A DNA stretch of 64,000 bases from an uncultured bacterium. Its GTDB lineage: Bacteria > Cyanobacteriota > Vampirovibrionia > Gastranaerophilales > Gastranaerophilaceae. The translations under genes and the position numbers were made by a program. Location: the NCBI GenBank assembly GCA_949300485.1, contig CASGEL010000005.1, positions 1 to 64,000 on the forward strand, written 5' to 3'. Below, in pieces: positions 1 to 64,000 of this stretch; position 1 is the stretch's first letter; the number at the start of each line of letters is the position of its first letter. Under the pieces are notes generated by a model. The model saw only the letters and a program-made list of their open reading frames with translations, made no database searches and was not told the DNA's origin.

Positions 1-761
1 CCTGATTTCAGTGCATTTGCATTTTTATAAATAAAATCATTTAGTTCTTGTGATTTACTAATAGCTTGAGCTACACTACTATTTTCGTGAAATACTATTC
101 CGGGAACATCGTCTTGATTAAATTGAGCTTTTACTTTTTCTTTAATTTGTTTTGTATATTGTGGAAAATCATTAGAAATATCTTTAATATTATTATAAAT
201 TTTTCCATTACGCTTAATATAGTCTTCATTACTCTTTTGAGTTAACCCTTTTGATGCTATATTCCAAAAATTAACAGCATCATCTTGCTTCAATATAGGT
301 CCGCCAACTAAGTTAATCCCTACATCAAGCAGATTTTTATTAAAAGCACCTATCAAACTATCTTCTATTACTTGTGGATAGTCATCAATAGTTGTTCTTG
401 GTTGTAATTGATAATCATTATAAGTTATTCCGCCTTCTAATTTTAATGTTGGGTCAATATCTGCTGCAGCACCAATATTAGTTCCACTATGTTCATAATT
501 ATTACTCCCAACTCCATCAGGCTTGGAGCGATAATGTGCCTTTACCTCTGTTCCGTCATCTCTAGTGTATGCGTTAACATAAACTACGTCTGAATTGCCG
601 GCAAGATCACTTTCTCTTGGAATACCCAAATTATTCAGTTGATAATCTATAGCTTTTTCATTTGCCAAAAATTCTCGATTTGTCATTTTTCCGATGTCTT
701 CTGCTGTGTAGATTTTGTTGTCATTTGTGATGGCATTAATAAAATTTCTCAAACTTGCCAT
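1..761 (-). CDS. Partial protein, possibly phage-derived, C-terminus outside window
   Basis: An open frame runs from an ATG at 761 leftwards off the window edge (253 codons with no stop). The protein starts MASLRNFINAITNDNK and is hydrophilic, with no signal peptide. Around residues 65-85 it has the pattern YTRDDGTEVKAHYRSKPDG, a Y-x-R-x-D-G-T-x-V-x-x-H-x-R-S motif that I associate with large phage or polymorphic proteins; I do not know its function. The upstream site is weak (AGAGAA). It is divergent from the XRE regulator at 902, a layout typical of regulated mobile or phage genes. Coding status is well supported by the long open frame; the phage origin is inference. Confidence 0.75.
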   Translation of the reverse strand, partial: MASLRNFINAITNDNKIYTAEDIGKMTNREFLANEKAIDYQLNNLGIPRESDLAGNSDVVYVNAYTRDDGTEVKAHYRSKPDGVGSNNYEHSGTNIGAAADIDPTLKLEGGITYNDYQLQPRTTIDDYPQVIEDSLIGAFNKNLLDVGINLVGGPILKQDDAVNFWNIASKGLTQKSNEDYIKRNGKIYNNIKDISNDFPQYTKQIKEKVKAQFNQDDVPGIVFHENSSVAQAISKSQELNDFIYKNANALKS

Positions 762-901
762 TTATATTTCTCTTTTGTTTTAGTGTAAGTCTATATTTCT
801 CAATATTTGTTGAATAATATATAATATAGTATTAATTTTCATATTTGTCAACAGTGTTGATTTGTTATTTGAATTATGGTACTATTTTTTTGAGGTTAAT
901 T

Positions 902-1285
902 ATGGATAAACATGCTCAACTAATCAAATTCGGTACTGTAATCAAACAAAGACGTCTGGCTTTAAAATTAAGTTTAAGAGAGTTAGAAAAGCTATCAAGT
1001 GTTAGTGCCGCTTTAATAACTAAACTTGAAAACGGGAAAATGGCTAATTTTCCGAAAGCTATTACGATAAAACAACTTAGTGATGCTTTAAAATTCAATG
1101 ATGAATTGTTTGTTCTGGCGGACATTTTGTTTGAAAATAAAGAACAAAATATTCCTGAAAAAACTTTTGAAGACGAATTAAGAGAACTACTTGCAACTAA
1201 AACAACTCTTAATTCTGATAATATTACACAGGTTATTTATTTTATTTCGGGATTGGAAAAACTACAAAAAATGGAAAATATTTAA
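902..1285 (+). CDS. XRE-family helix-turn-helix regulator
   Basis: A 127-residue cytosolic DNA-binding protein. Residues 12-65 form a Cro/CI-type helix-turn-helix: FGTVIKQRRLALKLSLREL, then LSSVSAALITKLENGK (the recognition helix region with the family's x-I-x-K-x-E-N-G end). The C-terminal half is acidic and unassigned. I chose the ATG at 902 because GAGG lies seven bases upstream; an earlier in-frame start at 845 has no such site. It faces away from the partial gene at 1-761 and may regulate it and itself. The exact target is not visible. Confidence 0.85.
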   Translation: MDKHAQLIKFGTVIKQRRLALKLSLRELEKLSSVSAALITKLENGKMANFPKAITIKQLSDALKFNDELFVLADILFENKEQNIPEKTFEDELRELLATKTTLNSDNITQVIYFISGLEKLQKMENI

Positions 1286-1368
1286 ATTCATAATTCTTCG
1301 ATTTTCAACAATTTTATGATACAACTTTTGAATAAAAAGTTCCAATGTCGTACAGTCAGTTGAGCCAT

Positions 1369-1397
1369 AAAGGAGATGTCATTTGGCATCTCCTTTA
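1369..1397. terminator. Hairpin terminator
   Basis: AAAGGAGATGTC, loop ATTT, then GGCATCTCCTTT: a 12-base stem with one wobble pair. It lies between the XRE gene and the convergent gene ending at 1414, with A/T-rich flanks on both sides, so it may stop both transcripts. Confidence 0.7.
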
Positions 1398-1413
1398 TAT
1401 TATTTTATTTTTT

Positions 1414-1845
1414 TTATTTTTTATCTTGGATTTTCCATATAAGAAATAATGAGATATAGAACATGCATATTCCACCTAATGTATATATCTCCCATAATAT
1501 CGGAAAAAATAACAAACTTCCAAAATGTGCCTCTTTTAATAACGGAAAAGCAAAGAACAATATAATAACTGCATCATAGTAAAAAGCTAATAATACTGAC
1601 TTTCTGACATTTTTATTAGTTTTTAATTCATTTTGCACTTTGTTCAAGATTGAAATCGGAAAATTTTTTTCATAAATTCTAAACAGTATGGGTAAAAGCA
1701 AAAATTTTATAATTATGCAGAGTAAAAACATACAGGCTGGCATAATAGCATTTGGTGCCATAGCAAGAGTTATAAACAAAATAAACGCCATTGCTACTAC
1801 ATAGAAAGCAAATATTATATTCAATATATTTAAATATAAATACAA
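1414..1845 (-). CDS. Small integral membrane protein, unknown
   Basis: About 143 residues with four hydrophobic stretches (roughly residues 5-30, 33-55, 80-100 and 110-135) and a short basic C-terminus ending IWKIQDKK, so a four-helix inner-membrane protein. I do not recognise a family. The start is uncertain: 1845 is a TTG without a clear ribosome site, and an in-frame ATG lies at 1791. It shares the hairpin at 1369-1397 with the convergent regulator gene. Confidence 0.55.
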   Translation of the reverse strand: MYLYLNILNIIFAFYVVAMAFILFITLAMAPNAIMPACMFLLCIIIKFLLLPILFRIYEKNFPISILNKVQNELKTNKNVRKSVLLAFYYDAVIILFFAFPLLKEAHFGSLLFFPILWEIYTLGGICMFYISLFLIWKIQDKK

Positions 1846-1878
1846 ATCTGTTTTTTTATATATAAAAATCCTTATAAT

Positions 1879-2043
1879 TTATTTCAGTTTATATCTACAT
1901 TTTACTATTGTAAAGTACGGATTTAACTTCCCTGTTTCTTGGGCTTGACGCCCCATTTTGACAAGAAGGTTAGAATCATATTTATTAAAGTCATACGTAT
2001 CAAGTAATGTCACATCTACATAATTTCCATGAACTATAGTCAT
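1879..2043 (-). CDS. Small hypothetical protein, 54 residues
   Basis: A 54-codon frame starting MTIVHGNYVDVTLLDTYDF and ending YFTIVKCRYKLK. The composition is protein-like, with alternating hydrophobic and charged residues and a core NLLVKMGRQAQETGKLNPYF. It lies just after the stop of the gene at 2068-3165 on the same strand. There is no convincing Shine-Dalgarno site before the ATG, so it may be read by coupling or be a remnant of a longer gene. The family is unknown. Confidence 0.45.
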   Translation of the reverse strand: MTIVHGNYVDVTLLDTYDFNKYDSNLLVKMGRQAQETGKLNPYFTIVKCRYKLK

Positions 2044-2067
2044 ATTTATCAAATAATAATTTTAATG

Positions 2068-3165
2068 TTAGTTGTCAAATTCAGAATTTTGTTGTCTGTA
2101 AAATTTTTCTTTTTCCAGCAGGATTAGTTCATTTAACTGTTTGTTTACTTTGGCTTGTGACTTATAGGTTCTGTCTATAATTCTCGGGCTTATTTTTGTT
2201 TTGTAGGATTGATTATATTCAAGAAGTTCGTTTGAGTATTTTGAAATTGTTTTATCTGTATCTGCCAATAGTTTTTCGTATATTTTGCAGATTTCATTTT
2301 CTGTCGGATTTGTTTTTTTATAATCTTTATTTTCTTCTATAAATTTGTCAATAGAGTCAATGACAGAATTTTTATTCGCGGTACTTTCTTCAAATTGTTG
2401 AAGTTTATAATTGATTTTTTCAAAGCGTTTTAGTATATCATAACTGATTTTATGATTTTTGCAGTCTGAGATAAGCTGTTGTGCTTCTCTTTTTATGTCA
2501 TTTGCATCTGTATAGCCGGATATAAGAAATAACAGCACTGCTGTTTTATTTTGTTCATCAAGATTTTTTATTTGTTTAGAAAATTCAGGAATGTTTTTTG
2601 ATGAAATATTAACAAGCTCTTTATCCATGTTTGTTTTTACTTCTTGGAACTTGTCATAGTACGGTTTTAATTTTTCAAATTCTTCAGAATCTCTATAGAT
2701 TTTTTTTCTGCCGTTTTCTATTGCATTTAGAATTTTATCGGTTGAATACATTTTATGACTTTGGACAAATTGTGCTGTTCGTTCAAATTCTTTTATATTA
2801 TTTTCGTATTTTTCGTATAACAAAGCATTTTGTGTTAAATTTTTAAACGTTTCATTTTGAGCTGCATTAAATTTTTTTTGCATAAGCCGAGTTTCATAGT
2901 CTTTTATCAGCTTAAGTTTTTCTTGAGAATCATAACCGATTTTTCCAAGCATGATAAAACGAGTTTTGTTCTCCTCAAGAAATGGCTCAACAATATTTTG
3001 AATATCGTTTTTAATTTGATTTATTTGCGGATTTAATAATTCGTCAGATTTTTGGAACCGGTCTTTACTGCCAAATGACGGATTTATTGCAGTCTTATTT
3101 CCTGTATAATTTTTGTTTAAATTATATACAGTTTGAATATTTGAGGTGATAGGCAGTATTCTCAT
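2068..3165 (-). CDS. Coiled-coil protein with N-terminal SFGS tag
   Basis: 365 residues. It begins MRILPITSNIQTVYNLNK and has S30-F31-G32-S33, the tag-like motif shared with five other proteins in this window. The rest is strongly charged, rich in K, E, N and Q, and predicted helical with long heptad-like stretches (for example residues 170-300), so an extended coiled coil. There is no signal peptide or membrane segment. GGAG stands before the ATG at 3165. No enzyme motif is visible. A structural or surface-associated role is a guess; I give no function. Confidence 0.75.
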   Translation of the reverse strand: MRILPITSNIQTVYNLNKNYTGNKTAINPSFGSKDRFQKSDELLNPQINQIKNDIQNIVEPFLEENKTRFIMLGKIGYDSQEKLKLIKDYETRLMQKKFNAAQNETFKNLTQNALLYEKYENNIKEFERTAQFVQSHKMYSTDKILNAIENGRKKIYRDSEEFEKLKPYYDKFQEVKTNMDKELVNISSKNIPEFSKQIKNLDEQNKTAVLLFLISGYTDANDIKREAQQLISDCKNHKISYDILKRFEKINYKLQQFEESTANKNSVIDSIDKFIEENKDYKKTNPTENEICKIYEKLLADTDKTISKYSNELLEYNQSYKTKISPRIIDRTYKSQAKVNKQLNELILLEKEKFYRQQNSEFDN

Positions 3166-3257
3166 ATAATTTCTCCGACACTATTTTTATTATATTTTCT
3201 GATTCTTTATAAAATCTGTCAATATATATTTTTGCCATAAGATTTCATACAAACCTC

Positions 3258-3285
3258 TTGTATTTAAATTTTTAAGGGCTAAAAT
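3258..3285 (+). promoter_or_regulatory. Promoter of tRNA-Gln
   Basis: TTGTAT, 16-base spacer, TAAAAT. Predicted start about 3292, a few bases before the mature tRNA end at 3297. Confidence 0.5.
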
Positions 3286-3296
3286 AGATTATGTAA

Positions 3297-3367
3297 TCCC
3301 GGATCGTCTAGCGGCAGGACTGAAGATTCTGGCTCTTCCAACGGTGGTTCGAATCCATCTCCGGGAG
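3297..3367 (+). tRNA. tRNA-Gln(CTG)
   Basis: All arms fold: acceptor TCCCGGA/TCCGGGA, D stem GTCT/GGAC with GG in the loop, anticodon stem GAAGA/TCTTC with loop TTCTGGC (anticodon CTG at loop positions 3-5), and T stem GGTGG/CCATC with loop TTCGAAT. The CCA end is not encoded. It has its own promoter and a terminator follows. Confidence 0.93.
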
Positions 3368-3372
3368 ATTTT

Positions 3373-3402
3373 AAAAACGACATTTTAGGATGTCGTTTTT
3401 TT
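3373..3402 (+). terminator. Terminator of tRNA-Gln
   Basis: AAAAACGACA, loop, TGTCGTTTTTTT: a hairpin followed by seven T, starting six bases after the tRNA. Confidence 0.85.
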
Positions 3403-3555
3403 ATGCAAATCTCTCCGGCGAGTCTTCTCCCCAATGATGTTTTTCGTGTAGCTCAAAACATCCCGGTTCAATCCTGAGAAAATCTTAGGAAACCCTCATT
3501 TGCAAGGCTCGTTCTGCTCGCCGGTAACTGAGCTGAAATCCATCTCTAAGTGAAA
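3403..3555. other. Gene-free spacer between two similar terminators
   Basis: 153 bases with no convincing gene. It is bounded by an inverted repeat CCGGCGAG (3416-3423) and CTCGCCGG (about 3518-3526) and contains tRNA-like words (GTAGCTCA, GGTTCAATCC), but I cannot fold a whole tRNA from it. It may be a decayed tRNA or a structured RNA. Confidence 0.3.
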
Positions 3556-3581
3556 TAAAAACGACTCACTGAGTCGTTTTT
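3556..3581. terminator. Second terminator downstream of tRNA-Gln
   Basis: AAAACGACTCA/TGAGTCGTTTT. It shares the outer arms AAAACGAC/GTCGTTTT and the following TATGC with the first terminator. It can also serve the minus-strand fragment at 3606-3764. Confidence 0.65.
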
Positions 3582-3605
3582 ATGCATAAACCTTGTTTTA
3601 TCTTG

Positions 3606-3764
3606 TTAGCGTAGAGATTTAACCATTCTATATACAGCTTTTAAGTCATCTTGTGGTAAGTGGTCTATATTATTCTTGATATATTCGCTCATTGTATCAG
3701 GAGTCAGTGCAAGATGTTCAAAATCAAAAAGGTCTTTCAGGTCTATATTTAAATGGTAATATAT
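3606..3764 (-). pseudogene. C-terminal gene fragment
   Basis: The minus strand reads as protein for about 52 codons up to a stop at 3606-3608. It includes DLFDFEHLALTPDTMSEYI and ends KAVYRMVKSLR. A stop codon closes the frame just upstream and there is no start at its head; the only internal ATG would give 28 residues. It looks like the preserved tail of a lost gene. The family is not recognised. Confidence 0.4.
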
Positions 3765-3854
3765 TGACTATATCGCAATAAATATTGTAAATTACAATGT
3801 ATAAAGTCATAATAAGGTAAATTTAGAAAATTTATGACTAAACAGGTTGCTTTT

Positions 3855-5222
3855 ATGAAAAAAATACTTCTTTTTATATTATTATATTTATTTACATCTG
3901 CTATGGTATTTGCAGCAGCAGTAAAACCGGATTCAAAGCCTGCGTTCAAACCAGTTATTAAACAATGTAGTTTAGTAAAACCCAATATAACAAATCCAAA
4001 TACTTCAAGTTCAAGTATCTCTAAATATGATAGCTACGAAAAGCATTATATATATTATTTGGAGACTAATAATGATACAGAACTATTAAAATGTGCAGAA
4101 AGTTTTGCATCTGAATATCCTGAAAAAATGATCCCCTTTGGATTAAGAGCAATCGCTTATCAGCGTATTGGTAATTGCGAGGTCGCAATTCCAGATTTAA
4201 CAGTTGCATTAACAAAAAAATGGAGTTTTGGTGTTTTGGCCCCTTATCTTAACCTAGCAAGGGCAAAATGTTTTTATAATAGTTATGATATAGAGTTTGC
4301 ATTGGCCGATTATAATCAAATATCTCCATGGGAGCTTGCCAAATTACCGCCTACTGAAATGGAAGAATTGTTTATAATAAAAGGTCGATTATATAGAATA
4401 TTAGAATTGTATAATGAAGCAATTATTAGCTTTACTAAAGTATTAAATTATTTTGCTAGAAAAGATTTATATTACAAGATCGGTGAGTGTTTTTCACAAG
4501 TTCCTAATATGTTGAAAACTCGTAAATATTTTAATAAATATATAAAAGAATGTGAGAATGATGAATCTGAAGAATGTACTTTTTATTATACTTACGCTAA
4601 TAATTATTTAAAAAATATAAATGAATATTCAGAAAATGGTTATATAAATAACATTAAAACAGAGATAAATTCTAATAATTATACTCGTGCTTTTATCCTT
4701 ACTGATAAATTTATAAAGGAATTTCCAGAAAGTGTATCGGCTGTCAATATGCAAAACTTATTATATCAAGATTGCCAAAAAGCATTGCCGAATTTGGAAC
4801 GTGGAGTAAAGGGAGAAATAGTTTCTTTCTCTCAAGAAGAATATTTATCTGTACTTAAAGCAAAATCGCATTGTTCTTCCTTACTTGGAACAGATTCTAT
4901 GTGGGATGATAGAAAGCTTCTTTCTTATTATATGTACAAGAGAGAATGTGAACAGGATTTTGCTTTAGGAAATTTGAACGATGCAATATACAAATGTAAT
5001 AAGGCTCTTTCGTATGATGAAAATATTGAAATTTATTATTTACGTGGGCAAATATTATATCAAAAATTTAACTTTAAAGATGCCTATTTTGATTTTGAGC
5101 AGATAAATAGTATGTGCTTAAAACCATCATCGGATTATTTTTCAAATGAACGTTGTAAAGAATATACACAAAAGGCAAATAGGTTTATAAAATATATTAA
5201 AGAAGTACAAAAAAGAATTTAG
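3855..5222 (+). CDS. Secreted TPR-like repeat protein
   Basis: 455 residues. It starts with a clear signal peptide (MKKILLFILLYLFTSAMVFA, cleavage near AAA), so it is exported. Behind it are helix pairs of tetratricopeptide type: around residues 75-110 (A-x-R-x-G near GLRAIAYQRIG), 160-215 (FIIKGRLYRILELYNEAII) and near the C-terminus (YYLRGQILYQKFNFKDAYF). Such proteins act as periplasmic protein-binding scaffolds. I prefer the ATG at 3855 over 3834 because the signal peptide starts there and AGG is nine bases upstream. It stands alone between gene debris and the aminotransferase. Confidence 0.75.
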   Translation: MKKILLFILLYLFTSAMVFAAAVKPDSKPAFKPVIKQCSLVKPNITNPNTSSSSISKYDSYEKHYIYYLETNNDTELLKCAESFASEYPEKMIPFGLRAIAYQRIGNCEVAIPDLTVALTKKWSFGVLAPYLNLARAKCFYNSYDIEFALADYNQISPWELAKLPPTEMEELFIIKGRLYRILELYNEAIISFTKVLNYFARKDLYYKIGECFSQVPNMLKTRKYFNKYIKECENDESEECTFYYTYANNYLKNINEYSENGYINNIKTEINSNNYTRAFILTDKFIKEFPESVSAVNMQNLLYQDCQKALPNLERGVKGEIVSFSQEEYLSVLKAKSHCSSLLGTDSMWDDRKLLSYYMYKRECEQDFALGNLNDAIYKCNKALSYDENIEIYYLRGQILYQKFNFKDAYFDFEQINSMCLKPSSDYFSNERCKEYTQKANRFIKYIKEVQKRI

Positions 5223-5367
5223 AAGTTCTAAATATTCTATATGGTTGGTCTATGATAAAGGTGTTTAGGTGTAAGTAAGTGGAAAAGACTTTTTGCTTAG
5301 TTATTGCAGATAAATTTTTATATAATTATTTCCTCATATAAAATTTATATTAAGACTTCAAATACTA

Positions 5368-5376
5368 TGGTATAAT
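5368..5376 (+). promoter_or_regulatory. Extended -10 promoter of the aminotransferase gene
   Basis: TGG followed by TATAAT (TGnTATAAT) with a weak -35 region, 42 bases before the start at 5418. The same extended -10 form precedes genes at 19995 and 61437. Confidence 0.5.
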
Positions 5377-5417
5377 TGTTTTATACAAAAGATCGGTAGA
5401 AAGTAAAGGAGATAATT

Positions 5418-6542
5418 ATGATTCCTATTTTTGATTCAAAACGTCAATATGCTCAAATTGGCGAAGAAGCTGAAAAAGCTGTATGCGAAGTTATGAGATC
5501 CGGCTGCTACATTTTAGGGCCTAATGTAAAAGCTTTGGAAAGTGAATTGGCTCAGTATATCGGCTGTAAGTATACTGTTGCATTGAACTCAGGTACTGAT
5601 GCTTTGCATATTGCATTGCGAGCTTTGGATATAGGTGCAGGCGATGAAGTTATCACTACTGCATTTACATTTGTTGCAACTGCTGAAGCTATCGGTATGG
5701 TTGGTGCAAAACCTGTATTTGTTGATATCGATGCAGATACTTTCAATATCGATCCTAAGAAAATTGAAGCTGCTATTACTCCAAAAACAAAAGCTATAAT
5801 TCCTGTTCATTTATATGGTCAGCCTTGTGATATGGATTCTATTATGGCTATTGCTAAGAAACATAATTTACGTGTAATCGAAGATTGTTGCCAAGCTATA
5901 GGTTCAACATTCAAAGGCCAAAAAGTAGGTACATTTGGTGATATCGGCTGCTACAGCTTCTATCCGACTAAGAACTTGGGTACTATGGGTGACGGCGGAC
6001 TTTGTACAGTTAATGATGAAAAATTGAGAGATAGATTAATTGCTTTAAGAAATCATGGTTCAATGGTTCGTTACCACAATGATGAATTAGGTGTAAACAG
6101 CCGTCTTGATGAAATTCAAGCTGCAATTTTGAGAGTTAAGGCTAAACACATTGATGAATGGAATACAAAACGCAGAGAGCATGCCGCATATTATAATAAA
6201 TTGTTTGCAAGCTGTCCTGATATCCAAACTCCAAAAGAATTGGACAATACATATTGTGTTTATCACCAATATACAGTTAAAATTCCTAATCGTGATGAAG
6301 TTCATAAAATGCTTGGCGAAAATGGTATTGGAGCAATGTTATATTATCCTATTCCGCTTCACTTCCAAAAAGTTAATGCTTGGTTAGGAATGGGCCCTGG
6401 TTCATTACCAGTCACAGAAAAGAACACAGAAGTTGTTATTTCTCTTCCGATGTTCCCTGAATTGACTCACGAAGAACAAGATACTGTTGCTAAAACTTTG
6501 ATTGAATGTATTGAAAAATCAAAATCTGCTGCAGCAGTTTAG
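5418..6542 (+). CDS. DegT/DnrJ/EryC1/StrS-family sugar aminotransferase
   Basis: 374 residues, the usual length of PLP-dependent nucleotide-sugar aminotransferases. Visible family features are NSGTDALHIALRAL (residues 57-70, phosphate binding), DEVITTAFTFVATAEA (76-91), the cofactor-binding Asp in VIEDCCQAIGS (153-163), and the Schiff-base lysine K185 in CYSFYPTKNLGTMGDGG. It transfers an amino group from glutamate to a keto sugar nucleotide for surface glycans; the exact sugar cannot be told. AAAGGAG precedes the start. It forms a single-gene unit with its own promoter and terminator. Confidence 0.9.
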   Translation: MIPIFDSKRQYAQIGEEAEKAVCEVMRSGCYILGPNVKALESELAQYIGCKYTVALNSGTDALHIALRALDIGAGDEVITTAFTFVATAEAIGMVGAKPVFVDIDADTFNIDPKKIEAAITPKTKAIIPVHLYGQPCDMDSIMAIAKKHNLRVIEDCCQAIGSTFKGQKVGTFGDIGCYSFYPTKNLGTMGDGGLCTVNDEKLRDRLIALRNHGSMVRYHNDELGVNSRLDEIQAAILRVKAKHIDEWNTKRREHAAYYNKLFASCPDIQTPKELDNTYCVYHQYTVKIPNRDEVHKMLGENGIGAMLYYPIPLHFQKVNAWLGMGPGSLPVTEKNTEVVISLPMFPELTHEEQDTVAKTLIECIEKSKSAAAV

Positions 6543-6558
6543 GCATAAAATTAATTAT

Positions 6559-6598
6559 AAAAAGACCTCTTTATTTTATAAAATAAAGAGGTCTTTTT
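6559..6598. terminator. Strong bidirectional terminator
   Basis: AAAAAGACCTCTTTATTTT/AAAATAAAGAGGTCTTTTT: a stem of about 18 bases with T/A runs on both sides. It separates the aminotransferase from the convergent gene ending at 6597. Confidence 0.85.
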
Positions 6599-6857
6599 AT
6601 GCTTGTGTAAATAGTTTATGGTCACCTTTATCTATATTAGGTTTTAGTCCGTTTTGTAAAAATATGTCATTATTTGAAAATTGAGCTATATTATCTGTTT
6701 GTTTTCCCTGAAATAGTACTTGCATCAGGTTATAAATAGGATTATTAGGAAGAGTGTTTACTTGAGTCAGTCCGGTGTCAGGTACGTTGTATTGTGAATT
6801 AAAATCCGTACCGGGTTTGCTGTTTAATTGTACTCCGTTTAGCTGTAAACTGCTCAT
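6597..6857 (-). CDS. Small hypothetical protein, 86 residues
   Basis: Starts MSSLQLNGVQLNSKPGTDF and is rich in N, Q and L, without membrane or signal segments. It has a very good ribosome site (TAAGGAGATAATTA) before the ATG at 6857 and lies 11 bases after the gene at 6869-7213, so the two form an operon. No family recognised. The stop falls inside the shared terminator hairpin. Confidence 0.7.
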   Translation of the reverse strand: MSSLQLNGVQLNSKPGTDFNSQYNVPDTGLTQVNTLPNNPIYNLMQVLFQGKQTDNIAQFSNNDIFLQNGLKPNIDKGDHKLFTQA

Positions 6858-6868
6858 TAATTATCTCC

Positions 6869-7213
6869 TTAAGCAAGCGTTTGCATTGTAAAACATCCGC
6901 CTGCTGGGTTACCTGCTTCATTATAAGGTTGAAGATTTCCTACCCCCGGGTGTGGGTAAAATCTTTTTCCTTTAACTTCAAAGCTTGCGTTTGGATCTGT
7001 CATTGTTTTTTCGTATGCCATATTAACGTTTGGATCAAGTCCGACTGAATACCATAAGGCATCAAGATTATTTTTTATCATTCCAAAAGTGGAACTAATT
7101 ATGTTTCTGGTTTCATCATCCGTTTTTTTTATGCCAAGATCTGCAGTTATATAATTATCTTCTCTAATTGCTGCAGTTCTGTTAATTGCGTCTATTGAAC
7201 GTCTGTCACTCAT
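6869..7213 (-). CDS. Small hypothetical protein, 114 residues
   Basis: First gene of a two-gene operon with 6597-6857. It begins MSDRRSIDAINRTAAIREDN; a middle helical part (NLDALWYSVGLDPNVNMAY) is followed by a Pro/Gly-rich tail (FYPHPGVGNLQPYNEAGN). There is no signal peptide. GAGGAT precedes the ATG. I recognise no family; it could be a structural partner of the following small protein. Confidence 0.7.
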   Translation of the reverse strand: MSDRRSIDAINRTAAIREDNYITADLGIKKTDDETRNIISSTFGMIKNNLDALWYSVGLDPNVNMAYEKTMTDPNASFEVKGKRFYPHPGVGNLQPYNEAGNPAGGCFTMQTLA

Positions 7214-7434
7214 GCCAAGATCCTCTATACTCTGCTCTTATATATATAAACAATATAAAGTTTAAATAATTGCTAAATCTTGCTTTTTGAGATTAATATT
7301 TCTTAATAAATTCTAATGGCAGTAAAGCATGTCAACAAAAATAACCACAATAGATAATATTAAGTTTTGTAAAGTGTAAAATGTACACTATTAGCGTAAT
7401 TCAGGGTATCTTATAAAAACATAAAAACATCTTA

Positions 7435-7463
7435 TTGACATATAATTTTTGTTGTGTAATAAT
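7435..7463 (+). promoter_or_regulatory. Strong promoter of candidate small RNA
   Basis: Perfect TTGACA, 16-17-base spacer, TAATAA/AATAAT. No protein gene follows on this strand before the terminator at 7583. Confidence 0.6.
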
Positions 7464-7468
7464 AATTA

Positions 7469-7609
7469 CATAAGATTTAAGTGTAGTCGAAACACTAAAT
7501 ATAAATAGTTCATTAACCCCAAAAACATATAAACTCCTAAATAATAAACACTAAAAGAGACCATTAGGATGCAGAAAACGACCCACTCACTTGTGAGTGG
7601 TTTTTTTTT
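7469..7609 (+). ncRNA. Candidate small RNA of about 140 nt
   Basis: The segment between the promoter at 7435-7463 and the perfect terminator at 7583-7609 (CCACTCA, CTTG, TGAGTGG, nine T) holds no credible reading frame. Near its 5' end is a small hairpin AGTGT/ACACT. The middle is A-rich and unpaired. The layout (strong promoter, short A/U-rich body, intrinsic terminator, own strand) is that of a trans-acting small RNA. The ends are predicted only. It opposes the gene that ends at 7636. Confidence 0.5.
7583..7609 (+). terminator. Terminator of candidate small RNA
   Basis: A 7-base perfect stem with a four-base loop followed by nine T. Confidence 0.85.
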
Positions 7610-7635
7610 ATGTTTTAAAATAGTTTTTTATATTA

Positions 7636-8310
7636 TTAGTTAGCCTGAGGGTTTGTTTGAATTTGTTGAGTCTGATAGCTGCCAGGCTCTTCATCTTTTG
7701 GAATATTTGAGTATTTTGCATCTGAAACAGGTGTGGTCTGGGGTTCTGTAGATTCTGCATTTTCTGTTTTGGCAGGCAGAGTATTGTTTGGAAGTTCTCT
7801 TCGTGTATTTAAAAATTCGTTCATCCTTTGTTCATAATCAATATGTAGATTTTCGGATTTTTGGATTTTTTGTAAAATATCATTAAGTTCTTTTTTATAT
7901 GAATCAGCCTGTTTGCAGGTTTTATAATTATCTGTTGTGTTATATAGTTTTCGGATTATTCCTGTTGCTACGCTTCTTCTTGAATCGTTGCTATCCAGTT
8001 TTTTATATGTAAGATTATATAATTCAATTGCATTTTGCTGGGCATAATCAAGATAAACGCATGAAATATTTTTTATAGGGATATTTTTATTTTTTTCGAG
8101 TTTTTGTTCTAAAAAGTCATCAATTGATAAATATTCATAATATTTATCAGATGTAGACATATCTGTTCTATTTGCAAGTGTTTCAAAATCTATTTTTTCA
8201 TTAAGATTTTTTACTTCTAAATATGCTGAGATTGAGTATCCTGCTAATAGTATACCTAATCCGAGTATACTTATTCCTAATAATAGTAAGTCATTTGAAT
8301 TCTCTTCCAT
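7636..8310 (-). CDS. Single-pass membrane protein, unknown
   Basis: 224 residues from the ATG at 8310, which has AAGGGG five bases upstream; a start 30 bases earlier lacks a site. One transmembrane helix near the N-terminus (DLLLLGISILGLGILLAGYS) is followed by a hydrophilic, mostly helical domain with two cysteines and a disordered Pro/Gln/Thr-rich tail. Topology suggests an N-in anchor with the domain outside the cytoplasm. No family is recognised. It is divergent from the three-cysteine gene at 8437. Confidence 0.7.
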   Translation of the reverse strand: MEENSNDLLLLGISILGLGILLAGYSISAYLEVKNLNEKIDFETLANRTDMSTSDKYYEYLSIDDFLEQKLEKNKNIPIKNISCVYLDYAQQNAIELYNLTYKKLDSNDSRRSVATGIIRKLYNTTDNYKTCKQADSYKKELNDILQKIQKSENLHIDYEQRMNEFLNTRRELPNNTLPAKTENAESTEPQTTPVSDAKYSNIPKDEEPGSYQTQQIQTNPQAN

Positions 8311-8376
8311 TATACCCCTTATGTTAAAACTCTTTTCCAAAATTATATAATAAAATTATGTAAAAAGCTATTTAGC

Positions 8377-8405
8377 TTGTAGAGTTTTAATTTTTAGAGT
8401 ATAAT
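8377..8405 (+). promoter_or_regulatory. Promoter of the 8437-10579 gene run
   Basis: TTGTAG, 17-base spacer, perfect TATAAT; predicted start about 8412. It reads into the two three-cysteine protein genes and the hydrolase gene, which lie 33 and 4 bases apart. Confidence 0.6.
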
Positions 8406-8436
8406 TGATTATAAAATCAAGAAGGTGAGTCGGATT

Positions 8437-9096
8437 ATGAAAAAGTTTTATATATGGATTTTATTATTTGGAGTTATATTAGTGTTCGGCGGAAGTGTTT
8501 TTGCAGATGTTGTACAGATACAAAGACGTTTAAATCCTCAAACACAACAGCAAGTTCAGCAAAATAAAAGGAATAATGGAAAATATACTCCTATAATCAA
8601 CAATTATAATCAAAATAAAAAGACGGGTGATAAACTTTCTGATAATGTAAGAATGTGCAAACCATATACTGAAACTTTGAATACAGATGTTTCTGGGCTT
8701 AATTTTAAATTTAAAGTTAGTATAGAGGGTTGGGTAAATAATAAATGCAGATTGAATTTTATAGCTCAATCTACAGGTATCAGTGATGCTTTTAAGCAAA
8801 TATATGGAGTTGATTCATCTATGGCTTCAATATTCACTTTTGAACCCAAGATCAGATGTGAGTTTACAAAACAACAGCTTGAAAGTGTAGGAGATTCTAT
8901 ATTGCAGGAAAATGAAAGAAATGCCGGCGCAACAAATAATATGCTTAAAAATCCTATGAGTATTGAAATGCCTTCTATGAGCAATATGAGCGGTTCTGAT
9001 TTGAGGCTAATGGATGTTTTATTAAATGACAAAGCTTGTACGATTTTGAATGCAGGAGATTCTGCAGGCATGTTTGAATCTTTATTTGGTATGTAG
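8437..9096 (+). CDS. Secreted three-cysteine family protein A
   Basis: 219 residues with a signal peptide (MKKFYIWILLFGVILVFGGSVFA). The mature part has a Gln/Asn-rich linker, then a domain with the pattern MCKPYTET...IEGWVNNKCRL...IRCEFTKQQL, that is C-x-P/K..GW-x4-C...C-x-F-T-x-x-Q-L. The gene at 9130 and the distant gene at 61437 carry the same pattern, so this is a local paralogous family of exported proteins; three conserved cysteines suggest a disulfide or a lipid or metal contact. The start at 8437 is preferred over a GTG at 8425. No known family name comes to mind. Confidence 0.75.
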   Translation: MKKFYIWILLFGVILVFGGSVFADVVQIQRRLNPQTQQQVQQNKRNNGKYTPIINNYNQNKKTGDKLSDNVRMCKPYTETLNTDVSGLNFKFKVSIEGWVNNKCRLNFIAQSTGISDAFKQIYGVDSSMASIFTFEPKIRCEFTKQQLESVGDSILQENERNAGATNNMLKNPMSIEMPSMSNMSGSDLRLMDVLLNDKACTILNAGDSAGMFESLFGM

Positions 9097-9129
9097 GAAC
9101 AGTAGTGAAAAACGTGGGTATGAATAAAA

Positions 9130-9849
9130 ATGAAAATAATTAAAATAGTTAAAACGTTAATAATAATATCAGCTTTAATTTTTGGAACTCAGGCAATTGC
9201 TAAAATTGCGGAAGTAATGGTTCCTGTTGAACCTGAATCTACAAATGCAGTAAAAACTACCAGAGAAATTATAAATGAATCTGACCAAAATAAGGATGAA
9301 ATTACGGATATAAAAAAGCATGAGGATTCAGCTCCAGAGGAGGTTAAGTCCAAGCTTACAGATGATATTATAAAGGACTTAAGAAGCTGTAAACCGCAGG
9401 ATGAAAAATATGATTTTGATCTGTTTGGATTGAACCTATCTTTTAGAATAAATATAAAAGGATGGGTTGAAGATAAATGTGAATATCATATGTCTGCAAA
9501 AGTTAACAGTTTAGGAGAAGAATTTAGAAAATCATTTGGTATAAATGTAGAAGATAAAAAAATATCCAAAATAGTACCTAGGGTTGAATGTGCATTTACG
9601 AAAAAACAATTAAATTTACTGGTTGATGCAGTTGTAGAAGAAGATAAAAGGAATGTAGAACAGGTTAATAAGCTTTTAAATGACCCTAACGCAGTATATG
9701 ATATTCCGAGTAATAATGAATTGACTCCAAGTGAAAAAAAGTTGATGGACATGTTATCTCAGGGAGAAGTTTGTACAATCGTCAATATTGATGAAGTTGT
9801 GCAGCAAATGTCTGAATTATTGCCTGCATCTACCGATGAAAAGAAGTAA
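9130..9849 (+). CDS. Secreted three-cysteine family protein B
   Basis: 239 residues, paralogue of the preceding gene. Signal peptide or N-terminal anchor at residues 7-24 (VKTLIIISALIFGTQAIA), then a charged linker, then the shared domain: SCKPQDEK, INIKGWVEDKCEY, VECAFTKKQL, followed by the helical VVEEDKRNVEQVNKLLNDPN that also aligns with protein A (ILQENERNAGATNNMLKNP). It is co-transcribed with protein A and with the hydrolase gene that starts four bases after its stop. Function unknown; probably periplasmic. Confidence 0.75.
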   Translation: MKIIKIVKTLIIISALIFGTQAIAKIAEVMVPVEPESTNAVKTTREIINESDQNKDEITDIKKHEDSAPEEVKSKLTDDIIKDLRSCKPQDEKYDFDLFGLNLSFRINIKGWVEDKCEYHMSAKVNSLGEEFRKSFGINVEDKKISKIVPRVECAFTKKQLNLLVDAVVEEDKRNVEQVNKLLNDPNAVYDIPSNNELTPSEKKLMDMLSQGEVCTIVNIDEVVQQMSELLPASTDEKK

Positions 9850-9853
9850 TACT

Positions 9854-10579
9854 ATGCAGGAGTTATTTTTAACGACGGCTGATAATATAAAAATTGCAAT
9901 TAATCATTATAAACAGAATAATAATAGTGTGGTTATTATTTGTCCAGGTTGGTTCATGACTAAAGATTCAAGACCATTCAGAAGATTGTCTTTTGACTTT
10001 TGTAAAAAATATGATGTTATATCAATGGATTTTCGAGGACATGGAAAAAGCGGCGGATTTTATACATTTACGTCAAAGGAATGTTTAGATCTTGATGTCG
10101 TTGTAAATTATGCAATAAATTCTGGATTAAATTATAAAAAAATATATTTATGCGGATTTTCTTTAGGTGGGGCAGTCGCATTGAATTATAGTGCTGTAAA
10201 TAATAATATAGAAAAAGTTATTGCTGTTTCACCGCCGGCAGATTTTATAAAAATTGAAAATCATATGTATTCTCCCAATGCATGGATTCCTACATTATTT
10301 AAAAAATGTGAGCCTATGCGGTGGTTATCAATAAGAGCCGGTTTCCCGTTTTTAAAAAAATATAGACCAATAGATTTAGTTACAAATATAAAATCTCCAA
10401 CATTATTTATTGCTGGTGAAAATGATCCTACTGTATTTCCATGGCATACAGAGAGCTTATATAACAATGCAGTATGTGAGAAACAGTATAAATTGTTTAA
10501 AAATGCTAATCATGCAGAAGATTTATATATGGATTTTCCGGAAGAATTTATGAAACTTTGCTATGACTGGCTTGGTTAG
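9854..10579 (+). CDS. Alpha/beta hydrolase
   Basis: 241 residues, a typical compact alpha/beta-hydrolase fold protein. The nucleophile elbow is GFSLGG with Ser103; the oxyanion region PGW and DFRGHGKSGG precede it; the acid is likely the Asp in GENDPTVFPWH and the base the His in NANHAED. Cytosolic esterase or thioesterase-like activity is likely, but the substrate cannot be told. I chose the ATG at 9854, just after the previous stop, because it begins the conserved core and has AAGAAG upstream. Its 3' end overlaps the convergent gene at 10548 by 32 bases. Confidence 0.85.
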   Translation: MQELFLTTADNIKIAINHYKQNNNSVVIICPGWFMTKDSRPFRRLSFDFCKKYDVISMDFRGHGKSGGFYTFTSKECLDLDVVVNYAINSGLNYKKIYLCGFSLGGAVALNYSAVNNNIEKVIAVSPPADFIKIENHMYSPNAWIPTLFKKCEPMRWLSIRAGFPFLKKYRPIDLVTNIKSPTLFIAGENDPTVFPWHTESLYNNAVCEKQYKLFKNANHAEDLYMDFPEEFMKLCYDWLG

Positions 10580-11312
10580 CATTTTTTACAGGTTTTCTAT
10601 CTGCTGTACCGGATCTGTAACCGCAGAATGAATATATTAAAGGTAACGCTCTTTCTATTTTTATTTTGCTTGCAAATGGTATTTTAGCTAATACCATAAT
10701 TGCTACAATGTCATCAATATTTGCTATCATATCAATAGGTTTTAATTCTCTTGCCGGTTTTTTTGCATCCTTTCCTCTTCTTAGTTTATTTGAAAGTTCT
10801 ACAGCCAAATTTGAGCCTAGGGCAACTCCGGCAGCTGATACTAACACTTTTACAAAGTTATTATTTATTTTTTTATTTTTAACTTTTTCGCATAATTTTA
10901 CTCCGCCATCTACAAATAATATAGGCAGAGAGGTTAGCATCATTTGAAAAGCTCCTTCTTTCCACTTTTTCTTTTTATCGATGTCAGGTTCACCTATAGA
11001 GCTTAGAAGAATTCCTCCAAGGTTTCCTCCAGCAGCCATTGTTAGCATTTCTCCGACTTTATATTTTAATTTAAACGGATTTTTTACTTTTTGTTTTTTC
11101 ATAAATGTCAAAAGCGGTATTGTAACTCCTGTTAAAGCTCCTGTTGCAGCTAATACTTTATCCGTAGTTGTTAAAGGAGTCCCGTGAATAATGACATCAT
11201 CTTGTCTTTCCAAGTCAATATAACCATATGTAATTTCCCTTTTCCTTGGAGACGGAAAATTTTGCATATGATTGCCATTTCTGGTATTTATAGATAAGGA
11301 ATCCATAGCCAT
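10548..11312 (-). CDS. Multi-pass membrane protein, unknown
   Basis: 254 residues. After a polar N-terminus (MAMDSLSINTRNGNHMQNF) there are hydrophobic stretches near residues 50-70 (VLAATGALTGVTIPLLTF), 92-106, 120-136 and 150-170, separated by strongly basic loops (KKKKWK, KNKKINNNF). The architecture resembles the two membrane proteins at 61990-63722, which carry the F-x-G tag; here the tag is not clear. AAGGAT stands before the start. It overlaps the hydrolase gene tail to tail by 32 bases with no terminator between. Function unknown. Confidence 0.65.
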   Translation of the reverse strand: MAMDSLSINTRNGNHMQNFPSPRKREITYGYIDLERQDDVIIHGTPLTTTDKVLAATGALTGVTIPLLTFMKKQKVKNPFKLKYKVGEMLTMAAGGNLGGILLSSIGEPDIDKKKKWKEGAFQMMLTSLPILFVDGGVKLCEKVKNKKINNNFVKVLVSAAGVALGSNLAVELSNKLRRGKDAKKPARELKPIDMIANIDDIVAIMVLAKIPFASKIKIERALPLIYSFCGYRSGTADRKPVKNANQASHSKVS

Positions 11313-11396
11313 AATTAAAAATCCTTACTAAGTGTATATAATACACTAAAGTTATTATAAAGTAAACATTCAGTTAGTTTATTTTACAAATTAAGT

Positions 11397-12146
11397 TTAA
11401 ACTAAAGATAGTTTTGGCTGAGTTCTTTTTATTTTTCTTAGGCTTTCTATTCTTTTTATTGCAATATTAGCATTTTCAGATTCTGGTTGCGTAGTCAAAA
11501 ATTTACGATAGTATCTTTTTGCATCTGAAAGTTTTCCTAATTTATCCAGGCAAACTCCTATATCAAAATATATGCTTGTATAATTTTGATTTATTTTTAA
11601 AACATTTAGATATAAACTGAGAGCTTGTTTATACAATTCCATTTTCATAAATAGTGAAGATTTTCTAATATATGCATTTACATAGGAAGGTGAATTTTCT
11701 ATAAGTTTTTGATAAATCATTAGAGCCATATCAGATTCATCACATTGTTCATGGGCCAGTCCTAATTGGTAAATAGCATCTGGATTATCAGGTTCTATTT
11801 GGATAGCTTGGATTAAGCATTTTATGGCACAACATGGTGTTCCCTCTTTCAAATGACATATGCCAAGTTCATAAAATGTTTCGAATTTACAAGGGTCGAG
11901 TAATGCTGCTTTTTCAAGGTATTCTATTGCTTTGTTTGTTTTTCCTAAATTTTTGTAACAAATTCCTAATCCTAAGTATGTGTCAGCGTTATTCCGGTTG
12001 ATTAAGATTGAATTTAAATAAGCTCCTGCAGCTTCTTTAAAAGATGCTTGTGCTCTTAGTAAATCGGCTTTATTTTGAAGTGCTTGATGTTGTTCTTGTC
12101 GAGAAATCGGGGCACTCATATATTGCGATTTTGATTTTTTGTTACT
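11397..12146 (-). CDS. Cytosolic TPR protein
   Basis: About 249 residues made almost entirely of tetratricopeptide repeats: canonical units include AYLNSILINRNNADTYLGLG, AIEYLEKAALLDPCKFETFY, CLIQAIQIEPDNPDAIYQLG and LYLNVLKINQNYTSIYFDIG. It has no signal peptide, so it is probably a cytosolic scaffold. The start is uncertain: TTG at 12146 has AGAGGA seven bases upstream, ATG at 12119 has no site, and TTG at 12227 gives an odd hydrophobic leader. It is divergent from the secreted helical pair at 12267. Confidence 0.8.
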   Translation of the reverse strand, partial: SNKKSKSQYMSAPISRQEQHQALQNKADLLRAQASFKEAAGAYLNSILINRNNADTYLGLGICYKNLGKTNKAIEYLEKAALLDPCKFETFYELGICHLKEGTPCCAIKCLIQAIQIEPDNPDAIYQLGLAHEQCDESDMALMIYQKLIENSPSYVNAYIRKSSLFMKMELYKQALSLYLNVLKINQNYTSIYFDIGVCLDKLGKLSDAKRYYRKFLTTQPESENANIAIKRIESLRKIKRTQPKLSLV

Positions 12147-12266
12147 CAACTCTTTATCCTCTTCTGTTTTAATTTTAGAGTTTTTCGCATATTTGATGAA
12201 CAATCTTAAGATGTAAACATTAATCAACCAATGGATTTATTATAATTCTTGTGCTATAACATTATT

Positions 12267-13097
12267 ATGAAAAAGATATTAATTATATTAGGGATAATGT
12301 GTCTTGTGGTTGGTCAAGCTTTTGCGGCAGAAGGAGAAGAAGTTCAGCTTGGTAAAGTTGAACCGGCCAAAATTGAACTTCCAAAGGCTGATTATAAAGG
12401 TAAAGAATCTCTTATTATTAGTGAAAAGGAAATAATGGATGAGATTGTTAAACTTCAAAAAGAGAAGGACATGGAAGATATTGACAATCTTTGGAAAGGT
12501 ACTGTTGAAAATAATCAGGTTATAGGATTTGCTTTGAAAAAATTATCTACTCCAGAGAGCCAAAGACGAATACATTCTTCGCTTATGGCAAAAACGTTAT
12601 CTGCAATTGTTTCCGGAGCATCATTAGCACCTGCATTGTTAGGTGCAGATTATATGATACAATCAGGTTCTTATGCTGCTGGCAGACTCGCTCAAAATTT
12701 TATTAATAGAAAAAATATTCCGCAAGAAATTCCGCTTACTGATACAGAATTAATAGAGCTTGCAGGTCTAGTTGAAAATTTACAGGATAAAATAATTAAT
12801 GCATACTATAATTATAAGAATTCTCTTTCTCAATTAAAGGAGGCTCGTTCAAGAGAGCTTTTGTATAGTAAAAATTATGTCAAAGCTATGGATGAAGAGG
12901 ATTTCTTGGAAATTGCAATATCTTCCGCGCTATATAAAGATATGCAGTTAGAAGAAGAAAAATATATGCAAATGGCGAAAAAATATCATTTGGAGCTACA
13001 AAGGCTTGCCGGAAAAAAGGTTGTTGATAGTTTGAATTTGTATCAATACGATTATGATTCAGCATTGATTGGAGGTAGTAATGCTAATAAAAAATAA
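12267..13097 (+). CDS. Secreted helical protein, paralogue of TolC-like 13081
   Basis: 276 residues with a signal peptide ending GQAFA/AEG. The mature part shares a layout with the next gene: an acidic helix with IDNLWKGTVENNQVIGFALKKL, a small glycine-rich hydrophobic stretch (SGASLAPALLGADYM), then long helices (LVENLQDKIINAYYNYKNSL) like one hairpin of a TolC-type outer-membrane factor. No beta-barrel strands are visible. It overlaps the next gene by 17 bases, so translation is coupled. Probably a periplasmic envelope component. Confidence 0.7.
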   Translation: MKKILIILGIMCLVVGQAFAAEGEEVQLGKVEPAKIELPKADYKGKESLIISEKEIMDEIVKLQKEKDMEDIDNLWKGTVENNQVIGFALKKLSTPESQRRIHSSLMAKTLSAIVSGASLAPALLGADYMIQSGSYAAGRLAQNFINRKNIPQEIPLTDTELIELAGLVENLQDKIINAYYNYKNSLSQLKEARSRELLYSKNYVKAMDEEDFLEIAISSALYKDMQLEEEKYMQMAKKYHLELQRLAGKKVVDSLNLYQYDYDSALIGGSNANKK

Positions 13098-14835
13098 GTT
13101 ATTTTTAATTTCTCTTCTTTTGGGGGTGTCGGCTCTCCCTGCAGTTTGTGCAGAATCTTTGTCTGACTTATCATTTCCCAAACCTCCGGCCTATCGTGTT
13201 GGGATATCAGAAATTCCTGAAAATCAGTATGTGCAGGCAATTCAAGAACGTAATAAGCCTGAGAAAAAATATGCTCAGATTGATGATACCCAAGAATCAG
13301 GTATTGCAGATTTAACATATGCTGATTTAAGTATAAAACGATTATCAAAAGAAGTAGCTCAGGAGTTAGAATTTGAGCAGCAGGATATGCTTGCAGATTT
13401 ATCTTTGTTATGGCATGGTGCTGCGGTTCAGAGTGATACAATAAATTTTACTCTATATAAATTAGCAAACCCAGATGCTGATAAACCTGATGAAAAATCT
13501 ATTAAAAAGGTTTTGTCAACAATTGCAAGTATGTCGACATTAGTCGGAGCCAGTATGGGTAGCCCTATTTTAGCTGGATCATCATTGATTGGTGGTAATA
13601 TTTTGGGAATTATGTCGCAAGATACAAAAGCTCTTAATTATAAATATACAAGAGTTAATGATGCAGATATGATTATCTTAATTCGTAAAGTTGAAGATCT
13701 TCAGCAAAGGGCAGTGAACTTGTATTATGATTATATGAGTGCTAAAAAACAGCTTGAACTTACTAACCAATTGGTTGAAGATAGACAACACAAGTTTGAA
13801 TTAGCACAAAAAAATAATGCGCCAAGAGAGTTAGTTGTTATTACAGATGCATATTATCGTACAGCATTGGATAAACAGAGATCAGCAAGATCAGATTTCT
13901 TTTCCAAAAGAGCTGCATTAGAACAATTTGTAGGGAATGAAACCTTTGTTCAATTTGAATCTGAATTGTTAGCCAGGGAAAATGGAGATAACCTTGACAA
14001 AAATGATGATAATAAAAACGTTCAGGTTGTAGATAATACAAAAGACGAAGGTAATACTGAGAATACTACTCAAGCTTCGGTAGTAGGACAAAGTCAGGAG
14101 GATAATAACGCTAAAGAATCTATTAATACGGTATCAAATGAGCGGCAAGTTGATTCTCAAACACAGGCTCAATCAATTTCTGATGATACGCAGCTTCCTT
14201 TATTGAAAATTGATGAGGGTTCAAATTTGGTTAATAAACAGCAAAATAAAATTATTGATGATGAAAACGAACCTGATACAATAACAGGATCTTCTTCAAA
14301 TATTGATGATATTGAAGGTGAAAAATTATCTTTCTTTTCAAAATTTAAAAAAGATAAATCTGAAGAACTTTCTGCAGAGTCTGCCGAAGAAAATTCTGAT
14401 GTGAAGACAAAAGAGCCGAAGGCTAAAAAAGAAGATAAGTATTCAACAAAAGGGCTTATTTTTATACATGATAATGACAGTCCAAAACCTAGACGCTGGT
14501 GGGAAAGTCCAAAATCTTCAGACGATTATGATGAAGACGGATTAAGAGTCCAAGAGCCAGCTTTTATGAATACTTCTCCTTCAGCTAGTCATAGAAGGTA
14601 TAGAGTTGATAAAGACCGATCAAATGATAATACTCAAAATGTAAATAATAAAGAGTCAACTGGTAATAATAATAGGTCGTATAGAAAAAATGAGGTAGGT
14701 TCTGAAGGATATAACTTTGAGCCATTAGATGAGATAAAAGTTCCAGAATTAAATCATGGCGGATATTCAATTCATTCTGAGTCATATGAGGAAATAAACG
14801 ATGGCAGAGTTCCGGATTCTACCTTTCAGTATTAA
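13081..14835 (+). CDS. Secreted TolC-like helical protein with acidic tail
   Basis: 584 residues from the ATG at 13081 (GGAGG five bases upstream). Signal peptide ending AVCA. Residues about 115-160 match the preceding gene (LLWHGAAVQSDTINFTLYKL). Residues 195-290 form a helical hairpin of outer-membrane-efflux type: RAVNLYYDYMSAKKQLEL, then VVITDAYYRTALDKQRSA and KRAALEQFVG, the usual TolC helix ending. The second half is disordered, acidic and Gln/Asn-rich, with a short WWESPKSSDDYDEDG segment. The barrel strands and the second TolC repeat are missing, so it is not a complete efflux channel. It overlaps the next gene by 35 bases. Confidence 0.7.
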   Translation: MLIKNKLFLISLLLGVSALPAVCAESLSDLSFPKPPAYRVGISEIPENQYVQAIQERNKPEKKYAQIDDTQESGIADLTYADLSIKRLSKEVAQELEFEQQDMLADLSLLWHGAAVQSDTINFTLYKLANPDADKPDEKSIKKVLSTIASMSTLVGASMGSPILAGSSLIGGNILGIMSQDTKALNYKYTRVNDADMIILIRKVEDLQQRAVNLYYDYMSAKKQLELTNQLVEDRQHKFELAQKNNAPRELVVITDAYYRTALDKQRSARSDFFSKRAALEQFVGNETFVQFESELLARENGDNLDKNDDNKNVQVVDNTKDEGNTENTTQASVVGQSQEDNNAKESINTVSNERQVDSQTQAQSISDDTQLPLLKIDEGSNLVNKQQNKIIDDENEPDTITGSSSNIDDIEGEKLSFFSKFKKDKSEELSAESAEENSDVKTKEPKAKKEDKYSTKGLIFIHDNDSPKPRRWWESPKSSDDYDEDGLRVQEPAFMNTSPSASHRRYRVDKDRSNDNTQNVNNKESTGNNNRSYRKNEVGSEGYNFEPLDEIKVPELNHGGYSIHSESYEEINDGRVPDSTFQY

Positions 14836-15463
14836 CTCCGGTCAGAAAAATATGGATATAGATGAGAACTTGTTGCAGACTGCAATAAGTCAACAAATAG
14901 ATTATCCTATATTTAGACTTTATGGGTGGTCTCCATCATGTATTTCTTTGGGGCGAAATCAAGACGAAAGCTTTTTGGACAAAAAATTTTTGGAAAAGAG
15001 AAATATTGATGTAGTCAGGAGATTGACCGGGGGGCGAGCTTTGTATCATGATGACGAAATTACATATAGCTTTGTTTGTCCAGTATCATACTTACATAAT
15101 GGCGAACATGTAGTGTCATCATATAAGGAAATCTCTCAAATTTTAATAGATAAATTCAGATTAGTTGGTATTGATTTGGATTTTGGCGGAGCAAAGCATA
15201 TTTCTTCTAAAGCCGATTACTGTATGTCTATTTCAACGGGTGCTGATTTATGTTATAAAAATAAAAAATTGATAGGTTCTGCACAATGCCGTAAAAATGG
15301 TTATATTTTGCAGCATGGTTCAATATTGTATGATTATGACAAAGAATTATTGGAGAAAATTTTTAAAGAAGAAATAGATATTGATAATATTATCTCAATT
15401 AAGCAAATCAATAAAAATTTGACAAAATCTAAAATAATTGAGATACTTAGTCATAGGTATTAA
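14801..15463 (+). CDS. lipM: Octanoyltransferase, LipM type
   Basis: 220 residues of the biotin/lipoate ligase fold. RRLTGGRALYHDDEITYS (residues 73-90) is the hallmark motif, followed by KKLIGSAQCRKNGYILQHGS (156-174) with the conserved lysine, and Cys141 in ADYCMSIS at the place of the LipM catalytic cysteine. The enzyme moves octanoate from acyl carrier protein to the lipoyl domain (GcvH or E2), the first step of lipoate synthesis. No lipA is present in the window. GAGG precedes the ATG. It overlaps the previous gene and abuts the next (stop TAA then ATG). A lipoate ligase is the alternative. Confidence 0.8.
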   Translation: MAEFRILPFSINSGQKNMDIDENLLQTAISQQIDYPIFRLYGWSPSCISLGRNQDESFLDKKFLEKRNIDVVRRLTGGRALYHDDEITYSFVCPVSYLHNGEHVVSSYKEISQILIDKFRLVGIDLDFGGAKHISSKADYCMSISTGADLCYKNKKLIGSAQCRKNGYILQHGSILYDYDKELLEKIFKEEIDIDNIISIKQINKNLTKSKIIEILSHRY

Positions 15464-16243
15464 ATGGGAATTTTGAGCATGCTTTTTAACTTTGATAAAC
15501 GATCTGCTATTACACAGATGCAAACGTTGCTTATTGTGGGTATTATTTTTATTATCTTATTTTTTGTAATTGCTATTCCGTTATATAATTCATATAAGCA
15601 AAAACAAACTATTGCTAAATTGAAAATATTATATAGTGAACTTATGCAGGCTGGTAGAATGTATTCAATGATTTCAGATTCTGTAAGTGTTTATGATACA
15701 AGTATGCAGTTAGAAGATTTTGTAGAAAAGTATTTCGCAAGGTTTTTTGAATTGGAAGGATTTTGTAAGGAAGATCAGGAAGTTTGCTGGAATAAACCAA
15801 TATATGCAGATATAACAAATAAAAAAATTTTTGATAAACCTGTATATAGTTTTGAATTAAAAGGCAATGTTGTTTTAGGCTTTTTGCAGAATAAAGATGG
15901 TCTTATTTATGGAGTTGTTGACATCGACGGCAAATCCGGACCTGGAAGGTTAGGAAAAGATGTTTTTATTTTGTATTTTTACAGTAATGCAAATAGGCCT
16001 AAATTGTGTGATGATAGCGAATACAGAAAGTATTATATTACTGATGGTGTTCATTTTGGCGGTTTTGATAAATGTGGTATTCCGCATGATATGTATAAAT
16101 ATGAGGATTTAATCAGTAAAGATTTTCCTGAAGCTTGTAATAAAAAGGCTAAATCTTATCCTGGAGGTATAGGTGTTGGAGCTGCATGTTTGGCCTTGAT
16201 AAAAGTTAATAATTGGACTATAGACAAAAATTATCCTTGGTAG
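15464..16243 (+). CDS. Type IV pilin-like protein
   Basis: 259 residues. Short N-terminal leader (MGILSMLFNFDKRSAITQMQ), then one long hydrophobic helix (residues 21-43) continuing as an amphipathic helix (LKILYSELMQAGRMYSMI), the lollipop layout of pilins. The globular part has GVVDIDGKSGPGRLGKDVF, which matches the D-x-N-G-x-x-G-P-N-x-x-G-x-D motif I know from pseudopilin-like proteins of this bacterial group. The usual prepilin peptidase site (G, F-T-L-x-E) is absent, so processing may differ. It starts immediately after lipM. Cysteine pairs in the tail may form disulfides. Confidence 0.65.
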   Translation: MGILSMLFNFDKRSAITQMQTLLIVGIIFIILFFVIAIPLYNSYKQKQTIAKLKILYSELMQAGRMYSMISDSVSVYDTSMQLEDFVEKYFARFFELEGFCKEDQEVCWNKPIYADITNKKIFDKPVYSFELKGNVVLGFLQNKDGLIYGVVDIDGKSGPGRLGKDVFILYFYSNANRPKLCDDSEYRKYYITDGVHFGGFDKCGIPHDMYKYEDLISKDFPEACNKKAKSYPGGIGVGAACLALIKVNNWTIDKNYPW

Positions 16244-16270
16244 TATAATCAGTCAAAAAAGGGATATATC

Positions 16271-17266
16271 ATGAAGAAAAATTTAAAAGCAATGGTAATG
16301 GCAGCTGGTATGGGCTCTCGATTGGAACCTATTACTTTAATGATTCCAAAGCCATTAATTCCTGTTATGAACAGACCATTGATGGATATTATTTTGTCGC
16401 AGCTTCATAGTGTTGGGGTTGAAGAAGTTATTTCAAATACTTATTATTTAGCTAATCAAATTATTGACAGATATAAGAATAACAAGCTTGGTGTGAAATT
16501 TAATTATATTAAAGAAACAGAATTATCTGGTACAGCGGGCGGAGTAAAACAATGTCAATTTTTCTTTGATAAGGATGAAGATTTTATTGTAATGTCAGGA
16601 GACATATTAACAACGGCTGATATTAAAAAAGGTATTGAAATACATAAAAAATCAGGTGCTGTAGCAACTATAGGAGTTAAAGAAATTCCGCATGAATATG
16701 TTTCTCATTTTGGGGTTGTTGTAACAGATGATAACGGTTACATTACAGAATTTCAAGAAAAGCCTGCAATTGATGAGGCTAAAAGCAATTTAATAAATAC
16801 GGGTATTTATATTTTCAATTATAAGATTTTTGATTATATTCCTGAAAATGAATTTTGTGATTTTGCGAAGAATGTATTTCCAAAACTTCTAAAAGAGTCT
16901 TCAATAAATACTTTCAATGTTACTGAGTATTGGAATGATATAGGGACAATATCTCAATATAAGCAATCTATTCAGGATGTTTTTAATGGTATATGCAAGA
17001 TTGAGCATGATAAGATTATAGAAACAAATTTAGGAAACTATATTGCAGGAAATTCTAAAATACCTGCTACTGTTAGATTTGTAGGAAATTCAGTTGTTGG
17101 AAATAATTGTAAATTGGGTGAATATATAAAATTAGATAACTGCATAGTCCTAGATAATGCTGAAGTTAAAACAGGTTCAGAGTTGACAGATTGTGTAATT
17201 ATCCCATCTATTGCCAATTCAAAAGTAATAAACAAATCTACAAATAAAGAAAATGTAACTGTATAG
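16271..17266 (+). CDS. Sugar-phosphate nucleotidyltransferase with beta-helix tail
   Basis: 331 residues. Residues 8-30 hold the nucleotide-binding motif MVMAAGMGSRLEPIT and the K-P signature IPKPLIPVMNRPL; the metal Asp is in VMSGDILTT; the second motif is FQEKP and the product-binding NTGIYIF. The C-terminal 90 residues form a left-handed beta-helix (VRFVGNSVVGNNCKLGEYIK). This is the architecture of mannose-1-phosphate guanylyltransferase or glucose-1-phosphate nucleotidyltransferases, supplying NDP-sugars for surface glycans. The exact base and sugar cannot be told. It is the last gene of the run from 12267. Confidence 0.85.
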   Translation: MKKNLKAMVMAAGMGSRLEPITLMIPKPLIPVMNRPLMDIILSQLHSVGVEEVISNTYYLANQIIDRYKNNKLGVKFNYIKETELSGTAGGVKQCQFFFDKDEDFIVMSGDILTTADIKKGIEIHKKSGAVATIGVKEIPHEYVSHFGVVVTDDNGYITEFQEKPAIDEAKSNLINTGIYIFNYKIFDYIPENEFCDFAKNVFPKLLKESSINTFNVTEYWNDIGTISQYKQSIQDVFNGICKIEHDKIIETNLGNYIAGNSKIPATVRFVGNSVVGNNCKLGEYIKLDNCIVLDNAEVKTGSELTDCVIIPSIANSKVINKSTNKENVTV

Positions 17267-17271
17267 TTCAC

Positions 17272-17300
17272 TTGATTTTTTAATATTTTAATGTTAAATT
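17272..17300 (+). promoter_or_regulatory. Promoter upstream of the CAT-anticodon tRNA
   Basis: TTGATT, 17-base spacer, TAAATT. It would give a leader of about 105 bases before the tRNA at 17414. Confidence 0.4.
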
Positions 17301-17318
17301 AAATAAGGACTTCACAAC

Positions 17319-17363
17319 ATGAGGTTCAAAGCAGTTAAGGGTTATTGCCGGTTAGATAAATGA
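17319..17363 (+). CDS. Possible 14-codon leader peptide
   Basis: MRFKAVKGYCRLDK with AAGGAC nine bases upstream, between the promoter at 17272 and the tRNA at 17414. It may be chance. Confidence 0.2.
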   Translation: MRFKAVKGYCRLDK

Positions 17364-17413
17364 CTTGGTGTAAAGACCTGAGAAAAATGAAAATTGAATA
17401 TAAAAGTCGTCAC

Positions 17414-17485
17414 GGGCCTGTGGCGCAGCGGTAGCGCAGAGGACTCATAATCCTTTGGTCGTGGGTTCGAATCCCTCCGGGCCCA
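17414..17485 (+). tRNA. tRNA with anticodon CAT, probably tRNA-Ile2
   Basis: Acceptor GGGCCTG/CGGGCCC, D stem GCGC/GCGC, anticodon stem GAGGA/TCCTT with loop CTCATAA, variable TGGTC, T loop TTCGAAT. The T stem GTGGG/CCCTC has one T-T mismatch. It is not the initiator (G1-C72 is paired and the anticodon stem lacks three GC pairs). C4-G69 and C5-G68 plus the TTGGTC variable region match tRNA-Ile2, whose C34 is changed to lysidine by TilS; elongator Met is the alternative. Confidence 0.85.
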
Positions 17486-17492
17486 AATTTAT

Positions 17493-17518
17493 AAAAAGAG
17501 CCTTCAGGCTCTTTTTTT
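17493..17518 (+). terminator. Terminator of the CAT tRNA
   Basis: AAAAAGAGCC, TTCA, GGCTCTTTTTTT, eight bases after the tRNA. Confidence 0.85.
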
Positions 17519-17589
17519 AGTGTTGAGATTTGTATTTAACAGTCCAATATATTTTTAAGTCCGATTTGGTCGGAAATTGTATTTTAATT

Positions 17590-17766
17590 GTCGGTTGGGC
17601 ATACTTGCCCGACGAAACTAAATCACAGACGGTCGGAAGTTGCTTGAGTATAAAAAATCAAATTGGACGAAAACGGGCTTTATTAGGACATAAAATTACA
17701 AAATCAAAAAATTTTCGAGTCCAACTAATGCACAATTTTATCGTTGGGCAAGTATGCCCAACCGAC
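17590..17766. repeat. 177-bp inverted-repeat element
   Basis: The ends are 24-base inverted repeats with one mismatch: GTCGGTTGGGCATACTTGCC (17590 onward, to 17613) and its complement at 17743-17766. An inner pair TTGGACGAAAA (17663-17673) and TTTTCGAGTCCAA (17712-17724) allows a nested hairpin. A further hairpin TTGGGCT, GAA, AGCCCAA is at 17784-17800. No transposase gene is inside. It resembles a miniature inverted-repeat element; target duplications are not evident. Otherwise 17519-17923 holds no credible gene. Confidence 0.55.
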
Positions 17767-17923
17767 AAACCTATTAATCTTTGTTGGGCTGAAAGCCCAA
17801 GCTACATACCTGTAACAGTATGGCAAATTCTGTGTTTCTTTACATTAGTCATAGCAAAAGTAGCAAAAAAAAATTTTAGTGGCTTTCTATATTTTAGGAC
17901 ACAGTAATAGGAAGGATAACACT

Positions 17924-18649
17924 ATGCCGTATATAGATGACAGGTTTCAGAGAGCAGATAGAAATATTAAAGCCGTTTCACCCCGAAAAATAGAAAAACA
18001 TGCTACGGTTTCACTTCCACAAGAAATATTCTCAGAAGTTGAGGATATAGAAAGTTTAAAATTAAAATCTCGTTTTAAGAGAGTGTATAATGATATTTGT
18101 AAAAAGATTGATTTAAACGAGCAAATCAGACCGGAATTAAAGTTTGAGACTCTTGGTGTAAGTGCAGCAGGAGGGTTTGACGTTGTGAGCGGTAAGATTT
18201 ATTTTGATGACTATTTTATAAAGGGCCTTGAAAAATATGATATTGCTTTTATAATAAGGCACGAGCTTGAACACGTAAAACAATTTCATGATATGGAGAG
18301 GTTGCTCGGGCTGGAGAATTTTATGAAGCTAATGTTTTCTAAAGTTGCAAAGTCTCAGGGTGATGAAGCTGTCAATTTAAAAGAAGTTAATACTGATTAT
18401 TACAAAAAAGTTGAGCATGTCCTCGGAAAAATAGATAAAGATTCTCCTGATGGCATACGCGCACAAAAATATATTGATGCATTTAACAAATATCCAGACT
18501 TAATAACCCTCTGGAACAGAAATGATATCTGCAAGCTTAAAAAGATATTTCTTTTTGCAAAAGAATTTATTGTCAATTACAAATTTAATTTTTTGGAAAC
18601 CAGTGCAAACAAAGCTGCAAAAAGGTTTCTGAAAACCTTTAAAGTATAG
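17924..18649 (+). CDS. Putative HExxH zinc metallopeptidase
   Basis: 241 residues from the ATG at 17924, which has AGGAAGGA upstream. IIRHELEHVKQFHDMERLLG (residues 111-130) contains HELEH, the zinc-binding HExxH motif with Glu114 as likely catalytic base; further acidic and His residues follow (E178 region KVEHVLG). The fold before it has LGVSAAGGFDVVSGKIYFDD, strand-rich as in gluzincins. There is no signal peptide or membrane helix, so cytosolic or exported by another route. I cannot place it in a named peptidase family. It has a basic N-terminus MPYIDDRFQRADRNI. Confidence 0.65.
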   Translation: MPYIDDRFQRADRNIKAVSPRKIEKHATVSLPQEIFSEVEDIESLKLKSRFKRVYNDICKKIDLNEQIRPELKFETLGVSAAGGFDVVSGKIYFDDYFIKGLEKYDIAFIIRHELEHVKQFHDMERLLGLENFMKLMFSKVAKSQGDEAVNLKEVNTDYYKKVEHVLGKIDKDSPDGIRAQKYIDAFNKYPDLITLWNRNDICKLKKIFLFAKEFIVNYKFNFLETSANKAAKRFLKTFKV

Positions 18650-18672
18650 TTTTTTTTATATAAAATCTAAAT

Positions 18673-19566
18673 TTATAATTCTTTTTTTAGCCTGGTATTT
18701 TTAGTAATAATTAAAAGCACTCCAAGTAGAATCAGGGTTATTCCTAATGAAATTCTTAACGTCAGGTGCTGATGGAATATTACAACTCCGAAAAATATTG
18801 CGGTTAAAGGCTCTAAGGCTCCAAGTATTGCTGTAGAGGTTGAGCCGATTAGTTTTATTGCAACATTTATTGTTTCCAGAGAAATTATTGTAGGGAATAT
18901 AGAAAGCCCTATTGTATAAAGCCACAATATAGGGCTATTTAGCATTTGCAGCTGAGTGCAAAATTTTAAATTGCATATATAAACGAATAGTCCAAAAAAC
19001 ATTATATAAAAACTCATTTTATCCTGATTTATATCGTTAAGAATTTTTATATTTTTAACTCCTACTATATAGAGTGCGTAAAGTAAGGCTGAAACTAAAA
19101 CAACAATTATTCCATGGAGGTTTAGAGTGGTTCCGGGCTTGCCGTTATATAGCGCTAAGATTCCTATAGAAGTTAATAATATAGCACCAATGGTTGTTTT
19201 TGTGATTTTTTCTTTGAAAAATATTGCCATTATAATAGCAACCATTATCGGGTATATAAAAAGAATTGTACAGGCAATACCTGCTTCTATGTAGTTAAAG
19301 GCATCAAAAAGTGTAAGTGATGAGAATGAAAAAAATATTGCAAGAACAAACAATGGTACCATTTCTTTAATGGAGATTTTTAGAGATATCTTTTTTACAA
19401 AAGTAATCCATATTCCATAAATCGCTACAGCTAAAGCATACCTGTAAAATAATACCGAATTGACCCCGATTCCGGCAGCAAAAAGCGGCAGGGCAAATAA
19501 GGGGTTTGTACCGTAACTTGCTGATGCTATTGCACCGTTTAGTATACCTTTTGTTTTCGTATTCAC
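18673..19566 (-). CDS. EamA/DMT-family transporter
   Basis: 297 residues with ten hydrophobic helices and two EamA repeats: the first around residues 8-140 (ASASYGTNPLFALPLFAAG; FLYP-like TILFIYPIMVAIIMAIFF), the second from about 150 to 290 (ALYALYIVGVKNI; LGALEPLTAIFFGVVIFHQH). This is the drug/metabolite exporter family of the inner membrane; the substrate is unknown. It ends with basic residues KNTRLKKEL. It is convergent with the HExxH gene and is a single-gene unit. Confidence 0.9.
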   Translation of the reverse strand: MNTKTKGILNGAIASASYGTNPLFALPLFAAGIGVNSVLFYRYALAVAIYGIWITFVKKISLKISIKEMVPLFVLAIFFSFSSLTLFDAFNYIEAGIACTILFIYPIMVAIIMAIFFKEKITKTTIGAILLTSIGILALYNGKPGTTLNLHGIIVVLVSALLYALYIVGVKNIKILNDINQDKMSFYIMFFGLFVYICNLKFCTQLQMLNSPILWLYTIGLSIFPTIISLETINVAIKLIGSTSTAILGALEPLTAIFFGVVIFHQHLTLRISLGITLILLGVLLIITKNTRLKKEL

Positions 19567-19631
19567 GTGTGTATTTCCTTTAACATCTAATCTATATTAA
19601 ATTTTTTCAAAAATCAAATTTAATAAGATTT

Positions 19632-19934
19632 TTATCTTGGCAATACATATCCCCAGGTAATGGTTTTATAGTCTTTTAAGGTGCATAGATATGTTATTTT
19701 TTGTTTTCTTTTATTTTCCTGTTTAAAATAACCTTTGCCGTATATAATTGATGAAATAAACTGGTTATTTATATTATTTTCGTACTTGTCAATGTATTCT
19801 TTTTGAGAATTTATTTCTACGGCTGTATTATAACTAGCAGAGTAATTTTTAGAAAGATATTCGGTGCATTCTGTTGCAAATGCAGCACCTTGTATCCAAA
19901 ATAAAAAAGTAAGAATTGTTATTATTTTTTTCAT
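19632..19934 (-). CDS. Small secreted protein, 100 residues
   Basis: Clear signal peptide MKKIITILTFLFWIQGAAFA with cleavage before TEC. The mature 80 residues have two cysteines (near residue 23 and in TYLCTLKDYK), probably a disulfide, and read like a small beta-rich domain ending ITWGYVLPR. No family recognised. It is divergent from the Lrp-type regulator gene. Confidence 0.65.
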   Translation of the reverse strand: MKKIITILTFLFWIQGAAFATECTEYLSKNYSASYNTAVEINSQKEYIDKYENNINNQFISSIIYGKGYFKQENKRKQKITYLCTLKDYKTITWGYVLPR

Positions 19935-19956
19935 AAGTGAATTATAGCATGATTTT

Positions 19957-19965
19957 TGCTATAAT
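19957..19965 (+). promoter_or_regulatory. Extended -10 promoter of the Lrp gene
   Basis: TGC-TATAAT, 30 bases before the start at 19995. Confidence 0.5.
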
Positions 19966-19994
19966 AAATACAAAAATAATTTACGGGAGGTTGT

Positions 19995-20477
19995 ATGAAA
20001 GAAGAATTGCTGTCAATTATAGAAAAAAACAGCAGAATTGATTTTAACGAACTGGCAGTTTTATTAGGAGTAACTGAAGAAGCTGTATTAGAAGAAATTT
20101 CAAAGCTTGAAAATGAAGGTATAATATGCGGATATCATACTCTTATAAATTGGGAAAAGACTTCAATAGAAAAGGTTACAGCATTAATAGAAGTAAAGGT
20201 TACACCGCAAAGAGGACGAGGTTTTGATAATATAGCGGAACGTATTTATAATTATCCTGAAGTAAAGGCAGTTTATCTGATATCCGGAGGTTATGATCTG
20301 CTTGTAATATTAGAAGAAAAAACTTTAAAAGAGATTGCTAATTTTGTATCGGATAAATTATCAACATTAGACAGTGTTTTAAGTACTGCAACACATTTTA
20401 TACTGAAAAAATACAAGGATCATGGCACTATATTGAACAAAGAAACAAAAGATGAGAGAGAGGTTATTACTCCATGA
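19995..20477 (+). CDS. Lrp/AsnC-family transcriptional regulator
   Basis: 160 residues. An N-terminal helix-turn-helix (IEKNSRIDFNELAVLLGVTE, then VLEEISKLENEGIICGYHTL) is followed by a ligand-sensing RAM domain (VTALIEVKVTP; PEVKAVYLISGGYDLLVILE). Such proteins respond to amino acids and often control the adjacent gene. Here the stop overlaps the start of the aminotransferase gene by four bases (ATGA), so both are one unit and the regulator probably controls this operon. GGGAGG precedes the start. Confidence 0.92.
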   Translation: MKEELLSIIEKNSRIDFNELAVLLGVTEEAVLEEISKLENEGIICGYHTLINWEKTSIEKVTALIEVKVTPQRGRGFDNIAERIYNYPEVKAVYLISGGYDLLVILEEKTLKEIANFVSDKLSTLDSVLSTATHFILKKYKDHGTILNKETKDEREVITP

Positions 20478-21643
20478 GGAATTTTTTGTCCCAAAAAGTT
20501 ATTGATATTAAGCCTTCCGGAATAAGAAAATTCTTTGATATAGTTAGCGAAATGAAAGATGCTATTTCGCTTGGTGTTGGTGAGCCTGATTTTGATACTC
20601 CTTGGCATATCAGAGATGAAGGTATCTATGCCTTTGAAAGGGGTAAAACTTTTTACACTTCAAATGCAGGTTTAAAAGAATTAAGAGTTGAAATTTCAAA
20701 TTATTTAAAAAGATCTCAAGGGTTAGATTATAACCCGAATAATGAAATTTTGGTTACAGTAGGTGGCTCTGAAGCGATAGATATCGGCTTGCGGACTGTG
20801 ATAAATCCGGGAGATGAGGTGATCATTCCTCAGCCTTCTTATGTTTCTTATGAGCCTTGTGCTATTTTGGCGGGCGCAGCTCCTGTGATTATAGATTTAA
20901 AAGCTGAGAATGAATTTCGGTTAACACCTGAAGAATTGTTAAATGCAATTACTCCAAAAACGAAGGTTCTAATTCTTCCTTATCCTAATAATCCTACGGG
21001 TGCAATTATGGAGCAAGAGGATTTGGAGAAAATTGCAAAAATTATTATAGAGCATGATATTCTTGTTATGTCGGATGAAATTTATGCAGAATTGACATAT
21101 AAAGATAAACATGTTTCTATAGCTTCGATTAACGGTATGAAAGAGCGTACTATTCTTATTAATGGGTTTTCAAAAGCTTATGCTATGACCGGTTGGCGTT
21201 TAGGCTATGCATGTGCCCCAAAAGAAATAATAAAACAAATGACAAAAATTCATCAGTTTGCGATTATGTGCGCTCCTACTACAAGTCAGTATGCAGCAGT
21301 TGAGGCTTTAAAAAATGGTGATGAAGATGTTATTAAAATGCGTCAGGCATATAATCAGCGCAGAAGATATTTGATGAATGCGTTTAAAAATATGGGGCTT
21401 GAATGTTTTGAGCCGTATGGTGCGTTTTATGTTTTCCCGTCAATAAAAGAATTCGGAATGACAAGCGAGGAATTTGCAACAAAATTTTTAACTGAAGAAA
21501 AGGTTGCAGTTGTTCCGGGTACTGCTTTTGGTGAGTGTGGCGAAGGGTATTTGCGAATATCTTATGCATATTCTTTAGAAACATTGAAAATAGCAATCAA
21601 GCGTCTTGAAAATTTTATAAGCAGATTAAGAAATAATAAGTAG
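20474..21643 (+). CDS. Class I/II aminotransferase (PatA/AspC-like)
   Basis: 389 residues, PLP fold type I. ISLGVGEPDFDTPWHI (31-46), substrate phosphate contacts in VGGSEAID, NNPTGA (172-177), the cofactor Asp201 in SDEIYAEL, and the Schiff-base Lys234 in INGFSKAYAMTGWRLGY. The C-terminal Arg in GYLRISYA binds the alpha-carboxylate. This subgroup includes aromatic and aspartate aminotransferases and B. subtilis PatA; the substrate cannot be fixed. Translation is coupled to the Lrp-type regulator. Confidence 0.92.
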   Translation: MRNFLSQKVIDIKPSGIRKFFDIVSEMKDAISLGVGEPDFDTPWHIRDEGIYAFERGKTFYTSNAGLKELRVEISNYLKRSQGLDYNPNNEILVTVGGSEAIDIGLRTVINPGDEVIIPQPSYVSYEPCAILAGAAPVIIDLKAENEFRLTPEELLNAITPKTKVLILPYPNNPTGAIMEQEDLEKIAKIIIEHDILVMSDEIYAELTYKDKHVSIASINGMKERTILINGFSKAYAMTGWRLGYACAPKEIIKQMTKIHQFAIMCAPTTSQYAAVEALKNGDEDVIKMRQAYNQRRRYLMNAFKNMGLECFEPYGAFYVFPSIKEFGMTSEEFATKFLTEEKVAVVPGTAFGECGEGYLRISYAYSLETLKIAIKRLENFISRLRNNK

Positions 21644-21646
21644 CCA

Positions 21647-21675
21647 TTGACACCGGTCTAATTTATTATTAATAT
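21647..21675 (+). promoter_or_regulatory. Near-consensus promoter of the DUF2023 gene
   Basis: Perfect TTGACA, 17-base spacer, TAATAT; predicted start about 21682. Confidence 0.7.
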
Positions 21676-21683
21676 CTATAGTG

Positions 21684-21702
21684 TTAGGTTAGACTAACAT
21701 TA
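21684..21702 (+). promoter_or_regulatory. DtxR/IdeR-like iron box
   Basis: TTAGGTTAGACTAACATTA matches the published DtxR/IdeR operator TTAGGTTAGSCTAACCTAA at 16 of 19 positions, with the inner dyad GTTAG/CTAAC intact. It covers the predicted transcription start, so bound repressor would block transcription when iron is plentiful. No regulator gene of this family lies in the window. Confidence 0.6.
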
Positions 21703-21715
21703 CGGAGGTTTAAAA

Positions 21716-22177
21716 ATGCGAATCGGGGAAATTGCGCAGTATAATTATTTTATCGGCAGAAATTTATATAATCAGAAAATATCTTTTGCTAAAAATAAGG
21801 ATTTACCGGATGAAAAACTGGAAGAATATAATGACTTAAGGGTGTTTAATCATCATATTTATGAATATAAAAAAGGTTTAAGAAATTTAATCCTTACAAC
21901 AGAAAAAGCTAAATATAGAGATGTTATAGAAGAAAAATTACAGCACAACGGAATATCTTATATTATTCATGATATCAAAGGTGATAAGATAAATGTATAT
22001 TTTGGGGCAGATCCTTGTATTGAGGTTGTTAAAACTTTCAGTCCTAAATTGAATAAACTGACCCCTGAGCAGGATTTCATATTAGGGATAATGCTTGGTT
22101 ATGATAGAGTTAAACAGTGTGAAAGATATTTAAAAACTAAGAATAAGGTAATCAAGTTGTCTTATCCGCAGGAATAA
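21716..22177 (+). CDS. DUF2023-like protein, probably iron-regulated
   Basis: 153 residues. The core VFNHHIYEYKKGLRNLILTT (residues 43-62) and later KINVYFGADPCIEVV match my memory of DUF2023, a small family of unknown function. The first 40 residues are an extra segment starting MRIGEIAQYN with S23-F24-A25-K26, resembling the tag on other proteins here. GGAGG precedes the ATG. The promoter carries a DtxR/IdeR-like box, so expression is probably raised under iron shortage, which fits a role in iron-sparing metabolism; that role is inference. Confidence 0.7.
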   Translation: MRIGEIAQYNYFIGRNLYNQKISFAKNKDLPDEKLEEYNDLRVFNHHIYEYKKGLRNLILTTEKAKYRDVIEEKLQHNGISYIIHDIKGDKINVYFGADPCIEVVKTFSPKLNKLTPEQDFILGIMLGYDRVKQCERYLKTKNKVIKLSYPQE

Positions 22178-22271
22178 ATTTTTAACACTCCTTAAATCAG
22201 CATTTTTAGTTAGCATTTTGGTGAATAAAATATGTTTTATTCTACGCTTTAATATTTTTGGAGTGTGTTAT

Positions 22272-22826
22272 ATGAATAAAATTTTTAAAGTTTTGCCAGT
22301 TTTATTTTTTGTATTTATTTCTTGCATTACTTCTGTTAATGCAGAAAATATTTATTTTGCTAATAATAAATATGAATTAAACTTGTTGGATACTTCTATT
22401 AAAGATGGTATTATCACTAATGATTATTATTTAAACGGTGAATATAAGAACCATTGGTCAAATCTAATTTCTATATCATATTATCCTGAAGTTAATAACC
22501 CTATTAAATTTTCAAATGATTTTGATAAAAAGATAGAATCAAATGATAAATGTGTTCTGTTAAAATTTGTTCAAAATAAAAAACAGGATATAGCTGTAAT
22601 AAGTTATTTGGAAAATGTAGAACAAAATGGAAAATTCTTCTTTGTTTATAATATTTATAAGTATGAAAAGCATCCCGATAAAGGAATGATGGCTTTGAGG
22701 TATGCAAAAAAGTATGATTTTGTGACAAATGATGAAATCAAGCATATTGCAAATGAAGTGAAAGAAATAAATAATGATTATATGGAGCAGATAATTATTG
22801 CCCCTATACCGCCAATTGTTGAATAA
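22272..22826 (+). CDS. Secreted hypothetical protein
   Basis: 184 residues from the ATG at 22272 (GGAG nine bases upstream). Signal peptide MNKIFKVLPVLFFVFISCIT, cleavage near NA/EN. The mature domain alternates strands and helices (NIYFANNKYELNLL; KDGIITNDYYLNG; FFVYNIYKYEKH) and resembles small periplasmic domains, but I cannot name it. A signal-peptide cysteine (FISC) gives a poor lipobox, so it is more likely a soluble periplasmic protein. It follows the DUF2023 gene by about 95 bases and could share its transcript. Confidence 0.7.
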   Translation: MNKIFKVLPVLFFVFISCITSVNAENIYFANNKYELNLLDTSIKDGIITNDYYLNGEYKNHWSNLISISYYPEVNNPIKFSNDFDKKIESNDKCVLLKFVQNKKQDIAVISYLENVEQNGKFFFVYNIYKYEKHPDKGMMALRYAKKYDFVTNDEIKHIANEVKEINNDYMEQIIIAPIPPIVE

Positions 22827-22842
22827 TCTATAAAAACTGATA

Positions 22843-22864
22843 AGGACGGGGTATTTCCCGTCCT
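22843..22864. terminator. Hairpin between convergent genes
   Basis: AGGACGGG, GTATTT, CCCGTCCT: a perfect 8-base stem. No T run follows on the plus strand, so it is a weak terminator. Confidence 0.5.
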
Positions 22865-22876
22865 GTAAACTATATT

Positions 22877-24637
22877 TTAAACAAGTGCGTATTTTTCTTT
22901 AAATTCATCATATGTTTTGGAGAAATCTTTATTATCATAAGATTTAAGTTGTTTTAAAAATTCATGTTTATCAATATTTTGATCTTTTGTTTTTAATATT
23001 GATGTTGCAATATTTGAGCAATGGTCAGAAATTCTTTCAAAGTCATTGAACAGATCCGAAATTAGAAAGTCAAGTTCAATAGGGCATTCTCCATATTGAA
23101 TTCTTTTTATATGTCGATTTTTAGCTTTTAGTACCAGCCTGTCTATAACTTGTTCTAAAGGTTCAATTTTTAAAGCGAGTGTTGAATTATCATGTTTAAA
23201 TGCTTCAGAAGAAAGATATAAGACTTCTAACAGTGCATTTACTATAACTTTTATATCGTTAACAAGTTCCGGAGGAAATTCCATATTTTTACTGTTTTTT
23301 TGTTCAGCAATATTTAAAATATTAACCGCATGATCGCCGATTCTTTCATAGTCACCTATGGTTAGGAGTAATCTTGCAATGATATTTCCTGTATCTTCTG
23401 CTAGTCCTTTATTTGAAACTTTTATCAAGTATGATTCCATTTTATCTTCGTATAAATCAATACGCTGTTCATTTTTATTAATAACATCAGCTTTTTTATA
23501 AGAATAATTTTTTAGAAGTTTTGTTGAATATAATACATTATTTTGTACAAGTTTTGCCATTCGAGCTATTTTATCGTGTATTTCTACTATTGCAAGCTCT
23601 GGAGAAAGAAGGAGTCTTTCATCTAAGAATACTTCATCTTTTTGATTTTTAGATCCTTTTATAACGAAATTTGCAATCTGTTCAAGTTGTTTTATAAATG
23701 GGAACAATAAAATTGTAGTACATATATTAAAAGTTGAATGTAATACTGCAATTCCTGCCGGGTTAATGTTTTCTTCCATAAACGGCAGATCAAATATCCA
23801 GCGTACTATTTCGTAAATAGCCAGAAATACAATTGTTCCAATAACATTAAATGTAACATGTACAACTGCAACTCTTTTTGCATTTGCATTTACTCCTATA
23901 CTTGATAATACGGCGGTTATACAGGTTCCGATATTTTGTCCCATGATTATTGGCAGAGCCATTGAGTATGTCATATCCACCTGCATAACAAGGGCCTGTA
24001 ACATCCCGATTGAAGCTGCTGAACTTTGAATTATTGCAGTTATAAAAGTGCCGACAAAAACCCCAAATAAAGGATTTTTAAATAGTGTTAATAAATGCAT
24101 AAATTTAGGAGAATGTGATAATGGTTCCATAGAAGTTCCCATAAAAATCATTCCTGTCATCAATATTGAAAATCCTAAAAATGCGCTTCCAATATTTTTA
24201 TTTTTATTAGATTTTGCGATAAATATCATCAGTACTCCAACAAGAGCTAACACAGGAGTAAAAGATTCGGGTTTAAATAGTCTAAGAACAGTATTCGAGC
24301 TTTGGATGCCTGAAAGACTTAAAATCCAAGCTGTAATGGTAGTCCCAATATTAGAACCCATAATAACACCTATCGCCTGACTAAGTTTCATAATGCCGGA
24401 GTTTACCAACCCAACGAGCATTACTGTTACAGCGGATGAGCTTTGTATAAGTGCAGTTATACCTGCTCCGAGGACAAGACCTTTTACAGGGTTTGATGTC
24501 ATTGTTTTTAAAATTCTTTCCAGTTTTCCCCCTGCAATTTTTTCTAACCCCAATGACATTATATATATTCCATATAAGAAAAAAGCTAAGCCTCCCAGCA
24601 ATTGTAAAATGCAAAATATATCAAATTGTTGTTCCAT
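22877..24637 (-). CDS. Na/Pi cotransporter family protein with PhoU-like tail
   Basis: 586 residues. Two Na_Pi_cotrans repeats carry the QSSS-type signature (ALIQSSSAVTVMLVGLVN near residue 62 and AIIQSSAASIGMLQAL near 202) within about nine membrane helices. After residue 340 comes a cytosolic helical PhoU-like domain (LLLTIGDYERIGDHAVNI; FNDFERISDHCSNIATS, both with the E-R-I-x-D-H metal motif). Members move phosphate with sodium; many bacterial ones are of unproven substrate. It is preceded by the permease gene on the same strand, with a terminator between. Confidence 0.9.
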   Translation of the reverse strand: MEQQFDIFCILQLLGGLAFFLYGIYIMSLGLEKIAGGKLERILKTMTSNPVKGLVLGAGITALIQSSSAVTVMLVGLVNSGIMKLSQAIGVIMGSNIGTTITAWILSLSGIQSSNTVLRLFKPESFTPVLALVGVLMIFIAKSNKNKNIGSAFLGFSILMTGMIFMGTSMEPLSHSPKFMHLLTLFKNPLFGVFVGTFITAIIQSSAASIGMLQALVMQVDMTYSMALPIIMGQNIGTCITAVLSSIGVNANAKRVAVVHVTFNVIGTIVFLAIYEIVRWIFDLPFMEENINPAGIAVLHSTFNICTTILLFPFIKQLEQIANFVIKGSKNQKDEVFLDERLLLSPELAIVEIHDKIARMAKLVQNNVLYSTKLLKNYSYKKADVINKNEQRIDLYEDKMESYLIKVSNKGLAEDTGNIIARLLLTIGDYERIGDHAVNILNIAEQKNSKNMEFPPELVNDIKVIVNALLEVLYLSSEAFKHDNSTLALKIEPLEQVIDRLVLKAKNRHIKRIQYGECPIELDFLISDLFNDFERISDHCSNIATSILKTKDQNIDKHEFLKQLKSYDNKDFSKTYDEFKEKYALV

Positions 24638-24666
24638 ATTCTTATTCCCTTTTTATGTATTTACTG

Positions 24667-24703
24667 AAAAAAGCAGATTATATATTTATACAACCTGCTT
24701 TTT
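24667..24703 (-). terminator. Terminator after the permease gene
   Basis: On the minus strand AAAAGCAG, a loop of about 18 bases, CTGCTTTTTT. It stops the transcript from 26281 before the Na/Pi gene. Confidence 0.65.
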
Positions 24704-24716
24704 CAATATTATGTTT

Positions 24717-26036
24717 TTATCTCAAAAATCTTAAGTAAATGTATGCTGTACTTATAATTAGTGATATTGCAACTACTAAAACACCATATTTTAAAAATCT
24801 CATAAACGATATAGGGTGACCTTCTTTTATAGCATTTTCAGAGACAATAACATTTGCAGCTGCACCAATGATTGTCATATTGCCTCCAAGGCAAGCGCCT
24901 AAAGATAATGCCCACCATAGAGGGTATGTATAATCTGCACCCATTGCTTTTTCTATTTCAACAAGCATAGGTGCCATAGTTGCAGTGTAAGGAATGTTAT
25001 CAATGATCCCTGAAATAATTCCTGATGCCCAAAGAATAAGCATTGAGGTTGCAGTTTGGCTCCCTTGAGTGACTTGAATTATCCATTCGGCCATAAGCTT
25101 TATACCTCCTGAAGCTTCAAGCCCACCGATTATGATAAATAAGCCGATAAAGAAAAATATTGTATTCCATTCCACATCTCTTAATATATCTGTTGGTTTT
25201 TCAAATATTAATAAAATACTTGCTCCAAGCATTGCAACAACACTTGTTTCTATATGAAGTTTATCATGTAGAATAAACCCTAATATTACTAATAATAATA
25301 TAGTAACGGATCTAATCATTAGATTTTTATCTGTAATAGTATGTGTATTGTCTATTTTTGATATTTCATTCATTTTAGCTTCATCAGCTTTTAGTGATTT
25401 TTTGAAAATTAGAGCCAATACTGTAACGACAGTAAATAAGATTATACAAACGGCAGGAGTTAGTTCTTTAATAAAGTCCATAAAGCTTAATCCGCCAGCA
25501 CTTCCAATAATTATATTAGGAGGATCTCCTATTAATGTTGCGGTACCGCCAATGTTAGAAGCAAATACCTCTGTCAATAAATAAGGAACCGGATCTATAT
25601 CTAATTTTTTTGCAATAACAAAGGTTATTGGCATTATTAAAATAACTGTTGTTACGTTATCCAAAAATGCGCTCACTACAGCTGTAAATACCCCTAATGT
25701 AAATAAGATTTTTATTGGATGGCCTTTTGTAAATTTTAAAAGTTCATTTGCCATCCAGCTAAATACCCCACTTCTTGTTGTTATGGAAACGATAATCATC
25801 ATTGAAACAAGTAAAAATATTACGTTAAAGTCTATAAAATTTACAAAGTAATGAGGATCTAAAACTCCATCCAATGTTTTTGTTTGGCTGACTAAACCAA
25901 GAATTATAGTAATAGCACCGCCAAGTAGTGCGATTGTAACTTTTGGAATTCTTTCCAAAGCTATAAAAATATATGCCAAGATTAATAAGCCGGCAGATAT
26001 CATTACACTGTGAGATGATATAAAATTACTTATCAT
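24717..26036 (-). CDS. ArsB/NhaD-type ion permease
   Basis: 439 residues from the ATG at 26036 (GGAGGG upstream). Eleven to twelve membrane helices with ion-transporter superfamily motifs: LDNVTTVILIMPITF, NIGGTATLIGDPPNIIIGS and the second half IIDNIPYTATMAPML, GACLGGNMTIIGAAANVIVS. This matches the NhaD/ArsB/CitM group (sodium/proton antiport, arsenite or anion transport); the exact ion is open. Its start overlaps the stop of the upstream OadG-like gene by four bases. Confidence 0.88.
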   Translation of the reverse strand: MISNFISSHSVMISAGLLILAYIFIALERIPKVTIALLGGAITIILGLVSQTKTLDGVLDPHYFVNFIDFNVIFLLVSMMIIVSITTRSGVFSWMANELLKFTKGHPIKILFTLGVFTAVVSAFLDNVTTVILIMPITFVIAKKLDIDPVPYLLTEVFASNIGGTATLIGDPPNIIIGSAGGLSFMDFIKELTPAVCIILFTVVTVLALIFKKSLKADEAKMNEISKIDNTHTITDKNLMIRSVTILLLVILGFILHDKLHIETSVVAMLGASILLIFEKPTDILRDVEWNTIFFFIGLFIIIGGLEASGGIKLMAEWIIQVTQGSQTATSMLILWASGIISGIIDNIPYTATMAPMLVEIEKAMGADYTYPLWWALSLGACLGGNMTIIGAAANVIVSENAIKEGHPISFMRFLKYGVLVVAISLIISTAYIYLRFLR

Positions 26037-26281
26037 GCTGCCCTCCTTCCAGCTACAGCACATGCTATTGCAAGTGCTATTTCAGCATCATTGTTTGCTG
26101 GAGATTTCTTTTTAGAAGTATATTTATCTTCCTCAATTGCTTCAGGGAAATATTTATTGGCAATTTTTATAATTTTGGAAGAAACGTTTACTACGCAAAT
26201 CATGATAGTAAGGAAAAAATATACAACTCCCATGCCTATTATCATAAGAAGTATTCCTGCCTTTAATAGTTCTAAATCCAT
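26033..26281 (-). CDS. OadG-like sodium-pump gamma subunit
   Basis: 82 residues from the ATG at 26281 (AGGAGA upstream). One membrane helix (LLKAGILLMIIGMGVVYFFL) is followed by VNVSSKIIKIANKYFPEA and a C-terminal Ala-rich stretch AEIALAIACAVAGRRAA, as in the gamma subunit of oxaloacetate decarboxylase pumps. No alpha or beta subunit is nearby; instead it is translationally coupled to the NhaD/ArsB-type permease. Its role here is therefore unclear: perhaps an assembly or anchor subunit of that permease. Confidence 0.75.
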   Translation of the reverse strand: MDLELLKAGILLMIIGMGVVYFFLTIMICVVNVSSKIIKIANKYFPEAIEEDKYTSKKKSPANNDAEIALAIACAVAGRRAA

Positions 26282-26394
26282 AATCTTTCTCCTATTTAAT
26301 AACACATGTTTTGGACTGAATAATTCTTGCTTCAATATGTTATATTAAATTTACAAAGTCCATATTTATATTCTTATTCTATCATAAATATGAT

Positions 26395-26431
26395 AAAACA
26401 CGTATTATTCTCATAAAATAATACGTGTTTT
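26395..26431. terminator. Bidirectional terminator
   Basis: AAAACACGTATTATT, CTCATA, AAATAATACGTGTTTT: a nearly perfect stem of about 15 bases. It lies after the small gene at 26454 (minus strand). Confidence 0.7.
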
Positions 26432-26453
26432 GAATGGTAAAAGATTTATCAAA

Positions 26454-26645
26454 TTAATGTTTCGGGATACTTAAAAAAGGAATGAGGTATCCAACAAACA
26501 TGCTTAGGATAAAAAGAATGATAAAAATCTTTGTAAAAATATTTTGAGTAGATGGCTTTTCTATTGCAATTTCTTTGACAATAGCATCTGTTTCAATAAT
26601 ATTAGGGTCATTCGGATTTATTCCTATATTATTTCTTGTTAACAT
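26454..26645 (-). CDS. Small single-pass membrane protein, 63 residues
   Basis: Starts MLTRNNIGINPNDPNIIETD and ends with one hydrophobic helix (IFIILFILSMFVGYLIPFL) close to the C-terminus, so a tail-anchored protein with its N-terminus in the cytoplasm. It has a strong ribosome site (TAAGGAGA). No family recognised. Its own terminator follows. Confidence 0.65.
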   Translation of the reverse strand: MLTRNNIGINPNDPNIIETDAIVKEIAIEKPSTQNIFTKIFIILFILSMFVGYLIPFLSIPKH

Positions 26646-26710
26646 ATTATTTTCTCCTTATATTTTTTATTAAAACTATTAAATAATTTTGTATAGTATA
26701 AATAAGTTTA

Positions 26711-27094
26711 TTAAGGAGCTCTTGTATAGATTTCATTTTCTAAAAGTAATGATTTAGATTGATTTTCTGCTATAAAAAATTTATATTTATTGTTTGGTAT
26801 TAAAGTGTGGTTTATCAAACTGTTTGGTAAAGGCAGATCTTCTCCAGGAGTATCAAATGAAATTATTTTTTTCAATAATTTTATTTGGGTCAAGTTTGAT
26901 TTTAAATTGTCTGTTTCTATGTTTATCCCAAGAATGGAGGCTCCTGTATTAATGCGACAATTTGTTGCTGCAATATCAATATAATTACAGTTAGGTTGTT
27001 TTAAAGTTTTATAACCCAAGTAGTATGTAGTTCCTCCGCAAAAGGTAACAGCCAAGGATACAAATATAAGAAAAAGATTTAAATATTTTTTCAT
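26711..27094 (-). CDS. Small anchored or secreted protein, unknown
   Basis: 127 residues with an N-terminal hydrophobic helix (YLNLFLIFVSLAVTFCGGTT). VTFC-GG is close to a lipobox, so it could be a lipoprotein; if not, it is anchored by the helix. Two further cysteines (PNCNYID, ATNCRIN) may pair. The rest is strand-like. No family recognised. It lies upstream of the small membrane protein gene, separated by about 65 bases. Confidence 0.6.
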   Translation of the reverse strand: MKKYLNLFLIFVSLAVTFCGGTTYYLGYKTLKQPNCNYIDIAATNCRINTGASILGINIETDNLKSNLTQIKLLKKIISFDTPGEDLPLPNSLINHTLIPNNKYKFFIAENQSKSLLLENEIYTRAP

Positions 27095-27153
27095 ACTAAG
27101 ATTATAATCTTGAATTCTAAAAATTTTGTTTCTCTTTATTATTTATTAATTAT

Positions 27154-27181
27154 TTGAGGTAGATTTTGTTTGTAATATAAT
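27154..27181 (+). promoter_or_regulatory. Promoter of tRNA-Leu
   Basis: TTGAGG, 16-base spacer, perfect TATAAT, ten bases before the tRNA. Confidence 0.6.
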
Positions 27182-27191
27182 TTATATATAT

Positions 27192-27273
27192 GTCGAAGTG
27201 GCGGAATTGGTAGACGCGCACGATTCAGGTTCGTGTGGTTAACGCCTTGAGGGTTCGAGTCCCTTCTTCGACA
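27192..27273 (+). tRNA. tRNA-Leu(CAG)
   Basis: Acceptor GTCGAAG/CTTCGAC, anticodon stem CACGA/TCGTG with loop TTCAGGT (anticodon CAG), a long class II variable arm (TGGTTAACGCCTTGA), T stem GGG/CCC-type with loop TTCGAGT. CCA is not encoded. Confidence 0.94.
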
Positions 27274-27275
27274 AT

Positions 27276-27311
27276 TAAAAAGAGGATAACATTTGTTATC
27301 CTCTTTTTAAT
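27276..27311 (+). terminator. Terminator of tRNA-Leu
   Basis: AAAAGAGGATAACA, TTTG-type loop, TGTTATCCTCTTTTT: a 13-base stem with T run. Confidence 0.85.
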
Positions 27312-27491
27312 ATGCTCAAGTGGTGAGGGCATTAATCCGTATATGGCGGGTTGCGGATTTTACGTAAGAGTGGAGTCGAGCAAAGCGAGCGAACTTGAGT
27401 AAGTGAGGGCAAAATTTGCTGCAACGTTATGGAGCAAATTACTTGTCCGAGAAACAGTAAAATCCAAGACAAGTCCCGCTTACGACACCAT
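27312..27491. other. Gene-free spacer between two similar terminators
   Basis: 180 bases without a gene. It has an outer inverted repeat (GCGGGTTGCGGATTTTAC near 27348 pairing with GTAAAATCC...GTCCCGC near 27459-27481) and a hairpin around GAGCAAAGCGAGC, so it may be a structured RNA or a remnant. Confidence 0.3.
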
Positions 27492-27525
27492 AAAAAAGAC
27501 GATGATATTTGTTATCGTCTTTTTT
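27492..27525. terminator. Second terminator downstream of tRNA-Leu
   Basis: AAAAAAGACGATGAT, ATTTG, TTATCGTCTTTTTT. It resembles the first terminator and probably also ends the minus-strand gene at 27541. Confidence 0.8.
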
Positions 27526-27540
27526 AATTTGTTATCAATT

Positions 27541-27855
27541 TTATTTTACAAGTTTTACAGAATTTAGTTCTGATAATGATTTTACTTCAATAATGTGTCT
27601 AGGTAACTTTTCAAAATCAGATCTTATATTCTGTTGAATGTATTTACATGCTTTAATGCAACTACCATCACCTACGACATCAAAATTTCGGCTCTCCCGG
27701 AAAACATTAAATAAAGTTACTTCTTTTCCCAATCTTTCTTTTTCAGAAACATAATATTCCAACCCTAACACCAGTCGCATATTATAATATTCCAGCGTAG
27801 AGTCTTTCATAATTCTTACAAGTTTAGTATAAATATTCGTATCTATCTTTGACAC
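27541..27855 (-). CDS. Small hypothetical cytosolic protein
   Basis: Up to 104 residues (GTG at 27855), or 89 from the ATG at 27810; neither has a strong ribosome site. Mostly helical, with LVLGLEYYVSEKERLGKEV and a middle GDGSCIKACKYIQQNI. No signal peptide, no known family. The upstream end overlaps the strong plus-strand promoter at 27849-27878, which favours the shorter form. Confidence 0.55.
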   Translation of the reverse strand: MSKIDTNIYTKLVRIMKDSTLEYYNMRLVLGLEYYVSEKERLGKEVTLFNVFRESRNFDVVGDGSCIKACKYIQQNIRSDFEKLPRHIIEVKSLSELNSVKLVK

Positions 27856-27878
27856 TCCAATGTGTGATCTGTTATAAT
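27849..27878 (+). promoter_or_regulatory. Consensus promoter of the 27981 gene
   Basis: TTGACA, 18-base spacer, TATAAT with TG before the -10. The start would be near 27885, giving a leader of about 95 bases with no obvious riboswitch. Confidence 0.65.
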
Positions 27879-27980
27879 CCAGTTAAAATATTATGAATTA
27901 TAACTATTCCACTTGATTTAGGATGTATTTTGTTGATTTTTTAAAAGAGCACATATGCAGTAAAATTTAAGGAGATAATT

Positions 27981-28901
27981 ATGTTTAATAATGATAGTCA
28001 AAATCATTCTATTAGAAATATTATTGTAGCTACAATTCTGTTTGTTTTATATATAGTATTTGTAGCTTTTCCATTTTTTGCAGCTACTTCTCCTCAAACT
28101 GAAGCATCACTCGAATGGGCATATAATTATGCTCCGATACATTATGCTATGATATATTTTCCAGCATTTGCAATTTATGTATATTCAATTTTGAAAAACA
28201 TATTGGCTGTAAGATATATAAGAAGTTTAATATATCCGATAGTTTTCATCATTTTGTTTGTCGCCGTTCATATGGTATTTTTTGTATTTAGTGCGGTTAT
28301 CTTATGGTTTGCAATTATAACTATTCCAGTTGGTTTTATAGTTTTGGTCGCAATAGAGATGTTAGCAATATATTTTGATATTAAGGATCGTAAACAAAAT
28401 GGAGAAATCAATTTTAGCAAGAATTCTGATTTTCAAATGGTGTTAGATATCCTAGGTAAGTTTGTTATTCCTCTTTTATTGTTTGGAATATGTCTTCTCT
28501 GTGCAATAATGACAGTATTTATGCCTAAAATGATATTGCAAGCAGAACAAGAACGTGCATTGCAATGTGAAAGAAATAAACACGTTATACAAACAGCTCT
28601 AAACAATCTAAATATTGACATTAATAATGCATCATATGAAGAAATATCTGCTCAATTTCAAAAAGAATTTTCAAAGAATGACATTTATGAACCTTTATTA
28701 GGTAAAAAATATGATAAAGTTGAAGCAAATACTGGTGATTATTTTTCAGAATTTCAATTTTCTACAAAAGACCAAGACAGTATTCATGTGGAAGATATTT
28801 ATACGTTTGAAAAGAAAAATGAACATAACGAGTACAATATTTGGACAACAATGGCATGTAAAATATTAATTAATGAAAATGGTAAATTTGTTAATAATTA
28901 G
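27981..28901 (+). CDS. Multi-pass membrane protein with C-terminal soluble domain
   Basis: 306 residues. Five hydrophobic helices (about residues 14-35, 50-70, 78-110, 112-130 and 157-180) are followed by a C-terminal domain of about 120 residues (LNNLNIDINNASYEEISAQF; YFSEFQFSTKDQDSIHVED) that looks like a small alpha/beta sensor-type fold. AAGGAG precedes the ATG. No family recognised. It is followed after 46 bases by a DUF805-like gene, so the two may work together in the membrane. Confidence 0.7.
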   Translation: MFNNDSQNHSIRNIIVATILFVLYIVFVAFPFFAATSPQTEASLEWAYNYAPIHYAMIYFPAFAIYVYSILKNILAVRYIRSLIYPIVFIILFVAVHMVFFVFSAVILWFAIITIPVGFIVLVAIEMLAIYFDIKDRKQNGEINFSKNSDFQMVLDILGKFVIPLLLFGICLLCAIMTVFMPKMILQAEQERALQCERNKHVIQTALNNLNIDINNASYEEISAQFQKEFSKNDIYEPLLGKKYDKVEANTGDYFSEFQFSTKDQDSIHVEDIYTFEKKNEHNEYNIWTTMACKILINENGKFVNN

Positions 28902-28947
28902 TATTACCTGATTTTTGTCAAATTGCCATTTTTCGTGGAGTTATTAA

Positions 28948-29436
28948 ATGGGTAAAATTTTTAGTTATTATTTAAACGCTTTTAAGAATTCTTTCGATTT
29001 TAAAACTGGTGCAGAAAGAAGTGAATTAAACTGGTTTATGGCTTTTGGGTTTGTATTATGGTGTATTGCATCTGTTGTAATTATGGGAATATGTTTGATA
29101 TCTGTTATATTGAGTCCGCCTTCCGCAAGTATGCAGGTATTTGATATTTTTATGAGTTTGGGATTTTTATATATGCTCATTCATTTTATCCCGTTATTTT
29201 CACTCATAAAACGCAGATTTAACAAGGTATTTCCGGATAGATCAGTTTTATTATTTTCAGGGTTTTCTATTTTATGGATATTTCAAATATTATTAACATT
29301 ATGGATGTACATCACAATAAGACTTATACCTATTGAAAACTTAAATGCTATCTTTATTATTCCGCTGGGAGTGTTGAATAATTTTTGCAGTATTCTAGTT
29401 GTTTTGTCAATAATATTTTTAATGGTTAAAAAGTAA
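28948..29436 (+). CDS. DUF805-like membrane protein
   Basis: 162 residues with four hydrophobic helices. The start YYLNAFKNSFDFKTGAERSE followed by LNWFMAFGFVLW matches the F-D-F-x-G-R-x-x-R-S-E-Y-W signature of DUF805 in a diverged form, and the loop SLIKRRFNKVFPD corresponds to the usual R-R-L-H-D region. Function of the family is unknown. A related protein is at 39803 and a larger one at 44085. Confidence 0.65.
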   Translation: MGKIFSYYLNAFKNSFDFKTGAERSELNWFMAFGFVLWCIASVVIMGICLISVILSPPSASMQVFDIFMSLGFLYMLIHFIPLFSLIKRRFNKVFPDRSVLLFSGFSILWIFQILLTLWMYITIRLIPIENLNAIFIIPLGVLNNFCSILVVLSIIFLMVKK

Positions 29437-29452
29437 AATAAAAATAGCACTT

Positions 29453-31438
29453 TTAGGCTAAATTGTTAAATGTGGAGTTTTGAATAGATATTTGAGTTTT
29501 ATTTTTATGCTGTTTATTTATATATATACCTGAACCGGCTCCTGCAAGTACAAAAATTCCTGTAACCCATGGCCATTTTTTAGCAGATTTTTTAATTGTT
29601 TTTACAGAATGTTCTGATGTTTGTACTGCTGTTTCTATAGTTGCTCCAGTAGGCAAATTATCTTTTGTTATTTCTGAGGCTTTTTTAATATTAGGGTTAA
29701 GTTCTTCTGGTTCTAATAGTATATCTCTGTATTTGATAATTTTTTGGTATAAATCATTTCGCTTTTGGTCAAGTCCCATTAATCTAAATAATCTTTCAAA
29801 ACTATCCATTATATTAAATCCAAAACCTTCTTTTAGACTATTTTGAAATGCTGTTTTATAGTCGTATGGAATTTTATAGGCATAGTTTTTCCTAGGATGT
29901 ACTGTAGTATTAAATCCTTGCATATCAAATCTTTCTTCTCTGCCAAAGACATCCATATAGAACATTTGCATATTTTTAGATCTCATTGGTTCTGCCCATT
30001 TTACTTTTGCAAATTCAATCGGATTTTGTAATGTTTCTTCAGGCATATGGAAAATCTTTGCTAGAGCTCTTACTGCTGATTGTTTATGGGCTGATTCAAT
30101 TATTTTGCCATCTGGCAGTAATATTTTTTCAGATATGTCTTTTGCTATTTGTTTTAATGGCTGTGGATCATGATTTCCTGTTCCGAGTACATATTCATCA
30201 GGAGACCATCCTCTTTGCAAGTATGCACTGTTCATTCCCCAGCCAAGATTATCGTCCCAATGCATATATGTTGTGCCGAGAATTTTTACGCGTCCTTTTG
30301 TTGCATCAATTTGGTCAGAGGAATTAGGTTTGAAAAATGTAAAAGTTTCAGGGTCAGCATCAAGTTCGTACATTAAATTATGCAGATCAAAATCTTCTCC
30401 TTTTATTTCTTTTACCGAATTTTCTATGAATTTAAGTACAGTATCTCCTAAATATTTTTTATTTTCAGGCAGAATTTTCTTTTCTCCTTTAGGAGTAACT
30501 ACAGGTGCGATATATGCCCATCCTACATCGAAACGAATTGCATCATATCGTTTAGCATATAGCTGAACTTTTCTTTTTAATAGTTTTGCAGCATCACTAT
30601 TTGGATCCGTTATAGAATCATAATCTAATGCAGGGAGATGCCAGCTTGGATCTCCTATAAAGTGGTCTTTTTTAAATGCCTTAGGGAAAGCATTTACTTC
30701 ATCTCGGGAAAACCCGATCAAACAGTCCCCACAAAGTTTTACACCTATATCGTTTAGTTGTTTTTTCCCTATTTTCAAGTGTTCCTCAGCTAAAAACTGT
30801 TTAAATTTAAAAAAATCCAAATCAGGTTCATTTGTTCTTGGTATCTCAAGCCAATCCGAGTTTTCATTAATAAATTGTATATATTTTACTTTTAGAGGAG
30901 ATTCTTGTGTTAAATTTTTAAATCTTTTATGTGCAATTTTTAAAACTTTATTCTGTTCCCCGTCATTGTCCATAACATTTTTGTAATTTACCAAATAATC
31001 TTTTTCTGAAGATGTGTTAGCCTTAACAATTTGATTAAATTCTTCAGTTGTTAATAGGTGTTCAAATTCATCTGTAGTTAATAATTCAGGATTTATCTGG
31101 TGATTTCCTAGTGATAAGGCTGAGCCTGCATATGCGCAATATAAGCCGTTACAAGATGCAACCTGTCCTTGAGGAAGCACTTCTACCATATTATATCCAA
31201 GATAGGGTTTCATATACTTGAAAAATTCTAAGGATTCTTGTGATGATAAATTCCCAACACCTGTATTTTTGCCTGGCGATTGTGGCAGGCATGCATCATG
31301 AACAATAAATATGGATTTTCCAGTTTGTGTGGTTAACGATTTACACTCTTCTCTTAGATGATTAAAATCTTCAAGTTCTTGCCCTGAGTGTAATGATCGA
31401 CCAAAGGATATATTATTGTTAATTGCAGAAATTTTCAT
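29453..31438 (-). CDS. 4-alpha-glucanotransferase-like enzyme with SFGR tag and C-terminal anchor
   Basis: 661 residues. Residues 11-14 are S-F-G-R in the leader MKISAINNNISFGRS. The body is GH77-like: YDAIRFDVGWAY holds the likely nucleophile Asp, LMYELDADPET the likely acid/base Glu, and VLGTGNHDPQPL the His-Asp of the third catalytic position; HEADER-like LGYNMVEVLPQGQVAS precedes them. GH77 enzymes move maltosyl units between alpha-glucans (glycogen and maltodextrin use). Unusually, a C-terminal membrane helix (WPWVTGIFVLAGAGSGIYIN) is added. Without a Sec signal, the side of the membrane is unclear. Confidence 0.75.
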   Translation of the reverse strand: MKISAINNNISFGRSLHSGQELEDFNHLREECKSLTTQTGKSIFIVHDACLPQSPGKNTGVGNLSSQESLEFFKYMKPYLGYNMVEVLPQGQVASCNGLYCAYAGSALSLGNHQINPELLTTDEFEHLLTTEEFNQIVKANTSSEKDYLVNYKNVMDNDGEQNKVLKIAHKRFKNLTQESPLKVKYIQFINENSDWLEIPRTNEPDLDFFKFKQFLAEEHLKIGKKQLNDIGVKLCGDCLIGFSRDEVNAFPKAFKKDHFIGDPSWHLPALDYDSITDPNSDAAKLLKRKVQLYAKRYDAIRFDVGWAYIAPVVTPKGEKKILPENKKYLGDTVLKFIENSVKEIKGEDFDLHNLMYELDADPETFTFFKPNSSDQIDATKGRVKILGTTYMHWDDNLGWGMNSAYLQRGWSPDEYVLGTGNHDPQPLKQIAKDISEKILLPDGKIIESAHKQSAVRALAKIFHMPEETLQNPIEFAKVKWAEPMRSKNMQMFYMDVFGREERFDMQGFNTTVHPRKNYAYKIPYDYKTAFQNSLKEGFGFNIMDSFERLFRLMGLDQKRNDLYQKIIKYRDILLEPEELNPNIKKASEITKDNLPTGATIETAVQTSEHSVKTIKKSAKKWPWVTGIFVLAGAGSGIYINKQHKNKTQISIQNSTFNNLA

Positions 31439-31598
31439 ATAGATTATTAAAACCTGAAAAATAAATATTTGTCAATCTCAAATGTATTATTTGTTAACTT
31501 TTTCGTGTTTAATAAATTTTTATGATTTATTTTCAAATATGAACATTTAATTGTAAAAATCGTTATATTATCAGGTGAAGCTTTAGTAGGAATTATAT

Positions 31599-32105
31599 AT
31601 GAAAAAGAAATTTTTTATATTATTTGTTAGTTTTATATTATTAGGGCAGATAAGTTATGCTGCTCCATCTCATATAGGACCCGGGCCAGGCAGCAGACCT
31701 ATGGTGCATGCTGCAAATTATAGAGGAGGTATGAGAGGGCCTGCCGGTATGCATAGGCCGCCTTCACATCCTCCTGTTCATATGGGAATTCGTCCAATAC
31801 CGCATCCAAGACCGCCTATGCATCATATTATGGCTCGTCCTCCATTACCGCCTCCGGTTATTCGTCCATTTAGACCTGTTCCTATCTTCAGGCCATATTT
31901 CTATTCTTCTATATATTATCCTTATACTTATTATTCAACAACTTATTATCCTGTTTCTAATTATATTGATGAGGATGTTGTTCCGGTATCTCCAGAAGTT
32001 AATACCATAGTCGTTCGGGATAATTATGCAGGAATTAATACGGCAGCTAATATTTTAAATGCAGCTGCGAATGTAGCGAGTACAATAAGATTTTTAACGT
32101 GGTAA
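31599..32105 (+). CDS. Secreted His/Pro/Gly-rich protein
   Basis: 168 residues with a signal peptide (KKFFILFVSFILLGQISYA). The mature part starts with a low-complexity stretch rich in Pro, His, Arg, Met and Gly (HRPPSHPPVHMGIRPIPHPR), then a Tyr-rich strip (YYPYTYYSTTYYPVSNY) and a short helical end (AANILNAAANVASTIRF). The His and Met content would suit metal binding or a matrix role; this is inference. Monocistronic, with its own terminator. Confidence 0.7.
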   Translation: MKKKFFILFVSFILLGQISYAAPSHIGPGPGSRPMVHAANYRGGMRGPAGMHRPPSHPPVHMGIRPIPHPRPPMHHIMARPPLPPPVIRPFRPVPIFRPYFYSSIYYPYTYYSTTYYPVSNYIDEDVVPVSPEVNTIVVRDNYAGINTAANILNAAANVASTIRFLTW

Positions 32106-32140
32106 TGAAAAAGATTAATCTCCGAATAGCTGGGAGACCA

Positions 32141-32167
32141 AACAGCAGCGACATTGTCGCTGCTGTT
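32141..32167 (+). terminator. Strong hairpin terminator
   Basis: AACAGCAGCGACA, T, TGTCGCTGCTGTT: a 13-base perfect stem with a short tail CTGGATTTTATT. It lies between convergent genes. Confidence 0.7.
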
Positions 32168-32190
32168 CTGGATTTTATTGATTAGATTTT

Positions 32191-32637
32191 TTATGCTTCT
32201 GCTTTCTCTGCGGAATAAGGACTTTGTTTGAATTGGTTATAAACATTTATATATTCTTTGCTTTTATCAGGTTCTTGCATTTGTGCGTATTTTTCAGCTC
32301 TTGCTTTTGCATTTTGCGGATCTATTTTGTTTACCATAAAAGTATATGTGCTTAGGTCTGCGTTATCGTTTTTAGAAATTGGAGTATTTACTTTTTGGAT
32401 ATTTATTCCATATTTTGCTATTATTGCCTGATATTCTTTTTCTTTTGAATCTTCAACTTTTACCAAGATTCCGTCTTTTGTAACCTGCATATCTTCAGGT
32501 TTTGCAAATTTTGCGGTTTCCTTTCCTATTTGGCGCATTGTTTCATTGGATTCTTTTCCGGATTTTTGAAGTTCTGTATATGGAATTAACATAGTTCCTT
32601 TAAATGCCGGGTTCATTGGGTTTACTGATAGATTCAT
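32191..32637 (-). CDS. Soluble protein with PAFKG tag
   Basis: 148 residues starting MNLSVNPMNPAFKGTMLIP; F12-K13-G14 is the shared tag motif. The remainder is a helix/strand domain (TKDGILVKVEDSKEKEYQAI; NADLSTYTFMVNKIDPQNAK) without signal peptide or membrane helix. A GGAGG-type site precedes the ATG. No enzyme motif is seen. The tag with the same start style (M-N-L/I) links it to the proteins at 61990 and 62850. Confidence 0.75.
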   Translation of the reverse strand: MNLSVNPMNPAFKGTMLIPYTELQKSGKESNETMRQIGKETAKFAKPEDMQVTKDGILVKVEDSKEKEYQAIIAKYGINIQKVNTPISKNDNADLSTYTFMVNKIDPQNAKARAEKYAQMQEPDKSKEYINVYNQFKQSPYSAEKAEA

Positions 32638-32737
32638 TATAGCCTCCTTATATTTTTGCCTGGTTGGTATACTGATAAAGTTGTATGAATATAAAAATTG
32701 CTATAATTTTTTCTGTTTTTAACAATTTTTAATATCA

Positions 32738-33003
32738 ACCCCTGCCTCTGCTCTTCGGCCCCCTCCTCGCAATAAACGGCACCATTCACACTAACAACAA
32801 AAACTCAACGTTTCCGTTGATTGGTGTTCATCTCTCATTCACACTAACAACAAAAACTCAACGTTTCCGTTGATTGGTGTTCATCTCTCGCTTTGCTGAT
32901 ATTTACCCCTGCCTTTGCTCTTCGGAACCCTCCTCGCGGTAAACGGCACCATTCACACTAACAACAAAAACTCAACGTTTCCGTTGATTAGTGTTCATCT
33001 CTC
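32738..33003. repeat. Three 53-bp direct repeats, two within ~100-bp units
   Basis: ATTCACACTAACAACAAAAA begins a 53-base unit at 32784-32836, 32837-32889 and 32951-33003; copies 1 and 2 are identical and copy 3 differs at one base (GATTGG to GATTAG). The 46 bases before copy 1 (32738-32783) recur before copy 3 (32905-32950). Each unit can fold: inner stem CAACG/CGTTG and outer stem CACTAA/TTAGTG or TTGGTG. On the minus strand every unit contains an ATG frame of eight codons. No gene is supported within 32638-32987 otherwise. Confidence 0.85.
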
Positions 33004-33155
33004 GCTTTGCTCGTGCCTCTGCTCGGAGGGTAAAAAAAAGCCGTCTTTAAAAAAGAACGGCTACCAGACTTGGGGAGGAGGTATGAAAAACTTTCGTTTT
33101 TCATATCTATATTTTCTATAACGTCTTCAATATTTTTTTCTTGAATAATCAGCAT
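32988..33155 (-). CDS. Possible 55-codon small ORF running into the repeat
   Basis: MLIIQEKNIEDVIENIDMKN is its start, with GAGGAT upstream; the reading then passes through a hairpin with T run (33032-33062) and into the third repeat, where it stops. The first half looks protein-like and the second half is repeat-derived, so it may be a gene remnant. Confidence 0.3.
   Translation of the reverse strand: MLIIQEKNIEDVIENIDMKNESFSYLLPKSGSRSFLKTAFFYPPSRGTSKARDEH
33032..33062 (-). terminator. Terminator-like hairpin on minus strand
   Basis: AGCCGT...ACGGCT with an inner TCTT/AAGA pairing and eight T on the minus strand. It lies inside the small frame at 32988-33155. Confidence 0.6.
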
Positions 33156-33181
33156 TAAATATCCTCTAAACAGATGAGTAG

Positions 33182-33212
33182 AAAAAAAGACAAAGGTTAT
33201 GAAACCTTTGTC
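33182..33212 (-). terminator. Terminator of prs
   Basis: GACAAAGGT, TATGAA, ACCTTTGTC, then seven T on the minus strand, 39 bases after the prs stop. Confidence 0.85.
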
Positions 33213-33250
33213 TAGTAATCTTTTTCATATTCCTTAAGCCTTTTATAATT

Positions 33251-34270
33251 TTAGCTTACCTGCATTTCTTTTTCAAATCCGAACAAAGAACTTACTGATT
33301 CATCATCGTGTATTCTTGAAATCGCTTGTGCAAGTAAAGGTGCTACTGAAATTTGTTTAATGTTAGATGGCATTTTGCTCATATCAAGCGGAATTGTATT
33401 TGTTACTATACACTCTGTAATAGGAGCTTCACCCAAGCGTTGAACTGCAGGTCCTGAAAATACAGGATGTGTCGCACCAACATATATTTCTTTGGCACCT
33501 CTTGATTTTAATAGCTTTGCAGCCTCGCAAATTGTACCTGCTGTATCTATTATATCATCAAACATTAGACAAACTTTATCTTTTACATCTCCTATAACGT
33601 TTGTTGCAATTGCTTCATTATGTTTGTCTCGTCTTTTATCAATAATTGCAATAGGACAATCTAATTTTTTTGCAAAATGTCTTGTTCTGTTTGCTCCTCC
33701 CATATCAGGAGATACAGCAACCATATTTTCAGGATCAATACCTAAATCTTTAATATAGTTTACCAATATCGGCATTGCAAAAATGTGGTCTACTAAAATA
33801 TTAAAAAATCCTTGAATTTGTCCTGTGTGTAAATCCATTGCAAGTACTCGGTCTGCTCCTGCTGTTGTTAATAAATCAGCAACAAGTTTAGCAGTAATAG
33901 CTTCACGACCGGATGTCTTTCTGTCTTGTCTTGCATAACCATAATATGGTATTACTGCGGTGATTGTTTTTGCACTGGCTCTTTTAAATGCATCTATAAT
34001 GATTAATAGCTCCATCAAATTTTCATTTACCGGATTGCATACAGGTTGAATGATAAAAACATCATCCCCTCTTACGCTTTCTTTTACCTGAACGTATATT
34101 TCACCGTCTGCAAAGTTTTTTACAACCATAGGGCCGATAGTTGTCCCCAGTTGGTCCGCAATTTCCTGTGCTAATTCAGGATTTGACCTTCCTGCAAAAA
34201 GTTTAATATCGTGAGTAGGGTTGATTGCCCGCTCAAGTTGAGGGTATGTCATTTCTTCAATTGCTGTCAT
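33251..34270 (-). CDS. prs: Ribose-phosphate pyrophosphokinase
   Basis: 339 residues from the ATG at 34270 (GGA nine bases upstream), with about 20 extra N-terminal residues over the usual 315. Family marks: IKLFAGRSNPELAQEIA at the start of the fold, NDDVFIIQP-like GDDVFIIQPVCNPVNENLME, the flexible loop YYGYARQDRKTSGREAI, DLHTGQIQGFF, and the PRPP loop CLMFDDIIDTAGTICEA. It makes PRPP from ribose 5-phosphate and ATP for purine, pyrimidine, His and Trp synthesis. An upstream start at 34339 would include the promoter and is rejected. Confidence 0.97.
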   Translation of the reverse strand: MTAIEEMTYPQLERAINPTHDIKLFAGRSNPELAQEIADQLGTTIGPMVVKNFADGEIYVQVKESVRGDDVFIIQPVCNPVNENLMELLIIIDAFKRASAKTITAVIPYYGYARQDRKTSGREAITAKLVADLLTTAGADRVLAMDLHTGQIQGFFNILVDHIFAMPILVNYIKDLGIDPENMVAVSPDMGGANRTRHFAKKLDCPIAIIDKRRDKHNEAIATNVIGDVKDKVCLMFDDIIDTAGTICEAAKLLKSRGAKEIYVGATHPVFSGPAVQRLGEAPITECIVTNTIPLDMSKMPSNIKQISVAPLLAQAISRIHDDESVSSLFGFEKEMQVS

Positions 34271-34310
34271 TTTCTTAATCCTTTCTGTATCCAGCACACC
34301 AGCATAGTCT

Positions 34311-34339
34311 ATTATAAAACTGTTTTGGGTTAACCTCAA
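34311..34339 (-). promoter_or_regulatory. Promoter of prs
   Basis: On the minus strand TTGAGG, 17-base spacer, TATAAT; start near 34304, giving a leader of about 35 bases. Confidence 0.65.
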
Positions 34340-34426
34340 GTTTTTTTTAAGTTTTGTAATATTTATAATAACATACCTGAATATAAAATTTTGTTAGTAA
34401 AATTGATGAAGGCTAAGTTTTGTTAC

Positions 34427-35062
34427 TTAGTCTTCATCTTTTATGTAACTGTATGCGTAAGCTGCTAGTATAGCGCCTAGAATATTGGCAAATATTGTTG
34501 CCAAGGTTAACCCCATACATGATATATGCATGCTGAATAATCCTATTGCAACTGCAGGATTAAATGCCCCGTAACATATTACTCCTCCTGTGACAAAGGC
34601 GCCAACTGTTACAGTTGTGCCTATGGCTAATCCGTAATATGAATTGCCTTTAGTTTCCGGTGTCGTTGCTGTTGCTAAAACAACATAACATAGTGCAAAT
34701 GTAAATAGTATCTCGCCTATGAAAATATTTGAGGTACTATATGAACAGGTTACTATAGCAGGAATATCACATAAATACATCATTAAAAGACTTGCAATAA
34801 TTGCTCCAAAAACTTGCGAAATTATATATGGTATTAGTAAATGATATTCCAAAATGCCTCTAAGCGCTGCTGCAATTGATACTGCAGGATTGTAATGTCC
34901 TCCGGACACAAATCCTCCTGAATATACTAAAATCATTAGCATAAATCCTATTGCAATTGCAGGTATTACTCCGTTACCTGGTAATAATGTCACCATACCT
35001 ACTGTAAATACTAGGAAAAATGTACCTATGAATTCAACAAAATATTTCTTAAAATTGTCCAT
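34427..35062 (-). CDS. Aquaporin-family (MIP) channel lacking filter arginine
   Basis: 211 residues, six membrane helices and two half-helices. Loop B is SGGHYNPAVSIAAALRG (NPA at 58-60) and loop E is YGAFNPAVAIGLF (NPA at 168-170). In aquaporins and GlpF the residue after the second NPA is the selectivity-filter Arg (N-P-A-R); here it is Val. The pore is therefore wider or less charged, and the solute is unknown: water, glycerol or other small neutral molecules. AAGGAGC precedes the ATG. Single gene, minus strand, downstream of no close neighbour. Confidence 0.88.
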   Translation of the reverse strand: MDNFKKYFVEFIGTFFLVFTVGMVTLLPGNGVIPAIAIGFMLMILVYSGGFVSGGHYNPAVSIAAALRGILEYHLLIPYIISQVFGAIIASLLMMYLCDIPAIVTCSYSTSNIFIGEILFTFALCYVVLATATTPETKGNSYYGLAIGTTVTVGAFVTGGVICYGAFNPAVAIGLFSMHISCMGLTLATIFANILGAILAAYAYSYIKDED

Positions 35063-35158
35063 TTTACAAGCTCCTTATTAAGTTTCAATTCTCAAGGAAT
35101 TATAAAATGAATTATATATTTTTTTATTAGAAAATAAGGCAGTATAATTGTATATATA

Positions 35159-35650
35159 TTATGTTTTATATTCCATAATATAATCATCCATTACAAAACC
35201 GTTGCCTATATCGGTTACAACGGCATCTATGGTTTTAAATCCCCATTGATTGTAGGCATTTATTGTGTTTATATTATGCTTATTGACTGTTAATCGGATA
35301 GCTTTATAACCTTTAGCCTTTGCTATTTCTTTTATTTTTTCAAAGGCCTTTGTTCCAAGACCTCTGTGTCTGTAGTGTTTTGAAATATATAATTTGGATA
35401 AAAATAAATAATCTTTTTTATCAGAGAGTCCAAAGTATCCTATGTCTTTTCCATTTTCATTTATAAAATAATAGCTGTATTTTTCATGTTTATATTGATT
35501 AAGTATAGCTTTTTCTGATTGGAATTTCTCTACCATATAATCAATTTGTTCATTTGTTAAAATGCAAGTCCAATATTCATGCCAAATATAATTTGTTAAT
35601 TTTGCAAGTTTTGGAATATCTGAAATTTTTACTTCTATAAATTTTATCAT
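35159..35650 (-). CDS. GNAT-family acetyltransferase
   Basis: 163 residues from the ATG at 35650 (MIKFIEVKISDIPKLAKL). The acetyl-CoA binding motif A is LYISKHYRHRGLGTKAFEKI (R/Q-x-x-G-x-G/A type, RHRGLG) and motif B is INAYNQWGFKTID. WHEYWTCILTNEQIDYMVEKF is the variable substrate side. It acetylates an amine, alcohol or protein; the substrate is unknown. An earlier start at 35713 is possible but lacks a good site. Confidence 0.88.
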   Translation of the reverse strand: MIKFIEVKISDIPKLAKLTNYIWHEYWTCILTNEQIDYMVEKFQSEKAILNQYKHEKYSYYFINENGKDIGYFGLSDKKDYLFLSKLYISKHYRHRGLGTKAFEKIKEIAKAKGYKAIRLTVNKHNINTINAYNQWGFKTIDAVVTDIGNGFVMDDYIMEYKT

Positions 35651-35722
35651 TTGTCTATCAAAAAATATTTTGTTTATATTTATATTATATGACAAGTTAA
35701 AAACTAAGGACACAGATATTGT

Positions 35723-35959
35723 ATGAAAATTCAGTTAAAAAATTTATCCCAATTTAAAAATACCAATCATATCGCTAAAACTAAGATAGATAAACTTACT
35801 TTAAAAGTTCCTGAAGTACTTAATGAAATAAATTCTGTTAGGTTGAATTTTGAACGTAATGCTGAAAAGTTGACTGCAAAAGAGTATCTTATGGCTCGTT
35901 CATATTTAGCTAATGCAGAAATGGAACAGCTATATAAGGCTATTGAAAAAGATTTATAA
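35723..35959 (+). CDS. Small helical protein, 78 residues
   Basis: Starts MKIQLKNLSQFKNTNHIAKT, whose M-K-I start and early Q-F-K-N loosely resemble the tag motif, then a helical, charged body (NFERNAEKLTAKEYLMARSY). No signal peptide. A distant AAGGAC lies upstream. It ends at a strong terminator. Function unknown. Confidence 0.6.
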   Translation: MKIQLKNLSQFKNTNHIAKTKIDKLTLKVPEVLNEINSVRLNFERNAEKLTAKEYLMARSYLANAEMEQLYKAIEKDL

Positions 35960-35961
35960 AT

Positions 35962-35999
35962 AAAAACCCCTGTAAGATAAATTCCTACAGGAGTTTTTA
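35962..35999. terminator. Bidirectional terminator
   Basis: AAAAACCCCTGTA...TACAGGAGTTTTT with a loop of about 10 bases; it serves the small gene and the convergent hppA gene. Confidence 0.75.
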
Positions 36000-36016
36000 T
36001 TTAATTTGTAATTGTA

Positions 36017-38452
36017 TTATTTCTTTGTAGGAATTCTCATTCCATAGAAAGATCTAATGACAAATATCAATGCGATTACTAAGAATACTGCGCCTGCAAT
36101 AGGTGCAACTTTTCTGAATGATTCATTGATTGCAATTTCCATTGCTAATAAACCAAATAAAGTTGTGAATTTAATAATCGGGTTCATCGCAACTGATGAT
36201 GTATCTTTGAACGGGTCACCTACTGTGTCGCCAACAACTGTAGCTTCATGCAAAGGTGTTCCCTTTTCCTTCAAATCCACTTCAACAATTTTCTTAGCGT
36301 TATCCCAGCATCCGCCGGCATTTGCCATAAATACAGCTTGGAATAGCCCAAATACTGCTATTGCAATTAGGTAGCTTACAAAGAATGAAACTGCTAATTG
36401 TGTTTTGCAGCTAGGTGCTGATAAACAAGCAAGAGCTAATGCAAATGTAAATAATGCGATAAAGATATTTACCATACCCTTTTGTGCATATTGTGTACAA
36501 ATTTTTACTACTTCTTTTGAGTTAGCCAAATTTGCACTCTTTTCATCAGCTTCACCTAGTTTGATATTTTCTCTGATGTATTCAACAGCTCTGTAAGCTC
36601 CTGTAGTAACAGCCTGCATTGAAGCTCCGCTGAACCAGTAAATTACAGCACCGCCTGTTAATAAACCTAATAGTGTATATGGGTTTAACAGATTTAATAT
36701 CATTTCAGGCTGTATACCTAATGTATTTTTGATAACTAGAATCAATGAGAAAATCATTGTTGTCGCACCAACAACCGCAGTACCAATTAATACAGGTTTA
36801 GATGTTGCTTTGAAGGTGTTACCTGCTCCGTCATTTTCTTCTAAGTATTGTTTTGCATTTTCAAAATCTGCATCGAAATCAAATTCTTTTTTAATTTCTT
36901 CTTTTACATCAGTGATTTCTTCGATTAATGATAATTCATAAACTGATTGAGCGTTATCAGTAACCGGACCATAAGAGTCAACTGCAATTGTTACAGGACC
37001 CATTCCTAAGAAACCAAATGCAACCAAACCAAATGCAAATACTGATGGATAAATCATTAATCCATCTTCTCCAGACGGAATATAGGTACTTGCAATGTAG
37101 GCTAGAGCCATCAATAATACAATAATCATACCAATCCAGAAGCCTGAGAAGTTTCCAGATACAATACCTGAAAGAATAGTTAAAGATGCTCCGCCTTCTT
37201 TTGATGCTGTTACAACTTCTTCTGTATGTTTAGCTTTTGGTGAAGTGAAGATCTTTGTAAATTCAGGGATTAATGCAGCTCCTAGAGTACCGCAAGAGAT
37301 AATGCATGACAAGACTAACCAAATGTGATTACCCATATCGCTTAGTAACCAATGGCTTACTCCGAATGTCATACAAATTGACAAGATTGATGTAATCCAT
37401 ACAAGTCTTGTTAATGGTGCTTCAAAGTCAAATTTTTCTACTTTTGGCGCATAGAAGAATTTGTCCCATATGCTGTTAATCCAGTATGCTACTACTGAAG
37501 TTACAATCATTAAGAATCTCATAACAAAAATCCAAGCCAATAATTGAACTTGATTTTCTTGCCCCATAACTGCAAGTAATATGAAACTTACTAATGCAAC
37601 ACCTGTTACACCATAAGTTTCAAACCCATCTGCAGTAGGTCCTATTGAATCACCGGCATTGTCACCGGTACAGTCTGCAATAACACCAGGGTTTCTAGGA
37701 TCATCTTCTTTTATCCCGAATTGGATTTTCATTAAATCAGATCCGATATCGGCAATTTTTGTAAAAATACCACCGGCAACACGAAGAGCTGATGCGCCTA
37801 AACTTTCACCGATTGCAAAACCAATAAAACATGCGCCAGCAATATCGCCAGGTACAAATAAAAGGATTATAAGCATCATAATTAATTCAACTGATACTAA
37901 TAATACTCCAATGCTCATTCCTGCTTTTAAAGGAATGTTCATAATGTCTAGCGGATTACCTTTTAAAGATGCAAATGCAGTTCTGGAGTTAGCAAGGGTA
38001 TTCATTCTTATTCCAAACCAAGCTACTGAATAAGATCCTAAAATACCTATAACAGACCAAGCTAAAATTGTCAAAACTCCTTTTGCCCCCATATGTTGAA
38101 GGTATCCAAAATAAAAGGCAATACATAAACCTATTAATACTTCTAAAACAATAAGAAACTTACCTTGTTGGATTAGATAGGTTTTACATGTTTCAAAAAT
38201 AGTATTACCAACATCGTCCATAGCTTTATGGACATCCAGTTTTTTGATTTTTAGAAATTCTATTAGTCCAAAAATCAATCCGATAACAGAAATTCCAAGC
38301 CCTACAAGCAGTAATTTGTAACTGCAAGGTGAAATTGAATGAATACTTGGAACTACTAAATCGGCTTCACTTGCCAATGCAGGTGAGATTCCAATAAGCA
38401 TTATTGCAAGTATTGCAAATAATCTCATTGGTGAAGTAAATCTTTTAAACAT
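36017..38452 (-). CDS. hppA: Membrane-bound ion-pumping pyrophosphatase
   Basis: 811 residues with an N-terminal signal-like segment and about sixteen membrane helices. Catalytic motifs are IADIGSDLMKIQFGIKEDDP and GVIADCTGDNAGDSIGPTAD (the D-x3-D pattern that binds Mg-PPi), and the C-terminal DNAKKIVEVDLKEKG and GDTVGDPFKDTSS. It hydrolyses PPi and pumps H+ or Na+ across the membrane. At the potassium-switch site the sequence is GNTFKAT, with Lys where K+-dependent enzymes have Ala, so I infer a K+-independent type. It belongs to a diverged subgroup. AAGGAGAG precedes the start. Confidence 0.94.
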   Translation of the reverse strand: MFKRFTSPMRLFAILAIMLIGISPALASEADLVVPSIHSISPCSYKLLLVGLGISVIGLIFGLIEFLKIKKLDVHKAMDDVGNTIFETCKTYLIQQGKFLIVLEVLIGLCIAFYFGYLQHMGAKGVLTILAWSVIGILGSYSVAWFGIRMNTLANSRTAFASLKGNPLDIMNIPLKAGMSIGVLLVSVELIMMLIILLFVPGDIAGACFIGFAIGESLGASALRVAGGIFTKIADIGSDLMKIQFGIKEDDPRNPGVIADCTGDNAGDSIGPTADGFETYGVTGVALVSFILLAVMGQENQVQLLAWIFVMRFLMIVTSVVAYWINSIWDKFFYAPKVEKFDFEAPLTRLVWITSILSICMTFGVSHWLLSDMGNHIWLVLSCIISCGTLGAALIPEFTKIFTSPKAKHTEEVVTASKEGGASLTILSGIVSGNFSGFWIGMIIVLLMALAYIASTYIPSGEDGLMIYPSVFAFGLVAFGFLGMGPVTIAVDSYGPVTDNAQSVYELSLIEEITDVKEEIKKEFDFDADFENAKQYLEENDGAGNTFKATSKPVLIGTAVVGATTMIFSLILVIKNTLGIQPEMILNLLNPYTLLGLLTGGAVIYWFSGASMQAVTTGAYRAVEYIRENIKLGEADEKSANLANSKEVVKICTQYAQKGMVNIFIALFTFALALACLSAPSCKTQLAVSFFVSYLIAIAVFGLFQAVFMANAGGCWDNAKKIVEVDLKEKGTPLHEATVVGDTVGDPFKDTSSVAMNPIIKFTTLFGLLAMEIAINESFRKVAPIAGAVFLVIALIFVIRSFYGMRIPTKK

Positions 38453-38490
38453 TCTACTCTCTCCTTTATTAAAAGTACGTCCCCTTTCTT

Positions 38491-38518
38491 ATTATATTAA
38501 ATAAATTATTTTTTACAA
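38491..38518 (-). promoter_or_regulatory. Promoter of hppA
   Basis: On the minus strand TTGTAA, 16-base spacer, TATAAT. Confidence 0.55.
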
Positions 38519-38557
38519 TTTATTAACAATTAGTGATAAAAATGTTATTATTTTAAT

Positions 38558-38929
38558 ATGCATGATTTATTAAAAGGTATATGGATAGTACTATGGATTT
38601 TTACTTTACTTGGTGTTTTATCATTAATCCCATTAGATAAGTATGAGCGAAAATATGTGAATGAGCTTCGTAGGGTAAAATCAGAACCTCAAAGACGAGT
38701 TGATGCTACATATAGATATATTGAGGCTGTAGAGGAGGGTAATGAGGATATTTCCAACGGAATTTTTTCAGATCCGCCTGCAAAGTATTATGATAATTAT
38801 GATTATAATAATAGTGCGAAGTATCCCCTAGAAAAAGTTAAAGAAAATAAATATAGCCGTCCTTTATATATAAGAGACAAATATAATCCTAAGATTTTAT
38901 ACCCTTACCCGAGATCTAGATGGTATTAA
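38558..38929 (+). CDS. Small anchored protein, 123 residues
   Basis: One N-terminal membrane helix (IWIVLWIFTLLGVLSLIPL) then a charged, Tyr-rich, probably disordered tail (YYDNYDYNNSAKYPLEKV) ending YPYPRSRWY. It is divergent from hppA and overlaps the convergent gene at 38926 by four bases. No family recognised. Confidence 0.6.
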   Translation: MHDLLKGIWIVLWIFTLLGVLSLIPLDKYERKYVNELRRVKSEPQRRVDATYRYIEAVEEGNEDISNGIFSDPPAKYYDNYDYNNSAKYPLEKVKENKYSRPLYIRDKYNPKILYPYPRSRWY

Positions 38930-39777
38930 TATACATAAGTACTTTCTAATAATTTTATTTCAAAGGGTTTGCCTGCAGGTATCGAAATATTTCCACCTTT
39001 ATCAAATATAGCAAATACGGGTGCAGTTGCAGTTGTTAGGGTATATCCGGCTATTCCTACAACAGTCGGAACTGGAGATAAAATTATTAATATAGGATTG
39101 TCAGCCATTTTTGATGAAATATTTTTTGTTTTATTGTAGAACTTTTCACCCTTATCTACTTGTTCTGCGACGTTTTTCCAGTATCGTCTTTCACCCTTTA
39201 TTTTATTAAAGAATATTTTTTTAGAGTTTGCTTTTGTTATTTTAGCTTCTGTAGAGTAGGTTTTTCCATTATAAGTTATACTTGTAACTTTTAATACAAT
39301 GAGCCCTCCATTACCTGTAATTTGCGGTCTGTGTGTGTCAATTACTTCTCCCATCAGGATAGTTCCGCTTGGAATTGTTATGTTCTTTTTGTAAACGGGC
39401 GAGGTTGTGGTAAATGAAATTGAAGAGCCTTCTTTTGACCAGTCTGAAATTAGCTGGTTTGATTTAACTTGGAATTTTGTCCATTTTGAAATTTTTATTG
39501 CATTTTTTTTATCCGGTTTTGTTATAACAGGTGCAGTAGTATTCGTAAATGTAGGGAGAGTTTTGGGAGGGGCCTGTGTTGTGTTTGAGTTTGGTGTCGA
39601 AGTTTTCAATTTCTCAGGTAGTTGAGGTAAAACATCATTTTCAAGTTGTGATGTATTATATTTCTTTTTTATTTCTTCATCTACGGACATGTCTAATTCA
39701 AGAGAAAATGCAGGTAATCCTGTTAGTAAGACTACCTGTATTATTATTATAATTTTATATTTTAATATATTGTTCAT
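38926..39777 (-). CDS. Secreted protein with IPxGT beta-domain
   Basis: 283 residues. N-terminal hydrophobic signal (IIIIIQVVLLTGLPAFS), then a Pro/Thr-rich linker (residues 50-85), then a beta-rich domain: FTTTSPVYKKNITIPSGTIL, MGEVIDTHRP, ITYNGKTYSTEAKI. A similar stretch is in the protein at 55690 (GIIIPKGTLAHGKL...PDGREIPIEGK), so the two share a domain that is vaguely like VirB10/TrbI-type beta-barrels. A glycine-rich hydrophobic region lies near residue 240. Periplasmic or envelope role inferred. Confidence 0.65.
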   Translation of the reverse strand: MNNILKYKIIIIIQVVLLTGLPAFSLELDMSVDEEIKKKYNTSQLENDVLPQLPEKLKTSTPNSNTTQAPPKTLPTFTNTTAPVITKPDKKNAIKISKWTKFQVKSNQLISDWSKEGSSISFTTTSPVYKKNITIPSGTILMGEVIDTHRPQITGNGGLIVLKVTSITYNGKTYSTEAKITKANSKKIFFNKIKGERRYWKNVAEQVDKGEKFYNKTKNISSKMADNPILIILSPVPTVVGIAGYTLTTATAPVFAIFDKGGNISIPAGKPFEIKLLESTYVY

Positions 39778-39802
39778 TTGTAATATATAAATAAATTTAT
39801 TG

Positions 39803-40243
39803 TTATTTGATGAGTTTTCCTCTTTTTAAAAACAAAATACCTACAAGTAATAAGGATAGTGCTGATCCTAAATACTTAATCCCAGGGATGAAAGAAGTTG
39901 CAGTTATAGAAATATAAGCTATAACTATATAGAAAATAGCTTTTTGTTTGTTTCCTATAATATCATATAATCTTTTAGCACAACTTAATCCATATATATA
40001 AATTGAAGATAAACCGTAAATTGATAAAATTGTAATATATAAAATTTTATGTTCCATTGGATTTATATTTATATATATATAATAGAATACAAAAGAAAAG
40101 ACTATACTATATGCCAAAACTATTGTAAACACAATAAAAAATCCTGATCTGCTTAATGCCCCATCCATTTTAAATAAGTTAAAACTCTCTTTAACTTCTG
40201 AATCTTGTTGAGGTTGTTCATTTATTTGATTTTCATTATCCAT
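39803..40243 (-). CDS. DUF805-like small membrane protein
   Basis: 146 residues from the ATG at 40243 (AAGGAAAT upstream). A soluble N-terminus (FNLFKMDGALSRSGFFIVFT) has the R-S-x-x-F/W form of DUF805, followed by four hydrophobic helices with the loop SCAKRLYDIIGNKQKAIFY, where DUF805 has its conserved K-R-L-H-D. It starts ten bases after the flavoprotein gene at 40254 and is probably co-transcribed. Function unknown. Confidence 0.65.
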   Translation of the reverse strand: MDNENQINEQPQQDSEVKESFNLFKMDGALSRSGFFIVFTIVLAYSIVFSFVFYYIYININPMEHKILYITILSIYGLSSIYIYGLSCAKRLYDIIGNKQKAIFYIVIAYISITATSFIPGIKYLGSALSLLLVGILFLKRGKLIK

Positions 40244-40253
40244 TCTTATTTCC

Positions 40254-41630
40254 TTATTTTGAAAGTAATTCATTTATCGCTTTAGCAGCTTTTTTACCGG
40301 CTCCCATTGCATTGATAGCATTTGATTCTCCAACAGGTGCAACATCTCCTCCGGCATATATAAATGGAATATTAGTTGAACGATTTTCCGGGTCAACTTC
40401 AATGTAGCCTTTTTTATCAGTAATAATTTCAATACCTTCAGCTTCTGCAGATTTTTGTATAATCGGATTAGGACCTGTGCCAAGGGCTACAATTACTGTG
40501 TCAACATCTTCGGTAGTATACTTACCTGTACCAACGGGTCTTCTTCTTCCTGATGCATCAGGTTCTCCCAGCTCCATGATTTCAAATTTCATACCGTTTA
40601 CGTATCCGTCTTTATCAAAAATTTCTACAGGAGCATGTAAAAATTTAAATTGAACACCTTCTTCTTTTGCATGTCTTATTTCTTCCAAACGAGCAGGAAG
40701 TTCTTTTTCAGTTCTACGGTATATAATGGATACTTCTTCAAATCCTACACGCACAGCAGTTCTTGCAGCATCCATTGCAACATTACCTCCGCCTATAACT
40801 GCAACTTTTTTGCCGACTTTTAAAGGTGTAATACTGTCTTTATCTCTTCCTGCTCCCATAAGGTTTACTCGGGTCAGGAATTCATTTGCAGAGAACACAC
40901 CGTTAAGGTTTTCGCCCGGAATATGCATCATTTTAGGCAGTCCTGCACCTGAGCAGATAAATATAGCATCGAAACCATCATCTTTTAATTGTTTTAATGT
41001 TATTGATTTACCTACTATAACGTTGGTATGGAATTCTACTCCCATTGCTTTGAGGTTAGTTATTTCTCTATCAAGAATTGTTCTTGGTAATCTGAATGGT
41101 GGGATACCGTAGCGTAAAACACCTCCGAGTTTATGTAGTGCTTCAAAAACAACAACTTCATGTCCTGCTTTTCTAAGATCTGCTGCTGCAGTAATTCCTG
41201 CGCAGCCGGAGCCTACAATTGCAACTTTTTTCCCCGAAGGTTTAATTTCAGGCATATCTGCTTTTGTATTATCTCCGACGTATCTTTCTAAAGCTCCGAT
41301 AGCAACAGATTCGCCTTTAATTCCTAAAATGCAGTTCCCTTCACATTGTCTTTCTTGCGGACAGACTCTGCCGCAGACTGACGGTAACATACTTGTTTCT
41401 CTGATGATTCTTCCTGCTTCATCAAGGTTATCATGTTTTAAAGCATCAATAAATTCAGGAATTTTTATATTTACAGGACATCCTTGAACGCATCTTGGGT
41501 TTTTGCAGTGTAGGCATCTTGAAGCTTCAAGTTTTACCTGCTCCGGAGTTAAGTTGCTTTCAACTGCTTCAAAATTTGAGCGTCTTTCTATTTTGTCCTG
41601 TTCTTTTACGTGTTGTCTTTCTACAGCCAT
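40254..41630 (-). CDS. gltD: NADPH-dependent glutamate synthase small subunit-type oxidoreductase
   Basis: 458 residues. N-terminal Fe-S domain: CLHCKNPRCVQGCPVNIKIP and SVCGRVCPQERQCEGNCILG. Then FAD-binding VAIVGSGCAGITAAADLRKAGH and NADPH-binding VAVIGGGNVAMDAARTAVRVG, and the C-terminal FIYAGGDVA. This family gives electrons from NADPH to glutamate synthase or ferredoxin (GltD, NfnB/SudA). No large subunit is adjacent, so the partner is open; NfnB-like is equally possible. Confidence 0.88.
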   Translation of the reverse strand: MAVERQHVKEQDKIERRSNFEAVESNLTPEQVKLEASRCLHCKNPRCVQGCPVNIKIPEFIDALKHDNLDEAGRIIRETSMLPSVCGRVCPQERQCEGNCILGIKGESVAIGALERYVGDNTKADMPEIKPSGKKVAIVGSGCAGITAAADLRKAGHEVVVFEALHKLGGVLRYGIPPFRLPRTILDREITNLKAMGVEFHTNVIVGKSITLKQLKDDGFDAIFICSGAGLPKMMHIPGENLNGVFSANEFLTRVNLMGAGRDKDSITPLKVGKKVAVIGGGNVAMDAARTAVRVGFEEVSIIYRRTEKELPARLEEIRHAKEEGVQFKFLHAPVEIFDKDGYVNGMKFEIMELGEPDASGRRRPVGTGKYTTEDVDTVIVALGTGPNPIIQKSAEAEGIEIITDKKGYIEVDPENRSTNIPFIYAGGDVAPVGESNAINAMGAGKKAAKAINELLSK

Positions 41631-41717
41631 TGTCCTATCCCTTCTTAATATACAAAATAATTTAATTAATTATATTTTAATTAAAAAACATATCCAGTGC
41701 AAGTGGAGAAAAATCTT

Positions 41718-41805
41718 TCAAGTGATATTAAATAAATTTGGGTAAATTTATATTATTTTTTATTTTATTCAAGAGATTTTAATTAAATAAGAGTCAAGTG
41801 ATATT
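41718..41805. repeat. Two 12-bp direct repeats TCAAGTGATATT
   Basis: Identical copies at 41718-41729 and 41794-41805, 76 bases apart. The near-match TCAAGTGAAAT forms codons 2-5 of both XRE genes (41806 and 42300). They may be operators or leftovers of further module copies. Confidence 0.4.
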
Positions 41806-42024
41806 TTACTCATCAAAAGTTAATAATTCCGCTATAGTCATATTAAGATTTTTCGCGATTTTATCCAGATATTCCAATCGAGGACTACGTTTAAGATTTT
41901 CTATTCTATATATATAATCCTTTTCAAATCCACACATTAGCGAAAGTTTTTCTTGTGTTAAATTTTTTTCTTTTCTTATGTTTCGTAACCTAGATGCGAG
42001 TTTTCTTGTTATTTCACTTGACAT
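41806..42024 (-). CDS. XRE-family regulator, module 1
   Basis: 72 residues: MSSEITRKLASRLRNIRKEK is helix 1, LTQEKLSLMCGFEKDYIYRI the helix-turn-helix, ending NMTIAELLTFDE. It is a one-domain Cro-like repressor, 55-60% identical by eye to the regulator of module 2. It is divergent from the small gene at 42075. No ribosome site is visible before the ATG, so the mRNA may be leaderless. Confidence 0.85.
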   Translation of the reverse strand: MSSEITRKLASRLRNIRKEKNLTQEKLSLMCGFEKDYIYRIENLKRSPRLEYLDKIAKNLNMTIAELLTFDE

Positions 42025-42071
42025 TATAAAAACAGTATGTCAATATATTTGAATAGTCGACAGCCAATTGG
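42013..42071. promoter_or_regulatory. Conserved control region of module 1
   Basis: Contains TTGACAT...ATGTCAA (inverted repeat spanning the XRE start and the start of an upstream 15-codon frame) and the palindrome GCCAATTGGC. The same elements in the same order occur at 42500-42557 in module 2. Confidence 0.5.
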
Positions 42072-42074
42072 CAG

Positions 42075-42311
42075 GTGTATATGAATTGTGTTTTGCTACA
42101 AGAATTAAAATTACAAGTGGATTTGTTTAGTAAAGAAATTATTTATTTGCAAGGTAAATGTGATGCAGTAATTGAAGTCTGTAACATTCAATTAGAAAGT
42201 CTTGCGGGTCATAATAATAAAAATCATTTGCACTCTAAGATAAAAACATTAAGAGAGATTTCAGATATTCTTTTTTTAATTGATAAACAGATTAAAGATC
42301 TAAAATTTTAA
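42075..42311 (+). CDS. Small helical protein of module 1
   Basis: Up to 78 residues (GTG 42075, or ATG 42081). Helical body VCNIQLESLAGHNNKNHL and KTLREISDILFLIDKQIKDL align with the module 2 protein. Upstream, a separate 15-codon frame starting ATG at 42036 (MSIYLNSRQPIGRCI) matches the module 2 N-terminus MSQSGYSLRPIGTW; its stop TGA overlaps the ATG at 42081. The gene is thus split relative to module 2, by frameshift or by coupled restart. The 3' end overlaps XRE 2 by 12 bases. Confidence 0.65.
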   Translation: MYMNCVLLQELKLQVDLFSKEIIYLQGKCDAVIEVCNIQLESLAGHNNKNHLHSKIKTLREISDILFLIDKQIKDLKF

Positions 42312-42512
42312 AAGTTCGTTTAGCGTTATATTTAGCCCTTTTGATAATTTCCATAGTATATCTAATCCGGGAGATCTTTTGCAGTTTTCTATTCTTCCAA
42401 TATAGCTTCTGTCAACTCCAGCAGCCAAAGCCAAATCTTCCTGAGACATATTTCTTTGTCGTCTTAGTTGTTTAAGTCTTTGAGCAAACTTTTGGGAGAT
42501 TTCACTTGACAT
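42300..42512 (-). CDS. XRE-family regulator, module 2
   Basis: 70 residues: MSSEISQKFAQRLKQLRRQR, then the helix-turn-helix MSQEDLALAAGVDRSYIGRI with ENCKRSPGLDILWKL, ending NITLNELLKF. A single-domain repressor, close paralogue of the module 1 regulator. Its start codon is only 12 bases from the start of the divergent small gene at 42525, leaving no room for a usual promoter and ribosome site between. Confidence 0.87.
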   Translation of the reverse strand: MSSEISQKFAQRLKQLRRQRNMSQEDLALAAGVDRSYIGRIENCKRSPGLDILWKLSKGLNITLNELLKF

Positions 42513-42524
42513 ATTCTAAAATGT

Positions 42525-42803
42525 ATGTCGCAATCCGGTTATAGTCTACGGCCAATTGGCACATGGTTTGATACAATGTTTTTAACAGTTTTAAATGAAG
42601 AAACAAGTTATATAAAAGAAGATTTAAGTAATATGATTGAAGATTATAAATCTATCAATGATTTTTGTAATGAAACTTTAAAATCCATTGAAGTTTATCA
42701 TTATTCAAATTCTCAAGTTGCTCAAATAAAAAAGTTTGCTAATTCTTTATCTACGTTATCAGAAACAATCAATTTGTTAAAAAATAAATTGAATAATCTA
42801 TAA
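42525..42803 (+). CDS. Small helical protein of module 2
   Basis: 92 residues: N-terminus MSQSGYSLRPIGTWFDTMFL, then two helices NEETSYIKEDLSNMIEDYKS and FCNETLKSIEV...LSETINLLKNKLNN, likely a short helical bundle or coiled coil. Paralogue of the module 1 protein. An alternative start is the ATG at 42576 (MFLTVLNEE). It could be an antirepressor, toxin or other partner of the adjacent regulator; nothing in the sequence decides. Confidence 0.7.
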   Translation: MSQSGYSLRPIGTWFDTMFLTVLNEETSYIKEDLSNMIEDYKSINDFCNETLKSIEVYHYSNSQVAQIKKFANSLSTLSETINLLKNKLNNL

Positions 42804-42879
42804 TTTTTATTTTTTATTATTGGTATTACTGAGAATTTGTGTTATCATTGTTGCAGCGTATTATTATCAGGTGCGGGAT

Positions 42880-44070
42880 ATGGTTCTTGAATTCGTCGTT
42901 TTGATATTATCTGTTGCGGTTACGGCTTTTGCCGTATGGAGTTTGGCTTCTTTGTTTTATAAAAATTCAATTCAGAATTTAAAGGAAGAAAATCTGCAAT
43001 TAAAAGCTCAGGCCGGATTGAAGGATGCTGTTATTAATGAGGTAAAATTATCTTTTTCTCAAATTGCACAGGAATCTTTGAAAAATCAGCAGGAGGCATT
43101 ATTAAATGAACATTCAAGGGATTTGAAATCCAAAATGGAGTTGTTCAAAGCTGAGGAATTGGTGCCTGTAAATAATTTATTGAAAGAATTTAAAGAAAGT
43201 ATAGACAACTATCAAAAATCTCATCAGCAGGAATCTCTGGATATAAAGAATGCTATTGTTACTGCTGAAAAATATGCTAAAGCTCTTACTATGAACCAAA
43301 ATTCAAAAGGTGAATTCGGTGAAGACTGGCTTGAACAAATTTTTAAGTTTGCAAATCTTGAAGAAAATGTCCATTATACAAAGCAGTTTTCCTCAAACGG
43401 AATAAAGCCTGATTTTGTAGTCAACCTTCCTGATAATAAGCATATGATTATTGACTCAAAAGTTATTTTGAAAAACTTTATTGAATATCGGCAAAGTGAT
43501 GATGCTATTTATAAAAAAGCTTTCATTACTGATATAAGCAATTGTATAACACAATTGGCAAAGAAAAATTATGAGGAACTGAATAGTGTAATTCAGCCTG
43601 GTTTTATATTGATGTATATTCCAATTGAAGCATGTGTGGATATGATATATACGGATTTGGATTGCAGGAAGGTTGTTGAACTGGCAAATTCAAGGAATAT
43701 AATAATTGTCGGAACGGCATCTTTATTAGTCACTCTTCGGCTGGTAAATCAATTATGGGCATCACAAATACAGTATGATAATGTGAAGAATATTATAACT
43801 GTGGGTGAAAATTTGTATAATAATATTGCTTCCCATGCTCAAAATCTTCAAAATATTCAGCAGTCAATAGATAAAGCTGCTAAAAGTATTCAAACAGAGA
43901 TTAATAGATTTACTGCAAGGAATAACGGTAGTATATTTAAAGAGGCAGAGAAATTAATTCAGTATGGAATATCTTCAAAGGAAATAAAGTCAGGTAAAAA
44001 GATTCTTGAAAATAAAATACCTCAAGAATTTTTACAGGAAAATAGTAATGACACCGCGGTAAATGTATAG
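42880..44070 (+). CDS. rmuC: DNA recombination protein RmuC
   Basis: 396 residues from the ATG at 42880 (AGGTG seven bases upstream). N-terminal membrane helix (FVVLILSVAVTAFAVWSLAS), a coiled coil to about residue 140, then the RmuC nuclease-like core: NSKGEFGEDWLEQIFKFANL, GIKPDFVVNLPDNKHMIIDS with the conserved D-x-K (DSKVILKNF), and FILMYIPIEACVDMIY. RmuC limits DNA inversions and is thought to cut unusual DNA. About the usual length. Confidence 0.92.
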   Translation: MVLEFVVLILSVAVTAFAVWSLASLFYKNSIQNLKEENLQLKAQAGLKDAVINEVKLSFSQIAQESLKNQQEALLNEHSRDLKSKMELFKAEELVPVNNLLKEFKESIDNYQKSHQQESLDIKNAIVTAEKYAKALTMNQNSKGEFGEDWLEQIFKFANLEENVHYTKQFSSNGIKPDFVVNLPDNKHMIIDSKVILKNFIEYRQSDDAIYKKAFITDISNCITQLAKKNYEELNSVIQPGFILMYIPIEACVDMIYTDLDCRKVVELANSRNIIIVGTASLLVTLRLVNQLWASQIQYDNVKNIITVGENLYNNIASHAQNLQNIQQSIDKAAKSIQTEINRFTARNNGSIFKEAEKLIQYGISSKEIKSGKKILENKIPQEFLQENSNDTAVNV

Positions 44071-44084
44071 GAGTATGAAATAAA

Positions 44085-45338
44085 ATGAGTGATAATTATT
44101 TTGAAGAAAATAGAAAATTTTTAGGACTTAAGGGAGTTATAGGAAGACGAGATTTTATTGTTAATTATTTCATAATAGAACTTATAGATGTTTTATTATG
44201 GTCTATACCTTTGGGCATTGCAGTCTTTTTTAAACCCGGCTTTTTATCAAGGCTGCTTGATTCGGCTCTGTCAGCGCCTGCCAGTCAGCCATTTATTATA
44301 GTCTTAGGAATGGCTATTCTAGGGCTGTTTATTGTTCCTTTATATTTTTCAAGTATTGTTCGAAGGGTAAGAGATATTTTAGGAGAAGAGGATGATAACA
44401 GAGTTTATTTATTATCATCGGTTTTGGCTGTTATCTGTTATATTTCATATACTCCTGTTGGTTATTTATTTATGGGTAAATGGCTGGTTATATTTGTATT
44501 TTTGTGTATGATGTGCTGGGAAGGAAAAATTACATCTAAGAAGCCGAAAAGTGATATTATAAAATTCAATTGGGGGGCATTTTGGGGAACTTGGATGTGG
44601 GGGTTAATCAATAAAGTTCCTGTTACTTTATTTGCCATACCTCTTGTTTTTACTTTGGGCATCCTGCCTTTTATGATTATCTGCGGGTTAAAGGGTAACG
44701 AATGGGCGTATGAAAAAGATAAGGAACGAGAAGTTGAGACTTTTCATAAAACACAGTCAACTCAAGCAACTATATTTAGTGTGGCTGCACCGTTCATAAT
44801 CATTGGTTGTACGTTTTTTACATTTTTGACCGTAACAGCAGGTGTTGCTGGGTATGTGAAAGCAAGTCCTGAATTTTCTAAAAAATTTGACACTTTTGTG
44901 AGAACAAATGAAGAGGCAATAGTAAAAAGTACATTTCCGAAAATAGAATTGACAAAAGATGAATATAAGTTTTTTGTAAGTCCTGTGACTTGGAATGAAG
45001 AATCAAGATTCACAAGGGCTTCTGCATTTAAAACAGCTGTAAATTATGTAATATTACAGCAAGAAGAAGATACTCAGACGGATAAGCTGCAAGAACCATC
45101 AGATAAAAGTAAATCGGAAGATAAGTTTAATAAGGACAAAATTCTTAAATATATTCAGGTTTCTAATAAAACTAAAATATACAGTTCATTTAATAATGAA
45201 ATCCTAGCTGAATATTATATCGAACCATCTAAGTATGAGAGCCTGCTAAAAAATCTTAAGACAAAAAGTGATTTGAAGAATTTGTATAAGGTTTTGGAAA
45301 CAGGATATAAATTTAATGATCACCCATCCATTCCATAG
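44085..45338 (+). CDS. Multi-pass membrane protein with DUF805/DUF2628-like parts
   Basis: 417 residues, 15 bases after rmuC. The start FLGLKGVIGRRDFIVNYFII is DUF805-like; four helices follow. After residue 155 comes KFNWGAFWGTWMWGLINKVP, the F-N-W-x-A-F motif of DUF2628-type proteins, with two more helices. The C-terminal 150 residues after a further helix form a soluble, charged domain (FPKIELTKDEYKFFVSPVTW). The two domains appear fused. Function unknown. Confidence 0.7.
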   Translation: MSDNYFEENRKFLGLKGVIGRRDFIVNYFIIELIDVLLWSIPLGIAVFFKPGFLSRLLDSALSAPASQPFIIVLGMAILGLFIVPLYFSSIVRRVRDILGEEDDNRVYLLSSVLAVICYISYTPVGYLFMGKWLVIFVFLCMMCWEGKITSKKPKSDIIKFNWGAFWGTWMWGLINKVPVTLFAIPLVFTLGILPFMIICGLKGNEWAYEKDKEREVETFHKTQSTQATIFSVAAPFIIIGCTFFTFLTVTAGVAGYVKASPEFSKKFDTFVRTNEEAIVKSTFPKIELTKDEYKFFVSPVTWNEESRFTRASAFKTAVNYVILQQEEDTQTDKLQEPSDKSKSEDKFNKDKILKYIQVSNKTKIYSSFNNEILAEYYIEPSKYESLLKNLKTKSDLKNLYKVLETGYKFNDHPSIP

Positions 45339-45364
45339 GGCAAATAACAAAAATGGTATAAACT

Positions 45365-45393
45365 AAAAAACGGTTATTAATTAACCGTTTTTT
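45365..45393. terminator. Bidirectional terminator
   Basis: AAAAACGGTTA, TTAAT, TAACCGTTTTTTT between convergent genes; its right end overlaps the end of the 45377 gene. Confidence 0.85.
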
Positions 45394-45838
45394 TATTGGC
45401 TAAATAATTATCTAAAATTATACAGGCATCAGCAATTAAACCCTCGCAAGGTCGTTCTTTGTAGTATTGTTCATTTCTTTTTGAGGGGATGGGTGATGAT
45501 ATTGTTTCATCCAAACCTAAAAGTTCTCGGCAGATAATTGAATTATTTTTCTTTTTAAATTCTTCTGCAAGTTTTTGTATTAGGGCATAGTGTTTTGCTT
45601 TTTTTTCATCGTTGTTATTTTCAATATAGCCGTCTTCCAATCCTGCAACCATAAACATAGAGCTTACGGCACCGCAAACTTCTCTTAGTCTGCCCATTCC
45701 TCCGCCGAATGATGAGGATAATTTTAAAGCGGTTTTTTTATCAAATCCGTAATCTTGCGCGTATGCTAAAAAAACTGATTGTGCGCAATTATATCCGTCT
45801 TTGAAATATTGTCTGGCAAGTTGTTCTTTTGGTGTCAT
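45377..45838 (-). CDS. C_GCAxxG_C_C family redox-type protein
   Basis: 153 residues. Signature cysteines are spread as in the family: DGYNCAQSVFLAYA, GMGRLREVCGAVSSMF, SIICRELLG and RPCEGLIADACIILD. SSFGGGMGRLREVCGA is the name-giving central motif. The family is thought to bind a metal or metal cluster or to do redox chemistry; function is unproven. It is the last gene of the operon ppiC - M24 peptidase - methyltransferase - this gene, 11 bases behind the methyltransferase. Confidence 0.88.
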   Translation of the reverse strand: MTPKEQLARQYFKDGYNCAQSVFLAYAQDYGFDKKTALKLSSSFGGGMGRLREVCGAVSSMFMVAGLEDGYIENNNDEKKAKHYALIQKLAEEFKKKNNSIICRELLGLDETISSPIPSKRNEQYYKERPCEGLIADACIILDNYLANKKTVN

Positions 45839-45849
45839 TTGATTTATCC

Positions 45850-46599
45850 TTATGTAAACAGTTCATACAAAATAATAGAAGCTGAAGATGCTAAATTTAG
45901 AGATTCAACAGTTTGTGCCATTTCAATTTTAACAGAGGTTGTTGAATATTTTATTAATTCTTCAGATAAACCTTCTGCCTCTGAACCAAACATGATAAGG
46001 CAGGGTGTTTTTAGTTTAAATGATTTCAATTTATTTGCAGATCTTGGCAGTGTAGCAACTCTGTCAAAATTTTGGAATATTATTTCAAGTTCTTTAAACT
46101 CCTGTATATTTATAACCGGAATTTTCCATAAATTCCCTACTGCAGATCTGACACATTTCGGATTGTATATATCAACCGTTTCACCTCCAAACAGTACGAT
46201 TGCTTCCGCACCGAAAGCAACGGCACTCCTGATAATAGTTCCAAGGTTTCCCAAGTCTTTTATATTTTCAAGTAAGACTACTCTTTGTTTGTTTTTTAAA
46301 ATGTTTGTATTATAGATTTTTTGGCAGCCTATAGCAACAGCTGCAGGAGCGGATTCTGTTGCTGAAATTTTTTTTAATACATTTTCATTAGTTTTAATCA
46401 GTATATCTTCAGCAAAACTGTAGTCGTTAATATGTTTTTCAATAACAAAAATGTGTTCCAGTTTAATCCCTGAGTCAAAAGCCTCTTTTATTGCTTTAAA
46501 TCCTTCAAGAATAAATTTTCCGGTTTTTGAACGGTATTTTTTCTGTTGTAATTTTACGGTTTCTTTTACTAAATCGTTATTTACACTTGTAATTTCCAT
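45850..46599 (-). CDS. TrmH/SpoU-family RNA 2'-O-methyltransferase
   Basis: 249 residues. N-terminal substrate-binding domain (RSKTGKFILEGFKAIKEAFD) and a SPOUT knot: motif 1 ENIKDLGNLGTIIRSAVAFG, motif 2 IMFGSEAEGLSEELI, motif 3 VESLNLASSASIILYE. It methylates ribose in tRNA or 23S rRNA using SAM; the site cannot be told. The start overlaps the M24 peptidase stop by one base. Confidence 0.93.
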   Translation of the reverse strand: MEITSVNNDLVKETVKLQQKKYRSKTGKFILEGFKAIKEAFDSGIKLEHIFVIEKHINDYSFAEDILIKTNENVLKKISATESAPAAVAIGCQKIYNTNILKNKQRVVLLENIKDLGNLGTIIRSAVAFGAEAIVLFGGETVDIYNPKCVRSAVGNLWKIPVINIQEFKELEIIFQNFDRVATLPRSANKLKSFKLKTPCLIMFGSEAEGLSEELIKYSTTSVKIEMAQTVESLNLASSASIILYELFT

Positions 46600-48170
46600 T
46601 ATTTAACCTCAAATTCTTGGAGCCATTGTTTTTCTTGTTCTGTCAGCATATCAAAGTCTATAAGTTTTTTTTCATAATTCATATTCACGAAAGAATGAAT
46701 ATCATTATCTTTGAAATAACAGGAGTTTTCTAATCTGACTCCAAAAGCGCCTTCTTTATAGAGTCCCGGCTCTATTGAAAAGCACATCCCATCAAGTATT
46801 GGAGTTTGTGCAATTTCTCCTGAGCTTAAATTTGGCGGATATTCATGAACATTTATTCCTATTCCATGACCTAAACCATGATTAAAAATAAAACCTTCAG
46901 TATCTGTTGTATCAAAAAAATCACGAATTGATTTATCAATATCATATCCTATAATTGGTCTTTCTGAATTTACTTTTGCAAAGTTAAATGCGTTTAAAAA
47001 AGCTTTTAATACCAGTGTATAAATTTTCTTTTGAAGTTTTGTCGGATCTCCTTTTACAAAAACTCTTGTGATATCAGTGGCTAAGCCTCCTTCAAAATAA
47101 GCTCCGCAATCTATTAAAATAAGTGAACCGTCTGTTATGATTTCTTCCTTTGATGATTTTGAATAGTGAGCAAGTGCGGAATTTTTATCTTTTGCAACAA
47201 TAGATTTAAAACTTAGGCCCACAGCACCCTGTTTTTTGAATTCTTCTTCCAATCTTGTTGCAATATCGTATTCGGAGATATTTTCGTTATTATAGATAAA
47301 ATTTCTTATAGCACTGACCGCTATATCAGTTTTATTGAAAGCCTCTTTAAGGTGTTCAAGTTCTGCATTATTTTTTCTTGCTTTCATTAATTTTATCGGG
47401 TTTTCGATTAGTTCTTCAGCTTTTCCAGAAAGAAGATTGTAGTCAAATACGTTTATAGATGACTTATCAATAAGAATTGTTTTTTGCGTAGATTTTAAAA
47501 ATTCTTCAAGACTATGCATTTTATTCGGAGTGAATAAAATAGAGTTGTCTTTTAAAATAATTGCTTTGGCATTAATTTTGGCAGAATATTTTTGAGAATA
47601 ATTTCTCATATTAAATATATATGAAACTTCATCAAGATCTGTGATATATATGGCTTCATCATCAGTTAAGTTTTGAGATATTTTTGAAATTTTTTCATTT
47701 GCTGTGAATCCACTATATTTTTTATCAATTAAAATATTATCAGGAGTTGAGATTTTTTTGTTATTATCAAGCGGATCTTCATCTAAAAATTTAACTTGTC
47801 TTTTAGATAATATTTCTTCCGCTTTTTTTAGTGAGATTTTTTTTGAAAAAACTCCTAATGTTTCTTGTTCAGGAATTCTTTTTAAAAGTTCATCAATAAA
47901 TTTTTGTCCAGTTTGTAATTTTACAACTGTGATTTTATTGTGGTCAACTTCCTGGTCAGCCTGAATATGATATCTGCCGTCGACAAAAAGATATATTGTT
48001 TCAGGGCTAACAAGGGCTTCTCCTGTTGAACCGGAAAAGTTTGTAAGCTTGTATCTTGAATTTTCTTCCAAAGTATTATATTCAACTAAAAATTCATTAG
48101 TTGAATTAACGAGCAGATAGTTAACCTTATGATTAATCATAAAATTTTTAATTATTGCAAAGTTATCCAT
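46599..48170 (-). CDS. pepP: Xaa-Pro aminopeptidase (M24 family)
   Basis: 523 residues. N-terminal creatinase-type domain (FSGSTGEALVSPETIYLFVD) and a C-terminal pita-bread domain whose five metal ligands are visible: Asp in LILIDCGAYFEG, Asp in GLATDITRVF, His in LGHGIGINVHEYP, Glu in CFSIEPGLY and Glu in GVRLENSCYF. It removes N-terminal residues before proline. It lies one base behind ppiC and overlaps the methyltransferase gene by one base, so all are one operon. Confidence 0.92.
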   Translation of the reverse strand: MDNFAIIKNFMINHKVNYLLVNSTNEFLVEYNTLEENSRYKLTNFSGSTGEALVSPETIYLFVDGRYHIQADQEVDHNKITVVKLQTGQKFIDELLKRIPEQETLGVFSKKISLKKAEEILSKRQVKFLDEDPLDNNKKISTPDNILIDKKYSGFTANEKISKISQNLTDDEAIYITDLDEVSYIFNMRNYSQKYSAKINAKAIILKDNSILFTPNKMHSLEEFLKSTQKTILIDKSSINVFDYNLLSGKAEELIENPIKLMKARKNNAELEHLKEAFNKTDIAVSAIRNFIYNNENISEYDIATRLEEEFKKQGAVGLSFKSIVAKDKNSALAHYSKSSKEEIITDGSLILIDCGAYFEGGLATDITRVFVKGDPTKLQKKIYTLVLKAFLNAFNFAKVNSERPIIGYDIDKSIRDFFDTTDTEGFIFNHGLGHGIGINVHEYPPNLSSGEIAQTPILDGMCFSIEPGLYKEGAFGVRLENSCYFKDNDIHSFVNMNYEKKLIDFDMLTEQEKQWLQEFEVK

Positions 48171-48171
48171 A

Positions 48172-48456
48172 TTATTCTTTGCCGGTTAGTTGAATTAAAT
48201 GCCAACCAAATTGGGTTTCTACAGGTTGAGAAATTTCGCCGATTTCATTAAGTTCAAAAGCTGCATCTTCAAATGGTTTTACCATCATTCCTTTTCCAAA
48301 ATACCCTAAGTCACCGCCGTTTTGCCCTGATGGACATAGTGAATTCTCTTTAGCCGCTTGGGCAAAATCTTTGCCGTTTTTAATCTCGTTATATAAATCC
48401 ATAGCTTCTTGTTCTGTTTTTACAAGGATATGGCTAGCTCTGATTTCAGTTGTCAT
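48172..48456 (-). CDS. ppiC: Parvulin-type peptidyl-prolyl isomerase
   Basis: 94 residues from the ATG at 48456 (AGGAGT upstream). Core parvulin: IRASHILVKTEQEAMDLYNE, FAQAAKENSLCPSGQNGGDL, GYFGKGMMVKPFEDAAFEL and ETQFGWHLIQL, with the catalytic-site His (ASHIL and GWHLI). No signal peptide, so a cytosolic PpiC-like chaperone. First gene of the operon with the M24 peptidase. Confidence 0.93.
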   Translation of the reverse strand: MTTEIRASHILVKTEQEAMDLYNEIKNGKDFAQAAKENSLCPSGQNGGDLGYFGKGMMVKPFEDAAFELNEIGEISQPVETQFGWHLIQLTGKE

Positions 48457-48791
48457 AAAATTTACTCCTATAATATTTCTACAGGAGCGATTATAAAATA
48501 AAAAGGTTTGTCTTGCAACTCTACTACAACACAAACCGGAAGTTATAAAACATGAAAAACTTTCTGAAGTAAAGTGTAAGTTCAAATCGTTTTAAACCAA
48601 ACCGCAAAAAGAAAAAATCTTGTCGCAACCCCGAAAAAGTGCCTGGACGTTTCGAACCTACATTTATATAATAAACTGTCATGGTATAGTTTTTCACCAT
48701 TCTTAAGAATAAACTTTTATATTTTTATATTGATATTTTATACTAGTACTTAAGAATTAATGGAATTTTGATGAAATTGAAATAAAAAATC
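48457..48791. other. Intergenic stretch with no gene seen
   Basis: 335 A/T-rich bases between ppiC and the tRNA-Gly promoter. I find no tRNA, no long frame and no clear hairpin. The words GGTTCGAA and GGGGTTGCGACA on the minus strand did not build into a known RNA. Confidence 0.5.
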
Positions 48792-48820
48792 TTGATTTTA
48801 GAAAATGTTTATAGTAATAT
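48792..48820 (+). promoter_or_regulatory. Promoter of tRNA-Gly
   Basis: TTGATT, 17-base spacer, TAATAT, 25 bases before the tRNA. Confidence 0.55.
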
Positions 48821-48845
48821 CTTTTTGTGAAAATTTAATATATTT

Positions 48846-48918
48846 GCGGAAGTAGCTCAGTTGGTAGAGCGTCTGCCTTCCAAGCAGGCTGTCGCGAGTT
48901 CGAGTCTCGTCTTCCGCT
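48846..48918 (+). tRNA. tRNA-Gly(TCC)
   Basis: Acceptor GCGGAAG/CTTCCGC, D stem GCTC/GAGC, anticodon stem TCTGC/GCAGG with loop CTTCCAA (anticodon TCC), T stem GCGAG/CTCGT with loop TTCGAGT. CCA is not encoded. Confidence 0.95.
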
Positions 48919-48920
48919 AA

Positions 48921-48950
48921 TTAAAAAAGACCCATTTGGGTCTTTTTTAA
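48921..48950 (+). terminator. Terminator of tRNA-Gly
   Basis: TTAAAAAAGACCC, ATTT, GGGTCTTTTTTAA, three bases after the tRNA. Confidence 0.88.
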
Positions 48951-49136
48951 TTAGTAAGAATATGAGAATAATTTGTTCGAAAGAACAAAAGTCTCGTTGC
49001 TATAGCTCTATGCGAAGAATGAGCATAAGAGATATAGTACCTACTTGGCTTCCGCAGTATTGAAGAAAAATTTAAATTTTTAAAGACCCATTTGGGTCTT
49101 TTTTAATTAGCAAGAAGAAGAGTGTAATTTGTTCCT
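48926..49136. repeat. Direct repeat of about 54 bp, 156 bp apart
   Basis: The segment 48926-48980 (AAAGACCC, ATTT, GGGTCTTTTTTAATTAG, then AAGAA...TAATTTGTTC) recurs at 49082-49136 with few changes. The 100 bases between hold a hairpin (TTTGTTC, GAAA, GAACAAA) and an imperfect stem near 49000-49040, but no gene. Confidence 0.7.
49082..49107 (+). terminator. Second copy of the tRNA-Gly terminator
   Basis: AAAGACCC, ATTT, GGGTCTTTTTTAATTAG; identical hairpin to 48926-48950. Confidence 0.75.
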
Positions 49137-49171
49137 AAAAAATAAAAAATATTTTTTACTTTTTTAGGAAC
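49131..49171. repeat. 41-bp near-perfect palindrome
   Basis: GTTCCTAAAAAATAAAAAAT and its reverse complement, with one unpaired base. It directly follows the second repeat copy. Confidence 0.6.
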
Positions 49172-49189
49172 ATGAGAATCCCCGAAGGG

Positions 49190-49220
49190 CCTTACACTCC
49201 CCTTTCCCTGGAGTGTAAGG
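49190..49220. other. Perfect 11-bp hairpin without T run
   Basis: CCTTACACTCC, nine-base loop, GGAGTGTAAGG, 24 bases after the stop of the MarR-type gene (49244, minus strand). Confidence 0.5.
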
Positions 49221-49243
49221 AGTTTGTTAGCGTTGGCATATAT

Positions 49244-49702
49244 TTAAGCATATTCTAGCGATATTAAAATATTTCGTATTTTTATAAGTGTTTTTGTAAA
49301 TGAAAGGAGTTCTTTTTCTGTAATAAATTTTGCAAGTGTGGCAATTGTTTTGTCACTTTCAGGTATCATATCCTGATAAATTTTATTTCCGTATTCTGTT
49401 AATTCATAAATAATTGTCACAATTTCATTGTTTTTGTATTTTGCTTCCTTTATCAATTTCTTTTTGTTGAGCGAGGCAATAATTTTGTGAATTTTATCCT
49501 GTTCTGTCATTAAAGTTTTTGCTAATATTTTTTCATCTATGTGCGGATAACAAACAATTGTATCCATAACAATGTACTCTTCAAATGAAATGTGGTTGTA
49601 TACCTCTTCGTAATAATATTTTTCTGCTAAATTTTTTATTACTTTAGCTGTAAGTTCAAGCTGAAAAGTCAGGCTGTTCACATAACGTATTGTTTTCTTC
49701 AT
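49244..49702 (-). CDS. MarR-like winged-helix regulator
   Basis: 152 residues from the ATG at 49702 (GAGGT upstream). Helical N-terminus (FQLELTAKVIKNLAEKYY), then a winged helix: FEEYIVMDTIVCYPHIDEKI, LAKTLMTEQDKIHKIIASLN (recognition region), KKKLIKEAKYKNNEIVTIIY (wing), YELTEYGNKIYQDM. This is MarR layout; the usual basic D-x-R motif in the wing is changed to N-N-E. It is divergent from the gene at 49911 and may control it. Confidence 0.75.
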   Translation of the reverse strand: MKKTIRYVNSLTFQLELTAKVIKNLAEKYYYEEVYNHISFEEYIVMDTIVCYPHIDEKILAKTLMTEQDKIHKIIASLNKKKLIKEAKYKNNEIVTIIYELTEYGNKIYQDMIPESDKTIATLAKFITEKELLSFTKTLIKIRNILISLEYA

Positions 49703-49910
49703 AGTTACCTCTTTCTTTATTTTCTTTGAGTTGGGATTTACAGTAATTTTCTTTAATAATAGTTTTAGAAAAGTCAACTAGTAGAAAATTCTATATGTAA
49801 AAATTTTTTTACAATTGTATTTTTTATTAAAGTTTTAAAACATATATTCCGATAGGTATGAGGTACTTAGTTTATAAGAGAGAAAAACTGACAAAAGAAA
49901 GGAAGTTTTT

Positions 49911-50411
49911 ATGAGCACATCAATTTCATCAGTAAATGCAGGTAGTACTGCAGCAAGCGAAGCTGCGGTAAAAAAATCAACTCTAAGTAATGAAACAAAA
50001 TCAAGGCTGGCAGAATTAGGGATTGCATATACAGAGGGTATGACAGAAGCAGAAGCCAGTGCGAAAATTAAAGAAGCTGAGGCACATCAAGGTGAACAGG
50101 GACAAAATCAGGAAGAAAATTCTTCAGAAAGTGATATTTTATCTGAGGCAAAATCATTGGCCGCATTAATGGGCGTAGCGGTTTCGAGTGATGATGTCGA
50201 TGAAATTCTAGATGATATAGGAGCAGAATTGGAAGTAATGCTTGAGGAAGCTGAAAAAAATCCTGCTAATTTATCTCAATTATCTTCTTATTTAACCCAA
50301 TTAACAAGTTTAGATGAACGTTATGATTACCTTGTAACTCAACAAGAAAATCTGTTTGCTGCAATGAATATGGTTTCTACAAATAATAAAATATCTTTAG
50401 GTCTTGAATAA
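49911..50411 (+). CDS. Ser/Glu-rich soluble protein, unknown
   Basis: 166 residues: MSTSISSVNAGSTAASEAAV, a helical stretch (LSNETKSRLAELGIAYTEGM; EAEASAKIKEAEAHQG), an acidic region and a helical tail (LSQLSSYLTQLTSLDERYDY). No signal peptide, no membrane helix, very acidic. AAAGGAAG precedes the ATG. Its Ser-rich start resembles that of the EF-hand protein at 59222. Function unknown. Confidence 0.7.
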   Translation: MSTSISSVNAGSTAASEAAVKKSTLSNETKSRLAELGIAYTEGMTEAEASAKIKEAEAHQGEQGQNQEENSSESDILSEAKSLAALMGVAVSSDDVDEILDDIGAELEVMLEEAEKNPANLSQLSSYLTQLTSLDERYDYLVTQQENLFAAMNMVSTNNKISLGLE

Positions 50412-50439
50412 TTACATATTATTTAGATTTAAAACTTAA

Positions 50440-50469
50440 TGAGAGGTTTTGAATATTCAAAACCTCTCA
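50440..50469. terminator. Perfect palindromic terminator
   Basis: TGAGAGGTTTTGAA/TTCAAAACCTCTCA: a 30-base perfect palindrome followed by TATGTTTTTTT; between convergent genes. Confidence 0.8.
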
Positions 50470-50478
50470 TATGTTTTT

Positions 50479-50739
50479 TTATTTAATAAATTTTTCTACC
50501 AAGTTATCAAACCAAGAATTTTTATATCCGTCATTGTTTGGTTTTGGTAACTTTGATGCCATTTCGAATGAATCTGTTTCGTTGTCATTATCAAATAGGC
50601 CTTGGAAGCAGTTTTCTTTATTTTTCCTTTTACCGCGCATCATATAACCTGTATTTCCGCCGGAGCCTCCGTCATTATTCATATTGGCTGCTGCTTTAAT
50701 TATAGGTTCTGTTCTGCCGATATTTACATCGAAACTCAT
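50479..50739 (-). CDS. Small Gly/Asn-rich protein, 86 residues
   Basis: MSFDVNIGRTEPIIKAAANM, then a Gly/Asn-rich stretch (NNDGGSGGNTGYMMRGKRK) and a helical end (SWFDNLVEKFIK). No membrane helix. A good ribosome site (AAGGAATAGGA) supports it. No family recognised. Confidence 0.6.
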   Translation of the reverse strand: MSFDVNIGRTEPIIKAAANMNNDGGSGGNTGYMMRGKRKNKENCFQGLFDNDNETDSFEMASKLPKPNNDGYKNSWFDNLVEKFIK

Positions 50740-50965
50740 TGTCCTATTCCTTATCTTTTTCCCTTATATATATAAAGTATAAAAATCATAAAGTTTTGTT
50801 ACGAATTGGAGTAAATTGTTACATAACTTAATGAATAAATTGGGTTTAAATTAAGTGTTTGTTTGACTTTTTATATTTATTAACTAATGTAACAAATTTT
50901 TTTATTTGTTGAAAAACAAGAAAAAATATTCCGTTAATATATACAAGAGAGATTTTGAGGTCGGC

Positions 50966-51871
50966 ATGTCAATAAAAATAGATACAGATCTAGCATATAT
51001 TCAGTCCAAATTGAATATTTCCGATTCTAAGATGGAAATATATAAAGATAAGACTGTTGAAGAAATCCTTGAAGCTGAAGCTGCTTCAGGCAATCAGGCT
51101 GCTATTCAATTGGCTGCGGATATGTTTTCTGATGTAAGTACATTGATTGAATTGTTTCAATTAGCGGATCCTCAAAATAAATTGACAATAATGAAAGAGA
51201 TGACATCTTCTCAATTAGATAAGTTGGTTCCTATGCTGGAAGAGGATGATCTTATTCAGGGTTTACAATATTTTACACAGGATAGTTTGTTAGATTTATT
51301 GAAAGATATACCAAAAGAAGAAATGCTAAAGGCTGTATTTCAGATGTTTTCAGAAGCCGAGGTTATAGAATATATGCCTGAACGCGAATTAGACAGGCTT
51401 TTAACAAGTTTTGAAATGGATAAAGAAATGCTGCTTCAGAATTTGAAGTCAATTCCTGAGATGTATTTGCAGCAGATTTTGGAAAGTGTTACCGGACAAG
51501 AAGCTGAAGGTAATAGTACTGAACTGGTTAAACAAATCGGTCAGCTTGGCGATTTAAATTATAAAAATGCAATTATGAATTTGGAACCTACACAAAAACG
51601 AGAGTTAACTTTTATGTTAACAAATGAACAGAATAAATATTATCAAATTTTTGATACGGAAGCTTATACTCATATGATAAATGTAGAGAGAAATAAAGAG
51701 CAAATGATAAAATCTATGAGTGTAATTAAACCTGAGTATTTGCAAAGGATGATTACTGAATTACCTCAGGATTTACTGGCAATCGTTACTACTCAAATTG
51801 ATACGGAAAAATTTGCAGATGCTTTAATAAATCGATTCCCTGAATTATTAGCAAAGTTTGTCGCAGCATAA
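50966..51871 (+). CDS. Helical repeat protein resembling the MgtE N-domain
   Basis: 301 residues from the ATG at 50966 (GAGG upstream). It is built of short helix pairs: SSQLDKLVPMLEEDDLIQGL, TQDSLLDLLKDIPKEEMLKA, SEAEVIEYMPERELDRLLTS, SIPEMYLQQILESVTG. This spacing resembles the MgtE N-terminal/FliG-like superhelix, but the CBS and channel domains are missing, so it is not a magnesium transporter. The last 24 bases overlap the convergent cinA gene. Function unknown. Confidence 0.6.
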   Translation: MSIKIDTDLAYIQSKLNISDSKMEIYKDKTVEEILEAEAASGNQAAIQLAADMFSDVSTLIELFQLADPQNKLTIMKEMTSSQLDKLVPMLEEDDLIQGLQYFTQDSLLDLLKDIPKEEMLKAVFQMFSEAEVIEYMPERELDRLLTSFEMDKEMLLQNLKSIPEMYLQQILESVTGQEAEGNSTELVKQIGQLGDLNYKNAIMNLEPTQKRELTFMLTNEQNKYYQIFDTEAYTHMINVERNKEQMIKSMSVIKPEYLQRMITELPQDLLAIVTTQIDTEKFADALINRFPELLAKFVAA

Positions 51872-52336
51872 TGTTGAAACTGCAAAATTTAATGCTTGAT
51901 TTGCAAATTCTTCTTTCATCTTTATTCTTTCAATATCAGGTGATAGTCGTAGTTCTTTTACTGTGACGATATTTTTGTACTTAATTGAAATGTAGATTAA
52001 TCCGACCGGTTTTTCATCTGTCCCGCCTGTGGGTCCTGCAATTCCTGTTGTACACAGTGCAACGTCACAGCCGGTTGCTTTTTGTAATCCGTCAGCCATA
52101 GCCTGTGCACATTCTTCACTTACTGCGCCATAGGTGTTTAAAATATCCCAGCTGACACCTAAAATATTATGTTTAGCTTCATTTGCATAGGTTACAAAGT
52201 TTAGTTTTACATATTCAGAGCTTCCCGAAACATCTGTTAATTTAGAGCTTAACAGACCTCCAGTGCAGGATTCTGCTGTAGCTATTGTTAATTTATGTTT
52301 TATTAAAAATTGTCCTAATTTTTCTTCTAGTTTCAT
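51848..52336 (-). CDS. cinA: CinA C-terminal domain protein (NMN amidohydrolase PncC-like)
   Basis: 162 residues: TIATAESCTGGLLSSKLTDV with the catalytic Ser-Cys, SWDILNTYGAVSEECAQAMA, CTTGIAGPTGGTDEKPVGLI, typical of the stand-alone C-terminal CinA domain that turns nicotinamide mononucleotide into nicotinic acid mononucleotide plus ammonia. It starts directly after the radA stop (TAA then ATG, with AGAGGT in the radA end), so the two are coupled. Confidence 0.92.
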   Translation of the reverse strand: MKLEEKLGQFLIKHKLTIATAESCTGGLLSSKLTDVSGSSEYVKLNFVTYANEAKHNILGVSWDILNTYGAVSEECAQAMADGLQKATGCDVALCTTGIAGPTGGTDEKPVGLIYISIKYKNIVTVKELRLSPDIERIKMKEEFANQALNFAVSTLCCDKLC

Positions 52337-53719
52337 TTATACCTCTGTTGTTTGAGGTGAAATACAGGCTGTAATTGCATCAATTAAGCGTTTAACCGGA
52401 ACTATTTGTATTTTATCGTTTTGAACGGATCTGTTTGCATAAGGGATAATTGCTTTTTTAAATCCGGAAGTAACAGCTTCGTTCAGACGTTTTTCAATAT
52501 TATTAACAGGATGAATTTCGCCTGACAGACCGATTTCACCTATAATTACCGTTTGCGGATCTACAACGACATCTCTAGCACAGGTTGCTATTGCTATTGC
52601 AATGCCTAAGTCTGCACTTGGTTCATCAATTTCGATTCCGCCCATTACATTTATATATACATCTTGTTTAGATAAATTTAATCCCACTCTTTTTTCTAAG
52701 ACGGCTAATATTTGTAAAAGTCTGCTGTTATCGACCCCGTTGGTTACTCTTCGTGGTGCAGGATAAGGTGTTGCTCCGACAAGTGCTTGAATTTCTACTA
52801 ATAATGGTCTTGTTCCCTCATTTGTTACGATTATTGCACTGCCAGGGATAGCATCTTGTGAACGTTCATTTAAAAAAAGTTCATTAGGGTTTTTAACTTC
52901 AACAAGCCCATGTGATTGCATTTCAAATATTCCTACCTCAGAAGTGTTTCCGAATCTGTTTTTCATTGAACGCAACATTCTGTAAGATTTATATTTATCG
53001 CCTTCAAAAGATATAACAGTATCTACCATGTGTTCTAAAATTTTTGGTCCTGCGATATTTCCGTCTTTTGTAACATGTCCTATTACAATTATTGTTATAT
53101 TTTGAGTTTTTGCAATTTGCATTAAAATATTACAGCATTCTCTGATTTGGGAAACACTGCCTGCAGAACTTGAAATTGATTGTGAATATATTGCCTGAAT
53201 ACTATCTATTACAACTGTATCCGGTTTTAATTCATCAATCTGCTGTCTTATGCTTTCCAGGTTTGTCTGTGGATAAATATAAAGTTTGTCAGAGTGTATT
53301 CCAAGTCGGTTAGCTCTTAATTTTAATTGGCTTGCTGATTCTTCTGCAGATACATACAAAATTTTCTGTCCGTTTTTGGCTAACTCTCCGCTTGTCTGAA
53401 GTAGAATTGTTGATTTTCCAATTCCTGGGTCCCCTGCAATTAAAACTAAAGAGCCTTGAACTAGACCGCCTCCTAATATTCTGTCAAACTCGGAAATATT
53501 AGTGCTTACTCTTACCTCTTCTCCAATATGAATATCGTTTATTAAAGATGGTTTTACATCATTAACAATGCCTTGCGGCGAGATATTCTGAAGTTTATTG
53601 TTTGCAGATATTTCTTCCGTAAAACTACCCCAACTTCCGCATTCGGGACATTTTCCCAAATATCCTGCAGTTTCATATCCGCACTGTTGACATACCCATT
53701 TTGATTTAACTTTTGCCAT
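52337..53719 (-). CDS. radA: DNA repair protein RadA
   Basis: 460 residues, full length. N-terminal C4 zinc finger WVCQQCGYETAGYLGKCPEC (Cys10, 13, 24, 27), RecA-like ATPase with Walker A IAGDPGIGKSTI and Walker B-like DTVVIDSIQAIY, the RadA-specific KNRFGNTSE, and a C-terminal Lon-protease-like domain (NVMGGIEIDEPSADLGIAIA; IIGEIGLSGEIHPV). A branch-migration helicase in homologous recombination. It is followed without gap by cinA. Confidence 0.97.
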   Translation of the reverse strand: MAKVKSKWVCQQCGYETAGYLGKCPECGSWGSFTEEISANNKLQNISPQGIVNDVKPSLINDIHIGEEVRVSTNISEFDRILGGGLVQGSLVLIAGDPGIGKSTILLQTSGELAKNGQKILYVSAEESASQLKLRANRLGIHSDKLYIYPQTNLESIRQQIDELKPDTVVIDSIQAIYSQSISSSAGSVSQIRECCNILMQIAKTQNITIIVIGHVTKDGNIAGPKILEHMVDTVISFEGDKYKSYRMLRSMKNRFGNTSEVGIFEMQSHGLVEVKNPNELFLNERSQDAIPGSAIIVTNEGTRPLLVEIQALVGATPYPAPRRVTNGVDNSRLLQILAVLEKRVGLNLSKQDVYINVMGGIEIDEPSADLGIAIAIATCARDVVVDPQTVIIGEIGLSGEIHPVNNIEKRLNEAVTSGFKKAIIPYANRSVQNDKIQIVPVKRLIDAITACISPQTTEV

Positions 53720-53766
53720 ATTTTGATTATAGTCGTTAAATTATATATGGTCAATAAATACAAAAT

Positions 53767-53798
53767 AAAAAACGTCAGGCATTTACCTGACGTTTTTT
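53767..53798. terminator. Bidirectional terminator
   Basis: AAAAAACGTCAGG, CATTTA, CCTGACGTTTTTT; ends the operon 55598-53813 on the minus strand. Confidence 0.85.
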
Positions 53799-53812
53799 AT
53801 TCATAAAAGGTT

Positions 53813-54856
53813 TTATCTTCCTGTTTTATTTAGTGTTTCTACATCACTTACTTTCATTGCATAGTAAGGAGTCTTTTGTCCTTTTTCTATCAAGAATAAT
53901 ACAAAGTTATCTGTAAAATAGAATCTGCGGCCGTCCATTATAGGTAATGCACACATTTTTGCTATAATAGCAGCTTCGCTTTTTAATTCTACACCTTCAT
54001 TATCCATTTTAAAATCAATTGTTTCTATTGTTCTGTCGATTTTAAAATCAGTTCCTTTAATTTGATGACCTTCTACATCTTTAAAGCTTGTTTCTTTATA
54101 TAAGTTGATATTTGGAATTTTTAACTCATCTTCAGCTTTAAAGTCTTTGTCGCCTTTATATTTTTTTGTTTTTTTCTCAATATCTTTGTAGTATTTGTCA
54201 AAGGTTACATCATCATTTGTTCTGTATAACAGAACCATATCGTTATCCTGAGTGTAGACTTTTACTGCAAAATCATTTTCATTGTTATAGAATAAAACTT
54301 TTAAATTTTTATCCAACTTTTTATTGCTGTCGCTATTTATTCCAAAATACTCAACCGGTGCGGAATTTTGAGCAAACATTCCTGGCTGTAGTTTATCAAA
54401 TGCTTTTAAAAATTTAAAATCTTTTTTAAGCATAGCGTAAACCAGAATTTTTTCAGGATTGTATGTCCAATCCATTGTATCTAAGATATCGCTTGTTTCA
54501 TTGAATTTTTCTTTAATGCCTTCTTCAATTGCGGTTTTTAATTCAGGAGATACTGTACCGTATTTTGTATAATATGAATCTTCATTTATATCATTCTTTT
54601 TGAAATCTTGTTTATTTAGGGCTTTTGCAACTTGTGAATTGTAGTCAATGAATTTTATTGGTTTTTTTACGATATTATCCATAAATTCATTCCATACAAT
54701 TTGAAATGTTCCTACCCAAATTCTGTTTGGTGCAGAACTTGTCCAATTCATAGTAGGTAAAACATCAATAGATTGATGCTCTTCAGCCATTGCGTTCGGC
54801 ATAAATCCAATGAGTGCAGCAAATAATATTGCCAGACTGATTAGTAATTTCTTCAT
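53813..54856 (-). CDS. Secreted protein, weakly serpin-like C-terminus
   Basis: 347 residues with a signal peptide (KKLLISLAILFAALIGFMPNAMA). No family is clear. The last part (DGRRFYFTDNFVLFLIEKGQ, then TPYYAMKVSDVE) and LKIPNINLYKETSFKDVEG have the hydrophobic pattern of serpin strands, which is only suggestive. It is the third gene of the BlaI-led operon (start overlaps the preceding stop by four bases), so it is probably the exported product controlled by that repressor. Confidence 0.65.
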   Translation of the reverse strand: MKKLLISLAILFAALIGFMPNAMAEEHQSIDVLPTMNWTSSAPNRIWVGTFQIVWNEFMDNIVKKPIKFIDYNSQVAKALNKQDFKKNDINEDSYYTKYGTVSPELKTAIEEGIKEKFNETSDILDTMDWTYNPEKILVYAMLKKDFKFLKAFDKLQPGMFAQNSAPVEYFGINSDSNKKLDKNLKVLFYNNENDFAVKVYTQDNDMVLLYRTNDDVTFDKYYKDIEKKTKKYKGDKDFKAEDELKIPNINLYKETSFKDVEGHQIKGTDFKIDRTIETIDFKMDNEGVELKSEAAIIAKMCALPIMDGRRFYFTDNFVLFLIEKGQKTPYYAMKVSDVETLNKTGR

Positions 54857-55242
54857 TCCTTTCTCCTTTTAAATCCTGTATTTAACGATTTCCAAAATCC
54901 TTTTAGAAATCCCTGAAAAGTATTTTGGTGGAGGATTGGTGCACTATCATAGAACTGTTTGTAATTGTTTATGATATTTGCAGGCAAGTCTTCTCCTTTA
55001 CCTAAAGTATACGACAAAAATTCTATATAGTCATCTTGTTCTTCTTTATATAAAGCATCTCTATATCGTAAATCTTCATCTGCTTCATAGTGAATAAGCG
55101 CGTGATACGCAGCAATAAGACTTTCATCCTGCGTATCTTTTGGATATGCTAATAAAGCCTCTTTGACAGTGCAATTTCCAATACGAACATTTCGCAATAA
55201 ATTTGCAACAAACAGTCTGTCTTTTATATTATCATTAGGCAT
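54853..55242 (-). CDS. Hypothetical protein, BlaI operon
   Basis: 129 residues, helical, acidic in the middle (IHYEADEDLRYRDALYKEEQ) and basic at the end (GFWKSLNTGFKRRKE). No membrane helix or signal. It lies 11 bases after the BlaI-like gene and overlaps the secreted protein gene by four bases, so all three are one unit. Function unknown. Confidence 0.7.
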   Translation of the reverse strand: MPNDNIKDRLFVANLLRNVRIGNCTVKEALLAYPKDTQDESLIAAYHALIHYEADEDLRYRDALYKEEQDDYIEFLSYTLGKGEDLPANIINNYKQFYDSAPILHQNTFQGFLKGFWKSLNTGFKRRKE

Positions 55243-55253
55243 GTCAATATTGA

Positions 55254-55598
55254 TTATTTTACTAAAATTTCACTCATTTCACGTTCTACAAAATGCATCA
55301 TTTCAGCATAATTGCCATTGAAGAAATTATTTGTAAATTCTTTAAGCATGTCTAATGCCATTTCTCTTTTGTCCATTGTAACTTTGTAGAAAAACTTTTT
55401 ACCAACCTTGTATCTGACTAAAATACTTTTTGTAACAAGTCTGTCCATAACGGTTTTTATTGTTGTATAAGCTCTTTCTGTCCCGTTTTTGGATAGTTCG
55501 TCTACGATATCCTGAATTGAAATATCGATGTCTTCATCACTTGCTGTTAGATTCCAAAAGGTGTTTAATATTTCGATTTCAAGAGATCCGCAAGCCAT
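55254..55598 (-). CDS. BlaI/MecI/CopY-family repressor
   Basis: 114 residues. LEIEILNTFWNLTASDEDID, then the winged helix IQDIVDELSKNGTERAYTTI with TVMDRLVTKSILVRYKVGKK, then a dimerisation helix (FFNGNYAEMMHFVEREMSEI). The A-Y-T-T-I/V-x-T-V-M-x-R-L motif is that of BlaI/MecI. No BlaR1-like sensor protease is adjacent. AGGAGG precedes the ATG. A dyad over its own -10 region suggests autoregulation. Confidence 0.9.
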   Translation of the reverse strand: MACGSLEIEILNTFWNLTASDEDIDISIQDIVDELSKNGTERAYTTIKTVMDRLVTKSILVRYKVGKKFFYKVTMDKREMALDMLKEFTNNFFNGNYAEMMHFVEREMSEILVK

Positions 55599-55620
55599 AT
55601 TTTCCTCCTATTTACTAATA

Positions 55621-55657
55621 ATTACTATAATTGTAATATAAAATATTTTTTTGACAA
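55621..55657 (-). promoter_or_regulatory. Promoter and overlapping dyad of the BlaI-like operon
   Basis: On the minus strand TTGTCA (55657-55652), 16-base spacer, TACAAT (55635-55630). The -10 lies inside the dyad ATTAC-TATAATT-GTAAT (55621-55637), a likely operator, similar in TAC/GTA half-site form to BlaI sites. Confidence 0.55.
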
Positions 55658-55689
55658 GTACTTTTATAAAATCTTTACATAAAACTTAC

Positions 55690-56850
55690 TTAAAAATCCA
55701 TATTCATAAAGTCGTCTTCTTTTTTAAAGTTTTGTCCTTTAGTTCTTATTTTTTTATTCTTCTTTTTCGTTTTATCCGGAAGTTCTCTATAGGCATTGTC
55801 TATAGAAACTTTTGCAATTATTTGGCTGTTTTTTCTGTCATAAAATGTTAGCCAAAATTTACGATTTATGTTATCTACAGCAAAGGAAACGTTTTCAACC
55901 AGTTTGTCCCCTGGTCTGATTTGCCGAAACATGAGCTTTGTATCTCCGAATATTGAAGGACTGAATTTTACATTGTAGTCATTAACAAGTGCCATGTCAA
56001 AGCCTGATAGTGTTTTATCAGACATATTTGAAATCAGTACGGTTAAAGTTATTGTATTAACTTCTCCGAAAGGATCTTTTTCATGGCGTATGTCATTTAT
56101 GCTGATATCCAATCCTTTGTAGGTAATTTCTTCTTGTCTTAGGGCTTCTTCTTTATAGACAGGAAGATCTATAGGAGTATTTATTCTTACTTTTATTTCA
56201 TCTCCAGGAGCAATTAATACATGGTTACCTTTTCTTATTAATGCTATACCTAAGCCTGCAACCCCACCAATAGCGGCTCCTCCTGCCAAAGTGTAACCTT
56301 GTGAAGCGATTGCGGCTCCCAAACCAAGCCAATTAAGTGCCATAAGTCCGCCAACAGCCCCACCTGCTAATGTATAACCAACATCCTGAGCTACAATTTT
56401 GGCACTCTGTGTTACTGGATGAAGTTTTGTTGTCATTTTCCCCTCTATGGGAATTTCTCTGCCATCAGGAGTTACAAGATAATCGAAGGCTAAATCCATT
56501 GTGGCTTCTTTCCCAAGGCGTCCTGGCTCTGTTGTATTTGTCAATTTGCCATGGGCAAGTGTACCTTTTGGAATTATTATTCCTTTATCCCCATATACGT
56601 CATCAGTAACTTCTGCAAAAAATTCATCGCCTTCTATTGAATATGAAGAATCTAAAACTTGAGAAACCGTCATATTTATTATTTCTTTTTTATTTAATGT
56701 TTCAACTTTACCTGTGAAAATTTCATCGGCTGTATTTTTATATTCTTCAGTTTCGGTGACAGAACCTTTTAATGGTTCTGCAGCTTTTAGCATAGCTGTA
56801 TTTGAAAATAATAATATTGTTATTAATATAAAGCTTAATAGTTTTTTCAT
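55690..56850 (-). CDS. Secreted protein with IPxGT beta-domain and glycine-rich core
   Basis: 386 residues with a signal peptide (MKKLLSFILITILLFSNTAM). Residues about 60-150 have EFFAEVTDDVYGDKGIIIPK-type strands and GREIPIEGKMTTK, similar to the protein at 38926. Then a glycine-rich hydrophobic hairpin (TLAGGAVGGLMALNWLGLGA, LAGGAAIGGVAGLGIALI), which could be a membrane or pore segment, and IAPGDEIKVRINTPIDL. The C-terminal domain is an Ig-like beta-sandwich (FGEVNTITLTVLISNMSDKT). The start ATG at 56850 begins the signal. Function unknown. Confidence 0.65.
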   Translation of the reverse strand: MKKLLSFILITILLFSNTAMLKAAEPLKGSVTETEEYKNTADEIFTGKVETLNKKEIINMTVSQVLDSSYSIEGDEFFAEVTDDVYGDKGIIIPKGTLAHGKLTNTTEPGRLGKEATMDLAFDYLVTPDGREIPIEGKMTTKLHPVTQSAKIVAQDVGYTLAGGAVGGLMALNWLGLGAAIASQGYTLAGGAAIGGVAGLGIALIRKGNHVLIAPGDEIKVRINTPIDLPVYKEEALRQEEITYKGLDISINDIRHEKDPFGEVNTITLTVLISNMSDKTLSGFDMALVNDYNVKFSPSIFGDTKLMFRQIRPGDKLVENVSFAVDNINRKFWLTFYDRKNSQIIAKVSIDNAYRELPDKTKKKNKKIRTKGQNFKKEDDFMNMDF

Positions 56851-56888
56851 ACTTATATTATAATCTCCAAGTCTGAAAGTTATCAAAT

Positions 56889-58454
56889 TTAATTTGTTTG
56901 ATTTTCAACTTCTTGTGCCATTTCTTCTATGAAATTATTTGTTTTTGCAGGTTCAAAGCTTGAACATGAATTCCAAATCAATGTAGGACGCGGTTCATTT
57001 AACAGTGGACTAGGAAATTCATTATGGCACTGCCCTTTTAACATATTTGTAGAGCCATCAACACAGGATGTAAAATTTGAGCAGCAACTGCAGATTTTTA
57101 ATGTTAATCCATAGTCTTCCATTTTTGATTTTAATTGTTGTAATGCATCTATCATTCTTAAATGTGATGATGTTGTGTATTTTTTATTTTTATAAATAAA
57201 TCGAATTTTTGATAATTCATTTTCTGTTGATATAAATTCTAACTTGCAGCTTCTATCACCATGTTTGGTTTGAACCATTACATCTATAACCAGTTTATCA
57301 ATTTCTTTGTCTGTATTTGCACCTACAGCTTTTAACAGAGCTCTTATTGGTGGAAAATTCTTTATAATATGGCATACAGAATATACAGGGTATAACATTA
57401 ATAATAATGTTTCTTTAGTATTTAGTTTTGCGTTAACTAAACTGATTCCAAATATTGCTGCTAATAGTATTGCAGTAAATATAACTACGTTGCATTTTAC
57501 TATAAACGGATAATTATATGAATAGATTATAAGTATAGCGTATGCAGCTATAATAAGCCAAATATTAGGATTTATAAGAGAGCATACATGTTCGATAAAC
57601 GTAAAATTTATTGTTCCTAAATTTTTTATATTGCTTTTTAAAAGGTTAAATCTTTTAGTTAAACGAGGATTTCTGAATGAGCAATCTTGTCCAAGAATGT
57701 ATGATTGTATATTAGGATTGTAAACACATCTATGTCCTGTTTTTGATAACAATAAACTGAATTCCAATTCTGAATTTACATCTTTGAAATTAATATCTTT
57801 AATATTGTCAAGGACTGATTTTTTTATTATAAATAAGCCGGAATCAATTTGAGTAGCCAGACCCAATAAAGAACGGGATTGTTTAAAAAAGTTTGCCTGA
57901 TATTTTTTATATACGGCTTTAATTCGGTCTACTATATCCAGATTATCTCTATTGATATGTAGCTCTCCTGTTACGGCATCTGCTTTTCTAAGAGATGCGT
58001 TTGCAAGTGTTAGGAAGTCTGGATTGATTTTTCTAATACTATCAATGAAAATATAAGCATCAATTGAAGTATCTTTTTTTAATTCGTTTAAAAGCATTGC
58101 TATTGCTTTGTTTTTTCCTAGAGTTCCAACATCATGTATATTTAGGACATGTACAAAATTATCATATTCAAATAAATGCTCTGAGCCGTCATTACAATCG
58201 TCAAGAATTGCATAAACTTTGAAATTAGCAAGAGGATAATCTTGCATTTTTATTTGATCAATTAGTTCCTGCAAGCACTCTTTATGGTTATGACTGTATA
58301 TTATCAGTGCAAAATTATTTTTAATATCATCATACTTTGAATACTTTTTTTCAATTGAAAAAGGTTTATCTTTCAGATTTCGTATTGATAAAATAAAAAG
58401 ATATAATGTATAAATCAGTAAGTATAAATAAATGATATATAAGATAATTTCCAT
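56889..58454 (-). CDS. Glycosyltransferase family 2 membrane protein with Cys-rich tail
   Basis: 521 residues from the ATG at 58454 (GAGGGA upstream). N-terminal membrane helix (MEIILYIIYLYLLIYTLYLF), a GT2 domain (ALIIYSHNHKECLQELID; KVYAILDDCNDGSEHLFEYD; LNIHDVGTLGKNKAIAM; IDSGLFIIKKS), then three helices as in processive polysaccharide synthases. After residue 440 comes a separate domain with CSCCSNFTSCVDGSTNMLKG then QCHNEF and WNSCSSF, a likely metal-binding cysteine cluster. The Q/R-x-x-R-W motif is not clear. Surface glycan synthesis is likely; the sugar is unknown. Confidence 0.75.
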   Translation of the reverse strand: MEIILYIIYLYLLIYTLYLFILSIRNLKDKPFSIEKKYSKYDDIKNNFALIIYSHNHKECLQELIDQIKMQDYPLANFKVYAILDDCNDGSEHLFEYDNFVHVLNIHDVGTLGKNKAIAMLLNELKKDTSIDAYIFIDSIRKINPDFLTLANASLRKADAVTGELHINRDNLDIVDRIKAVYKKYQANFFKQSRSLLGLATQIDSGLFIIKKSVLDNIKDINFKDVNSELEFSLLLSKTGHRCVYNPNIQSYILGQDCSFRNPRLTKRFNLLKSNIKNLGTINFTFIEHVCSLINPNIWLIIAAYAILIIYSYNYPFIVKCNVVIFTAILLAAIFGISLVNAKLNTKETLLLMLYPVYSVCHIIKNFPPIRALLKAVGANTDKEIDKLVIDVMVQTKHGDRSCKLEFISTENELSKIRFIYKNKKYTTSSHLRMIDALQQLKSKMEDYGLTLKICSCCSNFTSCVDGSTNMLKGQCHNEFPSPLLNEPRPTLIWNSCSSFEPAKTNNFIEEMAQEVENQTN

Positions 58455-58510
58455 ACAAATTCCCTCATTATTTATCATTTTATTAAAAAAAGAAATAAAT
58501 TTCAAATTCT

Positions 58511-59095
58511 TTAAATTTCTAAACGGATTTCCCCTTGTCTGAAAATTCTTAGTTCGTCATTCATAACCCCAACAACAGTTGATTCAAGGCCTTTTGCCAG
58601 ATATCCGTAATCTTCGATTATTAAATCGGCAAGACCGTTCATATTTTCATAAGCCTGAGCATATGTTTTAGCAGAAGGTTGGTGTGATAAATTGGCGCTT
58701 GTTGTTGCCAGAACATGGCCGGGTATTATAGCACATATTTCTTGGAAAATTTTGTTATCAGGAACTCTTATTCCGACTGTTGACATTCCTGATGTTATAT
58801 AATCCGGTGTGTTTTCATTTTTATCCGTAACGACTGTTAATGCTCCGGGAAAATATTTTTTTATTAGTTGTTGTCCTATTTTGGGTATTGGTTTTACATA
58901 ATTTAACAAATGGTATACTTCATTAGACATTAAAATCAGTGGTTTTTGAGCTTCTCGTTTTTTGATTTCATATATCTTTTTTACAGCTTTTTCGCTGTTT
59001 GGTAAACAGCCTAATCCCCAGACTGTATCTGTTACATATGTAATTACACCATCATTATTTAATATATCAATTATTTCATCTTTATTTTTTAACAT
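58511..59095 (-). CDS. tsaC: Threonylcarbamoyl-AMP synthase (Sua5/YrdC/TsaC)
   Basis: 194 residues from the ATG at 59095 (AGAGGGAAG upstream). YVTDTVWGLGCLPNSEKAVK, IYEIKKREAQKPLILM (the K-x-R...K/S-x3 motif), KYFPGALTVVTDKN and HVLATTSANLSHQPSAKTY are typical. It makes threonylcarbamoyl-AMP from Thr, bicarbonate and ATP for the tRNA t6A37 modification. Upstream of the glycosyltransferase gene (56 bases). Confidence 0.93.
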   Translation of the reverse strand: MLKNKDEIIDILNNDGVITYVTDTVWGLGCLPNSEKAVKKIYEIKKREAQKPLILMSNEVYHLLNYVKPIPKIGQQLIKKYFPGALTVVTDKNENTPDYITSGMSTVGIRVPDNKIFQEICAIIPGHVLATTSANLSHQPSAKTYAQAYENMNGLADLIIEDYGYLAKGLESTVVGVMNDELRIFRQGEIRLEI

Positions 59096-59221
59096 ACTTC
59101 CCTCTTTTTTATACTGGTATTTTATCATGTAAATATTTTTATTATTAGTTTTTTAGGGTTGATTTTTTCAAAAATATTATTATTATAAAGATATGGTAGA
59201 AAAATAAGAAGGATTTATATT

Positions 59222-59776
59222 ATGGCATCAGGTTCATCTATTATTACAAGCATTTCTTCAAATTTGGCTAACACATATTCATATTTAGCCGCATTGTATC
59301 CGGAAGATGGTGTAACTTATGAAAATATAACAAAGGCAAGAAATGATTCAACTAATTATTTAACGTTAAACCAGTCATTTGCTTCCTATTTACAAAATAA
59401 TTTTTCAATGCTTGATAAAGATGGAGACGGGGTAATTGGTGCAGATGAGATGTCCAAGCTTACAAATACCATTGCATCATCTGGGGTATCTCGCTCTGAA
59501 TTAACTCAATTGGCTGCATCTGGAGCTTATTCAAGTGAAATGGTAAGCAAAATATTAGATAATTTTGATGAAATTGATTCAAACCATGACGGTAGAGTAA
59601 CCAGTGCAGAAATTTCTGCTTATACATATGATTGCAACAGGCAAGCGAAAATTGATGAAGAGAATTATAAAAAAGCTACAGGAACATCTATATTTTATGG
59701 TGATGATGATTCTTCCGTTGATGTTTCAAGTTACAGTATTTTAAGCTATAAATATAAAGATTTTACATCTTCATAG
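59222..59776 (+). CDS. EF-hand calcium-binding protein
   Basis: 184 residues with two complete EF-hand loops: D65-K-D-G-D-G-V-I-G-A-D-E76 and D119-S-N-H-D-G-R-V-T-S-A-E130, both with all metal ligands. The head is Ser/Thr-rich (MASGSSIITSISSNLANTYS) and the tail Tyr/Ser-rich; there is no Sec signal. AGAAGGAT precedes the ATG. It binds calcium or acts as a calcium sensor or buffer; export by a non-Sec route is possible. The gene ends seven bases before the convergent mnmE. Confidence 0.85.
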   Translation: MASGSSIITSISSNLANTYSYLAALYPEDGVTYENITKARNDSTNYLTLNQSFASYLQNNFSMLDKDGDGVIGADEMSKLTNTIASSGVSRSELTQLAASGAYSSEMVSKILDNFDEIDSNHDGRVTSAEISAYTYDCNRQAKIDEENYKKATGTSIFYGDDDSSVDVSSYSILSYKYKDFTSS

Positions 59777-59783
59777 TTTGTGA

Positions 59784-61127
59784 TTATTTGCCTATACAGA
59801 AATGATCAAAGATATTATTCAGAATATCATCATTTATAACTTCGCCTGTAATTTCTTCAAGTGCTAGCAATGCTGATTTTACATCAATATAAATCATATC
59901 TTGCAGTTCTTCTGCCTGCGCTGCATGTAAAGCTCTTTCAAGACTTTCTTTGCTTCTTTCCAAACAATTTTGCTGACGTTTATTGGTTATAAATTCAGTT
60001 TCTTCCGGGGTAAATTTGTAAATATTTTCTTTGATGGTTTCTTTAAGTTCATCAAGTCCGATGTTTTTTGTTGTTGATATTTTTATTGTATTTTGGAGAG
60101 TCTCTTTGAAATTTTCTGTTAAATCTATTTTATTTGCAATTACAAGATGTGATTTATTTTTTATTGTTTCATAGATTTCTTTGTCTTCTTCCGTTAATCC
60201 TTCTTTTGCATCATATAGAAACAAAATTAAATCGGCTTCTTTCGCAGATTGTTTGGAGTATTCTATCCCAATTTCTTCTACTTTATCGATATTTTCATCT
60301 TCTCTAATCCCTGCTGTATCAATCAAAGTGACTGCAATTCCAAGGTCAAGACTTTCTTTAATAACATCTCTGGTTGTTCCTGCAATATCTGTTACAATTG
60401 CTCTGTCGAGGTTTAATAAAGCATTAAATAATGACGATTTTCCGACATTCGGACGTCCAACAATTGCAACTTTTACTCCCTGTCTTAAGATATCAGAGGA
60501 TTTTGCACAATTTAAAATTCTGTCAATTTCTTTGATTGTATTCCTGAAGGATTCAATCAGAAAAGGATATTCAGGCTCAGGAACATCTTCTGGAAAATCA
60601 ATACCTGCAACAATTTTTGAGGCAGTTTCAAAAAGGTCTTTCTTTATTTCTTTTATTTTTTCAGCAAGAACACCTGACAAATTTTTTGCTGATTGGATTG
60701 CAAAATTTGAAGTTTTTGCGTGGATTAAATCATCAACAGCTTCAGCCTGTGATAAATCCAATTTTTTATTCAGAAAAGCTCTTTTGGTGAATTCTCCGCG
60801 TTCAGCCATACGTGCACCGTTCTTTAGTACAAGATCCAAAATGTTTCTAACTACATTTAATCCTCCATGGCATTGAATTTCTATAACATCTTCGCCGGTA
60901 TAACTGTTAGGGTTTTTAAATGGCAATATAACAACTTCATCTATTTTAACATTGTTATCCATAACCCATCCGTGACAAATTCGTCCGGGAGCAAGGGATT
61001 TTGTATCTAAAATTTTTTGAGCAATTTCAAAACTCTTATCGCCTGAAATTCTTATAACTCCAACACCGCCTGTTCCTAACGGTGTTGATATTGCTGCTAT
61101 TGTTTCAAATTCCTGAATGATATTCAT
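59784..61127 (-). CDS. mnmE: tRNA modification GTPase MnmE
   Basis: 447 residues, full length. N-terminal formyl-THF-binding domain (AAISTPLGTGGVGVIRISG), helical domain, inserted G domain with VAIVGRPNVGKSSLFNALLN (P loop), TDIAGTTRD, LIDTAGIRE and VIANKIDL, and the C-terminal F-C-I-G-K with its catalytic Cys. With MnmG it makes 5-aminomethyl-type changes at wobble uridine of tRNA. mnmG is not in the window. Confidence 0.97.
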   Translation of the reverse strand: MNIIQEFETIAAISTPLGTGGVGVIRISGDKSFEIAQKILDTKSLAPGRICHGWVMDNNVKIDEVVILPFKNPNSYTGEDVIEIQCHGGLNVVRNILDLVLKNGARMAERGEFTKRAFLNKKLDLSQAEAVDDLIHAKTSNFAIQSAKNLSGVLAEKIKEIKKDLFETASKIVAGIDFPEDVPEPEYPFLIESFRNTIKEIDRILNCAKSSDILRQGVKVAIVGRPNVGKSSLFNALLNLDRAIVTDIAGTTRDVIKESLDLGIAVTLIDTAGIREDENIDKVEEIGIEYSKQSAKEADLILFLYDAKEGLTEEDKEIYETIKNKSHLVIANKIDLTENFKETLQNTIKISTTKNIGLDELKETIKENIYKFTPEETEFITNKRQQNCLERSKESLERALHAAQAEELQDMIYIDVKSALLALEEITGEVINDDILNNIFDHFCIGK

Positions 61128-61204
61128 ATGACTAATTATACAATAAAAGCGTGTAAATTATAATATTTTACATCAGTATATTTAGAATATTTTATTTCAT
61201 TAAT

Positions 61205-61235
61205 AAAAAAAAGCTATGTACTGAGGTGCATAGCT
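61205..61235 (-). terminator. Minus-strand terminator with no upstream gene
   Basis: AGCTATGCAC, CTCA, GTACATAGCT followed by eight T on the minus strand. No minus-strand gene lies between it and 61436, so it may end a small RNA. The rest of 61128-61436 holds no gene. Confidence 0.65.
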
Positions 61236-61392
61236 GTTGATTAGGGATATGTGTATCTTAGTCTCTAAGGAGTATATTGTTATGTTAGCATTTCATTTTG
61301 ATTTGTAATCATACAAAATGATGAGATTTATAATTTTAATTGTAATTATATTTTTTATTTAAAATTTTCTTCTTTTCTAAAAAGAAAAATTC

Positions 61393-61401
61393 TGTTATAA
61401 T
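61393..61401 (+). promoter_or_regulatory. Extended -10 promoter of the 61437 gene
   Basis: TGT-TATAAT, 36 bases before the start. Confidence 0.5.
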
Positions 61402-61436
61402 ACTGTTAAATTAAAAATAAAGGAAGGGGGAAGAGG

Positions 61437-61916
61437 ATGAAAAAGATATCATTAGTTATGATAGTGGCACTATTAACTATGGGCAGCTGTGCGTTTGCCG
61501 TTGGATATACAAAATTTTCTTCTAAGTTTATAAAAAATTTTAAAGATTGTGATAAGTATGAAGAAACAATTACTTCAGAGTTTGAAGGTCAAACTTTTGT
61601 TACGAACAGACAAATACAGGGATGGAAAAATGGCTTTTGTAAATATCAGGAGGTGATAAAATCTCCGGATAGTACATATCAGCTGAATTGTTCATTTACA
61701 GATATCCAAGTTGATGAATTATATTCAGCAATGAAAAATAGGTCAAGGGACGTTGAAAGATATGAATTAGAAAGTTTTGTACAGCAAAAAGATCCTAAAA
61801 CAGGTGAAATTAAATATGTAAGTGTAGGTTCAACAACAATAAAAGGAAATAAGGCTTATATTGCTTGGGCAAAATACCAAAATAATCCATATTTTTGTGT
61901 TCCTAAAAAATTATAA
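61437..61916 (+). CDS. Secreted three-cysteine family protein C
   Basis: 159 residues with a signal peptide (KKISLVMIVALLTMGSCAFA). The mature part repeats the family pattern seen at 8437 and 9130 in short form: DCDKYEETITSEFEG, IQGWKNGFCKYQEV, LNCSFTDIQVDELYSAM, i.e. C..GW-x4-C...C-x-F-T. The long N-terminal linker is missing and a small beta-rich C-terminus (IKGNKAYIAWAKYQNN) is added. GGAAGGGGGA precedes the start. Periplasmic, function unknown. Confidence 0.75.
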   Translation: MKKISLVMIVALLTMGSCAFAVGYTKFSSKFIKNFKDCDKYEETITSEFEGQTFVTNRQIQGWKNGFCKYQEVIKSPDSTYQLNCSFTDIQVDELYSAMKNRSRDVERYELESFVQQKDPKTGEIKYVSVGSTTIKGNKAYIAWAKYQNNPYFCVPKKL

Positions 61917-61938
61917 TTAAAAGGTTAATTTTGAAAAT

Positions 61939-61970
61939 AAAATGCGGTATATATTAAATATACCGCATTT
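61939..61970. terminator. Bidirectional terminator
   Basis: AAATGCGGTATAT, ATTAA, ATATACCGCATTTTTG between convergent genes. Confidence 0.8.
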
Positions 61971-61989
61971 TTGTAATTGTTGCATTTTA

Positions 61990-62850
61990 TTATTTTATAT
62001 TATCAGCTGTTTTTTCTTTTTGAATAGTTTCTTTTGTGTGTACTACTTTATTTTGGATGTTGTCCTGTTTTTTATTGCCGCTTGCAAGTTTGTTACCTAT
62101 CATTGTTGCAAACGGTGTAACTGCAACCGGTGCAATGAATCTGTAAACTGTACCAAATACAATTAGTTTTTTCAGTACCCCCATACCTTTTATTTTTGTT
62201 TCAAGGCTGGTATTTTGTAAGTTGTCTTCTACATACTTTAAGGTTGTAATTAACTTAGGTCTTTCCTTTTTAGGGATGTCTTTCCATACTTTATTATGGT
62301 CTTTTTCAGCTTTTTTGATGATTTCTTCATTAAGTTGTTTGATTCTTTCACCTAAATTATTATCACCAGTTTGTTTTTGAGCATATTTAGTTGTAACTTT
62401 TTCCCACCAATTATCAAGTCTTCTATCAATTAGGTAAGATCCTGCAGTTGACAGAAGGAATGTTAAACCTTGGTTGACTGCAAGTGTTCTTCTTCTGTCT
62501 TCATCTAATTGTTGGTTTCTTAAAGTTTGGGTCATATACATTCCAGAGATAATAATAGATCCCATAACTTGCATATGATCAACTACACTATCTAATTTCT
62601 CAGTATGATTAGCTAAGAATTTTGCTATTTTTGAAGAATACAATTTGGTTGTGTAGTTATCGGAAAGCCAAGAGGTAAATTTGTTAAATGCTCTTTTAAA
62701 TGGATTTAGAAGGGTTGATTTAGCAGGTATATCCTCTATACCTTTGAAACTAGGCTGGGTATATAAAGATACATTACCTCTATTTAAAGTTTTATTATTG
62801 TTGTATTTATATTGAGAGTTAAAGTTATTTGTTTGTAATGTTATATTCAT
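61990..62850 (-). CDS. Membrane protein with PSFKG tag
   Basis: 286 residues. It begins MNITLQTNNFNSQYKYNNNK and has S34-F35-K36-G37. Then a basic helical region, one or two hydrophobic stretches (VMGSIIISGMYMTQTL; LTFLLSTAGSYLIDRRL), a charged helical middle and a third stretch (KLIVFGTVYRFIAPVAV), ending in a Lys/Glu-rich tail. No Sec signal. Its start touches the stop of the upstream paralogue-like gene (one shared base). Function unknown. Confidence 0.7.
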   Translation of the reverse strand: MNITLQTNNFNSQYKYNNNKTLNRGNVSLYTQPSFKGIEDIPAKSTLLNPFKRAFNKFTSWLSDNYTTKLYSSKIAKFLANHTEKLDSVVDHMQVMGSIIISGMYMTQTLRNQQLDEDRRRTLAVNQGLTFLLSTAGSYLIDRRLDNWWEKVTTKYAQKQTGDNNLGERIKQLNEEIIKKAEKDHNKVWKDIPKKERPKLITTLKYVEDNLQNTSLETKIKGMGVLKKLIVFGTVYRFIAPVAVTPFATMIGNKLASGNKKQDNIQNKVVHTKETIQKEKTADNIK

Positions 62851-63722
62851 TATTTTAACCCTCCTGCAAATTTTTCTATTTCAGGTTTTTCAATTGCCGG
62901 CGGAGGAGTTTGTATGTTTGCCGTATTATTTATTTGAGCCTGATTTTTAGGTGCCTTTTTCTTTTCTATGCCGAATACATATTTCAAAATCGGCGGAATT
63001 AAAGCAACAGTAAGCATTGCTTTTAATACTCCGAAAATAAATACATCAGGTGCCATATCAAGCATTTTTGTTACATTTTTGAATGCTTTAGAGTGTTCAA
63101 GTTCTCCAATTGTTTTTACACCGTATGTTTCTTTGAGTTTTTTGAATGTTTTTACATTTTCAATTTCGGATATATCATTGAGTTTGTATTTTTTCTTCAA
63201 ATTCTCAATTGTTTTTAATTGTTCTTTTGTTAATTTACTACTGTCTTTCATCATCTCAATAGCCGTAGTAGCATCTTTTACTGCTTGTTTAGTTTTTTCT
63301 ACAGCTTGTCCAAGAGGGTACATAACAATACTTGAAAAAGCAAAACCGATAAGGCCTGATGCTATTGAGTGACCGGAAGCATAAATCTTATCATCCTTAT
63401 CTTTCTTTTGTCCCGGTAAAGACATAATTGCGATTGGTCTTAGACCGGCTGCTAAAAATAGGGCAACTAAGTTTTGAGCAATAACAGTATGCTGATCACA
63501 AAGAGTAAGAATTTTATCAAATAAAGTTGAACTCTTTTCAGTATTTATAGAACCAGCAACGGCAGTTACGTTTAAACCCGTAAAACTGCCGTTGTAGTTA
63601 TTTCTATTCACACTTTTGCTCTCACACAAACCCACACTTTTCTGTCTATACTCAAGCATGCCCCTGTGTCTTTGCTTGGCTTGAGTGCCTGCGGGATAAG
63701 TTTTAATTGAGTCTATATTCAT
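62850..63722 (-). CDS. Membrane protein with GSFTG tag
   Basis: 290 residues. The start MNIDSIKTYPAGTQAKQRHR leads to S46-F47-T48-G49. Hydrophobic helices: VIAQNLVALFLAAGLRPIAI, SGHSIASGLIGFAFSSIVMY and VFIFGVLKAMLTVALIPPIL, with a long charged helical segment between (KDATTAIEMMKDSSKLTKEQ). The C-terminus is Pro-rich and cytosolic in look. It is coupled to the gene at 61990. Together they form a tagged two-gene membrane unit of unknown role. Confidence 0.7.
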   Translation of the reverse strand: MNIDSIKTYPAGTQAKQRHRGMLEYRQKSVGLCESKSVNRNNYNGSFTGLNVTAVAGSINTEKSSTLFDKILTLCDQHTVIAQNLVALFLAAGLRPIAIMSLPGQKKDKDDKIYASGHSIASGLIGFAFSSIVMYPLGQAVEKTKQAVKDATTAIEMMKDSSKLTKEQLKTIENLKKKYKLNDISEIENVKTFKKLKETYGVKTIGELEHSKAFKNVTKMLDMAPDVFIFGVLKAMLTVALIPPILKYVFGIEKKKAPKNQAQINNTANIQTPPPAIEKPEIEKFAGGLK

Positions 63723-63858
63723 TTCACACCACTTAAAAAATTAATAACTGTTGTACATTTATTTTAAATCAAAGAAAAAATATTTTTGCCAGATGATTAC
63801 AAAAATGTTACAATAAAATTTAAAAAATTCCCGGAATTCTTAAAGATAGTGTAAATTC

Positions 63859-63887
63859 TTGAAATAAAGGGCTGTTTATTATATTAT
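63859..63887 (+). promoter_or_regulatory. Promoter of the gene at the right edge
   Basis: TTGAAA, 17-base spacer, TATTAT, about 58 bases of leader to the start at 63952. Confidence 0.55.
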
Positions 63888-63951
63888 AAAGATAATATAA
63901 GTTATTATTTAATAGCGATGTTTTACTTCAATTGAGGGACGAGGATTGGTA

Positions 63952-64000
63952 GTGAACAACGGCACAGGTCTAGATTTAAAGTTAATTTCAGAAAATTGCG
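63952..64000 (+). CDS. Start of a gene cut by the window edge
   Basis: GTG at 63952 (or TTG at 63946) opens a frame MNNGTGLDLKLISENC that runs off the right edge; GAGG lies upstream. Too short to identify. Confidence 0.45.
   Translation, partial: MNNGTGLDLKLISENC

Follow-up and report, generated by a model that had tools for sequence, protein, structure and literature searches.

A predicted small RNA gene conserved in Gastranaerophilales and its putative shared operator

Yfr1, one of the described small RNAs closest to the locus reported here, is 54-69 nt long and is defined by the undecamer ACUCCUCACAC (PMC2190773); its UCCU is required for contact with its target (PMC6778093). Like Yfr1, our candidate is intergenic, ends in its own terminator, has an unpaired middle containing ACUCCU and is nearly universal in its lineage. 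It differs from Yfr1 by the lack of ACUCCUCACAC (the sequence at this comparison is ACUCCUAAAUAAUAAACAC), by a length about twice as great (~139 nt) and by a second, more deeply conserved core. Trans-acting small RNAs with a C/U-rich, anti-Shine-Dalgarno seed likewise expose a CUCCU able to pair with AGGAG, but here no Hfq was detected and an extra, order-invariant core is present.

The window, i.e. the whole stretch of 64,000 nucleotides analysed, comes from a genome of 2.05 Mb whose named relatives are Gastranaerophilales (Melainabacteria). A sigma-70 type promoter, TTGACA-N17-AATAAT with a TG before the -10 box, is predicted at 7435-7463 (+), with TTGACA at 7435-7440 and AATAAT at 7458-7463, the two being 17 bp apart. 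As the initial annotation had stated, TTGACA is accompanied by a good -10: the site agrees with the consensus at 11 of 12 positions and ranks first among the 33 promoter-like sites found in the 5 kb scanned. The shuffled sequences gave a mean of 27.8 such sites, any quality counted; AT-rich DNA is full of promoter-like matches, and a promoter scan is therefore unconvincing by itself. The predicted transcript, whose start was placed from the -10 box, would cover 7470-7608 (+) and end at an intrinsic terminator at 7583-7609 (+). This terminator has the perfect hairpin and nine T already described, with a 7-bp stem and a 4-nt loop (CCACTCA-CTTG-TGAGTGG, 7583-7600) followed by exactly nine T (7601-7609). 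Ten terminator-like sites were found in the region for 2.0 expected, and the hairpin has a z-score of -3.0. The fold of the whole RNA is unremarkable compared with shuffles (z = -1.0). Since the promoter count and the fold are weak when taken alone, the verdict on this gene depends on the comparison with relatives.

The signal that exceeds chance is the conservation, in other species, of a sequence running from the -35 box to the T-tract. We searched 7420-7625 against 117 relatives, and the matches mostly started at the -35 box or a few bases before it and ended in the T-tract, which delimits a block conserved in Gastranaerophilales at 7435-7608. Identity over this block is 90-98% in most congeners, many of the family's other genera show ~78-95%, and the promoter hexamers are kept across genera. 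In members of families f5, f6 and f7, to which the window does not belong, the 5' palindrome, AAGAGACCATTAGGATGCAGAA and a terminator are retained while the middle differs. A covariance model built from 21 sequences, which matches 7470-7608 with 142 bits, found the gene in 222 of 286 genomes and in 37 of the 50 genera of the order, nearly always in a single copy; g21 and g26 are among the genera in which it found none. Among the matches listed for a class-wide sample, all fall within the order; weak candidate matches were obtained in G076, G077 and G091 (E from 2e-5 to 9e-4). At least 115 genome-contig stretches contain an exact 19-mer of the core, and the informatively named records carrying it are Gastranaerophilales, Melainabacteria or Cyanobacteria MAGs. 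Covariation, a check proposed at the outset, was found in the terminator stem, where for each of the six modelled pairs at least one sequence has both bases changed, and pairing is kept in 98.6% of the cells; the arms of the 5' palindrome do not covary. Taken as a whole, the structure scores 0.162 for covariation, compared with 0.065 for shuffled sequences and at most 0.051 when it is slid. This comparison supports both the gene unit and the structure of its terminator, and it strongly favours the initial reading of a small RNA that has a promoter and a terminator of its own.

With Rfam 15, no family passed the gathering cut-off at 7435-7610; the best sub-threshold match was the rimP leader, with 23 bits for a cut-off of 47. 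The RNA is thus a new family, absent from Rfam. Searches of viral contigs and plasmids gave no match, and a viral or plasmid origin was rejected. Among open-licence papers, nothing relevant was found on small RNAs of Gastranaerophilales or Melainabacteria or on the core sequence. Many MAG contigs terminate within the small RNA gene, its two halves lying on two contigs (L059/L060, L065/L066, L067/L068, L070/L071 and others). These breaks likely come from co-occurring species that share the same 100-odd bases, which breaks assemblies.

The genes next to this block vary. At the 116 loci that have a called gene at either flank, all four orientations of the neighbours were seen (52, 24, 23 and 17 loci), and the proteins flanking the gene in the window are absent from most other genera. 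The initial annotation had made its candidate depend on conservation in relatives that keep the flanking genes; the block is conserved even where these genes differ, and the candidate withstands that test. Further along the window, the proteins of the adjacent genes 8425-9096 and 9130-9849 (+) are ~27% identical to one another; these uncharacterised exported proteins are likely products of a tandem duplication. Regarding coding potential, the ~115 A-rich bases had been described as free of a reading frame and indeed contain no ATG within 7470-7568. The sole + strand ORF of at least 20 aa begins at 7569 and crosses the terminator; the ATG of the core is followed by the stops AAATAA or AAATAG in some species and reads through the terminator in others. 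Single-base indels between species also occur inside the conserved block. The locus therefore presents its own promoter and terminator as a unit, no conserved frame and no tie to a neighbour. From this comparison of sequences, 7470-7608 (+) is very probably an independent non-coding RNA gene.

Two other assignments of the gene itself have to be weighed against this one. The segment could be a leader, an attenuator, a 3' UTR or a small-peptide gene, and its terminator hairpin, just behind gene 7636-8340 (-), might work on both strands. Given that the neighbours occur in every orientation with no adjacent gene conserved, and that the RNA's own promoter is conserved whereas a reading frame is not, we consider such an origin extremely unlikely. 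A distant homologue of Yfr1 in non-photosynthetic cyanobacteria is hardly more probable, although the phylum is broadly related and the two RNAs share a 5' palindrome, a 3' terminator, an unpaired middle with ACUCCU and an ACAC further on. Besides the missing undecamer and the difference in length, Yfr1 gave no Rfam match to the RNA even with E values up to 10, the most deeply conserved part is another motif, the ACUCCU module is missing in f6 and no match to the family was found outside the order among those listed.

The 5' hairpin of the initial annotation corresponds to a palindrome, AGTGT-N7-ACACT, which is present at 7480-7496 (AGTGTAGTCGAAACACT, hereafter O1, ~+10 to +26) but is better read as a shared DNA operator than as an RNA hairpin. 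Its arms are almost invariant: three of the five pairs never vary, and a double change in one of 61 sequences does not amount to real covariation. We examined 143 distinct loci, allowing spacers from N3 to N12, and all 141 exact copies of O1 had an N7 spacer. An upstream copy, O2 (AGTGTAAAATGTACACT, 7373-7389, ~-98 to -82), is an exact AGTGT-N7-ACACT. Copies of this type were present at 84 of the 143 loci, with N7 in 84 out of 84; most of them precede the -35 box by 61-65 bp, which places them outside the transcript. A third copy in the window (AGTGTATATAATACACT, 11331-11347) lies 18 bp ahead of gene 10548-11312 (-), which encodes an uncharacterised protein of 254 aa with no Pfam match and is not among the recurring operator-linked genes. 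These three copies compare with 0.03 expected in the window. Three whole genomes contained 5, 5 and 2 sites, against none for the reversed control; across 30 genomes of the family the excess is smaller yet present, and in some of them (e.g. G065 and G066) the motif count is not above the control. The symmetric consensus is approximately TTAAGTGTW-N5-WACACTTAA, where the inner W is A or T only.

The same palindrome recurs ahead of two other genes. Eight genomes, from different genera, carry it ahead of typA/bipA, where it begins 3-4 bp after a -10-like hexamer in 6 of the 8 genes; in many genera it precedes a small-protein gene. In 17 small-protein promoters, of the form TTGAC(A/T)-17-(TATAGT/CATAAT-like), the distance from the -10 to the beginning of the operator is 15 or 16 bp; for O1 at the small RNA it is 16 bp. 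The gene after the small-protein gene encodes a rhodanese-like protein in both genomes read (G000 and G118). A family of small proteins begins with MITIxPVK...SFGEG (L345, L347, L389, L399, L403, L407, L420 and L422); the one member tested had no Pfam match. Their genes have a very uniform promoter, GGGGTTGACA-17-TATAGT, and mostly carry an additional AGTGT half-site 12 bp before the operator. From its recurrence in these comparisons, AGTGT-N7-ACACT is most likely the operator of a putative transcription factor, and with good confidence we regard it as common to the small RNA, typA and the small-protein gene. An operator located immediately past a strong promoter would point to a repressor, which we consider a probable role for the factor rather than that of an activator.

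The palindrome could also act as an RNA stem-loop at the 5' ends of the small RNA, the small-protein mRNA and the typA mRNA, for instance in stability or in binding a protein. It lies at or just past the predicted start in the three classes, hence within the RNA, and can fold (-4.1 kcal/mol). This reading leaves unexplained the second copy upstream of the promoter, beyond the transcript, at more than half of the loci. The stem and the length of the loop are moreover nearly constant, with the single double change mentioned above, and in typA the palindrome would overlap the start site itself. We thus hold a stem-loop to be improbable and retain the operator. As for its possible owner, a gene for a BlaI/MecI/CopY-type repressor is found in the window at ~55254-55598 (-) (PF03965, E 9.5e-19). 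CopY/BlaI operators read TACA..TGTA, with the half-sites in the opposite order, and this repressor was rejected on that ground. In Bacillus subtilis, the operator of the GntR-family repressor YtrA is an inverted repeat AGTGTA/TACACT with a 13-bp spacer, according to PMC8060467 citing Salzberg 2011. The half-sites AGTGTA and TACACT, bound by a repressor in B. subtilis, are similar to those described here, but the spacer there is 13 bp, while here it is always 7 between AGTGT and ACACT (5 where the half-sites are AGTGTA and TACACT). Membership of a YtrA regulon was rejected on this spacing.

Within the predicted RNA, an anti-Shine-Dalgarno-like module, ACTCCTAAATAATAAACAC, is located at 7533-7551 (+); it is conserved throughout family f1 and absent in f6. 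The core AGACCATTAGGATGCAGAAA (20 nt, 7558-7577, +) is the longest conserved run in 61 sequences and is nearly invariant order-wide, being constant as far as families f5, f6 and f7 except in G052/L050 and at the last A. Most of 7500-7563 is predicted to be unpaired, in agreement with the long unpaired middle initially noted. A helix between UCCUAA and UUAGGA is also predicted and would hide both modules, a point against action by base pairing; this internal helix was rejected, as it is broken in G052 and finds no support in compensatory changes. ACUCCU complements AGGAGU, and the start regions of the genome are rich in AAGGAG and AGGAGA, which makes a generic blocking of Shine-Dalgarno sequences plausible, somewhat like the action described for Yfr1.

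We then looked for targets and partners. The reverse complement of the core, searched with up to 3 mismatches and also with G-U pairs tolerated, occurred in four genomes in chance numbers only, and these searches led us to reject an extended pairing between the core and a single conserved target. A perfect 12-bp match of AACUCCUAAAUA to the start region of an acyl-CoA synthetase gene was discarded too, since it is not conserved in 29 relatives. For ~210 orthologous gene pairs from two genera, on which the predictions cover part of the genome, complementarity to start regions appeared enriched compared with dinucleotide shuffles. The enrichment was gone when ACUCCU was kept and its flanks were shuffled, and is therefore attributable to the anti-Shine-Dalgarno sequence alone. 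Hfq (PF17209) was detected in none of 60 genomes, with a control found in 5 of 14 known genomes, and we rejected an Hfq-dependent small RNA at that sensitivity. CsrA (PF02599) was detected in none of 25 genomes of the window's genus and is present in 12 of 15 genomes from other families of the order; a CsrB-like sponge of CsrA was rejected on its absence from the searched genomes of the genus.

These results bear on how the RNA may act. It is probably a trans-acting regulator that works through the ACUCCU module and the core, with base pairing as the leading reading, by a modest preference. The base-pairing regulator initially proposed is plausible, and goes beyond the evidence insofar as no target stood out. 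Its main rival is an independent small RNA whose core binds a protein or the ribosome, sequestering or guiding a protein without pairing to mRNA. The constancy of the core, far beyond the need of short pairing seeds, argues for such binding, as do the lack of a long complement in the four genomes and of any flank-specific pairing in start regions; co-regulation with TypA/BipA would hint at the ribosome. The obvious partners, Hfq and CsrA, were not detected in the genomes searched for each, and we regard a binding core as possible, at a clearly lower probability than base pairing. A more specific proposal would place the RNA in a ribosome-stress regulon, as an effector at the level of translation that is repressed together with the ribosome GTPase TypA/BipA. 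Without Hfq, its anti-Shine-Dalgarno mimic and its order-invariant core would affect the translation machinery, or numerous mRNAs simultaneously instead of a few specific ones; we judge this proposal unlikely.

Returning to base pairing, we favour, with somewhat more confidence than for the pairing by itself, a joint model of a repressor-controlled, single-copy small RNA gene with a shared operator and trans-acting base pairing without Hfq. This level of confidence is a compromise, because we infer the last steps. In this model, the strong sigma-70 promoter of the small RNA would be controlled by a dimeric transcription factor, most probably a repressor, that binds O1 just past the start site. 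In many species this factor would also bind at O2, ~107 bp upstream, and may do so by DNA looping. Its control would extend to typA/bipA and to the small-protein gene neighbouring the rhodanese gene. Once repression was lifted, the RNA would be made, ending at the terminator, and would act in trans, most likely by pairing via the ACUCCU module and the core AGACCAUUAGGAUGCAGAAA without Hfq, for example by covering Shine-Dalgarno sequences.

The sequence constancy of this RNA is unusually high for a regulator, in bacteria where Hfq was not found in the 60 genomes examined. The locus represents a new RNA family in most of an order of hard-to-culture gut bacteria related to cyanobacteria, and the shared operator leads to the hypothesis of a small regulon that would comprise the small RNA, typA/bipA and the small-protein gene.
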